Assembly: GCA_900169235.1 (NCBI GenBank)
Contig: FWCC01000112.1
Span: forward strand, 115,257-179,256
Reading direction: 5' to 3'
DNA: 64,000 nt
Source: Zarea fungicola
Taxonomy: Eukaryota > Ascomycota > Sordariomycetes > Hypocreales > Cordycipitaceae
Below the pieces are notes generated by a model. It ran no database searches. It saw only the letters and a program-made list of their open reading frames with translations, and had not been told where the DNA came from. Position numbers and translations under genes: made by a program. Every line of letters begins with the position of its first letter. Position 1 is the stretch's first letter. Positions 1 through 64,000 of this stretch are shown piece after piece.

Positions 1-699
1 TTCAAAGTATTGTTTCAGGAATTGTCTTTTTGGCAAGCTAAAGCCGTGGAGCGAAGCAATGCTGGCATATATTGTTGCGAGATTTGCGCAGAGGAACTTG
101 AGTACAGCGGAAATAAAGATGGCAAGGTGCTCTGCTTAGAGTGTTACGATGTCTGGAATTCAGTTGATGACCCTTGTTGGAGTGTCCAAACAGTTGCTTG
201 GGCCCATTTTGCAAATATTTTGGGCGAGGAACTCGACGAGGGCTTTCTCCTTGTCGAAAAGGAGAAGTCAATTCCCCATAACGAGGGGATCTACATAAAG
301 AAAAACCCTGGCGTTTGCTTGTCTGAAAGCTCCGAGGATACCGCACCTCGTAGCAATGGGATTCACATACTAAGACGATCCTACGAGAAGGGCTTTGAGT
401 GGAGAAACCAAGGCCTAATTGAGAAGTACAGAAATAAAGAACCCAACGAGGACTGGCTTATCTTCGACAAATATGAGATCCGTCCTATTGGGCTTCGAAT
501 TTACTCAAATGAGGAACCTACATTGTCCCTTGCATGGCTTCGACAGCGTACAGAACTGCGAAAGCCGTTCAAAAACCTCAAGGAACTTTACACTGACTGG
601 AAGTGCTTTCAAGATAATCTTCAAGGCTTTCGCATTCGTGGCACATTCTCGAGTACCCAGATACGGCCCCGGATTAGAGCAACAGCAAGCGTCAAATGA
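1..699 (+). CDS. 3' part of an unrecognised gene with two CxxC knuckles (5' end outside window)
   Basis: The frame is open from the left edge of the window to a TGA at 697-699, about 232 codons, so the true start lies upstream. Near the beginning there are two CxxC pairs about 15 residues apart (CEIC at roughly nt 76-87 and CLEC at roughly nt 133-144), which would suit a zinc-binding knuckle. The rest is charged and aromatic with no signal peptide or membrane segment. I do not recognise the family; a zinc-ribbon or HNH-like fungal protein is possible but is only inference. The next gene converges on it from the minus strand. Confidence 0.5.
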   Translation, partial: FKVLFQELSFWQAKAVERSNAGIYCCEICAEELEYSGNKDGKVLCLECYDVWNSVDDPCWSVQTVAWAHFANILGEELDEGFLLVEKEKSIPHNEGIYIKKNPGVCLSESSEDTAPRSNGIHILRRSYEKGFEWRNQGLIEKYRNKEPNEDWLIFDKYEIRPIGLRIYSNEEPTLSLAWLRQRTELRKPFKNLKELYTDWKCFQDNLQGFRIRGTFSSTQIRPRIRATASVK

Positions 700-968
700 G
701 AGAAAGTTTGTTGATAAATCTTCTAACATAAGCCGGGAAAACTATTTCTCAGGCGCGAGTTAATGCAAAGTGTTCTATTCATTCAAGAAATCACCATCTC
801 CGCCTCCACATGCTGGTTATTAATCACAAACAGACGAGCGCATGCCACCTTTGAGCAAGACATTTTGGCAAGCATTTGGCATGTTTTTCTACCAAAGTAG
901 CAGTAAAATTAGATGGTGCCATGTTGTTTTCCATTTTCAACTCCACTTTCTCAATTCCATGAAGACTC

Positions 969-2410
969 TCAATCATCATGCAGCTGAACAACGACTTTCG
1001 TCTGCGGCACTTCCTTTTCATACTCGTTCAGCGCTGCCAACAATCCATCCAAGCCTTTCTTCTCGTAAACGTTAAATTCAACAGGAGTAAGCTGACCGTT
1101 TGCCACATGAGGCTCCAGCTGCGGAATCATTTTCTTCGTCTCAGCCGTAATGTGTTGGCCAAAGTCGTCCTTTTGGCCGAGCTTCCCAATGAGGACGTTG
1201 TACGACGTCACACCCTCGGGCATAGTTCGTGGTGTACTATTATTCATCACTCATGTTAGTTTCAGAGTTTTAGAATGACGGCGGGACTATCATGGGTCGG
1301 TTTTAAAACGTACGGATCTGCAGTAGTGAAATACTTGGGGAGGATAGAGGTAGTTTCCAAGATCTTAGCTGCAGCTTCGTGGCTGACGGCGCTGGCGTCG
1401 AAGATAATCGAGTGCTTGCCGGCGGTGACGCCCTGAACCTGTTGGGCTTGTTCTTCAGGGGTAGCCCGGTTGTTGAATGTAGCGTCTGCTCCGTATTCCT
1501 TGACAATCTTGCATCAAGTTAGCACCTCGGGCCAAAAGAAATCAATAACTAACATGGAGTGAAAGGCAGGCACATATCGAATCCAGCGACAAACTTACCG
1601 AGTTCTTGGAAGGAGAGCAGGATGCCACGACTTTGTACCCACAGACACGGGCAATCTAAAAAAAAAAGCGCGACATATTTAGCAAATAATAGAAATGATT
1701 CAAGAAGGAAAAGCCAAGGACAAAAAGATGTACCTGTATCGCAGAGCGACCAACCATGCCGCTGCCACCGAGAACAACTAGCCACTCATCGCGCTGAGGA
1801 GTCTTTTGCGCAGCGTCCGGGATCACAACCTTGGCTCCAACAGAAAGTCCAAAAGTAGCAGTCTATAAGAAAAATTAGCATCCTAGTAGCGCTATACCTT
1901 TTCCCTCTCTTTCTATTGATTGCCTACCTCCAGCGCAACACCGAGAGTAGACGCCTGCGCCGGCGTCAGATTGTCCGGCTTCTTAAAGACGCAGTCCTCA
2001 TCGACGAGGAACGTCTCTTGAAACGGACCAAAGGACTCCTGACCCAACTGGGCATCGCCATACACCCAGTCGCCCTTTTTAAGCCTCTGGCAGTCGCTTC
2101 CGGTTTCGATGACTTGCGCGCAGAAATCGGATCCAAGGACGGCGGGCCAGTCGACGACGAGAATGCCCGTCTTGCGCATGAAGGAGTCACTAAAAACAAA
2201 CGAAGCAAAGACAAGCACGTGTTAACAATGTATCTGGACAGTGGCAAAGGTCACATTCTTGACGAGATGTGGCTCTTACACTGGATTGATTCCTATGTAC
2301 GCCGACCGAACTAGAGCCTGCTTCTTGCCGGCGACCGGACGAGGCAGGTTGTTGACGAGGGTGAATGGTGCGTCAGCCGCCGTGACCAAGATTCCAGATT
2401 GAGTAGCCAT
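969..2410 (-). CDS. Medium-chain dehydrogenase/reductase (enoyl-reductase-like, toxD type), 6 exons
   Basis: I read six exons on the minus strand: 2410-2280, 2189-1928, 1862-1734, 1655-1599, 1507-1314 and 1236-969. The total is 346 residues with all phases agreeing. The protein begins MATQSGILVTAADAPFTLVN, has the GroES-like half first, then a nucleotide-binding segment with a glycine-rich turn (VLGGSGMVG) preceding a helix, typical of the NADP(H)-binding half of medium-chain reductases. No catalytic or structural zinc cysteine cluster is visible, which fits the zinc-independent trans-enoyl reductase/toxD group rather than a classical alcohol dehydrogenase. Several members serve secondary metabolism, but no polyketide or peptide synthase lies nearby, so the substrate is unknown. 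A TATA-like run (TTTAAAAAGG on the minus strand) sits about 105 bp upstream of the ATG. Confidence 0.85.
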
Positions 2411-4065
2411 GATGGACGAATTCAGGGAAAATACTTGGCGCTATTTCCGACAATAGGAAGATTGAGCTTCTCAGCGTTTAGAATATCCCGGTAGGTTGGG
2501 AACTACCTCGCCTTTTTAAACTTTCTCTCAGCCCGCCCTGCCGTCCAGCTGTGTGCTGCACGGCAAACTCGGCATGGGTCGAGTTTCAGCCGCTCGACGA
2601 AGCTCATATCTGGGCAATTCAGCTATTTTCCTCATTGTCAATTATATTAACCCATTTAACTGCATCAGTCATAGCTTATCGGCCCCCAGCTCAATCGTGC
2701 CAGTAATAATGGTTCTCGAATGCGCGTGTGGCTGACTTGCTGAGAATTGGGCGTGCTTTTTTATTTATTTTAAGCTCTCTGCCAGGCAACGGCCATGACG
2801 AAATACCTCCACCACCAGCCAGCCCTACAAACTACTTTCGATGAGAATAAGTGTAGCTGAAGCGCCAAGCCTTGCCAGCGATTGCACACCATGTTTCCAT
2901 GCAGCTGCGACTGCTTGACAAAGCGCCGATCTCGGTTTAATCAGCATCACGTAAATAAAATAATTGCCTTAGTCAATTGCAAAAGAGTCATTGAAAAAGA
3001 AGCCTTCTACCCCGCGAACATGGAAATCGGCACTAACCCGAGGCCGGAGGGGTAAAGTGGCGCTCAGCTTCGCACTGCATGCCTGAAATGAATAAGAAAC
3101 ACAATACTGATAAAGCTAGATTATACATACAATGACTGTTAGTAAAACGTTGCTGGGCTAGACGTAAAGCGGGTAGAATGTGTGGGCTTTTGACCAAGAA
3201 GTAATAGAGAGCTGCAGGAAGCAACTTTGTATGTTTCGGCCGAGTGTATCCCCAACGCCAAATGCCAAAGCCTAGTTTGTAATATCTTATATTTGTATTT
3301 TACAGAAACCAACTGCAATACTGCGCCACCCCAATTCTCAAGTCGATTCAAATTTCTATCGCGTCTAAGCTTCAAGTGTCGAGAAAGAACTTCACGCAAG
3401 ACTAACATTGGCCCTTGCATTGCACAATCCTGCACAGCGTATTAGTCTGCGGCTCACGAAAAGGTGCAGCCACTGTCGCGGCGCGTCTCCAGCAACTCAT
3501 ACAGAGTGAGAGAACTTTTTTTGGTGCTGAATGAGAAAGCCAAAAGGCATAAAGAAAGAGCTCTGAGCAGGTTGAACTTCATTACACTAGGCTGGTTGTA
3601 CAACTTGGTAGAACGACGCACTGGTTTCCGATGGGAAGAGTACGGGCGGGTGGTCAGAAAAGGCAGCTCATTCAACTGGGCTTAGTTGGAAACGCATGCG
3701 GCGTGCAGGACCAAAGGACATTATTCATAAATATTCGCCGGCTCACGCAAATTTTCCCCAAAGGTGCTGATTGACAGTGGGCAGAGGATGGCTGTGCTGG
3801 GATATTCCTTGAAATGGAGATATCCGGCGAAACAAAGACATATTAGACTCTCATTTATGTTTAGGACTGAACTGCAGAGACGGTCAGGCAGCAGAGAGAA
3901 ATATATTGTATGCGGAAAAAAGAACCGCGGGGGCTCAGTGATTTTGTCTCCGCCTTGAACAGTGAGTCGGGCACGTAAGGCTCCCCAGTATGAACATGGA
4001 GCCGACATTTGCCTCTCGGCCTCTCCATTCTCACTCACGCTCTACGCGCATCTTTGTTGGGTACG
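2411..4065. other. Intergenic region, no supported gene
   Basis: This holds the promoter side of the reductase gene and the upstream region of the F-box gene. Short open frames exist on both strands (for example 3454-3675 minus), but they overlap each other, match no family I know and lack convincing splice structure. No repeat or RNA gene was seen. Confidence 0.5.
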
Positions 4066-4977
4066 ATGACTTTCGCAGCTCTGGAAATATGGCATATCCT
4101 CTGCGATATTCTGATGTACCTGCCGGAGCAGGATCTACTAGTCGCCGCGCAAAGGGTCTGCCGTCAATGGCGCTACATCATCAAGAACACTAAAGTGCTG
4201 CAAGAAGCACTGTTCCTTTGCCCCTCGCAAGACTCCAGCACGGTGTCCTCGGGGTTGCGGCTTAATCCCCTCCTCCAGTGCCGCTTCCCCGCGCTCTTTG
4301 ACGGCTTGTGGCACGCAAAGACACTCACGACCGTTGTCGGCCCTTGGGGGACGATGGACTGGTCGCGAGGGACGATTCATCATGGGCCGTCACTCGACGC
4401 TGAGCCGGAATCCGGCCCTGACGCAACAGCCCTGGCACGTATGGATGCCTATTCTCGAAGCACAGCAAGTTGGAGGAAAATGGCGCCCTGCAGTCCGGCG
4501 CCTACCGAGCTGCAAGCTAGCTACGCTCTGCGCCGCGGCACAAGGGGTTCACTACGCCGCTGTATGTTTCGGACTCTCAAGTTTGGCCATAGATCTGGGA
4601 CGAACACTAGCAATTCTGGCCGTGGCCAACACGACTTTGTCACATTTGGTCTTATCTATGACATTGTCGAAAGCTCGTGGTGTGGCCATGATCCAGAAGG
4701 TGCAAAGATCGTTCGAATTGACTACTTTCGCCCAAGCTATACCGCGTCCAGTGATGACGACGAAACTCGGCAGAGCCTACGGGACGCTTTTTCTGAAGCA
4801 TCCATCGGGGGATTCAGCAAGGTGTTAATTCATCTGGATAGAAGAGCTCAGTGTGGTGAGGCAAGCCGTACCATGAATAGGCGGATGGCGACAACATGGC
4901 GTAAACAGAGGTTCCAAAGTCAAGGACGGATGATGTTATCTGATGTCATATGGGATCGGGCGCTTACATATTCCTGA
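4066..4977 (+). CDS. F-box protein (putative SCF ubiquitin-ligase adaptor)
   Basis: Single-exon gene of 303 residues. The N terminus carries an F-box-like segment: a hydrophobic helix ending in LPEQDLLVAAQRVCRQW at about residues 19-35. F-box proteins of this kind bind Skp1 in SCF ubiquitin ligases and recruit substrates; that role is family knowledge. The middle has an aspartate/tyrosine segment followed by ASWRKM at about 140, which resembles the conserved 'ASWRRM' region in many fungal F-box proteins. I chose the ATG at 4066 because it places the F-box at the extreme N terminus; an in-frame upstream start at about 4009 would add 19 residues. A 176-codon frame in +2 over the same region is a shadow. 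No substrate-binding repeats are visible. Confidence 0.65.
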   Translation: MTFAALEIWHILCDILMYLPEQDLLVAAQRVCRQWRYIIKNTKVLQEALFLCPSQDSSTVSSGLRLNPLLQCRFPALFDGLWHAKTLTTVVGPWGTMDWSRGTIHHGPSLDAEPESGPDATALARMDAYSRSTASWRKMAPCSPAPTELQASYALRRGTRGSLRRCMFRTLKFGHRSGTNTSNSGRGQHDFVTFGLIYDIVESSWCGHDPEGAKIVRIDYFRPSYTASSDDDETRQSLRDAFSEASIGGFSKVLIHLDRRAQCGEASRTMNRRMATTWRKQRFQSQGRMMLSDVIWDRALTYS

Positions 4978-7900
4978 AAGTTACTCTGGGAAACTGTTTT
5001 ATGCCTTTACGGCAATGGAGACTATTGTTGATGCACATGCTGAAATAGTGCTTGTCAAGCAACGTATCCATGGAAACCTAACGCCCGATGCAGGCTTCTG
5101 TCGGTCATCGCCGAGACCCACGGCAGCCTGCCATGGAAACGAGAAAGTCAGGTCATGACGGTGGCTGTAGATATATTTCCTGTTTGTTTTTTTTTTGCTC
5201 TGTGATTCCTTCTGACTCCCTTTATATAGAGGACGAATTCCTGTTCCAATTGTAGCAAGACTTTTATCATCATCAAGTTACATTCTGCATACCAGCTGGT
5301 AGAAGCACCCTCTAGTGTGTACAGAGTACCTAACTGTGATCCTATAAATAACCAGCTAGATTATACATTGCATATTCTACTTCTCCCTTGATTTAAACCT
5401 TGGAATTGTGATAATGCCAACGTGATGCACTCTCGGTTGCAGCCGCGGGTGTGTCTCGCTAGTGTCTTTCGTCTCAGGCCATTTATGTGATTGACAGGAG
5501 TCGTGCTGCTAGTCGTGTATATTGCCTAAAAACATAATGATGGCTGAGCAAAGATAACAACAAGCTGTTCGATGGGCCAAGGAACAAGACAAGGTGATTG
5601 AGTTGTGGGTGAAGAAAGGTCTATGTAGAAATTAACGGCCTGAGCTAGCTCTCATTATTTGTCTAGCTTAGTGTATGTAAGCCAGACTCGTATAATGAAC
5701 TATGTACAACAGTCTGTCATCTTGCTGCTAAATTCGAGCCTAGAATGAATGTTGATCGGGCCGATTGAATAATCCATACTTGTTCAAAAAATGGACACTT
5801 TTCTTTCGCGTAAGAAGTGGATTCCTACATGATTCTAGCCTTTAAAAGAGAGTGTCCTGCTTTAGGCTAAACAGAATAAGACATGTATCAGGTATACATT
5901 TGGTGCACCATTTTGCAGGGGGAGGGAGGACTAACCGTTACATGCACTCTTCCGGTTAAATCTTTTTGTTTCCAGTTCTATTTTAATTTCTATGCAAAAA
6001 CATTACAGTACCGCAGAAAATCTCATCTTAATGTCTCAGGAACTCATTGTATTTCGAAACGTCTTACGGCTGACAAGAGCCTCAGTTCCACTAGATGCTC
6101 ATTCAAACTACAGTATAGCGCTATTCCATTCTGTTAGCATATATTGGCCCATGACAGTCAGTAAGCCTTCACCAACCACCGTTGATGGCCCCTCCGTTTC
6201 GTGTAATTTGGTGGCATTGCCAAGACCCCGACTGCGGAAGTATCTGTGACTAGCCCAGCCATGGCGCGAGTAGCCTTGCGCTAGACAATCAGGCAAGTCA
6301 TGGCTCGCTCAAGTAGCTCCGCTTCTATCCGTTACTCCTCTTGGTAACTGATCTCCCCTCGTAGGGCTATGATGGCTCAACTGTGATTCTGTGAATGGCC
6401 CTCTGGCTAGCTAACCGGGAAGGAGCGCTGCGAAGTAATTGTAAACAAACTACATTGTTGTAACCATCACACGGGAAATCAATATGCAAAGGATGGCAAC
6501 ACTATAATGGGTGACAGCCCATAGCACTAAATGTTTATGTTTATGCTTCAGATGAGGTCTTGCTGGTCTATATTCAACGCAGCACATGAGAGAGGCTGGC
6601 ATTTATTATCCCCGAATTGATCAGAATAAGTATGGATTTCGCAAACCGGGTTGAGTGTGGTCGTGACCTCGCGCAGGACCCTTACCAGGCGTCAGCCAAG
6701 TATACAATGGGCTGAAGAAATAATTGGTAGTTGTTAGGAGAGGCCAATTTAGCTTTCTTGGATGTTAATACGCACAGAACCTGTTGAGGTGCAAGCTATT
6801 CTCATTTTGCTCTTGAAAAATGTCAAATAGGGATTTATGGATCTTGATAATATTACTCTACTAGTCGTCTGCCACAAATATGCGCACGCAACTGCAGTGC
6901 CATGCTCGTATAGGTTATCTATTGTATCTTTAGAATTCTGAATAATGGATGTTGCAGAGGTGAGCTGAGGCTCTCGCATTTAGACTTGGCATCAAAACAG
7001 CACCATATCTAACTTTGAGCAGGCATTATGATTATGTGCGACATTTAAAGCAAATGCAGTAGCTGTTTATTGCACCGGATCCCCAGTAGTGCTGGCTGCA
7101 CTAATAGAAAATATTTTTTGACAAATTAGAGGACTGCATTTATGGCCTCATGGGTTCATAATGCAATCGCCATACCCGGATCCATTGCCTTTAAATTAGA
7201 CAACTCGATAGTAGTGCTAATTTGGTGAAGTAGGCCCGCAACTCCACAGGGCGTCATGAACAACTGTGTAGGAATAACACCTGAATGGGATTAGTTAGCT
7301 AGTTGATTGTATAATTCTGCACATGAGGATGCACAAACAGCCGTAATATCAAAATTAAGGAATGCATTAACACGTGCTAGTTACTACAAAGCGCCTTGAA
7401 TGGCCATAACTTACTGTGTTGTTGCTTTTCACCTATTAGCGCCTCTTAGCGCCCATTTGCATTCAACAAAGGCCGGTTTTAAAACATATCAGCGCTAATA
7501 AGTTCTAAGGCCTTCTCGATCCCGGTCCGCGGGCCCGACTTGTAATACTCCCTTCTCTGTTACGACTCAGGCATGCACTCTCAATGAGTTGCCCACGTTT
7601 TCCCTGCGGGCTACAGCGACACTACGCATGCGTGACTCAGCCATGTGCATGAAGTCTCAAGCGTGCAGGTTCAACCCCTGGCTGCAGGTGACGCTGCCGG
7701 GTTGATGGCTCATATCACGAAACATAGCGTGCCCAACTCGGAAAGCGCTGATGACAATGCGGACTGTCGGATGTTTAATATGGATCATTAGGTACCAGGG
7801 ACATGTTGGCACACGGGAACTGCCGTATTTCACCATTGGAGACCTAAAGCCCAATTTCATAGTTACTGGTTTATGTAATTCCTCGGCTCGAAACGAAGCA

Positions 7901-7984
7901 GCGAGAGACTTATAAGAAGAGTCCACGGCCACATGTTTTTGATTCGAGAATCCAGGCACACTCCGTGGTCTACAATCTTACAAT
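4978..7984. other. 3 kb gene-poor region
   Basis: Only short scattered open frames occur here, none with family resemblance, signal peptide plus length, or splice structure I can defend. The DNA is visibly AT-rich with many stop codons in every frame. The last 200 bp form the upstream region of the secreted oxidase and include a TATA-like TTATAAG at about 7909-7915. No inverted-repeat pair, transposase fragment or RNA gene was recognised. Confidence 0.5.
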
Positions 7985-9400
7985 ATGTTGTCCCTCAGCC
8001 GCTCTGTCTTCGCTCTTCTCGCCCTGCACGCCGGTGCTGCGGCTGCTGCTCCCAACAGCAAGTTTGACGACTCTAACTTCAAGCAAGAGGACATCATCAA
8101 CAAGGAGTTCGTCGTCGTTGGATGCGGTGCAGGTGGTACAAAGGCTGCCATCGCGTTCAAGGATGCCGGCAAGGAGGTTGTTGTGGTCGAGGGCCGCGGC
8201 CGATGCGGCGGTCACGTCCAGTCCTACGTGGACCCTGCCACTGGTGTCAACATCAACGCTGCCGTCCAGCTTCTCATCAACGACCCAGTGACCCAGACCT
8301 TCGCTAACCGCCTGGGTGTTAAGCTAGCACCTGCCAGCGCCACGCTGGGTGACCAACACACCAACGTGTGGGCTGACTTCTCCACAGGCAAGCCTGTTGA
8401 TATCCAGCTGCCTGGCCCTGAAGTCCTGGTTCCCAAGCTCACCAAGTACATTGGTCTTCTTAAGACCAAGTACGCCTTCCTTGAGCAGGGCTACTACCTC
8501 CCCCCAGCCATCCCAGACGAGCTTGCGGGCACCTTTGGCGACTTCTTGATCAAGAACGAGTTGACGGAAATCCTCTACCCCATCTACCTCTACAGCCAGC
8601 ACGGTGACGACACCAAGTACCCAGCTGTGTATGCTCTGCAGCAGTTCGACGCCAGGTGGGCTCAGTCTCTCCTCGTCGGTCACGTCGCCCCCCCGAGAAT
8701 GCAAGACCTCTACGACAGCGCGCTGAAGATTCTCGGTACTGGCCCGGATGGTGTGATGCTCAACACTACGATCGTTCAGACCGAGCGTTCTGATGCAGGC
8801 GTCAAGCTGATTGTCAAGACCCAGTCTGGCGAGAAGCTCATCAAGGCGAAGAAGATGCTGATGAGTGGTTACCCTCTCAAGAGCAACCTCGGTGGCTGGG
8901 ATCTCAGCACGGAGGAAAGTGCACTGTTCGACAGGTGGCAAACCCTTGGATACATTGGCGGCATCATCGAGAGCAAGAGCCTCAACACCACCCCCAGCTA
9001 CAACAACGTCTCGCCCAACCCTCCTTTCTTCTTGCCCACCTTTGCTGGATTATACCTCTTTGGCGCCGTCCCCGGACACACCGATAAATTCTCATTCTTT
9101 CTGTCTTCCCCTAAGCCCATTGCCACCGACCAAGGGTTGGCTATCGTCGAGGAACAAATCAAGCGACTGGACGCCGCCGGCATTGTTGACGCCTCAGATT
9201 TCAACATTGTTGACAAGTTCAACCACTTCAACTACCGCCTCTGGGTGTCAGAAGCTGAAATTAAGGACCACTTCTATAAGAAGTTGTACGACCTTCAGGG
9301 CAAACACAGCACTTTCTATACTGGAGCAACCTTTGCGGCACATGATCATGCCAAGATTTGGGCCTTCTCCGACAGAATTGTGGCCAACATGCTCTCCTAA
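7985..9400 (+). CDS. Secreted FAD-dependent amine oxidase-like protein
   Basis: Intronless gene of 471 residues. Residues 1-22 are a signal peptide ending in an alanine run (AAAAA before PNSK). A Rossmann FAD fold follows: beta strand, G46-x-G48-x-x-G51, then the acidic E69 that closes the second strand, and a GRCGGH motif at 72-77 that corresponds to the GGR region of flavin amine oxidases. The C terminus (about 440-471) has a conserved-looking YTGATFAAHDHAKIW segment near the predicted flavin. The closest description I can give is a secreted NAD(P)-binding Rossmann/flavin oxidoreductase of the amine oxidase or beta-cyclopiazonate dehydrogenase-like kind. Substrate is unknown. Codon use is strongly C-ending, which suggests good expression. 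No neighbouring biosynthetic gene hints at its pathway. Confidence 0.85.
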   Translation: MLSLSRSVFALLALHAGAAAAAPNSKFDDSNFKQEDIINKEFVVVGCGAGGTKAAIAFKDAGKEVVVVEGRGRCGGHVQSYVDPATGVNINAAVQLLINDPVTQTFANRLGVKLAPASATLGDQHTNVWADFSTGKPVDIQLPGPEVLVPKLTKYIGLLKTKYAFLEQGYYLPPAIPDELAGTFGDFLIKNELTEILYPIYLYSQHGDDTKYPAVYALQQFDARWAQSLLVGHVAPPRMQDLYDSALKILGTGPDGVMLNTTIVQTERSDAGVKLIVKTQSGEKLIKAKKMLMSGYPLKSNLGGWDLSTEESALFDRWQTLGYIGGIIESKSLNTTPSYNNVSPNPPFFLPTFAGLYLFGAVPGHTDKFSFFLSSPKPIATDQGLAIVEEQIKRLDAAGIVDASDFNIVDKFNHFNYRLWVSEAEIKDHFYKKLYDLQGKHSTFYTGATFAAHDHAKIWAFSDRIVANMLS

Positions 9401-10206
9401 GTACTTGGAGAGAGTAGTAGTATATAGGTATAGTCTAGCAATAGAGCAGCCAAATTTCCGCCAGGGATACTGTCAATGGGGTGAAGCATTTTGCACCTTC
9501 TTGGCTTACAATACCTTTGGTTTCAGGTGAGCATGGAGATCCAAGTTTTCAGTATTCACAGTTTTTTTTGAATCAATGGCAGATAGTATGCATTTACACC
9601 AGCCTAGACTAGCTATGGCCCTTTCTCTTTTTGACATTCTACAGTATTAATCTATATTATACCCTATATCTTTTACTTTGGATCAGAAATATCAGCGACC
9701 TTGCATGAACAGCTTTTCAAGTCTCTCACATTTTCCTTGAGCATCTTTAATATTACATTTATAACACGTCACAGTCGTCAAACGTTCCCCCCTTCGGTAG
9801 TCCTAATGAGATCTCCAATATAAACACATTTGAAGTGCAATGCATTCTAAGCATACCGTTCTGTCAATTCTCCCATTCCTTGCTCAATCGAGCAGTGGAT
9901 ACAGGGTCCTGGTTCTTTAAGGACCCTAGGCGCTACAGCAACCTTTGGCTCTCTTGTAGTTGATATGCTTTTACGTTTCAAAAAGAGATTTAAGACTGTT
10001 TTTTTTTCTTTCCACATCTCAATTTTCTGTCTCCCGTTTCTATTTTTCTTTTAATTTTATATGAATTCTTTGACCAGTCTTCCTGCGTTTCTTTCGTCCT
10101 TCTTTTTCTGCCATCCCACCTACGTCTCAACGCCTTGCAGATCTGGTGCCAGTATGCATAAACTAGTGTATACATATACCGGATACCTGTACGCCTCCTC
10201 CAGCTC
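9401..10206. other. Intergenic region between convergent genes
   Basis: The 3' regions of the oxidase (plus) and the small secreted protein (minus) meet here. The sequence is AT-rich with T tracts (for example around 9561-9568 and 9998-10010). No gene is supported. Confidence 0.5.
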
Positions 10207-10815
10207 TTAGTACTCCTTAAAGTCCTGCGAGACTTCCAACTCACACCAACCAAGGTAGGTAATGTTCGGGTCACTGGGGACACCGACATCACGAGCTTGA
10301 GATGACTCCCGAATCTTCAACTCGGCACCGGCGCTAAAGAGCTGCACCTGAACAAACGCGCCCATTATAGAGTTCTCTTGTCTAAATTCTCCTGCAGCAC
10401 CAGCCATGTGCTGAGGCACACCGCCGGTTCCGGCATGACGAGCAGCATTCATCAAATCTAAAACCTCTTGCACACCAGTAACGTCTGCCGTTCGGCGCTG
10501 TTGAGGGGTAATGCTAATGGTGACCCTGATGCGCCCTCCCTGGGCTGAACGTGTCACTGTTACAGTGTTTCTGAATCGCCCGTCGTTGTTAGGGCCGCTT
10601 GCCACATCACGTCGGGCTTGGCTAAAAGCTTGATCCCAGATTTGATTGTAGTCTGTTCTTTGAACGGTTGAGACCGAGACGCATGCACCGTCTTTATGGT
10701 CAACTGGCCCTTCCAGTGTCCGCTTGGCAAGCTTATCTCCGCTGTTGTTTCTCAAGACAGCGGACTTTGCAACCCCGGAGAGTAAAGCGACTTGCAAAAG
10801 ATTTGAGATATGCAT
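10207..10815 (-). CDS. Small secreted preproprotein with Kex2-type site
   Basis: Single-exon gene of 202 residues. I chose the ATG at 10815 because it starts a clean signal peptide (MHISNLLQVALLSGVAKSA); an ATG-like frame 18 codons upstream would bury it. A short pro-region ends in the dibasic KR at residues 31-32, a likely Kex2 cleavage site, leaving a mature protein of about 170 residues. The mature part has only two cysteines, one near each end (ACVSV and GWCEL), so a single terminal-to-terminal disulfide is plausible. I do not recognise the family. A TATA box (reverse complement of CTTTTTATA at 10955-10963) lies about 140 bp upstream. An effector or hydrolase role would be speculation. 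Confidence 0.6.
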   Translation of the reverse strand: MHISNLLQVALLSGVAKSAVLRNNSGDKLAKRTLEGPVDHKDGACVSVSTVQRTDYNQIWDQAFSQARRDVASGPNNDGRFRNTVTVTRSAQGGRIRVTISITPQQRRTADVTGVQEVLDLMNAARHAGTGGVPQHMAGAAGEFRQENSIMGAFVQVQLFSAGAELKIRESSQARDVGVPSDPNITYLGWCELEVSQDFKEY

Positions 10816-10954
10816 TTTTCTTAAAATCGGGCACTGGCAGGTGTGATTGATTATTTGTGTCTGTATCAAAGAGTTATAATGAGAGAGATGGGAAATCCTG
10901 TTGGTTGAAGGGGAATCGATTCAAGATGAGCGAAGTGTCGTCGAACATTTCTAG

Positions 10955-10963
10955 CTTTTTATA
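10955..10963 (-). promoter_or_regulatory. TATA box of the small secreted protein gene
   Basis: On the minus strand this reads TATAAAAAG, about 140 bp before the chosen ATG at 10815, a normal distance for a strongly regulated fungal gene. Confidence 0.45.
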
Positions 10964-12882
10964 CTCAACAGGAGCGGGTCATAAAGGACTGGCGATGAAA
11001 ATGATTACAAATAGGAGTCTCTAATATGATGACGTTCATTCTTCAACACAATACCAAGTTGAATGTGGACGTGATAGGCGCGGAGTATTTGTGGTCGATT
11101 CTTGCTAGCCCGGAGTCGGTGCATCTTTTTGCACCAATCAAGGACAATGGCGGGTTCGTTGACTAACCTAAGGGGGAAATTAAATAAGTTTCTATTTTAA
11201 ATTATGTGAGCTTACCTGCCCATTTCTTGTCATGTTGATATACCGCTTCAAGTGAGCTTCCAGTATCTTGTAACGAGTGACCGGTTGGTACTCGCACTAC
11301 AGTTATAAGAAGCATTTATCCTTACATTGATGTTCACATTAGTATTGATGCCCAATCTTCGCTAGATTTGGTTTAATGAACTGAGGATTGTTACAATCGT
11401 CTGAGCGAGGCGAGGCAGCGCCGGCGGCCTATTTGGGTAAAGGCCATGAAGTCCGCTGCTAGGCACAGCAGGTACTTTAGCGTGGTTGACCAAGCTGCTA
11501 AACCTGTCACTTAGAATAGAAGACTGAGTGAGCTGGAGTTTATAATTAGTATAAACACTGACCAGCTACCTGGATACACTACGGCTCGTGCAAAGAAGGC
11601 CAGCCAAGTACTCCTGCTAGAGATTCGGGAATAATGAGGTCACCTGCATATATCACTGTAGATCTTGATTTAAAAAAATTAGCGGGACTTATTATCTAGG
11701 CCCAAGTCTAATAAGCATCCTGGCGCAAATCAAATAAATCCCCTGCGGCCAAAAGTAGAAAGTATTTATGACAAATGCCGGTGGGACACTTAATTGGGCT
11801 GGAATATGCTTACTGGTTACATGTAACCCGTAAGAACATGGCAGAAGCGGAGGAACGGATGAACCTCATAACGTTGGCCACCCCCAAGTTAGTTTTTATT
11901 GGCCTTATAGAACCCAATTACACCGAATAAGCCTTTTACAATACAACTTCAGACATTCTTGGTGGAATAAGCCAATATAAGGTGGCAAAGCGCGGGAGAA
12001 TTCCTTGATAGACCCTTACTGGCCAATCAAAAAGGAAACTATTTTCTCCGGTTGCAGGGAGTCGGTCCGAGCTCTGACGGGACCAAGTTCTGCAAGACCG
12101 AAATGGCCAAGGTTTACTGTTTAAGCCCACAGAGGGAATGCTGTCCGTTGGAAAAATATGCATATGAATGGTACGGGGATAGAAGAGTGCTTAATGCTAG
12201 TTTGCCTGTAAAGTCTGGAAGGCAGACTGGCATGAATTTGTTTAGTTTATATTACATTGGTACGCCAATTCTCGGCGACGAGACTTAAAGTAGTCTGCTG
12301 GTCGCACAATTTTCGATATATCAAGTCACTTATTAGTAGTCTCGCAATAGAGTCACCATCCCAGCCGGTGACATGCCCATGACATGACCATTCTAGTCCA
12401 CACAGCATAGCCAATACGGTTTGGGGGTGTGGCTGTTAGAATGCGCAGAACAGATTTACGCTTGCACGTGCTGAGAGGCGGTGCTCTTAACGGAAAAAGC
12501 CTTGTAAGCTTGACTGTATTTAAACCCAGCCACAGAGGAGGGAGGAATTTCTCCTCTATATACGCAAACCAAACAAAAAAAACGAACAGGAATTCTGTAT
12601 CCAACCACTGTCATGACCTGACCTTTCTCGTATCCAGAGCAGGCTGCTGTCGCTCAGGGCCTTGACTGATAGAATCTTGTATCCGACGTCAGGCTTCCAT
12701 AGATACGTTACTGAGCAAACCAGTCAACAGCCACAGCATTGGAACAACTCCGGGATACAGTGTGTGCGTCATATCCACCCAGTACTCGCACAGTACTGTC
12801 ATCTGACAGATAAAACGAGGCTCGCTGTTTTAATACCTCAAAGATATAACAAACCATTGTCAGTCAACAGAAAACACTCGAA
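10964..12882. other. Intergenic region, about 1.9 kb, no supported gene
   Basis: Short open frames (for example 11936-12163 minus and 12429-12665 plus) overlap one another on opposite strands and show no recognisable family or splice signals. The right end is the promoter and leader of the M3 peptidase gene. Confidence 0.5.
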
Positions 12883-15270
12883 ATGACTCATGCTGAGTCG
12901 AAAACCGCAACATCATGCCCGCAGCCTCTGCCTCGCATATACTCCGAAGATGAGATTGTACTGGTCATTGAAAGGATCATTGCCCAGTTAAATACGACAC
13001 GAGATTTTATTTTGGAGAATGTAACAAAGGACAATGCTTCTTTTGAAACAGTTATGCGTCCTCTGGTGGATGTAGAGCAAGAAACCAGTGGCGATATTGG
13101 GGTCATTTGGATGCTTCAGTACGGCGCACCTGACAAGGGAACACAAGATGCCTTTGCTAAGGCGCGCCAGCTGCTCTCGTCTGCGGAAGCATCGTGGAAT
13201 TCGAGCGAAGAAATGTACACACTTCTTCGAGCCGCGCGCGACAATGATACAGACTTGGATGCGGCATCCAAGCTGCTTTTAGACAAGGTGCTGTTAGAGT
13301 ACAAGCTGACCGCGTGTGGGGTTATCAGCAAGGAAGACAAGGAAGCATTTGCGAAAGATACCATGGAACTGCAAGAGCTCCTCGCCAAGGCGCTCAGGAA
13401 TATAGCAGAAGAGAGTGGGGGAATTTGGCTCGCCGCTGAGGACCTACAAGACCTGCCCGCCGAGGAGCTTAATCGGATCAGGAAGCACAAGCAGCCCGAT
13501 TTGACGCCACCGCAGGAGGGCATGACGTTTGTCCCATTTTCCAATGGCGGGACAACGGCAATCTTGACATTTTCTTGCAATCCAGATGTGCGCAAAAAAA
13601 TGTACCTTGCGGACCAGAAGAAGCTGCAGAGGAACATCCCGCTGCTGCAGGACATTGTCAAAGGGCGCCTGGACTTGGCGCAGCGACTCGGTTATAGGAC
13701 GCATGCAGAGCGTCGAATGGAAGAGCGACTATTAAAAGGGCCTGCTCAGGTAAAGGAGCTCTTGGATACCTTGGCCGGTGGCCTGGCGGGCAGAGGACGG
13801 CGTGAACTCGACATGCTTCAAAAGATACGGCTCCAAGACCTGCAGAAACTGGGGCGCGGTGGAGATTCTGCATTGCAGGCCAGCTTTCCGCCTTGGGATC
13901 TCCAGTACTACCAGCGCCTTGTCAGTAGCAGTCGCAAGGTGGACGAGTCCGCCGTGTCAGAGTATTTCCCCTTGGAGTATGCGATTCCGGCGATGCTGCG
14001 GATTTTCGAGGACGCGTTGGGTCTGCGCTTTGATAGCATACCCACGTCTGAGCTACTGGATGCAAAAATATGGCACAGCACGGTGACAGTGTTTGCTGTC
14101 TGGGATACTCGGCAAGGCGAGCAGACTTTTGTGGGATATCTCTATTTTGATCTACTCTGGCGAGAGAACAAGTTTCGGGGAGCGCATAACGTGACGATGG
14201 AATCTGTAAGCGCAGCTGGTTACTCGAGTGTCTTCCTGGAAAGTAGATGCTGACTTTGGTGGATAGGGATTTGAAAAGTCGAATGGCGGTAGAAAATACC
14301 CGTCAACTATTGTTATGAGTGCTTTCCCAACCGTTGGAGACGAGGACTGCGTTCTATTGAAGCATCATCAACTCATAACCATCTTTCACGGTAGGGTTAT
14401 ACACATTTACTTATGTTATCCTTCGCAGAGCTAATCGATCTGTACGTCTAGAGCTCGGTCATGCCATGCATAGCTTGGTGTCCCGGACCAAGTATTCAAA
14501 GTTCCACGGGACCAGTCTCCCACCCGACTTTGTAGAAATGCCAAGCATGATGTTAGAGAATTGGTGCTGGATACCCGAATTCCTCATCTCAATGAGCACG
14601 CACTATAGCCATCTGCGACCAGAATACCTCGAACAGTGGCAGCGAGAGCACCCTGGTGAGGAACAGCCACCCAAGCAACTCCCCGACGAGATTGCGCATG
14701 CGCTGGTAAAGTACCGATATTCAGGGCGTGGGCTGTATTACTTGTCCCATCTGTATGCTTCTATTTTCCGTTGATAAGAACATGCTGTCATTAACATTTC
14801 CACACATAGGGGCGTGTCCCTGTTCGATCTTGCGATACACAGCGTCCATACCGCAGAGGAAGCCGAGACCCTGGATGTCCAGAAGCTTTGGTACGATATC
14901 CATGAGAGAATCGAAGGATTTGACTTTTCAGAAGTTAGAGACATTGGCTCCGATCTCGTTTCATTCCACCATTTACTTGGAGGCTACGACATGGCATATT
15001 ACTCCTACCTCTGGTATGTCGTTTGACATTGCAAGCCACTAGATGCTAACAAAACGGATCTAAATTAGCTGTTCATCGTTTGCGCAAGATTTATTCCAGA
15101 GCCTTTTTGCGGCGGACCCTGCAAACACTGACGCTTGGAGGCACTATCGCCAGACAGTCCTTGAGCCAGGGGCAGAGCACCCAGACTTGTCAAAGCTGCT
15201 GGAGGAAGCACTGGGTCATCTGCCGAATGCAACGGCTCTGATTAGCGTGCTGGAGAATGCCGATCTGTAA
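12883..15270 (+). CDS. M3-family zinc oligopeptidase (thimet oligopeptidase/saccharolysin-like), 5 exons
   Basis: Exons 12883-14205, 14267-14390, 14452-14752, 14810-15013 and 15069-15270 give 717 residues, close to the usual 680-720 for cytosolic M3 oligopeptidases. The zinc site is complete: HELGH at residues 482-486, assembled across the second intron, and E511 in DFVEMPS exactly 25 residues after the second histidine, as in thimet oligopeptidase. The nearby LENW is the usual family signature. The family cleaves short peptides in the cytosol or mitochondria; no targeting peptide is visible here, so cytosolic action is inferred. The third intron follows SHL and the fourth leaves a slightly unusual LCCSS where relatives have LW, so that acceptor is the least certain border. 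Confidence 0.9.
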
Positions 15271-15463
15271 CCAAACCGCAAAGGGCATCACCGGGATAGA
15301 CCTGAGCACCAGAGAAGCGAAGCCTTTGGCATCGTCATGCTGTGACAAAGCGGGTTACATACCAAACTACGTGCTACTACTATGGGACAATAGCAGGGGA
15401 AAAAATGTGGTGCGATGAAATGTGCGTTACATAGGATCATTCTACTAGAAAACATGTAGAGAA

Positions 15464-15994
15464 TTACGATCGCAACACCGCCAAGTCACTGCGTTCCTGA
15501 AGCTCCCGTAGCATATCAGCGACATCCGTGTCCCCAGATTCAACCGCCTTTTTAAACGCAGGCATCTGTTCCCTGAACCACTCTGCTTCTTTTCCGGCAT
15601 CGGGTACCGGGATACCGTTTTCACGAACGGTAATGAGGGGTATAAAGAAAATGCCGTGGAGCTTTTTGCCGGCGGTGGCGGCACCATCGGCGTCGTTTGA
15701 TTTCACAGTCGCATACCAAGCCTCCTCGATGCTTGCCGCCAGCGCGTCAAAGTCGGCCTTGGTTCGCTGCGGCGACGTCCGGACATGGCCGGAGATGCGG
15801 TTCGTATTCGAGGCGCGCTGTTTCCCCGCGATGAAAAAGGTGCCGCCATTGGGGTTTTCTTGTTTAAAGATTACATTGACAAAGAGGGAGGGGGTTGTAA
15901 AGGCCGTGGCGTGGAGGCGGGTGATTTCGCCGGCGAGATGCTGTCGCTGCTCGGCCGTGAGTGGGTATGAGTGGGTGACTTCGTACAGAGGCAT
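15464..15994 (-). CDS. Tautomerase-superfamily protein (cis-CaaD-like)
   Basis: Intronless, 176 residues. It starts MPLYEVTHSYPLT: the proline directly after the initiator methionine is the catalytic N-terminal base of tautomerase-superfamily enzymes, exposed after methionine removal. The beta-alpha-beta start and a total length near 150-180 fit the fused-subunit, cis-3-chloroacrylic acid dehalogenase/4-oxalocrotonate tautomerase-like fungal group. Substrate cannot be told from sequence. No signal peptide or peroxisomal tail is present. The gene diverges from the enoyl-CoA hydratase gene, sharing an 835 bp upstream region, so coordinated control is possible but unproven. Confidence 0.8.
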   Translation of the reverse strand: MPLYEVTHSYPLTAEQRQHLAGEITRLHATAFTTPSLFVNVIFKQENPNGGTFFIAGKQRASNTNRISGHVRTSPQRTKADFDALAASIEEAWYATVKSNDADGAATAGKKLHGIFFIPLITVRENGIPVPDAGKEAEWFREQMPAFKKAVESGDTDVADMLRELQERSDLAVLRS

Positions 15995-16829
15995 CTTTAC
16001 AATAAATTATTATGTTTTTATGTGTTATTATTTTGATTAAACGGAAGTGAAATATTACATAAGGAAGAACAAGAATGTCCGGCTCGCACGGCTACTTTTA
16101 TGGCGTATCGGACAGAGAGGGGCAAGATGGCGCTACAATAGGCCGTGTCTCGCCCAAGCCAGCCACAGCTGCCGGCAATAGATGAGGTAATCTTGCTGAC
16201 TACATGCATGGGCCGAAGAGAGTATCTCTGAAATGGAACGGAGAGTTGGATGTATCGATCTGCAGATCAGTAAACCTTCATGCCAAGCAGCCCTGCGGGT
16301 TTCTGCCACTGGGCGAGACGGCGTGTAAACCAACGAGCTGAAATCCAACCATCTAGTAAGCATCCAGGCATTTGAGCAGAATAGCTTTAATCAACTCCTA
16401 GTTTGGCTTTCATGGCATGACGGCGACTGCTACGCAGTTGCACAGAAGTCGAGAAAAGTAAAGGTTTCAGTCAGCAACTTGCATGTCACGTCATAAAAGG
16501 CCAATCACAGCACGTACAAAAAAGGACCATCATGAATAGCTCAAGTAGTATCCTGCGTCCAACCCCCCGGCACCGTATTAGTGATCCAAACTAGCCTGCC
16601 CTACAAAACTAATCAAGTCTTGATTTCTGATCTCCCGCATCCGAAATCCCCACCCCCCCGGACACCCGATCACCGTCCGGAAGGATTAGATTATACACTC
16701 CGGAGGTGGGGTTTATTCGGATGCTGCGGTATATATAGGGAACAATTCAGTAATCTCACCCATGCAGTTATCATCCCAGACAGATACAGCGTAAATAGTA
16801 TATAGCAAAAAGGGAGAAATAGCCGTACA
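15995..16829. promoter_or_regulatory. Divergent upstream region of tautomerase and enoyl-CoA hydratase genes
   Basis: No gene is supported here. The hydratase side has a clear TATATATA at about 16731-16738, roughly 95 bp before its ATG. A C-rich block (CCCACCCCCCCGG, about 16649-16661) and a TCCGGA...TTCGGA pair between about 16698 and 16722 look like candidate activator sites, for instance CGG-type Zn2Cys6 half sites, but that is inference. Confidence 0.4.
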
Positions 16830-17909
16830 ATGGCGGCAGCTACAATCTCAGTACCGGACTCCTACGTCACCCCTCTCGACAGCGAGCTTCGTGTGTCCAA
16901 CTACCCAGAGTCTGCCCCAGGCGTGACACCCATCCTCGTCGCGATGCTCAATCGCCCCAGCAAGCTGAACGCCATCACGATGCGCATGATTAATGATATA
17001 ATTGCGCTGCTCGAGGCTGTCAATGTGGATGACCGCGTCAAGGCCGTCATCCTGACCGGCGCGGGCAAGGCGTTTAGCGCGGGCATCGACCTGAGCATGG
17101 ACACGAGCACGCTCAAGGATGAGCCTATCGGCGAGATGCGCGATCCTGGCGGCACGCTGGCGCTGGCCATGTTCAACTGCACCAAGCCCGTCATTGTCGC
17201 GTACAATGGATTGTCGGTGGGCATTGGCATGACGTCGACCCTCGCTGCCGCAATTAGGCAAGTTTATTCACTTTTTTTTTCTAATTAATTTCTAGGGAGA
17301 AAATAAATTCTAATCTCAGGGCTTTATAGAATTGCGCCTCGTGGTGCTGAATTCGGTTTCCCATTCGCACGCATCGGCCTCACCATGGAGTCGTGCAGCT
17401 CCTTTTTCCTCCCGCGCATGGTGGGCTACAGCAATGCGACGTACCTGCTGATGACTGGAAAGCGGTACCCGGCCGAGACGCCCGTCTTGAACGGCATCTT
17501 TGCCGAGCTGGTCGACTCGCCAAAGGAGGTGCTGCCCCGGGCCATTGCGGTGGCCGAGGATATCGTCGCCAACGTGAGCCCGATGGCGGCCTATCTCAAC
17601 CGCCAGCTCATATGGCGCAATGCTGATTCTCCAGAAGGCGCGACTTTGGTGGACAGCCCGCTTCTGTATGACATGTTTGCTGGAGAGTACGTTTTACACA
17701 CTTCTTTTCTTCCATCTTGCCATGGCAGCTGCTAACATCTTGCTAGTGACCATGTGGAGTTTAAGAATTCCTTCTTTAACAAACGCAAGCCAGCCTTCAA
17801 GGCGACACTGGCCAAGAATGCGCCAAGGACGTATCCGTGGTGGAGGGAGCTCTCATTGAAGCTGCAGCCCAAGGCCAAGAGGGAGGAGAAAGAGGCCAGC
17901 AAGCTCTGA
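16830..17909 (+). CDS. Peroxisomal enoyl-CoA hydratase/isomerase (PTS1, one GC-AG intron)
   Basis: Three exons (16830-17257, 17330-17686, 17747-17909) give 315 residues of the crotonase superfamily. The crotonase core is plain: LNRPSKLNAIT, then a GAGKAFSAGIDL oxyanion-hole segment, and RIAPRGAEFGFPFARIGLT on the second side. The protein ends in SKL, a canonical peroxisomal targeting signal type 1, so it should act in peroxisomal fatty-acid or branched-chain beta-oxidation (location inferred from the signal). The first intron begins with GC rather than GT (AG|GCAAGT), which is the only way to join AI-R to IAPRG in frame. The residue after the GID motif is leucine; a catalytic glutamate pair typical of ECH1 is not obvious, so hydratase versus isomerase activity is open. 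Confidence 0.88.
17258..17329 (+). other. Non-canonical GC-AG intron
   Basis: The donor is AG|GCAAGT and the acceptor TTATAG|AATTG. GC donors with an otherwise strong consensus are a known minor class in fungi. Reading frame and family alignment (AIR-IAPRG) both require this border. Confidence 0.75.
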
Positions 17910-19000
17910 GTACCTTGTAATTATATACAAATGAAGAATACTTTCAAATTCACTTAAGCAAGAATAAGGCCAATTTTTTATTGATGGCAAATTTACCGGC
18001 CTCGGGTTCTTCGGCATTACTCCACCGGAGGCGGCACTTGCCGAGGACAAATAACCGACCAGATGGCCAAAAAGCATGAGAATAATAGTATTCAATTATA
18101 TGAGATATTATACTTCTTTTTTTAATTAGAAAAAAACTACAGTCATCACTCATGTTAATCGTAAGAATGGCCGACCATCACATGTGCGGTGTATGGCACA
18201 TGCGACTCTGTACAGAAATCGGAGCCTGTGGAGATGAGGCTCTAGCTGGAAAGCACATGCATCTGGAGCATGTCATGTTATTTCGATAATGCCAGGTAGA
18301 TCTAGCTGTAAACTAGTACCGCCACAAAATCCTGCTTCTGAACTTGTTTAATGCTTCACAGGCTATCAATGATATAGGTGAGTGGTCCAAGGCCCTAGCG
18401 TTCCCTCGGCTGGCCTCTCACAAGCTGCTCAAATCGGTCGAAGGGAAGCTGAAATCGCAAAAGTGTCCTACGTAGTGTGACGTTGCGTTGCCTTTACACG
18501 GTACATCTCTCCTATCGAGCCGTCAGCTCGCAGCTACACGTCGAGCAAGCCAAATCAAGTAAAGGAAGGATTGCTGTTCATGAGCGCAAAAAAGAAGCTG
18601 TAGCATGTACAGGGCAATGACGTGTGCCACGCTTTTCCCTCGGCTTATACACAAGCCTATCTCGAATCTTCCCCACAGAGCCTGCATGAAACCGTAGCTA
18701 GATCCATAACTAACGCTCCCCTTCCCTCGGTGCGAGAAATAAACCTTGTTTAGTAAAATGTAATTGGATGGATTCTTGTCCCAGCCAACAAGCCGAAACC
18801 AATTGCAGCTTTCCATTAATTGACGCAAAACGTAACAAACGTATTAGTAGCTTGTGATTCCCGACAGTAGCTAGATTTCTAGTTTGGACACCAACAGCAG
18901 AACGACCACTGAAAAACGTACAAAACTGATTAACAGCAACCATTTTTGACATCAATTGAAACATCAATTCGTTGACAAAGACACCAATTTGAAAGCAGCA
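17910..19000. other. Intergenic region, no supported gene
   Basis: Contains the 3' end of the hydratase gene and the upstream region of the SET gene. The minus-strand frame 18710-19273 overlaps the first SET exon antisense and is a shadow. Nothing else was recognised. Confidence 0.5.
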
Positions 19001-20110
19001 ATGGCCCCTCTTACTCCTCACTGGCAGCAGCCCTCGCACCCCGACGTCCAGGAAGTCGTCATCATCAACGAGGCTGAATTCACCACAAAGAGCCTCTCCC
19101 GCGTCGCGCTCGCCCCGTTTGCGCTGTTTGCCCGGCTCGACTTCCCGCCGTGCACCGAGGCACCTGCGCCGACGTATGCGACGGTGCAGATGGGGAGGAA
19201 CAGGCATCTCAACCTCAACAGCGATCTGCTGTACATAAACCACTCTTGCGAACCGTCTCTTGTTAGTGACCACTGTCCAATTTAACGGTTCATTCTCCGG
19301 TTTTGATTTTCTGCTTGGGCATTGGTGCGGCGCGGAACTCCCCGCATGACCAACAAGTGCTGGAGTCCGTGATATTTGTCAACTGCCCTGTGTTTTGTCG
19401 CTGCGAAAAGGAAGAGGAGAAAATAAATGGAAAGGGATTTTTTTAAAGAAAAAGGAAAAAAAAAAAGATAAACTGACTCAACTTGAATCATAGATCTTCG
19501 ACACGGGCAACAAAATCATCATTGCCGGACCCAAGGGTCTTCAGCCTGGTGATGAACTCACTGTGCGTATCCCTGCATCCAGTCTACACCTTTTTTTTTT
19601 TTTTTTGGCTTCTATCCTTGTCTTTAAAAACTGGCAATATTCTAACCTCTTAAAATATAGTTCTTCTACCCATCCACAGAATGGGAAATGGCACAGCCCT
19701 TTTCCTGCCTCTGCGGCACGCCCACCTGTCGCGGCCTCATTGACGGCGCCAAGAACATGACGGCCGCGCAGCTCTCCGGCCTCTGGCTCGCCAAGCACAT
19801 TCGCGAGCTCCGCGCCGAGCAGCAGCAGCAGCAGTCCGCGGCCATCAGCACGGTGTCGTCCGACCCTACGACTGCGGCGCTGCAAAACGCCGTCGAGCAG
19901 GCCGAAAGGGTCGTCGACGCCGCGCGCTGCGCCCTCTTGTCGTACATTAACAGCACCAGCGGGGGCCATGAGCAGGGAACGCCGACGGCAGGTCAGAGTA
20001 ATGGCGTTAATGGTCACGACGTCAAGGGGAGCAATGGGCTGGGCCGTCGCGGTCCGACGTCGCGTGAGCTGAGTGGGGAGATGGGCGGCGACACTGCGAT
20101 TCGCGTGTAA
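19001..20110 (+). CDS. Small SET-domain protein with post-SET cysteines, 3 exons
   Basis: Exons 19001-19261, 19494-19562 and 19661-20110 give 259 residues. The region holds the C-terminal half of a SET domain: INHSCEPSL at about 79-87 (the NHSCxPN-type cofactor pocket motif), then GPKGLQPGDELTFFYPSTEW with the conserved tyrosine, and a post-SET-like CxC...C cluster (SCLCGTPTC, 125-133). SET proteins methylate lysines using S-adenosylmethionine; the target here is unknown. The N-terminal SET half is short and divergent, so activity is not certain. A polyglutamine stretch (about residues 163-167) follows. The first intron is long for this window (232 nt). An in-frame ATG at about 18956 would add 15 residues; I chose 19001. 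Confidence 0.75.
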
Positions 20111-20586
20111 TGGGGGAAGAGAATAGGACCGGATGGCGGTGATGATTGAGGGAGGGGGATTATTTTTTAACGAGGGTTTCGCGGATTGTGGACAGGATGG
20201 CCTTGCGTCATTCAACCGATGTGCCTCTTGTCCAAGGGAAAAAACAAAAAAACAAAAAAAGAATCGATAGACATTACTTTCTGGGGCACGAAGCTGAGAA
20301 TTCAACATCTCTGCCATTTAATACACTGCATTATTACTAGCCAAACGAGCGTCGTAAGCTGTGATGGACCAACGCTAATATATTTGTTCATGAACAAATG
20401 GAAAAGCGCTATATACTGGGAAGGATATTCAAAATGTACAAAGAAGGAGTGGGAAAGTAAGAGAAGAAAAGAAGGAGAAGAGAAAAAGAAAGATGCACGC
20501 TTCGTTGATATACATTGCAACCATGCCACACGGAAAAATAAACACACGCGCTCCAAAACATATACCCCAAAATATATACCCCCAAA
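20111..20586. other. Convergent intergenic region
   Basis: 3' ends of the SET gene (plus) and the type II membrane protein gene (minus). It is purine-rich on the plus strand around 20450-20490 (GAGAAGAAAAGAAGGAGAAG). No gene is supported. Confidence 0.5.
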
Positions 20587-22461
20587 TCAATCTCTCGCCT
20601 TGGCCTTTTGATCATCCTCCTTGCGGTGATTGCCCGTAATATCCATCCCCGGCATCCATCCATCATCGCTCATGACCCGCTGCCCCTTTGTGTACTTGGC
20701 CTGCTCGTCCTCCCAGTGCTTCCGCTCCATCGTGCGCCGATCATGCGCCGCCCGCACAAACCGCCATGCCTCCGTGTCCGCCATGTTCCACGCCTCAATC
20801 GACGCCCGGCGCCTCGTCTCCGCCGTCGCGCGGGGCAGCGCAATGGTCCGCCTGGCCCGCTGCAGCATGGCCTCCTCCTTGTCCATCTCCTCGTCCACCG
20901 CCGGTCCGCGCACGAGATCCGACCGGTCCGGGTCGTGGATGTGGTCCGACGGCACGGGGCTCTGCGACTTGCCGTCGTCAATAATGGTCTTGGGGATGGC
21001 AAAGCCAAAGTGCCAGTCGAGCTGCCGCGGAAAGGGATCCTCGGCGGTGATCCAGAGGCTGCGGGTGTCGGTCGTGTCGCCGCCCGCCACCACCTTTTTA
21101 AGCTGCAGGAGCCGGGCGTAGCGGGAGACGGCGCCGCCGGGGAGGGCCTGCGAGAGGGTGTTGAGCCAGGGGTCGCGTTCGGATTCCTCGCGGATCCATG
21201 TCGCGTTGAAGCCGTCCTGCATGTTGGCGAGGACGGCGCGCGTCCAGGGATGGGGCACGACGCCAATGGTGAAGACGTTGGTCTGGTTCATAAACGACTT
21301 GGGTGTTCGGACCACGGGTGGTGTAGTAGCGCCACAGGGGCCGCATTTGGCAATGTTTGGAGGACACGAGCCCGCCAGAGGTGTCGGCGGGCAGGATATC
21401 AAGGCCTTGGCCAAGTCTGTCGCATTGCGCAGCATGGCCCTTGTGTGGTCTTGCGATGGGGTGACGAGGTCAATGCCGAGAAAATACGAGTTTTGCCAGG
21501 ATGCTTGCAGGTGGGCATTGATGAGCTGATTGCGCAGACGGCCGAATTTGGGTTTATTTTTATCCAGGAGAAGCTTTGGATACTTTTTCGCTATGGTGGT
21601 GGCGTTGTAAAAGGCGAGGACGGGCGGTGTGTCGTCTTCACCAATCATGTCAGGATTGACAAGACCCAACAGCGTCGTCGCAGACGCTGTATCAGCATTG
21701 ATCGAGTCTACTGCCTTGCGCAATGCAGCATGAACATCCTGATTGTTACCCCAGAACAAGCCGCTGGCCAGCCCACCAGCTCTCGCCAGCACCGGGTACT
21801 GGCCATGTCGAAGAGCGGGCAAGAAGGTGTAGTCGGTCCCCATGGGAAAGAGGGTATAGTGAGCAAGCAGCCCCCCTTCCATGGTGTCCCATGCAAGCCA
21901 ACGCAGAAGATCACTCTTTAGTGCCGAGTTAATCGTCAACGTTTGTAGCTTTGGGTATAGCGGGTTGCTCTTTGCCTCGTCTGGCCCGAGAATCACAGGC
22001 TTAAAGCCACGCGCCCACCAAGCGCGACGCCACATGAGTAGCAACTCAGTCTCTGTATCGTTTTCGCCGACGGAAGCCTTGTCGAGTGGATCAAAGTAGC
22101 AATATACCGGTTGTCGGAGTGGTAAGCTGGGAAGAAGTGTCCTGTCGTCGTCTAGAGTGATGTCTTTGGAGAAGGGCTCAGACAGGCCGTCTGGATCCAT
22201 GACCCAGGTGGAATTTCCATATGCATCGTCATTCTGGCGTGGCGGAGGGCGCAAGGGTCGAGTTGTCGGCCGTGCGCCTTTGAAGGAGGATTGCGACGCT
22301 GGCGATGGACGGAGCGGCGGTTTTCGAGCGGATGTAGCTGTCGATGCGGAGAGACTGGGGGACAAGGGAACGCCGGCGGTGAGGGTGCTGATGAGGTAGA
22401 GCGCAAAGATGGAGACGCCAATGAGAATGGCGGTCAGTCGCCGTGATGTTAATCGAGGCAT
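20587..22461 (-). CDS. Type II membrane protein, distantly GT32-like, function unknown
   Basis: Intronless, 624 residues. A short basic N terminus (MPRLTSRR) is followed by one membrane segment at about 9-29, then a Pro/Ser-rich stem (about 30-80) and a large C-terminal domain: the layout of a Golgi type II enzyme. Within the domain, KSDLLRWLAWDTMEGGLLAH (182-201) resembles the R/K-xDLLRY...GG segment of GT32 mannosyl/galactosyltransferases, but the DxD that should follow is replaced by HYTLFP. So a glycosyltransferase origin is an inference, and catalysis is doubtful. The C-terminal 120 residues are very charged. The frame stays open 102 codons upstream, but the chosen methionine gives the best membrane anchor. 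Confidence 0.65.
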   Translation of the reverse strand: MPRLTSRRLTAILIGVSIFALYLISTLTAGVPLSPSLSASTATSARKPPLRPSPASQSSFKGARPTTRPLRPPPRQNDDAYGNSTWVMDPDGLSEPFSKDITLDDDRTLLPSLPLRQPVYCYFDPLDKASVGENDTETELLLMWRRAWWARGFKPVILGPDEAKSNPLYPKLQTLTINSALKSDLLRWLAWDTMEGGLLAHYTLFPMGTDYTFLPALRHGQYPVLARAGGLASGLFWGNNQDVHAALRKAVDSINADTASATTLLGLVNPDMIGEDDTPPVLAFYNATTIAKKYPKLLLDKNKPKFGRLRNQLINAHLQASWQNSYFLGIDLVTPSQDHTRAMLRNATDLAKALISCPPTPLAGSCPPNIAKCGPCGATTPPVVRTPKSFMNQTNVFTIGVVPHPWTRAVLANMQDGFNATWIREESERDPWLNTLSQALPGGAVSRYARLLQLKKVVAGGDTTDTRSLWITAEDPFPRQLDWHFGFAIPKTIIDDGKSQSPVPSDHIHDPDRSDLVRGPAVDEEMDKEEAMLQRARRTIALPRATAETRRRASIEAWNMADTEAWRFVRAAHDRRTMERKHWEDEQAKYTKGQRVMSDDGWMPGMDITGNHRKEDDQKAKARD

Positions 22462-24323
22462 TGGAAGCCCGGGATGAGGCAAATCTCGGAGCATGGGCAA
22501 CGCACGCAGGTGGCGGGGATTGTCCGTCTCGTCTCGTCTCGAGGGGCGGTCGCGCGCGTGCAACGGGGAGCGCAAAGCTAAGCCGCGGAAGGGATGAGCG
22601 TGTGCAGAATTTGGGTACAAGGCTCTAGAGCTTCCATAGCGAGCAGGAGCAGACGCAGAGCAGCAGCGCCCTACAACGGTAGGTCCTCTCAGCTTTGATG
22701 GGAGATGCGATGTTTGCTCGTCATGCCAAGAGTCTGTAGCGAGGCAAGGGGCCCTTGGATGACCCACAGGGGACTTTGGCGGCTGTTGCCAGATTCGGAT
22801 AGTGGGGGAAGCCAGGTTAGCGGTGGTTACAGCGGGCTATAGCGCTACCTGGCACCTGGGTAGGTACTAAGTTTAGCGCCATGTCGCCCATCTGCCTGCA
22901 ATGTCTGCCAACTACCAGCTGGTAAAGCCTGTCGAGTCTGCAGTGGGGACGCAAGGTACCTTCTATGCCCAGTGGTGTCACCTACTCAGTGCAGGTAGTT
23001 TTCGTCGACGTGCAAGACCCATGGTACTCTATAGTCGTCACAACCACCATCCCATCAACATCACCTTCATAAACGAAATGTACCAAGTATTTTCGTGCAA
23101 GTATACTGCATTCATCTACACTACTAATCTCAACAAACGGTCGAAAGCGCCCTGTCTCCCAAAATCATTGCCTTCTATGATGGGGGATGCAATGGCGACG
23201 CAGCAAGCCCGAGCCTGACAATACCAGAGAAAAGGATTATAAACTTCATTTTGGCAGTAAAAAAAAAGCAGTCAGGATATTTTAAATAAAATTAAATACC
23301 GAATTGTCAGAATGGTAGTTCTCCAAGGGTTGTACAGCGGGCTTGGCCGTCTAAATACTCTTCCACAGCGCATAAGAAAAATAGTTTCCTAGACAGTCTC
23401 AAGTATGGCTCAGCTTGTGCTACATCTCGGAATATAACAGGGCTGATCCTAATCGCCGTCTGCACGATCAGGGCGACATATTGGACAATCATGATCTGGA
23501 ATCTCTGAGTGGAAAAAGCAATCTTTCAAGGCAACGTGGTGTTGTCCCTTGTTGAGTCTACTGGAAGAGGTAAATTTCACAAAGTAGCGCTCTTCGCTTT
23601 CGTCTAATTACAAAAATGGTTCAATTCTCAAGACATGTCTTTAAATCTTGATGCTAGCCCTCTACTAGACGCGCTGTCCCCGTCATGTCCACCGTCCCCC
23701 TCAAGGCGCGGCCGCTTTGTCAAGCCCTCCATCAAGTGGTAACTCCTCCATCACACGTCCCAGCATCAAGCACTGATTTGTCAAAAAATTTCCCATCAAG
23801 CCAGCACCTCATCACAGTCACTTACGCCTTTAGCAGCACTTGCACCTCCTTGTCCAGTTTTATCGTGCTTTCACTTAGCGATATCCGCCTCTACCTTTCC
23901 AGAGCCTATCAAAAGGCTACTGTTTCTTGTTGAACAACGGCAGTCGGTATTTACAAAAAGTCAAGACGGCCAAGAAACTCAAAAACTCGAGCAAATAAAC
24001 AAGAGGCAAGATACAGGGCGACCAACCGAATGGATCAGCTATTACTGCACCACTTTCAACTATAGACTAGACGAGACTACTGCTCTGTGGCTGCCCAATC
24101 GTAGCCGATGTGGTGCTTATTCGTCTTGACACTATTTGCACTATTTGCACTATTTGCGGCTGATAGACAGCCCCGCGCCACCACTGTTGTCTGTGCACAG
24201 AAATGAATTGCTTCATGTACCAAGTAGCTACCACCTCCGACGTGGACTAATCCTTCACAACTTTGTTATTTCACCCTCAATGTAGAAGCACCTTTGGTCC
24301 CAACCGCTGGCAGGCGTGACATC
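22462..24323. other. Intergenic region, about 1.9 kb
   Basis: Divergent promoter region between the type II membrane protein gene and the 1207-residue gene. It contains a (CGTCT)n run near 22523-22540 and a 9-bp triplicate at 24130-24156. Small open frames (22901-23218 and 23685-23933 plus) lack support. Confidence 0.45.
24130..24156 (+). repeat. Three tandem copies of a 9-bp unit (CACTATTTG)
   Basis: CACTATTTG occurs three times head to tail, about 170 bp upstream of the ATG at 24324. It could be a slippage product or a small regulatory array. Confidence 0.7.
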
Positions 24324-27300
24324 ATGCCTCCTATGCCCCCCATCGCGACGGACCCAGTGACGAGCGCCGGCTCAATATTGGGAATCGTTTTGTCGGGTGT
24401 TCAGCTTGGTACGCAGCTACAGACTTACATGGAACTGGCACAAGAAGCAGAGGAAGAGCTACATGACATTGTCTTTGACATTAATGCCACTTCCGCCGCC
24501 CTTAAGCAGCTTCACGCAATCATCGACAATGACAGGAATGCCCAGGACCCTTCCACCAATATCTTCAAGGATGATGGTGTCCGTGAGATTGAGATGCTCG
24601 CGCTCAAGTGTGACGCCATTTACAAGAACATCATTACGCTGATCCAGCGAGCGAGCCACTCAGAAAGTGGCAGCAAAGGTGGTGGCCAGAGCAGCGCACC
24701 AGCAGCGAGCGCCATGGCACTCGATCCATCGACACTTAAACCGCTTAACTTTATTCGAAAACTGCGGTGGCCTTGGCTGAGACCTAGAATCCTGCGCTGC
24801 CATGAGCAGCTTAACTGGCTCAAAGTAAGCCTGCTGTTCACACTGCAAATGGCCAATATCGCACAATGGCAAATGAGGTACGTGAACAGCCACGGCTCCG
24901 TGTCTCTACTCTCCACTGACATGCAAATGAATGCCGATAGCAATCGCCAAGTTGGCATCTCTGAAGAGGTCAAGTTCAATCAAAAAATGGCAGAGAGGTT
25001 ACAGGAACGCCGCAAGGAAATGCTCCACGACATGAAAGACACCGAAAAGGAAGAACAGCAGCGTGCTGACGCCGCGAAGCCTCATCTCATTCTCCATGGC
25101 GACAGCGCTCCGCCTCTCCCTGCTTATGATGTCGAACCAACCAAAGCAAGGAAGAGACCTATTAGTATCACAATGGATGATTCGAATATGGATACCGACG
25201 AATTGGCTGACATGGACTCCTTGGCACATGTTGACTCAGAGACAACTAATCTTAGGCGATCTTTTTCATCACGTCCTGGGGGCACTGTGGTTAGCGACAA
25301 TACCAACCCGACTTCAGTAATGGCTAGCAGTGCCACTGTGCACTCAAACAAAGAAGCTGGAGCGGCCCCGTTCATGATGCTTTCGTCGATTCCACCACCA
25401 GCAGCCCCCCCGACACCCCGTGGAGGAGCCGCCGCTTCCCACACTGCCCTCCGCTCGAAGAAGAAGTCATCTGCAGAACCAGCGGCGTCGGTCCCAGCCC
25501 CAACTCGTGTAACAGATACTTCACGCAACAAGCCGGCAGTAGTTCCCCAGAAGCTACCAGACCGGTTCGGCCACTGGGCGGATAATGTATTTGGGCGGCA
25601 GAGGAAGTACCGCAATGACGAGCAGAGTGCCACCCTCGAGGCCTACATTGCCGAGAACGACGGGCGCGATGCACCCATCAAAATTCCGTTTGGCCACAAC
25701 CGTCTCGCCTATGGGCTGGACAAGGTCCTGAAAGACTGGCACGGGGATCCGTGGACGAATTATCTAGCTCTGAGCCCTGCGAAGCGTCTTGACATTGATG
25801 CCATTACCGAAGCAGCGAGGAAATCGAGCAACCACGAAAAGTCATGTCTTGCTTTTAAGGAATACTGCACAAAGAGCGGCACAAGACCATTTCTGCTGGT
25901 CTTCTTTGCACTCTCCGAGGCAAAGGACCCGATCATCCTCCATCTCGAGGGGCGGCGATATCGCCTCCCCTTTGCCGCCTGCAAGACGCTGCAGGACGTC
26001 GAGCGACGAATCCATGAAGTCTGCCATAGCTCGCCGGCGCATCTCTCATTGCTGCCACTCGTCGCAGAGAAGCGATACGAGCTCTCGGATGAGCGCAGGA
26101 ATATTATACTGCCCTCGTTTCTGATGGAGTCCATCAAGCCTGGCATCGAGCTCAGCCTCTCCCCGCAGCCGCATGTCCCGCACAGCCTCTTGATGTTATC
26201 GGCCGACGACAGGTCCGCGGAGAGCGCGCCGCTGGACATGCACGAAAAGTCTGACTGGAGGAGAGGAGGTGGCTTTTGGAGCGAGAGGTCGGCGGACCGG
26301 GTTACGCAGTCGTATGTCCCAGAGCGTGTTGCGGCGGCTCCGGCCAAGGAGAGCGCAGCACCGTCAAGATTCGAGAATTCTGACTTGCAAGGGTCATTAA
26401 AGAAGAAAAAGAGAAGGACAATTTTCGACAAGATAAAACGAACCATGCAGTCAGGAGCCGCCCCGCTGTCGTCGGAGGCTCCTTCTGACGTGTCCAAGCT
26501 GGTATTGCGTAATGCGCAGAGCAAGCCATCTGTGACCGTATTGACGACCAAGGAAATCAATTACCTCTCCCATCGATGGAAGGAAGAGGAAATCTGGGCC
26601 ACCTGGCGCTACATGTTTGTTCAAAGAGGTGAGCTCGATAACAGCAGCCGCCTTAAGAATGCATTGTGGCGCGCATGGGCCAAGGCACAGCAGAGCCTCA
26701 GGGCCACGACGCCAGTGTCTTTTGCTTGGTATGTACATGGATTTTGCAACACGGAGACGAAAAATACTAACATGGTGCAGGGTCAAGCATTTTGATGGAA
26801 CATGGTTGTACGGGCCTATGCTGGAATCGTTTGATGACAAGCTATTGATTTCCAAGACGGCGAGCCTGCAGCAATACAAGACGAGGAGAAGGGCGCACAG
26901 CATAGACTTGGGGGTGCTTCCACAGCGCATCAAGAAGACTGCCACAAGTACTCGGCCTCCACAGCCAACTGGAAATAAACCAGAAAGAGAAACCTCCAGA
27001 GTGCCGGTACCCAGTGGCAGCACGGGCTGGGAGCCGGCAAAGATGGTCCCAACTTCGAGTGTATTTAACGAGGCAGTTCTCTCTAAACAATCCGGTCCAT
27101 ATCAAAGGAGCGATCAAGACCCCGTGCGTGAGGCACAAGGCCATACCGAGGAAACCGAGCTTCTTCTCTATGGCGACAGCCTCTCAGGCGCCAGCATTTA
27201 CTCCGAGGGTGCAGATGACCCCCCGCGCCACATTCCCGAGAGCCGTGCCGTGTATGATCGTGATTGCTCTGAAGAAGGCTCGATCCACCGGGTGAGCCGC

Positions 27301-27999
27301 CGCTACAGCGACTCCCTTCGGTCATGGTCGCCCGTCCCGGTGGACTGCGCCGCCGCCGCCGCCGCGGAAACCCGCGCGGAGAGCATCGGCCGACTTTCAT
27401 TCGACAACGATGCGGAGCAAGGTTTCTCAGTCGCGCCGCTTTACGACCGCTACAAGCCGACGGCTGCCCAGTCCCCGCCGCCGCCGCGGTCGGGTATTCC
27501 TCGCCCGAGTGCTATGAGAACGCGAGCGGCGCGGGTTTCAAACTTGGCAAAGCACTATGAGCAGCTCAGTCGCGAGTTTGAGAAGCAGCGTGAAATTGAC
27601 GACAAGGCGAGGGAACTATGGGCTAAGCACTACCGTGGTGGCTCGCTGCGAAAGATGGCTGTCGAGACACCACCGCCTATGCAACCGCCGTCGCCTGCCC
27701 GCCTTGCCAGTGGCGACTTTATCGACCCTAATGCGCATGAAATGTCGCGTCATCAGGCGTCGAGCTTGTCACCTATGCCGAGCGACTTGAGCTACCAGGA
27801 AGATTTTCCAGATACGAGGGAGGATTGGGAGGGTGCGGAATACGAGCCTTCCCGGGACGATGTGAGTTTTGACGACGAGTATGACCTGAATCTAAACGTT
27901 TTGGACGTTGGTATGGAGACGGAAAAGGGGGATGTTGAGATGGGAGCTTGGCTAGAGAGAATGACAAATGCCGTTGGTGTCGATTGGACCTCTGCGTAA
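24324..27999 (+). CDS. 1207-residue modular protein: fungal N-terminal domain, ubiquitin-like domain, Trp-rich AreA/DUF1752-like segment
   Basis: Two exons, 24324-26728 and 26781-27999, joined within a tryptophan codon (AW|VKHF). Residues 1 to about 210 resemble the fungal N-terminal domain seen in NACHT/ankyrin-type and related proteins (SAGSILGIVLSGVQLGTQ...). A low-complexity, Pro/Ser-rich linker follows. At about 530-610 is a fungal ubiquitin-like domain (AKDPIILHLEGRRYRLPFAA...IILPSFLMESIKPG). At about 745-805 a Trp-rich block (WKEEEIWATWRYM...LKNALWRAWAKA...WLYGP) resembles the short LENxSWR segment of fungal AreA-GATA-like/DUF1752 proteins. The C-terminal 400 residues are acidic and disordered, with a charged coiled segment near 1060-1090. 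I infer a scaffold or signalling role; no enzymatic motif is seen. The intron is 52 nt. Confidence 0.75.
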
Positions 28000-28149
28000 A
28001 GATGATTACGTTTTACTATGATCGAGGAGCGAACGTGGCTCAGCGGTTGAGGTAGGAATGCTGACTATGACATTGTAATGCAGAATCACCCTTTTCACGA
28101 GTAATGAATAAATTGACGAAATTACTTTCAACATGGCAGCTCGCTGTAG

Positions 28150-29331
28150 CTAAATACTGTGTCGGATTCGCTTGCTTTCCCTCCACAATTCAATAACTTG
28201 CCGTGCAATCAGGCCGAGTTCCGCTTTGTACTGCACAACAGCGTCGCCGTGCCCAAAGCGGGCTGTGATCTTGTCCGTGTGCCATCTCTTGTTCTCGGTG
28301 CTCATGATTGAAAACCACTCCTCTCCCGCCTTTTTACCATGGCAAGGTCCTTCCCAGAAGAACCTTTTCACATTCTCCTCCGTGACATCGTCCAATTTAC
28401 CCGACTTGGTTGGCCATGGTATCTTGACATCCATTTCCTCAGGGTTCTCCTCGAGGCTGGCCCAGTCTGCCAAGTACTTGCTCCAAGTCTCGTCCCAGAC
28501 TTGCCTCTCACTCTTTTTTGCTGGTTCAGGCGCTGGTCTGATTACAGGCTTGATTGCAGATTTGGGCTGTGCAGCAGCAGGCTTTCGCGGCGACGCTGGC
28601 GGTGGTGTGGTCGGTGGTGTGGTCGGCGGTGTGGTCGGCGGTGTGAAGAAGCCTGCCGTGGTCTTTGGCGTCTGGCCCGGCTCAAACCAGGGGCTTTCTT
28701 TTGGCTTGCGGCAGTTTGCATCAGCCCCGAAAGTAAAGAAGAAATCGAACGGCTCTGGCTCTGGGGATGGCGGAGTGAATGGCGCGCGACCAAATGTGTT
28801 GAAACTCTGCCGCGTAGGAGGTGGCTGGCCCCATGCACCAGGTCGCTGCTGCCTTGGATTGAACCTGTCTTGTTCCGAGTTTCCTTGCAGTTTTTCTTCC
28901 ATTCGTTTTAGTCGCTCTAGAATTTCATCTAGCATTTCATCGCGCCGGGTCTTCGCTCCATAGTGGTACTGCCTTTGGCATGGCGGAGGCCTGTGTAGTC
29001 TTGCTATTGCCTTCTCAGCCATCCTTTCCCATTTGCACGCGACGTCCATCGCCTGATGAACATGCCAGTTACAAAGCATCAAAGAAGCGAGCTTGTACAA
29101 GTCTTGCTGAATCTTGCCGTCTATGCCATCTTCTAGCGGTTCCATATTCGCTAGAATGCCATTCGCATAGCCGCGCGCCTTCACATTTCTGGGGTTCCGG
29201 CAGCGACGGCCCTGACTGGGGGCGTGGCCAACGCAGGTGACGAGACCCGTGTGCTCATTGTTCAAAGACACAATGTTCTCCCAATTTACAAATTGTGGAT
29301 ACGGGAACATGTTGGGAGCTTGCTGTGGCAA
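28150..29331 (-). CDS. Proline-rich hypothetical protein with C/H cluster and TPPT repeats
   Basis: Intronless, 393 residues, convergent with the preceding gene at only 150 bp. The N-terminal third has a conserved-looking Cys/His set (TCVGHAPSQGRRCRNPRN and, about 45 residues on, LCNWH) that could bind a metal. A short coiled coil (about 130-150, DEILERLKRMEEKLQ) is followed by a Pro-rich linker with four TPPT-type repeats. The C-terminal 110 residues contain WSKYLADW and KRWHTDKITARFGHG, a motif that recurs in many uncharacterised fungal proteins as RWHPDK-RFG. I do not recognise a function; the architecture suggests a protein-protein adaptor. Confidence 0.65.
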   Translation of the reverse strand: MPQQAPNMFPYPQFVNWENIVSLNNEHTGLVTCVGHAPSQGRRCRNPRNVKARGYANGILANMEPLEDGIDGKIQQDLYKLASLMLCNWHVHQAMDVACKWERMAEKAIARLHRPPPCQRQYHYGAKTRRDEMLDEILERLKRMEEKLQGNSEQDRFNPRQQRPGAWGQPPPTRQSFNTFGRAPFTPPSPEPEPFDFFFTFGADANCRKPKESPWFEPGQTPKTTAGFFTPPTTPPTTPPTTPPPASPRKPAAAQPKSAIKPVIRPAPEPAKKSERQVWDETWSKYLADWASLEENPEEMDVKIPWPTKSGKLDDVTEENVKRFFWEGPCHGKKAGEEWFSIMSTENKRWHTDKITARFGHGDAVVQYKAELGLIARQVIELWRESKRIRHSI

Positions 29332-32300
29332 AGCTTAAGAGGGTTGTCTTTGTCAGATTGAACGAAGTTGGTACCGCGTCGGCAACCTCGTGGCAGACAA
29401 TAGATCAAAGTTTGCGCGGAAAATAAATTAAATTGTAATATTTGCTCTGCTTTCGATACTTTGGATTCTCTTCAAAATACAAAATTCATACGTTCATCTA
29501 CCGTTATTTTATAGAATGACTTACATGGGGGCCAGTTCTTCAGCCATCGTTAGGCCTCCCACGATGGGCTGCGCCTCGTCACACGGCTGCAAGTAAAACC
29601 GCCCTCGCTGCAGCCCGATGCATGTCGCATAAAGAGGCTGTGGAAGTTCCTCGACGGTTCCAGAGGGAGCAGCCTGTGGCGCCCAGCTCCTGTAGTCCAG
29701 CATGGTCTAGTGACGGCTGTGGCGGTCAAAGAGGGCCGGCCCGCTGGCTAGCCATCCGCCTGCGATCCAAAAATAACAAGCGTCGATGCGGGCTGGGGTA
29801 TGGGGAGAGAGGCTGAGCGGAATCCTTCAGTAATGCGCGCACTTAACTGTGTCACTGTGGCTGCAGGACAATGACATGCTTATGGTTTGGGTGTCAGCCA
29901 TGGACTCAGGCGCGGGGGCACGGTAAAAATACAGCACGGGGCCTCTTAAACACCGCGGGGTAATGTGAATGGGTTGCACGGACAGACTTCCGTATTTGGA
30001 TGAGGTGGTGTCTGCATCCCTGTTGCAGCCATGTTCACGACTGGCGTCATCTACAAAAAGTCGAAGAAGGGACAGGTGATACGCTTCCAAGACTTGCTTG
30101 TATGCCTTGTCAATGCAAAAGACTGCTCCAGATGCCGATACTATAGAGGCGCCGTTCATATTATTATAATTAGGTTAACACCTTGGACAGGCTCGGAGAG
30201 TCCTTTGCCCTCCATACAACAGAGTGGATAGGTTGCATTGCCACGCCTGTAACTCGCGGGGAATTTCATTTTTGTTCTACCTTTAACTCCTGAGAATAGC
30301 GCTAATTACGACCCAAGATAGCAATGGTCGTTCATTGTCATGTGAAGCAGCTGGTGCGGAAAGCCGCTATAAATGTGGCTTGAGTAAGGGTTATTAGGGA
30401 GAGTGGTAACGTATTATCGTTGTGAGAGGCGAGGACGCGATGACGTCGTTTTAAAAGTCGTGTTTCAATTAAAAGTCGTGACGAACGGGTCTCGCTATGG
30501 CTAAATTCCCGAGATAGATAAGTGATGGCGCAACTTATTCCGCCCCTATACTAAGAAATCGATGGACATGTCACCAAGCCATGCCCGTCAGCCAGAAGGG
30601 AAGTAGAGAAATTACCTGCTTTTTGTGGGATTATATTTACGTGACACAGTTACCCGTTATTTATTACTGTGACGGAGTAGTTCGTCGATAGTTGATGTGC
30701 GACGGCCGCGGAGCTGGACAGCCGTTACGCCTCGTCCTGGTTAGTGACTATTACAGCATGGAGATGGAAACTAGCCAAAGGAGAGGATTACTAGCGCTCA
30801 AACCAATTGCTGGTGGAACAAGAGGCGATGGTCCCATACAGTCTACAAAACCAGACATTCAAGTAATGATTGGCAGTAACCATTCCCCTGCATCCTGAGT
30901 ATTTCCCCGCACTTGGCAATCGACGCCCCTGTCAATTTCGGGCAGCTCAGAAAATTAACTAGCGTGCCCTTTTCAAGCCTTCTAGATGGTGTATTCTGGA
31001 TCACAGGTATTGTGCTCCAGTGTTCTTCTCAAGAAGACAGAGGTATTGGAGCTTGTACGTTAGAAATAGCAGACCTGATTCACTCGAGCTGTCTTCTGAT
31101 CCCAGGTTCTATCCTCGAACAGATTAGGAATTATTTCTTCAAAAAGAAAAAGCAGAGCTATGCCGGAAATTGCAGGCTGCCGCGCGTGGGTATGTCAGTG
31201 AACGTAGCAATAATGAGGTATATTTCATTTACACGAGTTTGATTGACTGCATTAGTGTCGAAGACACGACTGGGAGAGGTCGGACTGTAATATATTCAAG
31301 GCACTGTGCTCCAGCGTAGACTCGGGCGATCATCGAGCCACACGCGTAAAGAGGAACTACTGACTGCGTTACTTCGCCCAAATACTGCAGCTGCCAATTG
31401 ACAACTAGATTTCACGTCCGCTGTCGGCGAGATAAGTTACCGACGCATAAACACGGAGCGCTCTGTAGCTTGGGTCGTCGGCCATTATCTCGGGGGAAAC
31501 CTATTGGTCCCGCAGTAAGCCATGCTCGACTTGGACAATGGTACTAACTAGCTGTCACTCAAGTTGGAATGGCACTCTGCTGCTATGCCTATTGAGGCAC
31601 TCTATCCGGAGTTGTCGTGAGTATATGTAATTTGTTAGCACACAGGTAGTGCGATATTCTCACAGCAATCGGAACCATGGTGCACTTGGTTGTCTCGGCG
31701 AGGTACTCTACAATAATTTTCTTTTGTTCGCGCTAGTTAGATGCCAACTTACACGGCGTGCGTCGTCTCCCACATGGTCGCGGGCATCGCATTTTCTCCC
31801 AAAACGTAGGTATCGGCATTAAAAAGAGGCTTTTAGGCCATGGTATTCTCTGCCATGTGAACGCTGATTGCTACCATGGGCTTCCCCAATGAGTCCGGCA
31901 TCCCGGACCCGAACATGACCGCAAAGATTTGCCCTATCAAAGTTACCTGCCTAAATGGGCAACGTGGCAGAACCCGTGCGCCGTTCGCGCTGACTAGAAA
32001 AGGAGATCGGCACTACTGAAACAGAAACTGTGCCGAATTAGTGCCTAGGCGTTCCATGTAACGTTTGTGCCGAACCTGGGGACAGTAAGTCTTTTAATTA
32101 ACATTTACTCATGCTAATGTAACGACATGGTGCCATGCAATTCGGGATCTACATCACATTCCCCACGATAGGGCAAGCAGATTTCTCCGCCAATAGGTCT
32201 TGGCATCCGGAGTGCAGCTATGCCACAGTGGTGATGACATCGAATAATACCGCCGAAGCCTCTTGAGTCCGGTTGGCTATAAAAGGCCCGGCATCACCTA

Positions 32301-32443
32301 GTAGCTTTGTTTCAGATATCGAGGTCTTTCGATAACGAAATCTACATGTTTTGTTCGCTTTCCTAGTACATATTTGACCCTACCTTGTTTATATTCTCAA
32401 TCCTATACAACATTTTGCAAGAGACTTCTACCATCTCATCACA
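29332..32443. other. 3.1 kb gene-poor region
   Basis: Two short minus-strand frames (29521-29703, 60 residues; 29827-30159, 110 residues) are ATG-initiated but match nothing I know. Plus-strand frames at 30692-31242 do not start convincingly. The right end contains the chitinase promoter with CTATAAAAGGC at about 32277-32287, some 160 bp before its ATG. Confidence 0.45.
32278..32285 (+). promoter_or_regulatory. TATA box of the chitinase gene
   Basis: TATAAAAG in a GC-rich setting, about 160 bp before the ATG at 32444. Confidence 0.5.
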
Positions 32444-33465
32444 ATGTTCACTCTCAGTTTACTGAAAGCTGTAGCCTGCTTCAGTGCTCTTGCAGCAGCT
32501 GTTCCTACCACACACTCCGCCAAGGCGCGAAGTGGTGGCGGCCGACTGACTGTCTACTGGGGTGCAGAAGATGACAGCACCACTTTGGACGACGTCTGCA
32601 ATGACAGCTCGTACGATATTGTCAATCTCGCCTTCTTGGCATACTTCTTCAAGGATGGTGGATATCCACAAATCAGCATTGGCAATCTCCCAGGCCCGTC
32701 TGACGCCCAGCAAGCTGCTGGAGCCACCGGTCTCCAAGATGGCTCGTCGCTCGTGCCGACGATTCAGAAGTGTCAGCAAAACGGCAAACTAGTCATTCTC
32801 AGCATGGGAGGTGCTGAAGGTTATGCCGACGTGACTCTGCAAGACGACTCCCAGGGCGAGCAGATTGCCCAGACTGTCTGGGACCTGTTCCTTGGCGGCA
32901 CAAACAACGCTGACCTCCGCCCATTCGGAAGCGTCAAGCTTGATGGTGTGGACTTGGGTAAGCATTTAGTCATCGATTGATTCTTTTACCTGCAGACATC
33001 TAACAGATTTGATTAGATAACGAGTCCGGCAACCCAACTGGCTACGTTGCCATGGTAAACAAGTTCCGCAGCCTTATGAACTCAGACTCCAGCAAGAAGT
33101 ACTACATCACCGCAGCTCCCCAGTGCCCCTTCCCGGACGCCTCGGAGCCCCTTGATGTTGTGCAACTTCTGGATTACGTGTGGGTTCAGTTCTACAACAA
33201 CGGAGACTGCAACATTGCGCAGTCCGGTTTCAATGATGCCGTGCAGACCTGGAGCCAAGGCATCGGAAACGCTAAGCTCTTCATCGGTGCCTTGGCCAGC
33301 GGCGCAGACGGCGACCAAGGATATGTTGATGCCGACACCTTCATCTCCGCTATCCAGGGCGTCGAGGCTATGAATCTCCCCAACTACGGCGGTGCTATGC
33401 TCTGGGAGGCTCAGCTGGCCGTCAAGAACGGCAACTACCAGCAGCAGATTCGTGGCGCGATCTGA
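32444..33465 (+). CDS. Secreted GH18 chitinase (class III/hevamine type)
   Basis: Two exons, 32444-32957 and 33017-33465 (59-nt intron), give 320 residues, typical for small class III chitinases. Residues 1-20 form a signal peptide. LTVYWGAED at 35-43 starts the TIM barrel as in hevamine-type enzymes (YWGQN in relatives). The SMGG at 120-123 matches the GH18 SxGG motif. The catalytic DxxDxDxE is complete as D167, D170, D172 and E174, and is built across the intron (DGVDL|DNE). Such enzymes cleave chitin by substrate-assisted catalysis, in cell-wall remodelling, mycoparasitism or insect-cuticle attack; which one applies here cannot be told. No chitin-binding module or GPI tail is present. Confidence 0.92.
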
Positions 33466-34370
33466 AGTGGGTGAGCGCACATTTGATGCATTTTCTTTGT
33501 ATATATTCAGGTTGCTATGCAATTTAAATTGTAAATATAAAGTTTCTACTCCCAACAATATCCACAACTCGAGGTGATCAGCGTCCTATTATCGTACTAA
33601 CAGAATTGGGCTGCTTATTTTCACAACTGCAGGGTAAAACCACATGAGAACCGCGTAAAAGGGTATCCTCTAGGGCAGGTATTGAGGTATTTCCGATAGC
33701 GTGCGACGAACGTAATGTTTCCTTGACATCTATAGTAACCTTGCCCAAGCCCATGAATTTGGCCGATCGACAGTTGTATTGCCTTCAAACGACCTACGGC
33801 TGCCAAGGATCAGCAGTGAGGCACTCGCTATGTTTATAGATCTCCGTATTATAGCATCACTGTGAGTATTCTCATTTCCCTATGAGAGACGAGCAACATC
33901 TGCTAGGTCCTTCCACTACTTCGAGAGCAACATGTTAACCTCAGCCAGAATTACCTTGGAGTGTATCCATGAAACTCCATTAAATGTCACTTTGACGCGG
34001 TACATTCCAAGTACATCATCCGACGCCCTTTACGTCGTTTCTGGGAGCTCTACGCCGCTCTGCGTGCTTGCCTTGAGAGCCATTATGAGCACCACAACCT
34101 CACGTCTTTTTCTTGCCAACATAGCTAGATTCTAATCTCTCCCATCACTGTCTCATGAATGATTTCCACGATGGCATGTGCGAATTCCGTTGCTAATAAC
34201 GGCGCCTAGCAACTAGGCCGGTGCTAGCGTAGACCAGTGCAGGCTCGACAGACAGAATGGGGCTTCGGAATGTCACTGAACAAGTCGCCGTTTTATTCCG
34301 TCTACAAATGCATTTATAATGAGTCATTTCTTTCAGGTTGCAACTAGTTACTCTACGCCCGATTTCCTTC
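33466..34370. other. Intergenic region, no supported gene
   Basis: 3' region of the chitinase gene and upstream region of the FAD monooxygenase gene. Short open frames only. Confidence 0.5.
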
Positions 34371-35757
34371 ATGGCAGCACTATCCAACAATAGCCTCAAA
34401 GTAGTCGTCATCGGTGCTGGACCGGCCGGCCTCTGCGCTGCTGTGGCACTGAGACAACAAGGCCATGCCGTCACCGTGCTGGAAAGGCAGCGATGTCTCC
34501 AATCGCGCGGAAATGCGCTCGTTATTCAACCCGCCGCGGTCAAGGCATTGTCTCATTTGAAAGGGGCGCATCAAGCACTCGACAAAGTCAGCGTACGGAG
34601 CGATAGACTTTGTTACTGGTCGTACCAGGGCGATGAGCCATTTGCCGTGACAGCTCTGCTTGACAAGCGATTCGAGACGGATCGGCCGTCGGTGCAGCGT
34701 GCATTGTACAAATTAGCCATTAAAGATGGCGTAAAAGTATCGTTTGGATGTAATATTGACCATGTGGAGGATGCAAAAGACACGGCGACTGTCCGCACGA
34801 GTGCCGGTGAAGTGCTCGACGCAGACGTGATTGTTGCGGCGGATGGTATGTTCCCAGCCCTAAATATCTCCAATTAGCTGTGAAGAATGAGACAGAGGCT
34901 AATACAAATGCACGAAACGTATTCTAGGAATAAAATCCAGAGTACGACAGTGCCTGTTCCCCAACCGTGACACTGACCCCATTCCCATCCGTGAGTCCAT
35001 TTTCCTAGCCACACTTCCATCATCACAGCTCCACGGAGTCCCAGAGCTGTCGGGCTGGCTCGAACATGGAACCACGCATGGGACACTGGGACCTGGCCGC
35101 TTCATCCTCAGTCGTCCTTTGCATGGCGGCAGGTACGGCGTGCAGTTCATCGACGTGGATCACGCAGAGCCCTGTCCTGTCGACGGCAACTGGAATACGC
35201 CCGCGAACGTGGCGACTCTGCGGGCTCTCTTTTCCGACTTTAACCCCATCACGCGAGCATACCTGCATAGGATTGAGCATGCGGAAAAGTGGCAGATTGC
35301 CGTCGGTCCCGCACTCGACACATGGCGGAGCGAGCATGGACGGGTGGTGCTCCTTGGCGATGCGGCGCATGCCATGATTCCGCATGCCGCGCAGGGTCTG
35401 AGCCAGGGCATCGAGGACGGCGTCAGCCTTGCGAGCATGCTGCGCGGTGTAGCAAGTGGAAGTCACAGCATCGCGGCGAGAACAGAGGCGTGGATGCGTC
35501 TTCGAAAGCCTCGCGCGGAGCTCTTTGTACAGCGCTCCATGAACAATGCCAAGATTCGCAGCTTGCCTGACGGGCCAGCGCAGGTTGCGCGGGATGCGCA
35601 GATTATCAAGTCGGCACGGATTGCGCCGCAGGATTTGCGGGATGTGACGATGGACATGGCAGCGGACCAGAACAGTCCGCAGTTTATGAAGTGGGTTCGT
35701 GAATATGATTTCGAGTCCGAGGTACAGAGATTCTTCTATGATTTCTTTCCGGCATGA
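34371..35757 (+). CDS. FAD-dependent aromatic monooxygenase (salicylate hydroxylase-like)
   Basis: Two exons, 34371-34845 and 34928-35757 (82-nt intron), give 434 residues, the usual size of the family. The FAD-binding GAGPAG is at 15-20 with an acidic E at the end of the second strand (VLERQ). The DG motif follows as ADGIKSRVR, assembled across the intron, and the second FAD motif is LLGDAAHAMIPHAAQGLSQGIED. These are the three signatures of class A flavoprotein hydroxylases (UbiH/salicylate hydroxylase group), which insert one oxygen into aromatic or polyketide substrates using NAD(P)H. Substrate is unknown and no partner pathway gene is adjacent. I chose the second methionine (MAALSNN) since it puts the first beta strand at the usual distance. 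Confidence 0.9.
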
Positions 35758-38678
35758 TAGTAACCGTTACTGACTGACTTTAGGCTTCGAAGCTGCTCCG
35801 AGATGTGCCATTCTAGCGATGGCGGCATTCCAAATGAATGAGCTGGCCGTGGCATATATTGTACTGATGCATTTGCCGAGCATCTATTCATTATTGAATA
35901 GAACTGATTTTGGTACGGCTACATCTATCAGAGGTTAAGGAGAACCAAAGTAAAGTAAATAGTGGTGAAATTCACTCTTGCCGGCTCGCACCGCCTTTGA
36001 TGTAAACATAATTCACCTCCTTCTGCCGCCTTCCGTCATTATGTATTCAACTGCAATCAATGTCTGCGTGTCGGATAGTCACAGAGGGTTTATCGTATTC
36101 TCCCAAAAGCTCTACATGATCACCTTGCAAGACATTATTCATTAAAACGAGGTGCCAGAGGACAGAGTCCACGTCGAGATTGTTGGCTGTCCGTTCTTTC
36201 TTTGGTATCAGTGCCCTATCCGAGCCCATGCGGAGCTCTATACGCGAGCCAGAGGCCCGAAATTTGTGCCATGTTAATAATTATCAGCTATTTTCAATCT
36301 TTTAACTGCCGAGAATCACCTTTTCGAATCCCTTAGTCCCTCAACATGACAACGTCGACCACCTTGGACTTTTCGGCGGGCACCTCAGCTACCCCCAGAG
36401 CTTGACGTTCCGATTTGAGATTTACTTGAAGAAGTTTACGACACGTTCAATTGAGTTTCGTCGTATTCCTGATCCAATATGGCATATTTGTTGCAGTTGG
36501 CCCTACGCAGCAGCCTTTAGTACGGATAGAGATATGACGCAGCACGTCCGGAGAAGATCTGATGGTGACGTTTTAATCACTTGCACCGTCTTGTATTGAC
36601 TGCAACATTTCAAGATATACGACAGGATTCCATGTATCATCCTGATTTCTTGATGACTGGCCCAGCCCGCTCGTGTTCAACTCTCTTCTCCTCGATGATC
36701 TATCTCGTCGTCTTCCGGAGCTACAATGGCTCGCGATCCGCTCCGTCGAACTTCAAACCATCCCGACACGGCTCCATTTAGTGCCGGCTTTTCGGTACAG
36801 TTTCACACACTGTTTCAAAAATATATAGAGCTTTCCAACTATGCTGGCCGTACGGGCTACTAGGAAGCTAGCTACCTGCTAAGCAGTGCTTATCAACGGA
36901 TTTATCTACATTCTAGACAGTTGTATAGTTGGCGACAAAATTATTTCGGTGATTTTGAATTCCTAGATACAAGCCCTTACAAAAATGAAGTCTTTACAAT
37001 ACTGGCTGCTGGTAAGATGTCACCTGCCTTCTCGTTACATGGTGCAGGAATGCCTACAGCGACACCAATACACGTGGTATAACCAAGACGTAGAGTTTCA
37101 TTACAAACTAAAGGGGAATGAATGGGCCGGTCTAGCATCTTTTTGCAAATATAGAAATTGAGGATAGGTGCTGAAGTAGGCGCTCGATTGCGCAGCCTCT
37201 CTCCGTGCAGACAGTGAGATGGAAGTTGGAAAGGCAACGTTGTTTGATTTCCGAGTTCATTTCAATGTTTATAATGATACAAAGACATTGTTGAGTCTAG
37301 GACAGGTAATATGCAATCGGTTGAAGGTTCAAGTCACCGCCAGTATTCGCCTCTAGCGGAGAGCGTGCTATTACGGATGCCCTCACTGTGATCCACCATG
37401 GAATGCTCGTATCGGTCTGTGGAAGAGGTCTAGATTCGAAGATGGTTTTTGACGATATACACTCCAAGTTAGCTGTTGGAACCCGTATCAAGTTACTGTG
37501 TTGCAGACCTGCGACTTGGTGGTACCCGGTAGATTAGAATTCGTGCTCCCACGTTTGCATAGTGTTTCGTAGGAAAGAATAACTTGACGTGGAGTTAAAA
37601 CTTCATGTAGAGAATATCAGGAAAAATCCTCTTTTTGACCAGAAAACTCAGACACCGCTTGTGGCCCCTGGAGTGTGCCCGTGTTGTTGCGAGTGTCAGC
37701 CTCTTGCTGCGCAGCACGGCAGCCAAAATCTCGGTCGATTGTCCATCGCATTGGCGGTTAATTTGATTAATCTGATTAATCTAAATAATCTAGTTAATCT
37801 GGATGAGCGTGGCGTTAGACTGCTGTCAGACATGACTACTCGTTTGCAGTCTGCCGATTCCTGAGTGCGTTCGTGACTGTGGCACGGGAACCTGAGTCAA
37901 AAGTGAATGCCAGCTGCCAGCTGTCATAGAAGTAAGTGGCACATGACTTTAATTTTCTCACAAATAAAAACGACCAGATGATGGAAGACACAATAGACCA
38001 GTTTGCAAGTTTATCAATGCTGTGACGAGTTACTTGATCAAACAATGAATTTAACCCCATTTAAACAAGGGCTAAATACTACCAAGTCGATTTAGGCCTC
38101 CAAGATTTGTTAGTGCACAGTGGGGGTGCGTGGAGGAGTCTGCACATATAAATAGGTACCTTGGTTCCGCAATTCGACGCCCCAGTCCATGTTAATGTGG
38201 TGTCTATATCCTACACTTTAAGAACTGCAAAAGAGGACAAGAAGGAAAAGAAGAAGGAAAGGAAGGAAGCGAAACAGATCAAGCTTTGAAATTAACTCTG
38301 TAACCGGATAAAAGCAACAAGAGTGACTGCGGCAGCTTGCGTGGGCACAGGACTAACAGAAACCAGGCTGTACAGAGTGTATAGTTTGTTAGCAAGGCAG
38401 CCACAGCCTGCAAGTCACCTGTTAGTGAGCTGGACCTGCAAGCTGCTGCAGACCTGCATAACTATTCTTCACACAGCCACCAGGCAGACACCAGAGCCAA
38501 ACGTCCTTTGGCAAACCACCCTCCGTTGAAGCCTTTTATACCGCCAGAGTATCTCGAGATCCCGAGATGAAAAGCATCACAACCTAGAGGTGCTCATCGC
38601 CGTTGTAACTTCCCCGCCACGTACCTAGCGACGTGAGATTGAGCCGTCTTGTTCACGAATCCAACAGCCCAGCCCAAC
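35758..38678. other. 2.9 kb gene-poor region with a possible degraded gene
   Basis: Sequence between 36300 and 36830 carries leucine-rich open stretches in two frames (see findings) but no intact gene. A 9-bp AT-rich tandem repeat lies at 37756-37800. The right end is the promoter and leader of the PARP-E2 gene, with purine-rich tracts near 38230-38275. Confidence 0.45.
37756..37800 (+). repeat. Five tandem 9-bp units, consensus GATTAATCT
   Basis: Five head-to-tail units with a few substitutions. In one frame they read as an Asn/Leu/Ile repeat (NLINLINLNNLVNL), but the surrounding open frame is short and unsupported. Confidence 0.7.
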
Positions 38679-41600
38679 ATGCCGCCAGTAAAGTTCAACA
38701 GTGATCTGGGCGAGGCACAGAAGACCAGCATACGTGGAGTGTCTGATGTTCGGCGAGGACATGATCCAGGGACCATCTTGTTTACATATCAACACGCTCA
38801 ACTCGACGATTCCGCCGCCATTCAGATGATTGCTCATGGTGCGCATCCCCTGTCCCCTTCCGATCTCGCTTCAACCCTGCATCAGCCAGGCCATTCTATT
38901 ATTGCTGACACTTCATATAGATGAGGATGCATACCCCAAAAACGTAGAGTTTCTCATCATTGCCGACGTTGACCCTACCGGCGGTGAGCTCGCATCCTGG
39001 CTCGATGGCGTCTCTACGAAAAGAAAGTGGTCCAACATCACAGAGGCCATTCAAGCCATTTCCGCCGTCCTTGCAGCCGGCATCGAGAAAAGGGACTCGA
39101 GTAGCTCCCAAAACGAAGACGAAGAAGGACTATCATGGGACGAACAAAGTGAATTTGACGGACTAGACGCCATGGACATCTCCAGTCCCACCGCCGCTGA
39201 TCAGCCAGAATTGAACGAAGTGAACAGCGACCTTTCTTGTCGCTGGGATGGCCAAACCCTGGCCGAACTGAGGATTTCGCTGAAAAAGGCACAGGCATCA
39301 GGAATGACAGTCGGCATTTACCCGCTTCGTGGAACCAGTCTGCCGCAAGTCATCTCACTCTCCGCTCCCGTGGCCTCTCTTGGCTTAACGGCTGGTGTTT
39401 TAGAGGCATGGGGTCTTAAGGAGTCCGATAATTTGGTTTTGCTTATTCGCATGAGCTACCTTCCATCCTTGTCCGAGTTTCTAAAGCTATCTAGCCGGCA
39501 AAAGACCTTGGCCTTTCGATTCGGAAAATGCCGTGGCGAGAAGCCGTCTTTGGCCTCGGTGCAGTCTGCCTATGGAGATCTTGGGATATCATTCGACGAC
39601 AATGGCACCGGCCCTTCTGATACAGAGTTGCCCTTTGAGCTCATCCACATGTCCAACTCCCTTGATAGACTGCTGAATAGCAACTTTATGAAGCTGCTCC
39701 TGTTTCGGAGAGAGAAGCATCTGTCCTGGGAAATGGCGCAGTGCTTCCTTTCCCAGCTTGAAGTCACACCAGCCGGCGATCCCGTACAAGCCGAAATTGC
39801 TTTTGATACTTCTGCTGCTCAAGTCAATCGGATGCCTCTCCAGACTCTTCAACCGCCCTTCTCACGAGATAATGCCCTCGAAAGCCCAGAGGAGTTCAGC
39901 CTTCCCCTCGTCGCCATGCAGCTGGTATTGCACAGAGTCGCAAACTGTACTAGATATTGCATGGTCTGTAATGCACGCCTCTTTCACAATGTACAGGCCC
40001 TGAAGCCATACATCTGCGACAACTCGCTATGCCTGTTTCAGTACCTGTCTCTTGGTCTCGGTTCCAGCATCGAACATGAGATAATCAACGCCCCATATGT
40101 GGTTGACATGCTCGTCTCCTTTCTCTACACGGCCTTGGCAAGCTCGACTGTGCGAGAACTTCCAGATGGACTTCAAATCAAGACGGCCTATATTGATGAG
40201 GAATCGGCTAACCAGGGGTATGCCACTGCCACTGCAGATATGGTGGCCATGACATTGACGGATCTCGACTTTCCAATCGCGCCAGGCGATGCACCTCTCA
40301 AGCAGAAGCTGCGAGAAGGTGACCGTGTCATCATCTTACACCGAGAGCCTCGCAAGTTCCCTTTAACCAGCCCCTATGTGGTAAAGTCTTGGTGTCGGCT
40401 CATTTCATGCATAGGTCGAGAGTGGAAATTTGAACGCTTCCACCACGTCGAAGAGCTGAGCAACAGGGTGCCCTCTGACGGCGGCTCACCACCCGAGGAA
40501 TCCCTTTCTGGGCAGCTCGGCAAAGGCTTGTACAACGTACGAGTGTATGGTTATTGGCAGAACATTGACGAGCTTGACCTTGAGAAGCGCCGATCTGCAT
40601 TGCTCACGATTCTGGACGGGTTGCCTTCGATACTAGAAATGCGCCAGTATCTGATGCTCCAGCCCGGACGCCGCTTGGCAACCTGGGGTCGTATGAATGC
40701 GTCCGAGCTGTCTGTCCTGAACTGGACTGTTGCTTCTAATAGGTCGATGATTATACAAGACGATGCAGTTCCGCCTGGAGAGCTGCAAGAAGACTACATC
40801 CCGCCCTGGACAAAGGTTGCCTTTTCCCACGCCGGATCCGACCAGTGGATGCAGTTTCGATTCGTGCAAGGCTCACCAGTGAGTGAGCAAGCATTCGAAA
40901 AAGCAGTTGCCGAATTGGAACGGACAACGAACACCCCGACCTTATTCGCGTGGCACGGAAGTCGGCAGAAGAACTGGCATAGCATTGTTCGAACAGGGTT
41001 GGACTTTTCAACCATGGAAAATGGCCGCGCATGTGGCAACGGCGTCTACTTCAGCAGCGATATGAACACAAGTCTTGGTTATTGTGGTGGCGTGGGTAGG
41101 CTTCCTCCCGGAGCACCAGTCAGAGCTGTGAGTGAACGACATCCCTTGTGCAGCCAGGCCGATTTTGGCATTCATCGTGACATGAGCTAATCAGCCGAGA
41201 TATAGGTTACGACCTGGGCCAAGTCTCAGCTACAAATATCATCCGCCATTGCCATTTGCGAGCTTATCAACCGCCCAGACGATTACATCTCCAACAAGCC
41301 CCATTTTGTGGTGGATGTACTTGACTGGATCCAATGCCGATACTTGCTCATCAATATCAATTCGACAAAGGAAGCGAGGCAGTTCCCGTTTCATAGGCCA
41401 CTAACCAGCCAGACACCGGGTTACGTCCCACAGGACGACAAGTATCCTCTTCTTGCCGGTGCGTCAAAGGAGAGGGTTCATATTCCGATCACTGCTTTAC
41501 CCCATTCTCGACGGCTGGCACAGCAATCAGCGCCACAGGATAATGCCGAGCTCTCTGCTGGACTTCCGATACTCTCAACTGAAGAACAAAGCAGCGGTAT

Positions 41601-42510
41601 ACCTCGACCTCAAGGCATGATGGATGCCGACGCTTCATCGCAGCAGGATCTGTCGATCCCGGAACAACAGCAAGAACGATTGACGTATGCCGCCGACGAT
41701 GTAGAGTTTTACCTTGGAGCCCATGTCGGAGATGACGCGGGCTCGTACTCTACAGGAATGAAGCGGCTGAATTCGTCCACCTCGGATTCGTCGTTTGTGT
41801 CACAGCACTCGCACAAACGAGCTAGAACAATGTCTGACGCGTCTGTGGCAGCTAGAGCACCGATATCCGAGGAGCCTCAGAGCAATGGCTCTGTGTTTGA
41901 CCCAAGGCGATTGCAGATGGACTCGTTGCGCATTCTAACGTCGCCTTCCTGGGCCGGCACATCCACGCGGGCCGCTCGGCGCCTGATGCTCGACATGACG
42001 GCGCTCACCAAGAAGCAGGAGACTGACCTATCCTCTGGCTACTATCTCCAAACGGAGAACCTGGGCAGCAACATATTCCAGTGGGTGGTGGAGCTGTTTG
42101 ATTTTGACAGCTCCCTGCCACTGGCCGGAGACATGGCCCGGTTCGGCTGTCCCAGCATCGTCCTAGAGCTCCGTTTCGGTCCCAACTACCCCATGTCGCC
42201 ACCGTTTGTCCGCGTCATTCGGCCCCAGCTTGTGCCCAATGCGCGGGGCGGCGGTGGGCACGTCACGGAGGGCGGCGCCGTGTGCCTCGAGCTGTTGACC
42301 GACTCGGGCTGGAACCCGGCCATCAACATTGACAATGTGCTCTGCCAGATTCGGGCAACGATTGGCGAGCCAGATCCGCCGGCGCGCATTGAAGCGCGCC
42401 GCGTGGGCACGGACTATGGCCTGGGCGAGTCGGTGAATGCCTTTCGAAGGCTGGCCGAGAGGCATAACTGGGCTGTGCCTGCGGACTTTGGACAGTTGGC
42501 TTCTTGGTGA
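38679..42510 (+). CDS. PARP-type ADP-ribosyltransferase fused to a UBE2Q-like E2 domain
   Basis: Three exons, 38679-38838, 38921-41127 and 41206-42510, give 1223 residues. A PARP catalytic domain covers about 700-835: AWHGSRQKNWHSIVRTGL (H732 of the H-Y-E triad), GNGVYFS with Y763, and NKPHFVVD where the third triad position reads H822 in place of the polymerase glutamate. The H-Y-H set suggests mono- rather than poly-ADP-ribosylation (inference from PARP6/8/16-type enzymes). The last 200 residues form a ubiquitin-conjugating fold with LELRFGPNYPMSPPFVRV and the cysteine C1149 in GGAVCLELLTDSGW, closest to UBE2Q-type E2s, which lack the HPN motif. PARP-UBC fusions are known in fungi. The linker (about 870-1010) carries a possible KHKR-type nuclear signal (HSHKRAR). 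Confidence 0.88.
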
Positions 42511-43100
42511 TGGACTGCAAAGTGAAAGTGCAAAGGAAGAAGCGACATATCATGACTTTATATGAGTAAAGACAAAGAGGTACAAAGAGGTACATGCACA
42601 AAGAGTGCACAAAGAGCGACTTGGACAATGAAGTAAAGGACAAAGCGACAAAGAATTGAGGACAAGGAGGCGAAATATGACGTGATGAGAAGCAACAACA
42701 AAGAACAGGCTAAAAATGGAAGAATTGGCTAAATGATTGGATGAATGAATGAACGGACTAGATATTTTTGCTACTCTAGGGAGTCTTTTTTTGGCCTGAT
42801 TTTGTATCAAGGCTGGTGAAGAACACTTACAGACAGAAATGAGTTTTTATTTGATTTAATATTTCATTTCACAGTATTAATACAGTACAGTAAAGGGCCT
42901 TTAAGTGTGTACCGTAAAAACCGAAATGCGTGTGGCGGGTGAACACATACATGACAAAGATACCACATTATGCTTTGGCCTCATGTCCCAGGCTACTCGG
43001 TGGCCACCATAGGCCGGAGGGAATCTGCGCAGTGGCGGCTCCCATGTAAAAGTAGTCATGTTCTCGGCTGTCGATCTCATGAACGCTCCATCGTATGAAC
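42511..43100. other. 3' region of the PARP-E2 gene with short direct repeats
   Basis: Just after the stop, ACAAAGAGGT and CACAAAGAG units recur several times between about 42570 and 42620, probably in the 3' UTR. No gene is supported. Confidence 0.45.
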
Positions 43101-44246
43101 TGCTCCTCACTCAGCTGAGGCGTCAGGTGCTTCTCCTATGGAGCCCGTGGTTAACATACCTTGGCACCCACCCTGACAACTTTTAACGGCCCTGATGCTG
43201 ACCATAATATCAGCGCTGGCGGCAGAATCGTCAATACCCGCCACACAAGCCGGCTGAAACTGCTAGATCTTCCCCACATAACTACATAGCCAAGGATACC
43301 CAGCCGCCTTGCTACTAGCAACTAGATATCCAGTGGCTTCCAAAAGTCCCTCCATGCTATCTCTAGAACATGAGCATCGACGCCTGTACTAGCGTCTATA
43401 ATTCCAAATTACCTCTCTCAGGTCTACAGAGTAAACTATGATCTAATCATTTCTACCATAGAGCCCCGAATAACTCCCGGTAATAGCCCATCAGAAGTGA
43501 GGAGCAGCTATCTATACTGTTGTGACTGCTGACTCANNTGACTCAGGTCAAGCAGCGTATCCAGCGCTTCCTGACTTCTGCTGCAGGCTTCCGTCGGGCA
43601 ACACCGTGACCGACGGCAGCTAAGGGGGAAAGAGGGGTCTTCTTGTTGATGTTTGCCTTGTTTGCTACTGCCTTCCTGTATATAGGGGAGGGCTTCCTCC
43701 CCTATCTGTAGATAGCCTCAATTGACCACCAAGTTACTACAGCATTACTACTGGGAGACGACCCTCTCAGTACTGTGCCCAGTAACCCTTCATGATCGTA
43801 CCAACATATACAGAGTCAAGTTCTAATATAATACAAAGTCCCCCTATAAATTTAGGCAAGAAGTAGCGCATGAGAATATTGATTCCTTTATTTAGTTGCT
43901 CCAAGTGACAGCTTTTCTAGGTAGCCACTTATTCCCCTAGCGTATCTTAAAGCAACGCAGCATATTGACAAATTGCTCTAATAATTCTATAAACAAGTTA
44001 TATATAAAATACTAGCCTCGCTTGGAGCTTTAACTCCGGTTTTTACTAATTTATACAATTTAGCATAGGAGAATCTATTCTTTTCCAGTTGGAGAGATAA
44101 TTAGTCTAGGGACGTATTCCTAATGCTTATAAATCTAGCTAGTAATCTATTTCTTATAAATAATTAACTTATCCTAGCTATCATCATATCTATAGTTTCT
44201 AAAGTATTTACAATATATTTCGATATTAAATCTTACTTTGTCAACC

Positions 44247-44580
44247 ATGAGTCTCAAGTTTTCTCTTCTAGGAGGCTTCTTCGTTTCCCTTGCAGCTACT
44301 GCCACCCCCTGTGTAATATAACTTGGAAGGTTTGAACCCAATTGCTATACTAATATATAAAGGGATTGGCCAAGCACTGCTAAATGCCCTGCGTCCCATA
44401 ACTGTCAATTTGCAATGCGGGACTGTGCTGGTTTCGGCGGTACATCTTTCCAGGGAATGCCAATTAAATCTAGGACATGATAATGCTACAGGGTTTTGCC
44501 GAGTCAATTGTAATGACCCCTCTGGTAAACTTATTTCTATGAATATATTCTGGCAATGTAGTAATTCAGGCCTTGATTAG
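44247..44580 (+). CDS. Possible small secreted cysteine-rich protein (model uncertain)
   Basis: The ATG at 44247 starts a good signal peptide (MSLKFSLLGGFFVSLAATAT) within the AT-rich island. An intron is likely directly after it: GTGTAATA or GTAATA near 44311-44313, a TACTAAT branch-like site, and an AAAG acceptor near 44353. With the earlier donor the downstream frame is open to a TAG at 44578-44580, giving about 95 residues with five cysteines in the C-terminal half (including GFCRVNC). Another frame carries three closely spaced cysteines (KCPASHNC...RDC) and would need a second short intron. The family is unknown. It could be an intact effector-like gene or a decayed one. Confidence 0.35.
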
Positions 44581-44853
44581 GTTCGGAACTTGAGTTTCTT
44601 CACTTTTCCATGTCACTGCAGCTACATCATATGCTTACTGGGGACCATTTCTACTTTTGGCTTTTTGCCGTGTTACTCTGCAGCTACGAATTTGGAGAGG
44701 GACTGTTTCCATGGAGTGGGCTAAACTGCAGAAGATGACAAACTTGGGTGCAAGCGTTGTATCGCTCATATACAGGATAAAAGATCCCGAGAGTAGCTTT
44801 AGTGCCGTACAAGGTGACTTTTGCTACAGCGTCCTCGCGCATGCTCTGCCTGG

Positions 44854-44883
44854 GCCAAGCGTAGTTGAGCCAAGCGTATTTGA
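44854..44883 (+). repeat. 15-bp tandem duplication
   Basis: GCCAAGCGTAGTTGA is followed directly by GCCAAGCGTATTTGA, one mismatch apart. Confidence 0.6.
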
Positions 44884-45082
44884 GTCCTCATTCGACGCAT
44901 ATTAAGTAAGCTTATATTAACATTGCTAGAGATAGAGGTGGAGCGATGCAAATCTGGACATTTTGAGCCAGCAATGAAACGCTGGTTTGCAGGCCGTTTC
45001 GCCATTTCCCCGATACAATCGACATGTACGCGTCGATGTTTGCGGTACATACCGGTGGAAGCTTGCTGGACCATTTTTTTTT

Positions 45083-45427
45083 TCAAATACCAAGGTTACC
45101 AAGAGGCAAAAGACCACCCTTCTTCCCACGGCCTCTCCCATTCCTCGATCCATCAACATCCGCTACTCCCTCAGCACGCTCGGGTTCTCCGACAGGGCCG
45201 CCTCCAGGCACTCCCCCACCACCAGCAGCGTCCCGCTTGTTCAAGGTGAAGGTGAACCTAGTCGGGTCCAAATCGCTTGCCATCTCGGGGATGAGTCGAT
45301 CAGCACCTGTTTCATCGTCCGGATAGTCGGCATCCACCGTCTGGCTCCCAGGTTCCATGTTGGCGGGGGATAGAGGTGCACCCAGAGCACCGGCCAAGAA
45401 AGCGGCGATGACGAGGCTGTACTTCAT
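45083..45427 (-). CDS. Small Gly-rich secreted preproprotein
   Basis: Intronless, 114 residues. The N terminus is a clear signal peptide (MKYSLVIAAFLAGALGA, cleavage expected before PLS). An acidic pro-region of about 45 residues ends in KR at 64-65, a likely Kex2 site. The remaining 49 residues are glycine-rich (AAGGGGVPGGGPVG), with a second basic patch GRGRGKKGG near the end and no cysteine. I do not recognise it. The layout resembles precursors of secreted peptides, but there is no internal repeat as in pheromone or ustiloxin-type precursors. A TATA-like TATAAGT lies about 200 bp upstream on the minus strand. Confidence 0.55.
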   Translation of the reverse strand: MKYSLVIAAFLAGALGAPLSPANMEPGSQTVDADYPDDETGADRLIPEMASDLDPTRFTFTLNKRDAAGGGGVPGGGPVGEPERAEGVADVDGSRNGRGRGKKGGLLPLGNLGI

Positions 45428-46674
45428 CGTGATGGAGTAGCCAAAAGACTTTGATGTTGGTTGGGGTATAAAAAAAAAGAATTAGAAAAAGAAATTAGAA
45501 AAAATAGTGTGGGATTGAATGGTCTGTTGGAATGGTTGTTGATTTGACTCTATTGACTTCCTGTCAAGTGGCAAGATTCGCTTGGGAATTCTCCAAGCCG
45601 AGCCCCGGCCATGAGCTTCTACTTATACCTCACCTCTCTCCCTTGCCTCTTTTGTTCCGAGGCGCTGTTTTTCGGCCAGAGACTTCCGGCCTCCTTCTAC
45701 GACTTGCGATGGCATGTTTCATTATGCCTTGGTGGAATGCTCTGCCGTGTGTGATTCAGGCAACATGACCAAAGTGCGGCCTTGTCTTGGACCGTGCTTG
45801 ACGAATCGCATCGACATTTTCTCAGCCTTTCACTATAAACAGCCCCAGAAGAGCATTTCACAACGCTATGCGCGGCTGCACTCAAACATTTTCATAAGTC
45901 AGCTTCTTCGCTATAGCTTGTAGCGACTTGTAAAGGCTTCCAATGGCCAAAGACATCGTCTCGTAGCTACAAACCAACATTTCGCACACAACGTCGTCGT
46001 ATTTATATACCTAGTTGGCTTAGTATGAGCCTCCTGTGCAAATTATTCCCATTGGAATACGAGAAACTCACCATCTCAACGCGACACCTAGTTTTGAGAC
46101 TGGGCACGTTATGCAGTAACAGCCTTCAAGACACACAGAGCAGAAACGATGTGCGGACACAGAAATGTCAAGCAGAGTAACAGATGAGTTGAGTCGATTC
46201 TATACGGTTATTCTTTAGATTTTCCACCAATAATTTTCTTTCTAGGCTGATGCGCTGTAGGATATGTTTTCCGTACCTGTAGATGCACCCGCTACATACA
46301 TTATGTAGTGCTCACAACCGCGGCTCTCACCGTCGTGACCACGATACTCTCCAGCAGAAAAGAACACTAGCAAAGGTAGTTTTCTTGGCGCCTTGATAAT
46401 AACTCATATAATATAGGTCACCCGTTGCAGTGAGCACGTATTGTGGTGGGGAGGGCACAGGGACATATAGGCAACAGCCTGAAGGATTCAAAATTCACGG
46501 TCATGTTCCCGCCTTGAGGCCACCACTGCGACAAGCAATCGTCACCAATTTCTCTATAAAAGACGTCACTTTGTTCATCATGAAGATTTATCAGTCAATT
46601 TTATAATACAAGTCGATAAACTACTTTTACAGTATATGTATATATATTCCCAATCCTCGTCTGCAAATCTCACC
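45428..46674. promoter_or_regulatory. Divergent upstream region of the Gly-rich preproprotein and histone-fold genes
   Basis: Small frames only (for example 45532-45768 plus). On the histone-fold side a clear CTATAAAAGA lies at about 46553-46562, some 115 bp before the ATG, indicating a regulated promoter. Confidence 0.45.
46553..46562 (+). promoter_or_regulatory. TATA box of the histone-fold gene
   Basis: CTATAAAAGA, about 115 bp before the chosen ATG. Confidence 0.5.
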
Positions 46675-48171
46675 ATGACTGAACAACCAACACCAACGCC
46701 TCATTCCACCTTTACCGTGTCATCGGGATGCCTCTGCTACGGAGACCTGCACAATATGTACCACGGCATGACCGTGCCGACGCAGCCCTTTCCCAGCGCC
46801 GTAGAGCGGCACCCGGGCGGCACGGTCAAGGCCCAGATTCTGCAGTACAACACGGCCGCCCTGAACGGGACCTGGCGCGCCTACGAGCTCGTCAACACGT
46901 CGTCCGAGAAGTGCACTGCCTGGTTCGTGTGCCACGACAGCGTGGACCCGGTGCCGGAGGTGGACAAGATCCTCCGGGTGTCGGGCTCGCCGTACGAAAA
47001 CGACCGCGGGAGCCAGTGGCACTGCGACGAGACGGTGCGAGAGGGCGTGCTGCCCATCAACCGCTACGACTGGGGCTACTACGACAGGCGCTGCGAGGAC
47101 AAGGTCCCTGTTCTGGCGGGCGGCGACGATTTTGTCGGCGTCTACATGAGCCTGGGGCTCGTCGACCATTCGCACGCTGAGGAGTATATCCGTCTGTGGC
47201 AAGGCCTGCCGGATCGGCAGCGAGAGTCGCAACCCCACGGCCTGTGGATGGGCGTGCCGGAAGAGTACATGTTTGGCCGCTTCGGCTTCACCGACGACCA
47301 CGAGGCGGCGCGGTCGTTTCTGTGGTTCACGGGCGACACAAACTTTGCGTTTACGGCGTTTGCGGGCATGGAGACGACGAAAACGCTGCGCGTGTTTGAG
47401 ACCGAGGAGGACTGGATGAGCAGAATTCTGCGCGAGGGCCGCGACATGCAAGGCCTAGAGCTGCTTCAGCCCGCGGCGCTCGAGCAGCAGTTTTTTCGGC
47501 GCATCGAGGCTCCTCCCGAGAGCGAGCTGCGCGGTCCGTACCCCGCCGCAGAGTACATTATGGATGCGCAGGACGCGCACCACATGGTGGCGGCCACGAC
47601 GACGCATGTGCAGCTTAGTGCCTATTGGAGGGGCGCGTGTCTGGAGGTTCTCAACGAGGCGATGATGAGCTTCCTCGACGTACTTGCGACGGTGACCTCG
47701 ATTGGTGGGCCCGGCGCTGATGAGACTGGCGTCGTCGTCGTCGGAATAGAGTCTGTCGCCGCGTGGCTTTTTCCCGAGCATGGCAACGAGAACACAGTCG
47801 ACGGGTGGATGCATGAAAAGATGGTGCGTCCCAAACCGACAGCCATGACGAGTAGAGTGGCCTTTGCGGACAGGATTACCGCCTTCCTCAAGTCGAGAGC
47901 CGGCAGCAGCGACAATCGCAGCCTCGTCGGCATGTTGAGGGTCGTGGGCTTCGCCGAGGGCTTGGCGGCGGCCATGGAGTATCTGTGCTTTGAAATACTG
48001 GAATTGGCTGGCAACTGCGCGGGGGATAACTACCGCAAAGGTGCCATTGTGCCACAGGACATTCGAAGGACCATTCTAAACGACGCAGGACTGATGGCCA
48101 AGGTTGGGTGCTCGAGGGTATTTTGGAAGGGCGGCTCGCAGGGGTGGGTTGATGCCAGCCAGGAGGTTTGA
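46675..48171 (+). CDS. Protein with unknown N-terminal domain and C-terminal H2B-H2A-like histone-fold doublet
   Basis: Intronless, 498 residues. I chose the ATG at 46675 in ACCATGA context; an in-frame ATG at 46636 would add 13 residues. Residues 1 to about 295 form a domain I do not recognise, rich in W, Y, C and acidic residues. Residues about 392-478 closely follow histone H2A: AFADRITAFLK for the first helix region, then LAAAMEYLCFEILELAGNCAGDN against the H2A LAAVLEYLxAEILELAGNAARDN, then IVPQDIRRTILNDAGL against IIPRHLQLAIRNDEEL. Residues about 305-375 look H2B-like (LNEAMMSFLDVLA, then IESVAAWLFPE against REIQTAVRLILPGEL), a weaker match. The basic histone tails are absent. So the protein may carry its own H2A-H2B-like dimer. 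The role is unknown. Confidence 0.72.
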   Translation: MTEQPTPTPHSTFTVSSGCLCYGDLHNMYHGMTVPTQPFPSAVERHPGGTVKAQILQYNTAALNGTWRAYELVNTSSEKCTAWFVCHDSVDPVPEVDKILRVSGSPYENDRGSQWHCDETVREGVLPINRYDWGYYDRRCEDKVPVLAGGDDFVGVYMSLGLVDHSHAEEYIRLWQGLPDRQRESQPHGLWMGVPEEYMFGRFGFTDDHEAARSFLWFTGDTNFAFTAFAGMETTKTLRVFETEEDWMSRILREGRDMQGLELLQPAALEQQFFRRIEAPPESELRGPYPAAEYIMDAQDAHHMVAATTTHVQLSAYWRGACLEVLNEAMMSFLDVLATVTSIGGPGADETGVVVVGIESVAAWLFPEHGNENTVDGWMHEKMVRPKPTAMTSRVAFADRITAFLKSRAGSSDNRSLVGMLRVVGFAEGLAAAMEYLCFEILELAGNCAGDNYRKGAIVPQDIRRTILNDAGLMAKVGCSRVFWKGGSQGWVDASQEV

Positions 48172-48964
48172 GAAGACAAGAACAAGGTAATCCATCAGCC
48201 ACATGCCCATTGAAGAATATGTAGAGGCTACGATTCCCGATACTTGATAGCTGGGTTCTTTCTGCAGCTTTCCTTGGCTGATTTAAGCATCTTTTTCAAT
48301 CCTCTCCTCAATATGACTTTAACTCTTTATTTTCAAATGTTTATCCATGCAAAACGTTTTTGCAATTCTTTTTTATTCATTTTCTCATGTTCTATAAGGA
48401 TATCGTAGTGACGCGAGTCAAAGTGTAGTGCATAAATGCTGATGAGCTGCCGTCTAAACCAAAAAGTCAGAAAATCGAGGGACAGCATAACGGTACATGG
48501 CCATTTCTACAACATCCGTCTTCCATTTCGTTCAAGTCTTTCTTGTTGGTTCCAATCTTGTTACAACTCTAAAGATTGTCTCTAAAGATTGTCCCGCAGT
48601 GGGAATTCGTGTGTTCCTGTATAAATGAATATTCTCGTGTAAATATCTCCCAAAACATGAAGATATCGATAAAAAAAGAATAGAAAGCAAAAATCAAAGC
48701 CGACAGAATATGCCCTGTTTTAATTTTTTTGGTCCTTTTCTTTGACTGCCCAGTTTACGTCCCCTTTTTTTGATGGCCCGGCTACGGTGTGTAGAAGTCG
48801 AGTCTTGCGTGGTTTAAACAAACCCAACGATATAATGAAATCCCTGCCTTGGTGTGGCAGGGAATTGGTTTCGTACTCTGCATGGAAATAACTGAATGAA
48901 ATGATGTAAAAAACCAGCGTCCACAATGTGCCCGTGACAAAGACTCTGGCAGGTGTTCAAGAGC
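48172..48964. other. Convergent intergenic region
   Basis: 3' ends of the histone-fold gene and the PRPP synthetase gene. A 13-bp direct repeat (TCTAAAGATTGTC, about 48567-48593) is present. No gene is supported. Confidence 0.5.
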
Positions 48965-50354
48965 CTAGTCGTGCTGGAACAAGACGCTGATGGACTCGCC
49001 GTGGTGGACACGACGGATGGCCTCTGCGAAAACGGCGCTAATGTCAATAACTTCAAGCTTGGGGCAGGCGCGGCAGTGTTCCGTCTGCGGTACCGAGTTG
49101 GTGACGAGAATCTTGTCAATGGCGGAGGCATTGATACGGGCAATGGCATCGCCGCTAAAGACACCGTGGGTCAGCAGGGCGTACACCCGGACGGCACCCT
49201 CACGCTTGAGGAGCTTGGCAGCACGGGTAATGGTGTTGGCCGTGTCACCAAGATCGTCGACGAGGATGCAGATGCGGTTGGCAACGTCACCAACAAGCAT
49301 CATGCTGGCGTTGCGCTGCTCGGTAAACTTGATGGGACGGCGTTCCTGTAAAAGGCTGTGAGTTTTGAATCGCAAAGCAAGCGACAATTCATGTTACCTT
49401 GTGGATGAGAGCAAAGTCCATGTTGAGACTGTCGGCAATGGCAGTGGCACGCTTGGCACCACCGGCATCCGGGGACACGACCACGGCCTCCTTATAGCCG
49501 GGGATGTGCTGGCGGATGTAGTTTTGCAGCAGGGGCTTCCCGTAGAGGTTGTCGACGGGAATGTCAAAGAAGCCCTGGTATTGGGGGTCGTGGAGATCCA
49601 TGGTGATGATGTGATCGGCGCCGGCGCAGGTGAGGAGGTCGGCGACAAGAGTGCCGGCCTGGGCGACCCACTGCTTGTAGCCGGGCTTGGCGTGAAAGGC
49701 GTTGGCGACGCCGGGCTTCTCGTAGTCGTGGGTGGTGAAGCTGCGCTGGGAGGAGACGGAGCCCTCGGCGGTGTGGTGGCCGCGGGCGTGGGAGGTGAGG
49801 CTGGCGCCGCTGTCGGTGCGCTTGGTCGGGGAGAAGTAGTCGGCGGGGTTCTCTGGCCGGTCTTGCGAGACGCTGCTCTTGGCAAGCTTCTCCGCGAGGC
49901 CGTTGACGCCATTGCCGAGACCACTGCTCCTGGGGCCGCCGGGTCGGGGTGTGGCGGGGACGCTCTCAAAGGTGTAGTCGTGTCTCTGGCCGTTGCCGTT
50001 GGAACCAGCCTCGGCAGACCGTGAGAGGGGGGCGCCGGCCTTGTTGTAGGGCCAGTCGGGCTGGCGAGAGTAGGGGAAGAGGGGGACGACGGCGGTGACA
50101 CGCTTGGCGGAGCCGGTTTTGCATGCCGAGATCATGATGCAGAGGTCAATGAGGTTGTCATTGACATTGCCGGAGCCGGACTGGACAATGTAGACATCTT
50201 TGCCGCGGACCGAGTCCTGGATCTCGCAACGGCTTTCACCGCCTGAGAATTTGCTGAGGATGCGGTTGCCAGGGGGGATGCAGAGGATGTTGCCGATGCT
50301 GTCGGTGAGTTCGGGGTGGGAGTTGCCGCCAAGGAGGACAATGTTGCGGACCAT
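48965..50354 (-). CDS. Ribose-phosphate pyrophosphokinase (PRPP synthetase) with large insertion
   Basis: Two exons, 50354-49398 and 49345-48965 (52-nt intron), give 445 residues. It catalyses ribose 5-phosphate plus ATP to PRPP plus AMP, feeding purine, pyrimidine, histidine, tryptophan and NAD synthesis in the cytosol. The core is standard: [49 protein letters not shown], and the PRPP loop [13 protein letters not shown] in exon 2. About 120 residues of Ser/Pro/Gly-rich sequence (about 102-225) interrupt the core between the FPYSRQ and PGYKQW segments. A comparable insertion is known in yeast Prs1-type subunits, so this is probably that paralogue. It diverges from the RPC9 gene. Confidence 0.93.
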
Positions 50355-51492
50355 GGCTTGGTGGTGGTTATGCGGGAATCGGCCGTGCGTTGATTGTTGG
50401 CTGGTTTGGCGGTCACAAGAGTGCTAGGAAAGAAGCACAAAAACTGGCAGAAGAAAATTTCCGTCTTGTATCAAATAAATGGTAAAAGATGGCTGTGCAG
50501 TTATTTGATGGCACAATGTCGGAAAAGCAATACAGTGGACGACGTTATGGCCTTTACCGAAGAACGCCTTTTTTTTCGTCGTCGTTTCCTGCTTCACACC
50601 GATTGCGGACCAGACTAGGTCAATCACGCGACGCAGCTCGGAGAGGGTAGGAAAAGACGGAAAAGAATGTCGGATGGAACAAGTCGTCGCAATGGGCAAG
50701 CTTGGTCAAGACCAGCAGGCGCAGCGGGATGGCTAAGAAGCTTTGGGGATGGCGGGTGGTAATTGTTAGAGCAGCATCATGATGAATATAAAAGAAAGGG
50801 AAGGAAAAAATCGGCGAGGCAAAAAAAAAGTTTGGAGACGTCAAACGGTCTGAGTCAAGTTTGCTGGTTGCGTCCCCGCGCCGCGCTGCTCCCCGCCAGT
50901 GCTTCCTGCAGGCTCTCCAGGCTCTCCAGGCTCTCCAGGCCCTCCAAGCCCTCCAAGCCCTCCAAGCCCCTCCTTTTCAGTGGTGCATGCATACTGGTAC
51001 TGTGCAGGTGCGAGAAAAATCATCTTGGTGGGGTAAGTTTAGCTTTTATTACGATGCACGTCATTGGCTACCGATGGTGAATTCCTTAAAAAGACTAATA
51101 ATAAGACGTGACAGGTGCAATGGTTCAGGCGCTTTTAGTGCCTCAATCCGCTAAGCCTCGCTGCAGCCCTGGAAGAACGCACGCTGGAAGCCTCGCTGCA
51201 GCCCCAAGTTGGCCTGTAGATTTGCCGCTGCAGGTGCTGCAGATGTTGCAGGTGCTGTGGTGCCAGCCAGCTGCTTATTACGTACACAGTTCCCCGCTGC
51301 TGATTGGCGGGCCAGCAGAGCTTCCATTTTGCTGTTGGCCAGCCAAGAAAAAAAAAAGTTGGACAAGCTTCCCATCCAGTTCATCTGTGTCCGAGTGTCG
51401 CGATCAAGCTGTGCAACTCTACACCCACACCTCTTTAACTACCTTTGTCGTCTCGCGGCCAACTCGCATCTTCACAAGCAACACCCGCCACC
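50355..51492. promoter_or_regulatory. Divergent promoter region of PRPP synthetase and RPC9
   Basis: About 1.1 kb. It carries a 9-bp minisatellite at 50909-50968 and several CTGCAG/TGCAGG words between 51160 and 51260. No gene is supported despite overlapping short frames. Confidence 0.5.
50909..50968 (+). repeat. 9-bp minisatellite, six and a half copies
   Basis: Three units of CAGGCTCTC, one CAGGCCCTC, then CAAGCCCTC twice and a partial unit. The gradient of variants indicates stepwise duplication. It lies in the shared PRPP synthetase/RPC9 upstream region. Confidence 0.85.
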
Positions 51493-52053
51493 ATGAAAAT
51501 TATCGAAGCCCAGGCCGCTGTCCTCTCCAACTTTGAAGTCTACCAGCATGTCGCCGACCAAACGGCCAGCTACAAGAAAATCAAGCGTCGCGGTCCTCCC
51601 AATCTAGAAACTGTTGCTCGTGAAGTATGTTAATATTTCCTGAATTTTTACTTTTTATTTCATCTTTCTTTTTATCTCGTTTTATTTTACTTTTTTATTA
51701 TTATTACTATTTGGCTAATCTAATACCAGCTGCTTCAATATCTACGCACCACTCCCAGCCCGCTCAGCCAGGTCCCCATCACCTACACCCCCTCCTGCAT
51801 CAAGGACCTCATCCAGCAGCTCCAGCCCTTTGAGCTCTCCAAGGGCGAAGTCGTCATGATTCTCAACCTCCGACCCGCCTCCGTCGCCGCCCTCAATACC
51901 GTCCTCGAAGACATGGGCGATCGATACACCGAGACCCAGCAGGAGGACATTGTCACCATCATCGCAAACGTCCTCGGCCAGCTTGACTCGCCCCCGCCGC
52001 AAGAGGCTGCCGAAGGAGACGCCGAGATGCAAGATGCCACCGAGGCTGCTTGA
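51493..52053 (+). CDS. RPC9: RNA polymerase III subunit RPC9 (Rpc17/CGRP-RCP family)
   Basis: Two exons, 51493-51624 and 51730-52053, give 151 residues, near the usual 120-160. The N terminus (MKIIEAQAAVLSNFEVYQHV) is the family's opening helix, and the HRDC-like helical domain follows, with LSKGEVVMILNLRPAS and LEDMGDRYTETQQEDIVTII typical of Rpc17. It forms the Rpc17-Rpc25 stalk of RNA polymerase III, needed for initiation at tRNA and 5S genes. The C-terminal tail is acidic. The ATG has a good ACCATGA context. Its stop is only 38 bp from the stop of the convergent Rho gene, so the 3' UTRs probably overlap. Confidence 0.9.
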
Positions 52054-52091
52054 GCTCCGCAGTATACAAGTTATTCTGCCCCTCTGGCTCC

Positions 52092-52795
52092 TCATTGAAT
52101 GGTGCAGCCGCCCTCGCTTTGCCCACCCGCCGCCGTGGTTTGCTTGACCGCCGTGGCACAGATGTCCTCAAACGCGAGCTTGACGAGCTCACCCGTCACC
52201 GCCGAGCACTCGACATACCGATCCGCCCGCAGCGTCTGCGCCATCTGATACGCTTCTTGCGGATAAATGATGCCGTTTGGGTCCGTCTCGGACCGGAGAT
52301 CTCGCTTTAGTCCTAAAATGATGATGGGCAGTCCATCAATTCGAGGAAACGCCTTTTTGACCTCGTCAATCCACTGCGTAATACCATTAGCATCTTATCA
52401 AAAATTACGCCAGCCGGGTAGCCTCACATATCGCTTCATGTTGAGCAGGCTGAGCCGCTGGCTTATGTCGTAGCAAATGACAATGACATCGGGATCCAGC
52501 AGACGCCAATTCTCGGGACTTGATGTATCGTGGAATTCCAGGCGATAGCTTTTGGCGGACAAATTGACGTTGAATATAAAGGGCTGGTCAATATCCCGCA
52601 GCAGCGGTATCGGGTTGGTCTTTTCACCAGCACTCAGCCGCCTGTCATTCAGTCAGTCGTGCCGGTTCCATGCCGATTCCGTGAGTACGGTAGATTCCAG
52701 GTCTAGATAGTCAATACATACGATAAAAATGTCGTCTTTCCGCATCGCTCGTCGCCAACCAAGAGAAGCTTGACTGTGTCGGCGTCAATGGACAT
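52092..52795 (-). CDS. Atypical Rho-family small GTPase, CaaX-terminated
   Basis: Three exons, 52795-52722, 52641-52428 and 52373-52092, give 189 residues. The P-loop is intact (GDERCGKT, 14-21). Switch II reads DTSSPENW (63-70) where Rho proteins have DTAGQEDY, so both the glycine and the catalytic glutamine (here P67) are gone. The effector-loop threonine region is also altered (NPIPLLRDI). The base-binding motifs survive as LKRDL and ECSAVTG. The protein ends CTIQ, a CaaX box for prenylation. This predicts a membrane-bound protein that binds GTP but hydrolyses it poorly, as in the Rnd group; that is inference. It is a distinct paralogue from fungal Rho1-4, Cdc42 and Rac. Confidence 0.85.
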
Positions 52796-53547
52796 TTTGT
52801 CTCATTGTGTAAAGTTTGGCTGTGAGGTTTCTATGGTGCCGAGATAAGGTTGTTGCTGCTGATAGGCTTACGCTAGCCGGCCAGATACAGACAATCGGTC
52901 CAGGCTTTGACAAACTAGCAGCGCATCTTGATCTGTTTTGAAATGACGGCCTCTGCATTGGATATATTTGTTTGCCAAAAAAAAAAATTAATTTTCAATA
53001 CAATCTACGGTAGGCTAGTATGATGATGGAGCTGGACAATCAAATCCTTCACCACAATATCTGAGTAACATCAAGGATGAGTGGGAATAGCCAACCTACC
53101 CTACAACAAGAACAAGAACTGAACACAGCTTCAGGATCTCAGCCCGTGCGTCATAAAAAAATTGTAGGTGGTAAGAAAACGCAAAGCAGCTTTGTGTTGT
53201 AACCAGCTTGCACAATGGGATCAAAGCTTCACAACCTCTTCCTTTCGTGGGTTATTCTAGCGGCATCATTGTTTCAACTGGCGCTGGCATCGTGGCCACA
53301 ATTCTGGGTCATGAGTCTCATTCATGATCTCCGTTTACAGACAATGTCTCATTACAGACCTCACTTCCGCACCACTTCTACTTCCCACGAATCTAAACTA
53401 ATAGATAGAATCAACCACGTTAAATTTAACAAAATCCATCATCTATAAAGACGAGCCATACTCTTGCACCTCAGTGTGATATTCATTCAGCACCAAACTC
53501 CTCAACACATCAAACACATTCATCATTAAATACACTCATTATCAAAC
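52796..53547. other. Intergenic region
   Basis: Promoter side of the Rho gene. A 77-codon plus-strand frame at 53215-53448 starts with a hydrophobic leader but has no other support. A CTATAAAGA at about 53442-53450 may serve the next gene. Confidence 0.45.
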
Positions 53548-54108
53548 ATGCTCCTCATGACAGCATCTCCCTTTGAACATTTTCAATCTTCATACACATA
53601 TCAGCCAATCAACTGTGTTTCTATTCACATCAACATGCAATGCACAGTCTGGTCTCAATCACTGTCCAACACCTTCAGCATGTCCTCTCCCACAAACGGC
53701 TTCCCTAACCGCCCGGCCCCCACAATCACTGAGCCACAGCCAAGCGTCCATGGCGGCGGCTCGCCAATCAATTACCACCCCTACACGCCGGTTACTATTT
53801 CAAGTGCCTCGAGCAGTGACATGCCGATACCAATGGACGTGGACATTTCGCCGCCACCACGTCATAATGCCAAGCCAAGCGCCCATGACGTCCGGAATAC
53901 ACTCAGACAGCGACATCGATTGAGAACACGTCAGGAGCGTGGTCAGAAAAAAATGCAATATACGGCGTCACCATGCCAACAGTCGCTCATCGCGGGTCAT
54001 GTCTCGCCAGAAATGATATCGGGCAATGTTTGCCGTTGGAAGTTACAGATGGACTCGGAGTTGCTGGCTCAAGTTATACTGGGCTTATGGGCATACCACA
54101 CAGATTGA
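53548..54108 (+). CDS. Hypothetical protein, Pro/Ser-rich
   Basis: Single open frame of 186 residues preceded by a TATA box about 100 bp upstream. The middle is Pro/Ser-rich and low complexity with an acidic-proline motif (PMDVDISPPP), followed by a strongly basic stretch (RNTLRQRHRLRTRQERGQKK). The last 45 residues look less protein-like, so an unseen intron may exist. Family unknown. Confidence 0.35.
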   Translation: MLLMTASPFEHFQSSYTYQPINCVSIHINMQCTVWSQSLSNTFSMSSPTNGFPNRPAPTITEPQPSVHGGGSPINYHPYTPVTISSASSSDMPIPMDVDISPPPRHNAKPSAHDVRNTLRQRHRLRTRQERGQKKMQYTASPCQQSLIAGHVSPEMISGNVCRWKLQMDSELLAQVILGLWAYHTD

Positions 54109-54483
54109 ATACTGGCTCTGTGAGATGGATAGTTTCGAATAGCTTTAGAAATAAGAGATTTTTGTTTCAAAAATAAATAGGGATAAAATCAAAGTGTAAA
54201 GAGTAAGAGTGAAGCTGTCTTGATAGGCTTGGTGAGATGTCACTCCTAGTAGGGGTATCTGGCTCAATAACCTGAAGCAACCAAGACACGATGCGGAGAT
54301 TGTAGTTATCCAAGACTGTAAAATGGTTTTTTGTTTTTGAACTCTAAACGTAAAAAGTAAATTCCCAGGCCTTCTTCCTTTGGAAACTTTCCATGGCTTT
54401 GCTCGCTCGCCTACTGTTTCATCATCTCATTCACCGGACTTCTTCCGACTAACGCTTCATGTATATGTGAAACTCCATACATC
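54109..54483. other. Convergent intergenic region
   Basis: Short AT-rich stretch between the hypothetical gene and the M61 peptidase gene; nothing recognised. Confidence 0.5.
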
Positions 54484-56337
54484 CTATTCCTTCGCAGCTC
54501 TCGGTGCAAAAATATCCAGCAACATATCCCGCCCATTGCGACGCTCCAACGTCGGGTACAACAGCCCCGTGCTGTGGCCCACGGCCGCATCCCACGACTC
54601 TTCATCCCCCGCTAGCCGCAGGCGCACTTTGCCGTCCTCCTGCCCGCGCACCGCCGTCATCGCCGCCGCGAGCGCATCCAGGCTGTACTCCTCCCCGTTC
54701 ACATGCGTGATCTTCTGCGTCGGCGCCAGTCCGGCCTTGTCCGCCCTGCTGAACCGGCGCACGTCCGCCAGCGTGCCGTCCTCGGCGACACGCACCCCCA
54801 GCGACAGCCACACGGCGTGTCGTCTCTGCGCCGCGGGCACGGGCGATACAACCTCTGGCTCCCCCGCGTAGCCAAACCTGTACCCGGCGCGCTCGAACCC
54901 GGCCGTATTGACCTGCGCCTGCGGCGTCTGCACGCGCTCCCGGAAGAAGCCCGCCCAGTCATACACCAGCGTCTTTGTAAGTGTCGACACCACCTCGTCC
55001 AGTGTATACGGGACCACGAGCGGGTGCGTGGCCCCCCTCGTATCAAAGAAGCACCGCGCGAAATCATCCAGCGACTTGGCGCCGCCGGTGCGCTCCCTGA
55101 TTAATGTATCCGCGTCGAGCCACAGCAGCACGCCCTCGTCGTAGTAGTCCGTGTCCCGGAGGTAGCTGTTCCATGGGGTGTCCCTCGCCGTCGCGGACGC
55201 CTTGAGGGCCATGCCCGTGGCCGTGTCCTCGGTGGAGCGCCACGCCCGGCCGCACTGGTGCTGCATGTCCGCCGCGGCCACGGCGAGCCTGTCCCTGACG
55301 GTCGGATACGCCATGAGGCCGGCCCGCGCGGCCAGGACGTACCCGTAGTAGTGCGTGAGGCCCTCGTACACCCACAGCAGCGTGCCGTCCAGAGGGCTGG
55401 AAAAGTCTGCGGGGACGTGGCCCGCCGGACGCCGGAACTTGCCGTTCCACACGTGCACAAACTCGTGGCTGAAGACGGCGCTGATCCAGTCAAACAGGGC
55501 ATCGTCGGCGAGGGCCCGGCTGGTGGTGAAGATTGTGGTGGATTCCGCGTGCTCGAGACCGCCCGCGACGAGGCGCTGCTCGCCGGAGAGAAAAATGTCA
55601 GACGAGAGGGACATGAACTTGTACTGATGGTACGGGCCGGGTCCGAAGATGAGTGTGGCTTCGGAAATGAGCCGCGCGAGCTTGTCGAGACGGTCCTGCG
55701 GAATCATCCTCGTGAGCTCTGGCTCGCTAAAGGCGACGCAGAGCTGGTGCCTGCCGTCAGCGGTGATGTTCAGCTGGCTTAGATGCTGCCCAATCAGCAC
55801 GGGCGAGTCCTCCAGCCTCTCGGCGGACACGGCGGCAAACGCAATGGTTCTGTGCTGCGCTCCATTAGTAGCGGTGCTGTGTTCATCCGTCTCTGTGCGC
55901 AGGGTGGCGGCGTAGTCCCAGTCTCCGGGGATGCGAATCGTAGCTTGGATGGGCACCCGGGCCACGGGAGCATGGGCCGGGTGCATCATAAACTCCTCCC
56001 ACCTCACCATGGCCATGCGCCGCGTCAGAAGCGACTTCATGACGGCGTCAAAGCTGGCGCGCACAGTCGTCACGCCGCTCGGGATGTCCACGTGGTAGAT
56101 GTGACGCTCGGTAACGTCACGGCGCCACTTGAGCGTCGTGCTCTGCCGGCCATTGTTGGCTGTGAAATAGAGTCCTGCGATGCGAGCGACGGGTCCGCTG
56201 GGCATGTGCGTGCCGCATTGCCAGAGCGGCGTGGTGAAGCTGGCCGTGGTGTTGGGCCGTACGGGCAGTTCGACCTCGACGTGCCCGAGACGGCGCGGGG
56301 CGTCAATCAAGTCGACACGGAGCTGGATGTATCGCAT
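54484..56337 (-). CDS. M61-family metallopeptidase (glycyl aminopeptidase-like) with C-terminal PDZ domain
   Basis: Intronless, 617 residues, close to bacterial M61 enzymes in length. The N-terminal 200 residues form the family's beta-rich domain. The zinc site is HEFVHVWN at 291-298 (HEYFHTWN in relatives) with the third ligand in YEGLTHYY, E325. A PDZ-like domain occupies about 505-575 (LGVRV...ADKAGL...ITHVNGEEYSLDALAAAM). M61 enzymes remove N-terminal residues, often glycine or alanine; cellular location is unclear as no signal peptide is seen. The family is mainly bacterial, and lack of introns plus very GC-rich codon use compared with neighbours suggest possible transfer from bacteria, though fungal homologues may be widespread. 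Confidence 0.88.
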   Translation of the reverse strand: MRYIQLRVDLIDAPRRLGHVEVELPVRPNTTASFTTPLWQCGTHMPSGPVARIAGLYFTANNGRQSTTLKWRRDVTERHIYHVDIPSGVTTVRASFDAVMKSLLTRRMAMVRWEEFMMHPAHAPVARVPIQATIRIPGDWDYAATLRTETDEHSTATNGAQHRTIAFAAVSAERLEDSPVLIGQHLSQLNITADGRHQLCVAFSEPELTRMIPQDRLDKLARLISEATLIFGPGPYHQYKFMSLSSDIFLSGEQRLVAGGLEHAESTTIFTTSRALADDALFDWISAVFSHEFVHVWNGKFRRPAGHVPADFSSPLDGTLLWVYEGLTHYYGYVLAARAGLMAYPTVRDRLAVAAADMQHQCGRAWRSTEDTATGMALKASATARDTPWNSYLRDTDYYDEGVLLWLDADTLIRERTGGAKSLDDFARCFFDTRGATHPLVVPYTLDEVVSTLTKTLVYDWAGFFRERVQTPQAQVNTAGFERAGYRFGYAGEPEVVSPVPAAQRRHAVWLSLGVRVAEDGTLADVRRFSRADKAGLAPTQKITHVNGEEYSLDALAAAMTAVRGQEDGKVRLRLAGDEESWDAAVGHSTGLLYPTLERRNGRDMLLDIFAPRAAKE

Positions 56338-57092
56338 GATTATTGCACTCCTGTATATGACTCTCTGGAGTTTGTATGTTCCAAACGGGGGGTTACGATT
56401 ATATGTGTTGAGACCGCGGGAGCTAGCCTCTAATTGGAGATTGATTATACGCTTTGGGATCGAGTCTTACCGGATACAGTACCCAAATGCGAACCTTGCA
56501 AGGAACTTTTGGTTAGACTTGATAGTGGGAGCATAGCTATAACTATATGCATAACTACCGAAGATGATGATTTTCCCAGTATCCGGCATTTGAATGAATA
56601 GCCGTCCCCGAAGACGCGCGGCTCTTTCCCATCTGGCTTTAAGTGGTGTTGAAAGGTGAACCTGGCTCAGCCGCATGCTGCCGGAACAAAAAGCGGGATT
56701 GTCTTTACTGTGTGTGATGCAGAAATTTAATGGAGATATTTATTCAATACCTAACATCTCTAGGATTCTTGTAGTAATTATATTATTCTAGGTCTGAATC
56801 GTGGGGTAAATCGTATGGAAAGCCACTAACAGAGTAAACTTGTTACAGGCAGGTCTCTAGTTAAGCAATTCGCAAAACATACTATAAAACTGGCATTACA
56901 ATAATTACGACTGCAGAAATTGTCGTGATAATAGTCAACGCGATGCCAGCCAGGGCTGCTCGAAAAACAAATGCCAAATCGCAACAAAAGTTTACATTGA
57001 TGGTCACTTTCAATTGTTGCATCATCTTGTTGCATTGCCTTGTCATTATAATGTCCTTTGTGATACTATTATATTCATCTCGCCCTGGTGGT
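56338..57092. other. Intergenic region
   Basis: Upstream region of the M61 gene and 3' region of the Zn2Cys6 gene, AT-rich, no supported gene. Confidence 0.5.
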
Positions 57093-59080
57093 TTATAGCA
57101 CGACATGCGGGAAAGATGCTTCCGAGCTCGTCGTGTCAAACCAGCTCAACGTATAATCCTGCCTCTCCTCCCTCAACGCCCACACTTTCCTCGCCACATC
57201 CGCCACGACTCCAAACGCCGGCAGACGCGTGTCTTGTTCCATACGTCGCAGCCAAGCAGCGAGGCACTCGCGAAGCGGCGTCTTGATAGCCTCACACGCT
57301 GCCACAAAGGCTGGCCACAGCATCGCCGCCGCCTCCTGCTGGCCCGTCACCTGGGTCAGGGGGGCAAGCACTTTGCGCACCACATCCTGCAGCATCAGGC
57401 CATTGATGTTCTGCACCCGCCTGTAGTAGAATAAAATGATGGCCTGGTGAAATGCCTCTTCCAGATTAGACCCCGTGCCGTCACCGCCCGCTGCCGACGG
57501 CGTCCACGATAGAATATTGTGTTCCAGGACTTTTGTCCGCCGCACAATGTTCGCAATCATGCCCGAGTCAATATGCGTATCCCTGTGCATCAGCTCCTGC
57601 TCATTCACCAGCCGAATCGTCTGCGACAAGAGCCCCAGGAGCGTCTCTGGCAACCCATGCAGCCGCGGAAACAGCGAGCCTTCATACAGCCCCATGACCT
57701 CCAGGTGCACGTCCTCCTCCGCCAGGGCCCCGTCCTTGACGGCGTACATGCGCAGGTCTGCCTCGGTGCTGTGGTCAGCAACGCGGAAGCTGCGCAGCCT
57801 CGGCGCGGAGTCGGGCGTGACGAGGCGGGCGCGGGCGGCCGGTCGCGCGGGGCAAATGTTGCGCAGGATGCAGCCGCAGGTGCTCTCGGTCAGGATGCGA
57901 AGGTGGGTGTAGACGTGGTGGAGGGCGCGGACCTGGAGGGATTTGCGCGGCTTGAGGAGGCCGCGCGTGCGTATGAGGTATTCGCTCTCCAGGAGGAGGT
58001 ATTCTGCCTCGTCGTACTTGGCAGAATGTATCTAGAGATGGCAGCCCGCATTAGCTGACTTGCTACACTCCAACTTGTGGCTCAAAGAAGACGGAAAAAA
58101 ATGTATAAACTTGATTGGACCTACCTCGAGCATAGTCATGGATAGCAGCGCCATGAGTAATTTCTTATATTTTGTGGGAACAACGGGGACGAGCTCGTCT
58201 TGGATGGCCTGTTCAAGATGCTGTCGCGATGTCTCCTTATATTGTGTACCCAGTTCAGCCCAGTTTACTGATTCCGATGCATTTCCATGGCGAGAACGAT
58301 GGAGGCAGCTGGCCGCAAGGACCGAGTAGAACAGTGACATGTCTGTGGATGTGGATGTGCCATGGAGGAGTAACTGCGCGTACGTCCGCTCCGCGACTGG
58401 GAAGTGGATATTCTCCCAGGGACAAATGGCCTTGTCCGGCTTCATCGAGTATGAGAAAGCGACGCCGTGATTTTTAAAGTAACGAAGCAGCTCGGGCGCT
58501 GTTTCAGGGACGTTGGAGCTGAGAAGCTGCGGTAGGTGAACTGGTGGTGAAGGCGGTTGTCGTGACGGCGCCGCGTCGTAGGGAGTGACAATTTGTGATC
58601 CAACTGGCGACAACGACAACGACGACTGGGGGCTGGCTTCTGGCGTCGGAAATAGCACGCCAAATGGTCCGTGGAACCGATGATCTAGCTGCCCAGATTT
58701 TGACATGCCACGAGGGCTCGATTCCTCCGTCTCCAGGTCCCCCAGCGCTTTGGTCATGGTCATTCGACCCAGACTCGTCACTGTTGATGCAGCCATTTCG
58801 CTCTGCTGTTCTTCTAAAGCCTACGTTAGCCAGAGTGTATTTTAAAGGATTACAGGGGGTATTTACCCGAAAACAATCGATGCCGAAAGCGGCCATCGTC
58901 GCCATCTTCTGACGTCTGGGTCGTTGACGGATCTTCGTCCCGCCACTGCAGGCGTGACTGGTACCCTGTACAGCGGACGCCGAGCGATGTGCACATACGG
59001 CACTCTGGGCGCGCTTCGTCACATTTGACGTGTCGTGATCGGCATGTCCCGCAGCCCGTGAATGTTCTACTACGTTTCAT
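57093..59080 (-). CDS. Zn2Cys6 transcription factor, 3 exons
   Basis: Exons 59080-58867, 58813-58125 and 58031-57093 give 613 residues. The N-terminal binuclear cluster is complete: C10, C13, C20, C27, C30, C37 (CX2CX6CX6CX2CX6C), preceded by a basic MKRSRTF. A Ser/Pro-rich linker follows, then a fungal transcription-factor-type helical domain from about 190 (TYAQLLLHGTSTSTDMSLFYSVLAASCLHRSR) to the end, of the arginine-metabolism regulator (ArgR/ARG81) or Fungal_trans_2 kind. It should bind CGG half-sites in the nucleus. The target genes are unknown; the nearest downstream neighbours are the M61 peptidase and, upstream, the SDR gene. The first intron joins at G|AA (EEQQSE), the only in-frame solution. 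Confidence 0.9.
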
Positions 59081-59567
59081 GGCGTTTTTTTCTTCGCAAA
59101 GCTGGCGGGTATGTGGTGATGTGTGAGCAGAAAACCTTTGCCTAAACTGACTAGCTCTGCGTACGCAGAAAACCCGCCGTGTTGGCTTTAGTCAGCATCA
59201 TCTTCTTTAAAAACTCATAGATTTTTTGTACTGTTTTATTGGAATATAGTTCTCGTCAGCATAGCCCGGAGGTCGGTAGTAATGTGTTATATTGTCAGGG
59301 ATGAAAAATATAGGGACAGCCAGTCTTTTGTGGCGGCTGTGGCGGCGACTTGGTCTCAGTCCGTCTTGCAAACCAGCGCCTTTGCAGTCCGTCATCTGCT
59401 GCGCAAAAGTGTGAGGAAAAAAATGAAACGGGAAAATATTAATTTCGGGCCAAATCTATAACTATCTACGTTGCTCTCTTTCAGCCTACGTGCTGCGGCC
59501 GCGTGATAGAGTCCTCATTAACAGCAACAAAGAATTGCATCCTCACTACCTGGGCCACTCTTATGTT
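59081..59567. other. Intergenic region
   Basis: Promoter of the Zn2Cys6 gene and 3' end of the SDR gene on the same strand. Nothing else was recognised. Confidence 0.5.
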
Positions 59568-60899
59568 TCAGCCAAGGTTTATTTGGATCTTGAGCGCTTC
59601 GTTACTCTTGCTGACGATTTCAGCTTCTTCCAAAATGGCCCTCTCAATCTCAGCCTCCAAGCTATGGCCTTGCGGCTGCCACTGGAGCAAATCGCGTGCA
59701 CGGTCAGCCCTTGTCTGGGCATTGGTTCCCAGTAAGACAGCGCCGTGTGGTGTAATCGAGTCGGCATCATCTGGGTCAACCTCCTTGACAGTCGCAGCTC
59801 CAATAAGGGCCTTGGCTGCGGCAAAGGTTGCCATTCTCTGGGCAACTTCGACAAAAGTCTAGTGAGTTGTTAGCAAAAGAAAAGAAGATAAAAACAACCT
59901 GGGATGTAGTAAAAAAATGGGTTAAGAGATATGCTTACAAGTTTGCCCGCCTCTGCGAAATAGACACCGTCTGCATTCCACAATGGCTTCTTACTCTCCT
60001 TTTCCTGTGCGGCGGCCACAAGCTTCACCACCAGCTGCGCAATGTCGGAGACGTGCACGTTGCTCCACGCCGCAAGGCCCTTGCCGACATGGGGGCTGTA
60101 GCCATTCTCTAGAGTGGCCTTGGCCAGGCTGGGTATCTGAATGCTGCGCTGGTGCGCAGGGCCGGTTCCGTGGCCGTAAATCATGGGGCCGTAGATGATG
60201 GCCGTCCGCACATGAGGCTGGCTGGCGTGCAGCTGGGTCACGATACGATCGACGACTCTGGATGGCGACGAGGCAATGATGCTGTGGAGCTCGGCAATGT
60301 CGCTCACATCGCTGTAGATTCGGGAGCTGGCGTTGCCGTATGAGTGGTTGGCTATCTCGGGTCCGGCGAGCACGCTTGCGCCGGAGATTTGAATCCAGAC
60401 TACAAGACAGAAAGCCTGTTAGAATTGAGGTGCACACGACAAATACAATGGGATTTTCTGAGAATTATTTCTTACCAGGCTCATTTCTGGCGGTGTTCGC
60501 AAGACCTCGAGAAATGGCCTCGGCACTGACGACATGGTTTGAACTGGCTAGATCTAAAAGGCAGTCACGTTAGCCAAGATGATTTGTGCGGAAGATGGCT
60601 GGAATTGGGGTGAAGAGACTCACGAAGAACAACATCAGCCTGCGACACCGCATTCTGGATGCTGTCGGCGGCATTCAAGTCAGAAATGAGCGGCACAACA
60701 GCGGGGTATTTGCTCGTGATTTGCGCGGCGCTGGACTGGCTCCGCACAAGAGCTGTGATTTCGGATTTGAGATTGGAATGGATGAGACGGTGAAGGACCT
60801 CGCCACCAATGTAGCCAGTGGCTCCAGTGCTGCAGGAACTTGTTAGTAAAATCGCTGGTGCGGTATCCAGAGGCGAAATTACAGAAAAATGCGACTCAT
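59568..60899 (-). CDS. Extended SDR, NAD-dependent epimerase/dehydratase-like, 5 exons
   Basis: Exons 60899-60883, 60829-60624, 60553-60476, 60399-59939 and 59858-59568 give 350 residues with consistent phases. The first exon is only 17 nt (MSRIF plus two bases). The Rossmann motif TGATGYIGG (7-15) is split by the first intron. An aspartate for the second-strand contact occurs as SDLNAADS. The usual YxxxK is not evident; instead a SRIYSDVSDIAEL segment occurs, as in several fungal NAD-epimerase-like proteins. Substrate is unknown. The C-terminal domain (about 255-350) has VDPDDADSITPHG and LLGTNAQTRADRARDLLQW, typical of this group. Activity as a classical SDR is uncertain given the missing lysine. 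Confidence 0.88.
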
Positions 60900-61941
60900 C
60901 GTGCTTGACTTGCCAACGTGTAACAGATATGAACCTGTGATCAAGTGTGAATCTTTTTGGCAGAAGCACTTGAGGCTCCCTTTATATGTCTTCGTGCTAC
61001 AGTTGAACGATGAAGAGAGCTGTCCGCATGTGGACGGGGCAGCCGGGAAAGCCTGCCCTTTTCAAATGTCAATGCTTGATAATGTCTCGTGCGACAGGCA
61101 CCAAAGCGACAGACCCCGCAAATGAAATCTGTGATGGCGTGATGGATGGTGTGGGAGATTATGTGGCTGACAGAAATAGGAAAGCTATACCGACTTACAC
61201 AACTTGCATTGGCAGTGCAAAGTCATGGCAACCGTGAATGCAACTTCATTTTCGTGTTGAGCCCTTGAGACGCCCATCCAAAAGGTGTCGGCATCATTTT
61301 CAACAGTGGCTATACCTGGGCCAGTTTCTGCAACGAGTTATCCCAAGAGGCGTCGGAGCAGACTGTTCAACCATAGAGACGAACCATGGAGCCGCTGGGG
61401 GATTTGACCCAGTGGGCTAGCAAGCACAGACACATCACTGGATTCGGTAGGCACCAAATGAGATGACTGCACAAGAAGTCAAGCAGCGAATTTGACAATA
61501 TTTTAATTTCACTAAATTGGTTAATGAAATGAGCATCGGCAAGTAAGCGATGTGTTCCTGAAAACCACAACTGTACTGTAACATGGTTTAATGTTGGTGA
61601 TACAGGGACAGTCAACGAGACAGTCTTGCTGGGGTGCCAGAAATTCGGCTCCTTAATAAGAGGACCCAACTCTGGGCCTGGAGCACTTGAATACATGCAT
61701 TCATTATTAGATTTGCTATATAAATAAAGTTTTACCTGCAAGACATAGTAAGAGCAAACCTCAGCAGTAAAGTACACAGAAATTGTCCTTAATGTGTCTG
61801 ATTGCTACAGTACTATGCCCCGAACTGCCATTGGTACGGTCCAGCTAAATTACGCCACTCAAGGCGCTAAATTGGTGTACTGATGCCGACAACTGGAAAG
61901 GTAAATATAGCCAAAACTGTTTCTGAATTGAAACGTCGCAA
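60900..61941. other. Intergenic region, about 1 kb
   Basis: Upstream of the SDR gene and downstream of the SnoaL-like gene. A tRNA-like T-arm near 61390 was examined and rejected. No gene is supported. Confidence 0.5.
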
Positions 61942-62343
61942 TCAGCCATTCAACTCTTTATCCAGACTACCAGCCGTGAGTCGCATAATCTCCTCAAATT
62001 CCACCGCTTTCCCTTCTTCGTTCAATTCCGCCATGACCCAGACCTCGGCCTCGGTCGTAGTGCCGTCCTTGCGATGCCCGATGGCCTCGTGTTTTTCGGC
62101 GACAAGGTTCCCATCCCGTATAAAACGCTTTGTGGTGAACTGAACGGTTTCATGGCCCTCTCTAATGGTCTTTATGTAGTCGTACATGGTTTCCCGTGTG
62201 AATTGGTGTCCCATAATGGTGATGCGGCAGTTTTCTGCCCATAGTGTATCGACTATGGCTTTCACGTTTGATTCGGCACCCGAGTACATTTGCTCCGCCA
62301 AGCTGATGAAAGCGTCTCCGCTGGAGTACCCTGAGGCGGACAT
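61942..62343 (-). CDS. SnoaL/NTF2-like protein
   Basis: Intronless, 133 residues, the normal size of a single cone-shaped NTF2-like domain. I start at MSASGYSSGD (62343); an upstream in-frame ATG would add 11 residues. The order of helices then a curved sheet is visible: IVDTLWAENCRITIMG, then YIKTIREGHETVQFTTKRFIRDGNLVAEKHEAIGH, then AEVWVMAELNEEGKAVEFEEIMRL. Members bind small hydrophobic molecules, acting as polyketide cyclases, isomerases or hydrolases. No partner pathway is adjacent. A TATA box lies upstream (see below). Confidence 0.75.
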   Translation of the reverse strand: MSASGYSSGDAFISLAEQMYSGAESNVKAIVDTLWAENCRITIMGHQFTRETMYDYIKTIREGHETVQFTTKRFIRDGNLVAEKHEAIGHRKDGTTTEAEVWVMAELNEEGKAVEFEEIMRLTAGSLDKELNG

Positions 62344-62503
62344 GTTCCAAGTTCTAGGGATGGAGAGAATGACCAAGGATAAAGGAAATCGGTGCCCGTA
62401 TTGCTAGCAATGTAACTGGAAAAAGTGAGCACCTTGATGGGAATGAAGGAGAATGACAGTCTTGTAAGCCTCTACCTTTGAATCGGCGGTTCCTCCAGCC
62501 GCA

Positions 62504-62511
62504 TTTATATA
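62504..62511 (-). promoter_or_regulatory. TATA box of the SnoaL-like gene
   Basis: TATATAAA on the minus strand, about 160 bp before the ATG at 62343. Confidence 0.5.
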
Positions 62512-63858
62512 GCCTGGTCAAATATTTCAGTGGCTCCGGATGTCAGCGCTCATCTGGACAACAAGCCTGCTAGCACAAGCTGGGTAAGAGGTCCAAAAGT
62601 TAACAAATACCTCTTCGGGTATAGCCCAGCAGCGCTCCCCACCAAGTTTACTTGTCAGTGGGTGAAGGCTAAGATGCCAAGGGACGAGTCATTCATAACA
62701 AAGCCGCACCATCCGTGCGCAGAGTGACAGATTAAGCGTAACGGCGTGCCGACCTGCGCCAAGGTACACACTAGTCCGTTAATAATATGACTGCATTTGG
62801 TATGATGCAGCTATTCAAGTTGGCGGAAGCCACAGCCGATCAACTACAAGGAATGAGAAGCGGCGGGGATACCATGCGGAGAATAAACCATACCGCTGTC
62901 CGCATTTTACCGCCAAGAATCGAGTGCAGATGGGGACACATATCCTGAGCGTATGATGCACATGAGCAAATACACACCAACACGGAAACTTGGCAGCAAT
63001 ATCAAATATAAACAGTTTAGAGGGCCAATGCATAGCAATATTGGCATGACAGTAAGAAAACAGGTAATTATAGTAGCATGACCATCATTTGCTGGTAGTT
63101 GTTTTAATCTGAAAAGGGAATTCTATCGTTCCATGGCTGTAGCACGGCTATGATGAAAATGTGCTCATTTTCTCGCGCTCTCAGTGTGCGGCAGAAGTAT
63201 TATTAGTACACCGTCATACAATTTCATGCGACGCGTATAATTCATGCAAACCCCAACCTTCTATCCAGCCTTAAAGCATGCCATTCTCATCATGGAACAC
63301 TCAAGTTGACCCAACAGACCTCTTGCTGAATTCCAGCTTTTTCCCACACCCGGGGTTTTCCATTCAAGATGCTGGAAGGAATCGGGTTCTTCTCGGATGA
63401 AGAAAGAAAAGGACGAGCGTTTCCGCCTATAAAAATAAGGTATCTTGTTGTTTCGCCACTTGCAGCACATTATGAACTGATCGATATCATTCTAATCCCT
63501 CAAGGCAGTAGTGGTCAAGGAGCACAATTGAAAGACATTGTAGTGCTTGATTAATCTATCCAAGAATGGACGCATAGCATATAACATGCTAGTATCGTCA
63601 CTTAACTAGACGGTAGCCGTCTTACAATAAACCCGAGTGGAGATTTTGCCGACAGCCAGTAATGTATACCCGTGAGAACAGCTACCAGTAAGCACCAGTG
63701 CTTGGTCTCGAATAAGCTCAACAATTAAGCTACCACTCCCGAGCTACCACTTTCCTTGCATTAACGCCATAATCGCTACTGCCCTTCAATAACCTGTTCG
63801 TGCCTCTCCATCGACAAAATAATAATAATAATCCCAGACCACCTAGCAAAGTGTAACG
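62512..63858. other. Intergenic region, no supported gene
   Basis: Short open frames only. An (AAT)5 run lies at 63818-63832 near a possible gene start. Confidence 0.5.
63818..63832 (+). repeat. (AAT)5 microsatellite
   Basis: Five AAT units, 26 bp before a possible start codon. Confidence 0.7.
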
Positions 63859-64000
63859 ATGGCTTATCGACGTAAGTCACAGTTGGGGTATGCTCTAAAG
63901 CAAGTCAGGTTATATCGAACAGTACACTGGTAAGTATCGTCAAGAGTAGAACTCTCAATAGTAGAACTATTGCTTAGATTGATCAATAGAGATCTAAACT
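63859..64000 (+). CDS. Possible start of a multi-intron gene cut by the window end
   Basis: ATGGCTTATCGAC is followed at once by a perfect GTAAGT donor, and further GTAAGT and CAG/TAG words follow at short spacing (for example CAG|TACACTG|GTAAGT). This looks like the 5' end of a gene with very short exons, but too little is present to choose splice sites or a family. Confidence 0.2.

Follow-up and report, generated by a model that had tools for sequence, protein, structure and literature searches.

We analysed a window of 64,000 nucleotides from the Zarea fungicola genome, in which a gene on the forward strand (46675..48171) encodes a protein of 498 amino acids plus stop in a single open frame (P0001). 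The open reading frame list of the raw window DNA gives an uninterrupted frame at 46636..48171 (+), with internal stops absent and an intron unneeded. The starts of the closest relatives, for example the Beauveria protein, agree with the Met at 46675, setting the protein length at 498 residues. A TATA-like box (TATAAAA, 46555..46561, + strand) lies upstream of the ATG at 46675. A preliminary description had the gene as intronless with its own TATA box, and both the continuous frame and the box are present; the promoter, read from sequence alone, is putative. The family gene is single copy in the 43.1 Mb Zarea fungicola genome. The sole other match (E≤10) is the H2A gene, which sits on a different contig; a RasGAP search of the same genome, run as a control, showed the genome search to be working.

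The encoded protein begins with an N-terminal alpha/beta domain of unrecognised fold (residues 1-240; 46675..47394, +), its most conserved module. A helical linker follows (residues 241-285; 47395..47529, +), with helices at 244-253 and 261-275 in the AF2 model, and then an LGPY-type motif (RGPY here; residues 286-289; 47530..47541, +) at the entry to a doublet of histone-like folds. The first half of the doublet is a predicted H2B-like histone fold (residues 291-385; 47545..47829, +), with alpha1 at 298-306, alpha2 at 319-344, alpha3 at 358-365 and alphaC at 375-384. The loop before alpha3 of this half (residues 347-357; 47713-47745) is an 11-residue insertion with low pLDDT that is gapped in at least 51 of 58 alignment rows. 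The second half is an H2A-like histone fold with a docking-strand-like end (residues 389-486; 47839..48132, +), to which both the sequence and the predicted fold point. Its AF2 helices are alpha1 (394-409), alpha2 (426-451), alpha3 (460-469) and 471-477, followed by a YSRVFWxG-type motif (479-486). A span at 47992..48084 (+) holds retained acidic-patch positions mapped by alignment: E440 (H2A E61), E443 (E64) and D470 (D90).

Pfam analysis of the window ORFs gave no neighbour that stands out as functionally linked to the doublet gene, and Rfam had no match on the window. Two adjoining ORFs at 38830-42510 (+) match a PARP catalytic region (E 9.2e-11) and a ubiquitin-conjugating region (E 4.7e-11); the pair may form a single spliced gene that fuses PARP and UBC. 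An ORF at 24294-26795 (+) encodes a ubiquitin-like ULD_2 domain (E 2.5e-11) and also has a short match of the AreA GATA-like type (E 1.7e-4). On the reverse strand are ORFs for a ribose-phosphate pyrophosphokinase N-terminal domain (49389-50354) and an M61 peptidase (54484-56337), and two ORFs with a fungal transcription factor domain (57093-58796).

To determine the distribution of the family, 5.8 billion proteins were searched, yielding 108 family proteins, and 108 again with a profile. An alignment search led by the N-domain found 216 proteins, 120 of them listed, and the 143 proteins analysed are therefore fewer than the whole family. The N-domain, the H2B-like module and the H2A-like module are all present in 135 of the 143. 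The other eight look like partial gene models. Two of these, P0094 and P0097, agree in part of their sequence with the more complete Aspergillus oryzae model P0085 and differ from it at their ends. Named members come from six Pezizomycotina classes: Sordariomycetes, Leotiomycetes, Eurotiomycetes, Orbiliomycetes, Lecanoromycetes and Dothideomycetes. One species per class was verified in taxonomy, and the remaining named members presumably belong to the class that their genus name indicates. The preliminary description had called for a survey of Hypocreales genomes for orthologues and their N-terminal domains; the family, with the same N-domain, lies across these six classes. NCBIfam gave no match on four family members. 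In IMG/VR viral contigs, 76 and 41 pattern-matched stretches for the family or relatives of the N-domain yielded none confirmed by tblastn.

This distribution bears on whether the locus is an artefact, either a mis-fused gene model or a chance resemblance. Putative fused animal histones, where investigated, appeared mis-annotated according to a passage in PMC9145170. Here a single uninterrupted frame in raw DNA, the architecture kept in 135 of 143 proteins and across six classes, and the own H2A gene on another contig all speak against such an origin, to which we assign a negligible chance. Chance or mis-fusion is ruled out by the one open frame together with the family.

Residue counts were made on 127 of the 143 proteins. 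The eight module-incomplete proteins were excluded, as were P0071, P0078, P0079, P0082, P0104, P0134, P0136 and P0143 for a cut H2A half or an irregular C-terminus. Charge and identity statistics use 58 of the 143 members, and the tree uses 58 named members of the 143. The LGPY-type motif is well kept (G287 in 121, P288 in 122 and Y289 in 102 of 127; L286 in 41 of 58), as is the end of the H2A half (W484 in 121, G486 in 116 and S480 in 113 of 127). Near-invariant positions among the 127 include N327, L334, F404, P460 and R464, besides W484, G486 and the G287-P288 pair. R464 occupies the position of H2A Q84, and D462 that of H82.

In the tree the window protein groups with Lecanicillium and Beauveria, then with Metarhizium. 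The Sordariomycetes are split over several separate clades, with 7 changes of which at least 4 are forced by well-supported branches. Old duplications with losses, or transfers, have therefore shaped the family. Some isolates have two family members, P0019 and P0139 in Leptodophora and P0083 and P0105 in Cercophora. The paired members and the separate Sordariomycetes clades could stem from ancient paralogues of which some were lost, or from genes passed from one fungus to another. Ten of the 11 proteins longer than 560 amino acids are Fusarium members of 615-730 amino acids (P0054, P0064, P0071, P0078, P0079, P0082, P0124, P0134, P0136 and P0143). The three Fusarium members examined in full (P0064, P0078 and P0082) end in a C-terminal region that is NAD(P)-binding-like and that annotation probably joined on from a neighbouring gene.

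We compared each half of the doublet with known histones. Used as a single sequence against the PDB, the window protein found H2A by phmmer at E 1.2e-6 over residues 425-473. The 58-sequence family profile found it at E 2.1e-9 (profile 395-465, about residues 400-477). A profile of the H2A half, with E-values scaled to a database of 177635 sequences, matched the own H2A at E 6.7e-10, the own H3 at 0.52 and the best of 2000 shuffled histones at 23. By hhalign the H2A half matched H2A at 98.2%. This half is not easily detected by Pfam. The window protein is without any Pfam match at E≤10, and of the eight Pfam Histone matches in the Zarea fungicola genome none lies at the doublet gene. Across the family, 17 of 58 members had a Pfam Histone match at E≤1, led by P0037 (3.8e-5; 24.4 bits, below the cut-off of 26.4), and the protein database's precomputed domains do give PF00125 for this one protein. 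The H2A fold first read by eye at residues about 392-478 is borne out by phmmer, the family profile, the half-profile comparison and the AF2 fold, and sequence comparison confirms the H2A-like half as homologous to H2A.

The stretch from alpha2 to alpha3 (47950-48096) differs between rows in its likeness to the own H2A. The five Cordycipitaceae and Metarhizium rows are identical at 21-24 of 46 positions, 52 of the 58 rows at 10-19 of 46, and P0008 at 22 of 46. The closer likeness in Cordycipitaceae and Metarhizium may be either retention or re-approach.

The H2B-like half has no such signal. Its profile scored E 800 against the own H2B, poorer than the 170 reached by the best shuffle, and hhalign of the H2B half against H2B gave 0.5%. 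The doublet profile, run on a fused own H2B-H2A target, matched within the H2A part only. Of the profile search against both histones that had been proposed at the outset, the H2A part thus proved significant and the H2B part came back without signal. An hhalign match between the H2B half and the H2A half (54.6%) is an artefact of a seven-residue overlap between the two cut alignments.

These results would suit a protein with a single genuine H2A-like domain, which AlphaFold2 pairs with an H2B-like part that is really a bundle of helices of no histone kinship. The structural results argue against this reading. Block pLDDT in the AF2 model is 90-98 over residues 291-390 except in the loop 341-360 (61, 73), the helices are in the right order, and an alphaC-type helix is present. 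The structure alignment of the model to H2A-H2B fusions covers residues 292-486. The family profile found its best single-chain H2B-H2A constructs in the PDB at about 1e-8; among the best 60 rows, six of nine such constructs were matched from profile position 347-350 onward and three from 389-413 only. Position 347-350 probably corresponds to where the first half ends. A lone histone fold would also leave its dimer face exposed. We therefore rate a lone H2A-like domain as quite improbable. What supports the H2B-like half is the predicted fold.

The prediction also refines the preliminary description. Its H2B-like helix order at residues 305-375 agrees with the AF2 model, with MMSFLDVLA in alpha2 and IESVAAWLFPE at alpha3, while the span is shifted to about 291-385. 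The structure prediction that it had asked for fits an H2A-H2B-type pair in both helix order and alignment. By prediction, one chain holds two histone folds paired intramolecularly, as in double histone fold proteins, the first of them without sequence support. Profiles, AF2 model and structure alignment agree with the overall layout first proposed, in which one chain carries an N-domain of unrecognised role, then an H2B-like and an H2A-like fold, with basic tails missing.

We also examined whether the doublet resembles histones in charge. Its net charge is -5 in the window protein, with a median of -5.5 and a maximum of 0 in the 58 members, and the own H2A and H2B cores are at +6 each. Basic tails are absent from the doublet. 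For the DNA-facing residues we assumed a list of H2A positions from general knowledge, with H2A numbering mapped by alignment and on the same assumption, and R42 left unscored. Among the 127 members the equivalent of R32 is basic in 10, R35 in 8, K36 in 9, R77 in 50 and R88 in 14; still basic are those of R29 (120) and K75 (83). The family has neither of the marks of a core histone, a score at the Pfam Histone cut-off and basic tails with a basic DNA-binding core. A nucleosomal histone is ruled out by the charge, the lost DNA-facing residues and the missing tails. A histone doublet that wraps or bends DNA, comparable to those of giant viruses, is improbable in our estimate, given a net charge of zero or below in 58 of 58 members, the absent tails and the loss of the R32, R35 and K36 positions. 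The DNA-binding module suggested in the preliminary description is disfavoured for the same charge and residue losses.

The N-domain is the best conserved part of the family, with a mean pairwise identity of 53% in the 58 members compared with 32% and 38% for the doublet halves. No significant PDB fold match to it was found among the best 50 of 189 rows listed, though a known fold, for example that of the GntR/HutC ligand domain, may still apply. Within those best 50 of 189 rows, Mad2 (HORMA) chains matched at E 1.7 and worse only, and no VOC protein was named. Hhalign detected no internal duplication of the domain (0.3%). For relatives in bacterial and archaeal genomes, 30 pattern-matched stretches gave none confirmed by tblastn. 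The family thus supplies a conserved domain of about 240 residues for which no fold match turned up. Block pLDDT over residues 261-280 is 84 and 81 in the full-length model; the N-domain model has 75 and 64 there, a drop that truncation could produce by itself. An isolated beta-bridge mark on residue 37 occurs solely in the full model, where residues 286 and 480 are marked in the same isolated way.

Several DNA-facing residues of H2A are lost, but residues of its acidic patch are kept. With the canonical patch residues as listed in part of PMC10878826, the equivalent position is acidic among the 127 members in 115 for E61, 116 for E64, 108 for D90, 93 for D72, 82 for E92, 29 for E91 and 8 for E56. 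The equivalents of E61 and E64 are within the 22 best conserved of the 182 doublet columns. Judged from sequence, the retained patch residues fit either a chromatin decoy or a chaperone-like factor, two roles raised in the preliminary description.

The protein could accordingly be read as a mimic on the chromatin side, a soluble nuclear look-alike of H2A-H2B that would occupy acidic-patch readers or H2A-H2B chaperones while the N-domain senses a timing signal. The high rank of the E61 and E64 equivalents, although the doublet halves diverge beyond the N-domain, is consistent with this, as is the closeness of the alpha2-alpha3 stretch to the own H2A in Cordycipitaceae and Metarhizium, whose rows reach 21-24 identical positions out of 46. 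A simple nuclear-localisation pattern, however, is found in only 11 of 58 members and is absent from the window protein; basic tails are lacking, and the H2B-side patch residues E105 and E113 are not placeable. We hold this main rival to be possible but unlikely. A more specific version, a soluble one-chain mimic of the acidic-patch face with a sensor domain of a fold new to the PDB, titrating or gating arginine-anchor chromatin factors, we consider doubtful. If the mimic reading were true, fungi of all six classes would have given up the DNA-facing side and preserved the patch side.

We favour, with some reservation, a pseudodimer for docking or regulation outside the nucleosome, in which an N-domain of unrecognised fold is joined to a self-pairing H2B-like/H2A-like doublet with an SOS-like mode of action. 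The likeness to SOS would be one of mode, and kinship with SOS is not claimed. In this docking pseudodimer the doublet would fold on itself into an H2A-H2B-type pair that neither wraps DNA nor joins nucleosomes. It may instead pack on the N-domain and serve as a docking or regulatory surface. The acidic patch (E61, E64 and D90 equivalents) would hold a basic segment, supplied either by a partner or by the own chain, the binding or release of which would alter N-domain activity. The docking-strand-like end (479-486) and the LGPY entry motif might perhaps help to clamp the doublet onto the N-domain. We infer every functional step here. The docking pseudodimer is preferred because the SOS pseudodimer docks in cis and autoinhibits until lipids release it, as parts of PMC3762125 describe, and because the SOS folds are without electrostatics for nucleic acid binding, with roles in autoinhibition and protein-protein contacts (PMC13088155, section 4).

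A 2026 double-histone-fold review (PMC13088155) records eukaryotic proteins with two histone folds in tandem in a single chain, namely SOS, ABTB2, SPT3 and animal HSIH-DHF. The preliminary description had tied fused doublets to giant viruses, with single folds usual elsewhere; with these eukaryotic precedents, giant viruses are not the sole parallel. Table 1 of the review gives Methanopyrus kandleri and Halobacteria doublets, SOS, ABTB2, SPT3, bacterial DHF and animal HSIH-DHF, and Table 2 viral DHF (PMC13088155). SPT3 is the sole fungal family in Table 1, which has no entry with an N-domain plus doublet architecture, and no such fungal family occurs in the outline, sections 2.3 and 4 or the first part of section 3 (PMC13088155). 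Titles and abstract starts among the open-licence matches listed contain no description of one. The fungal doublet family is apparently undescribed.

The family can be told apart from each known system. SPT3 (SAGA) gave a lower structural Z with the fungal doublet than H2A-H2B pairs did. The TFIID-18kDa model, which we take to be SPT3's Pfam model, matched one of 58 members at E 0.29, and by sequence the family falls outside SPT3. Compared by domain content with SOS (histone domain in PDB 1q9c/3ksy), the fungal protein is without DH, PH, REM and Cdc25 by Pfam (window protein at E≤10, 58 members at E≤1), and unlike in SOS its doublet is C-terminal. A mark of the SOS family is an autoinhibitory histone domain that binds PIP2 and phosphatidic acid. 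SOS is recorded in animals and Capsaspora (PMC13088155, Table 1) and the fungal family in Pezizomycotina. ABTB2/Cca3, placed in animals in the review (PMC13088155), is likewise a eukaryotic protein that combines a double histone fold with other domains, but its ankyrin repeats and BTB were not found by Pfam in the window protein and the 58 members. Membership of SOS, ABTB2 and SPT3 is ruled out by Pfam domain content. The animal HSIH-DHF are single-chain H2B-H2A-type eukaryotic pseudodimers like the fungal doublet; they are reported, in the text on them in PMC13088155, to be single-domain and at least 60% identical to nucleosomal histones, whereas the fungal family is divergent and has the N-domain. 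Canonical H2A is homologous to the fungal H2A half, but the fungal doublet is without tails, has another partner half, has lost several DNA-facing residues and is fused to the N-domain.

The giant-virus H2B-H2A doublets of Marseilleviridae and clandestinovirus have a fold similar to that predicted for the fungal doublet by structure alignment, and differ in charge. The giant-virus type wraps DNA together with a partner H4-H3 doublet. Marseillevirus doublets build nucleosomes (PMC13088155, section 3.2), unlike what would be expected of the fungal doublet with neither net positive charge nor tails. One viral protein, by its description in PMC9145170 alone, has a doublet downstream of 200 residues without known homology and parallels the fungal architecture. 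A passage of that 2022 viral-histone review held fused doublets to be unconfirmed among eukaryotic histones (PMC9145170), and animal fused doublets now appear in Table 1 of the 2026 review (PMC13088155). The family described here is a real and unusual fungal family within the double histone fold proteins, where its predicted fold places it. Its pattern of loss and retention poses a testable question, whether an H2A-H2B face can serve for docking to proteins away from the nucleosome. The family adds a further eukaryotic doublet to those known, encoded in Zarea fungicola by one uninterrupted exon and conserved over six fungal classes.
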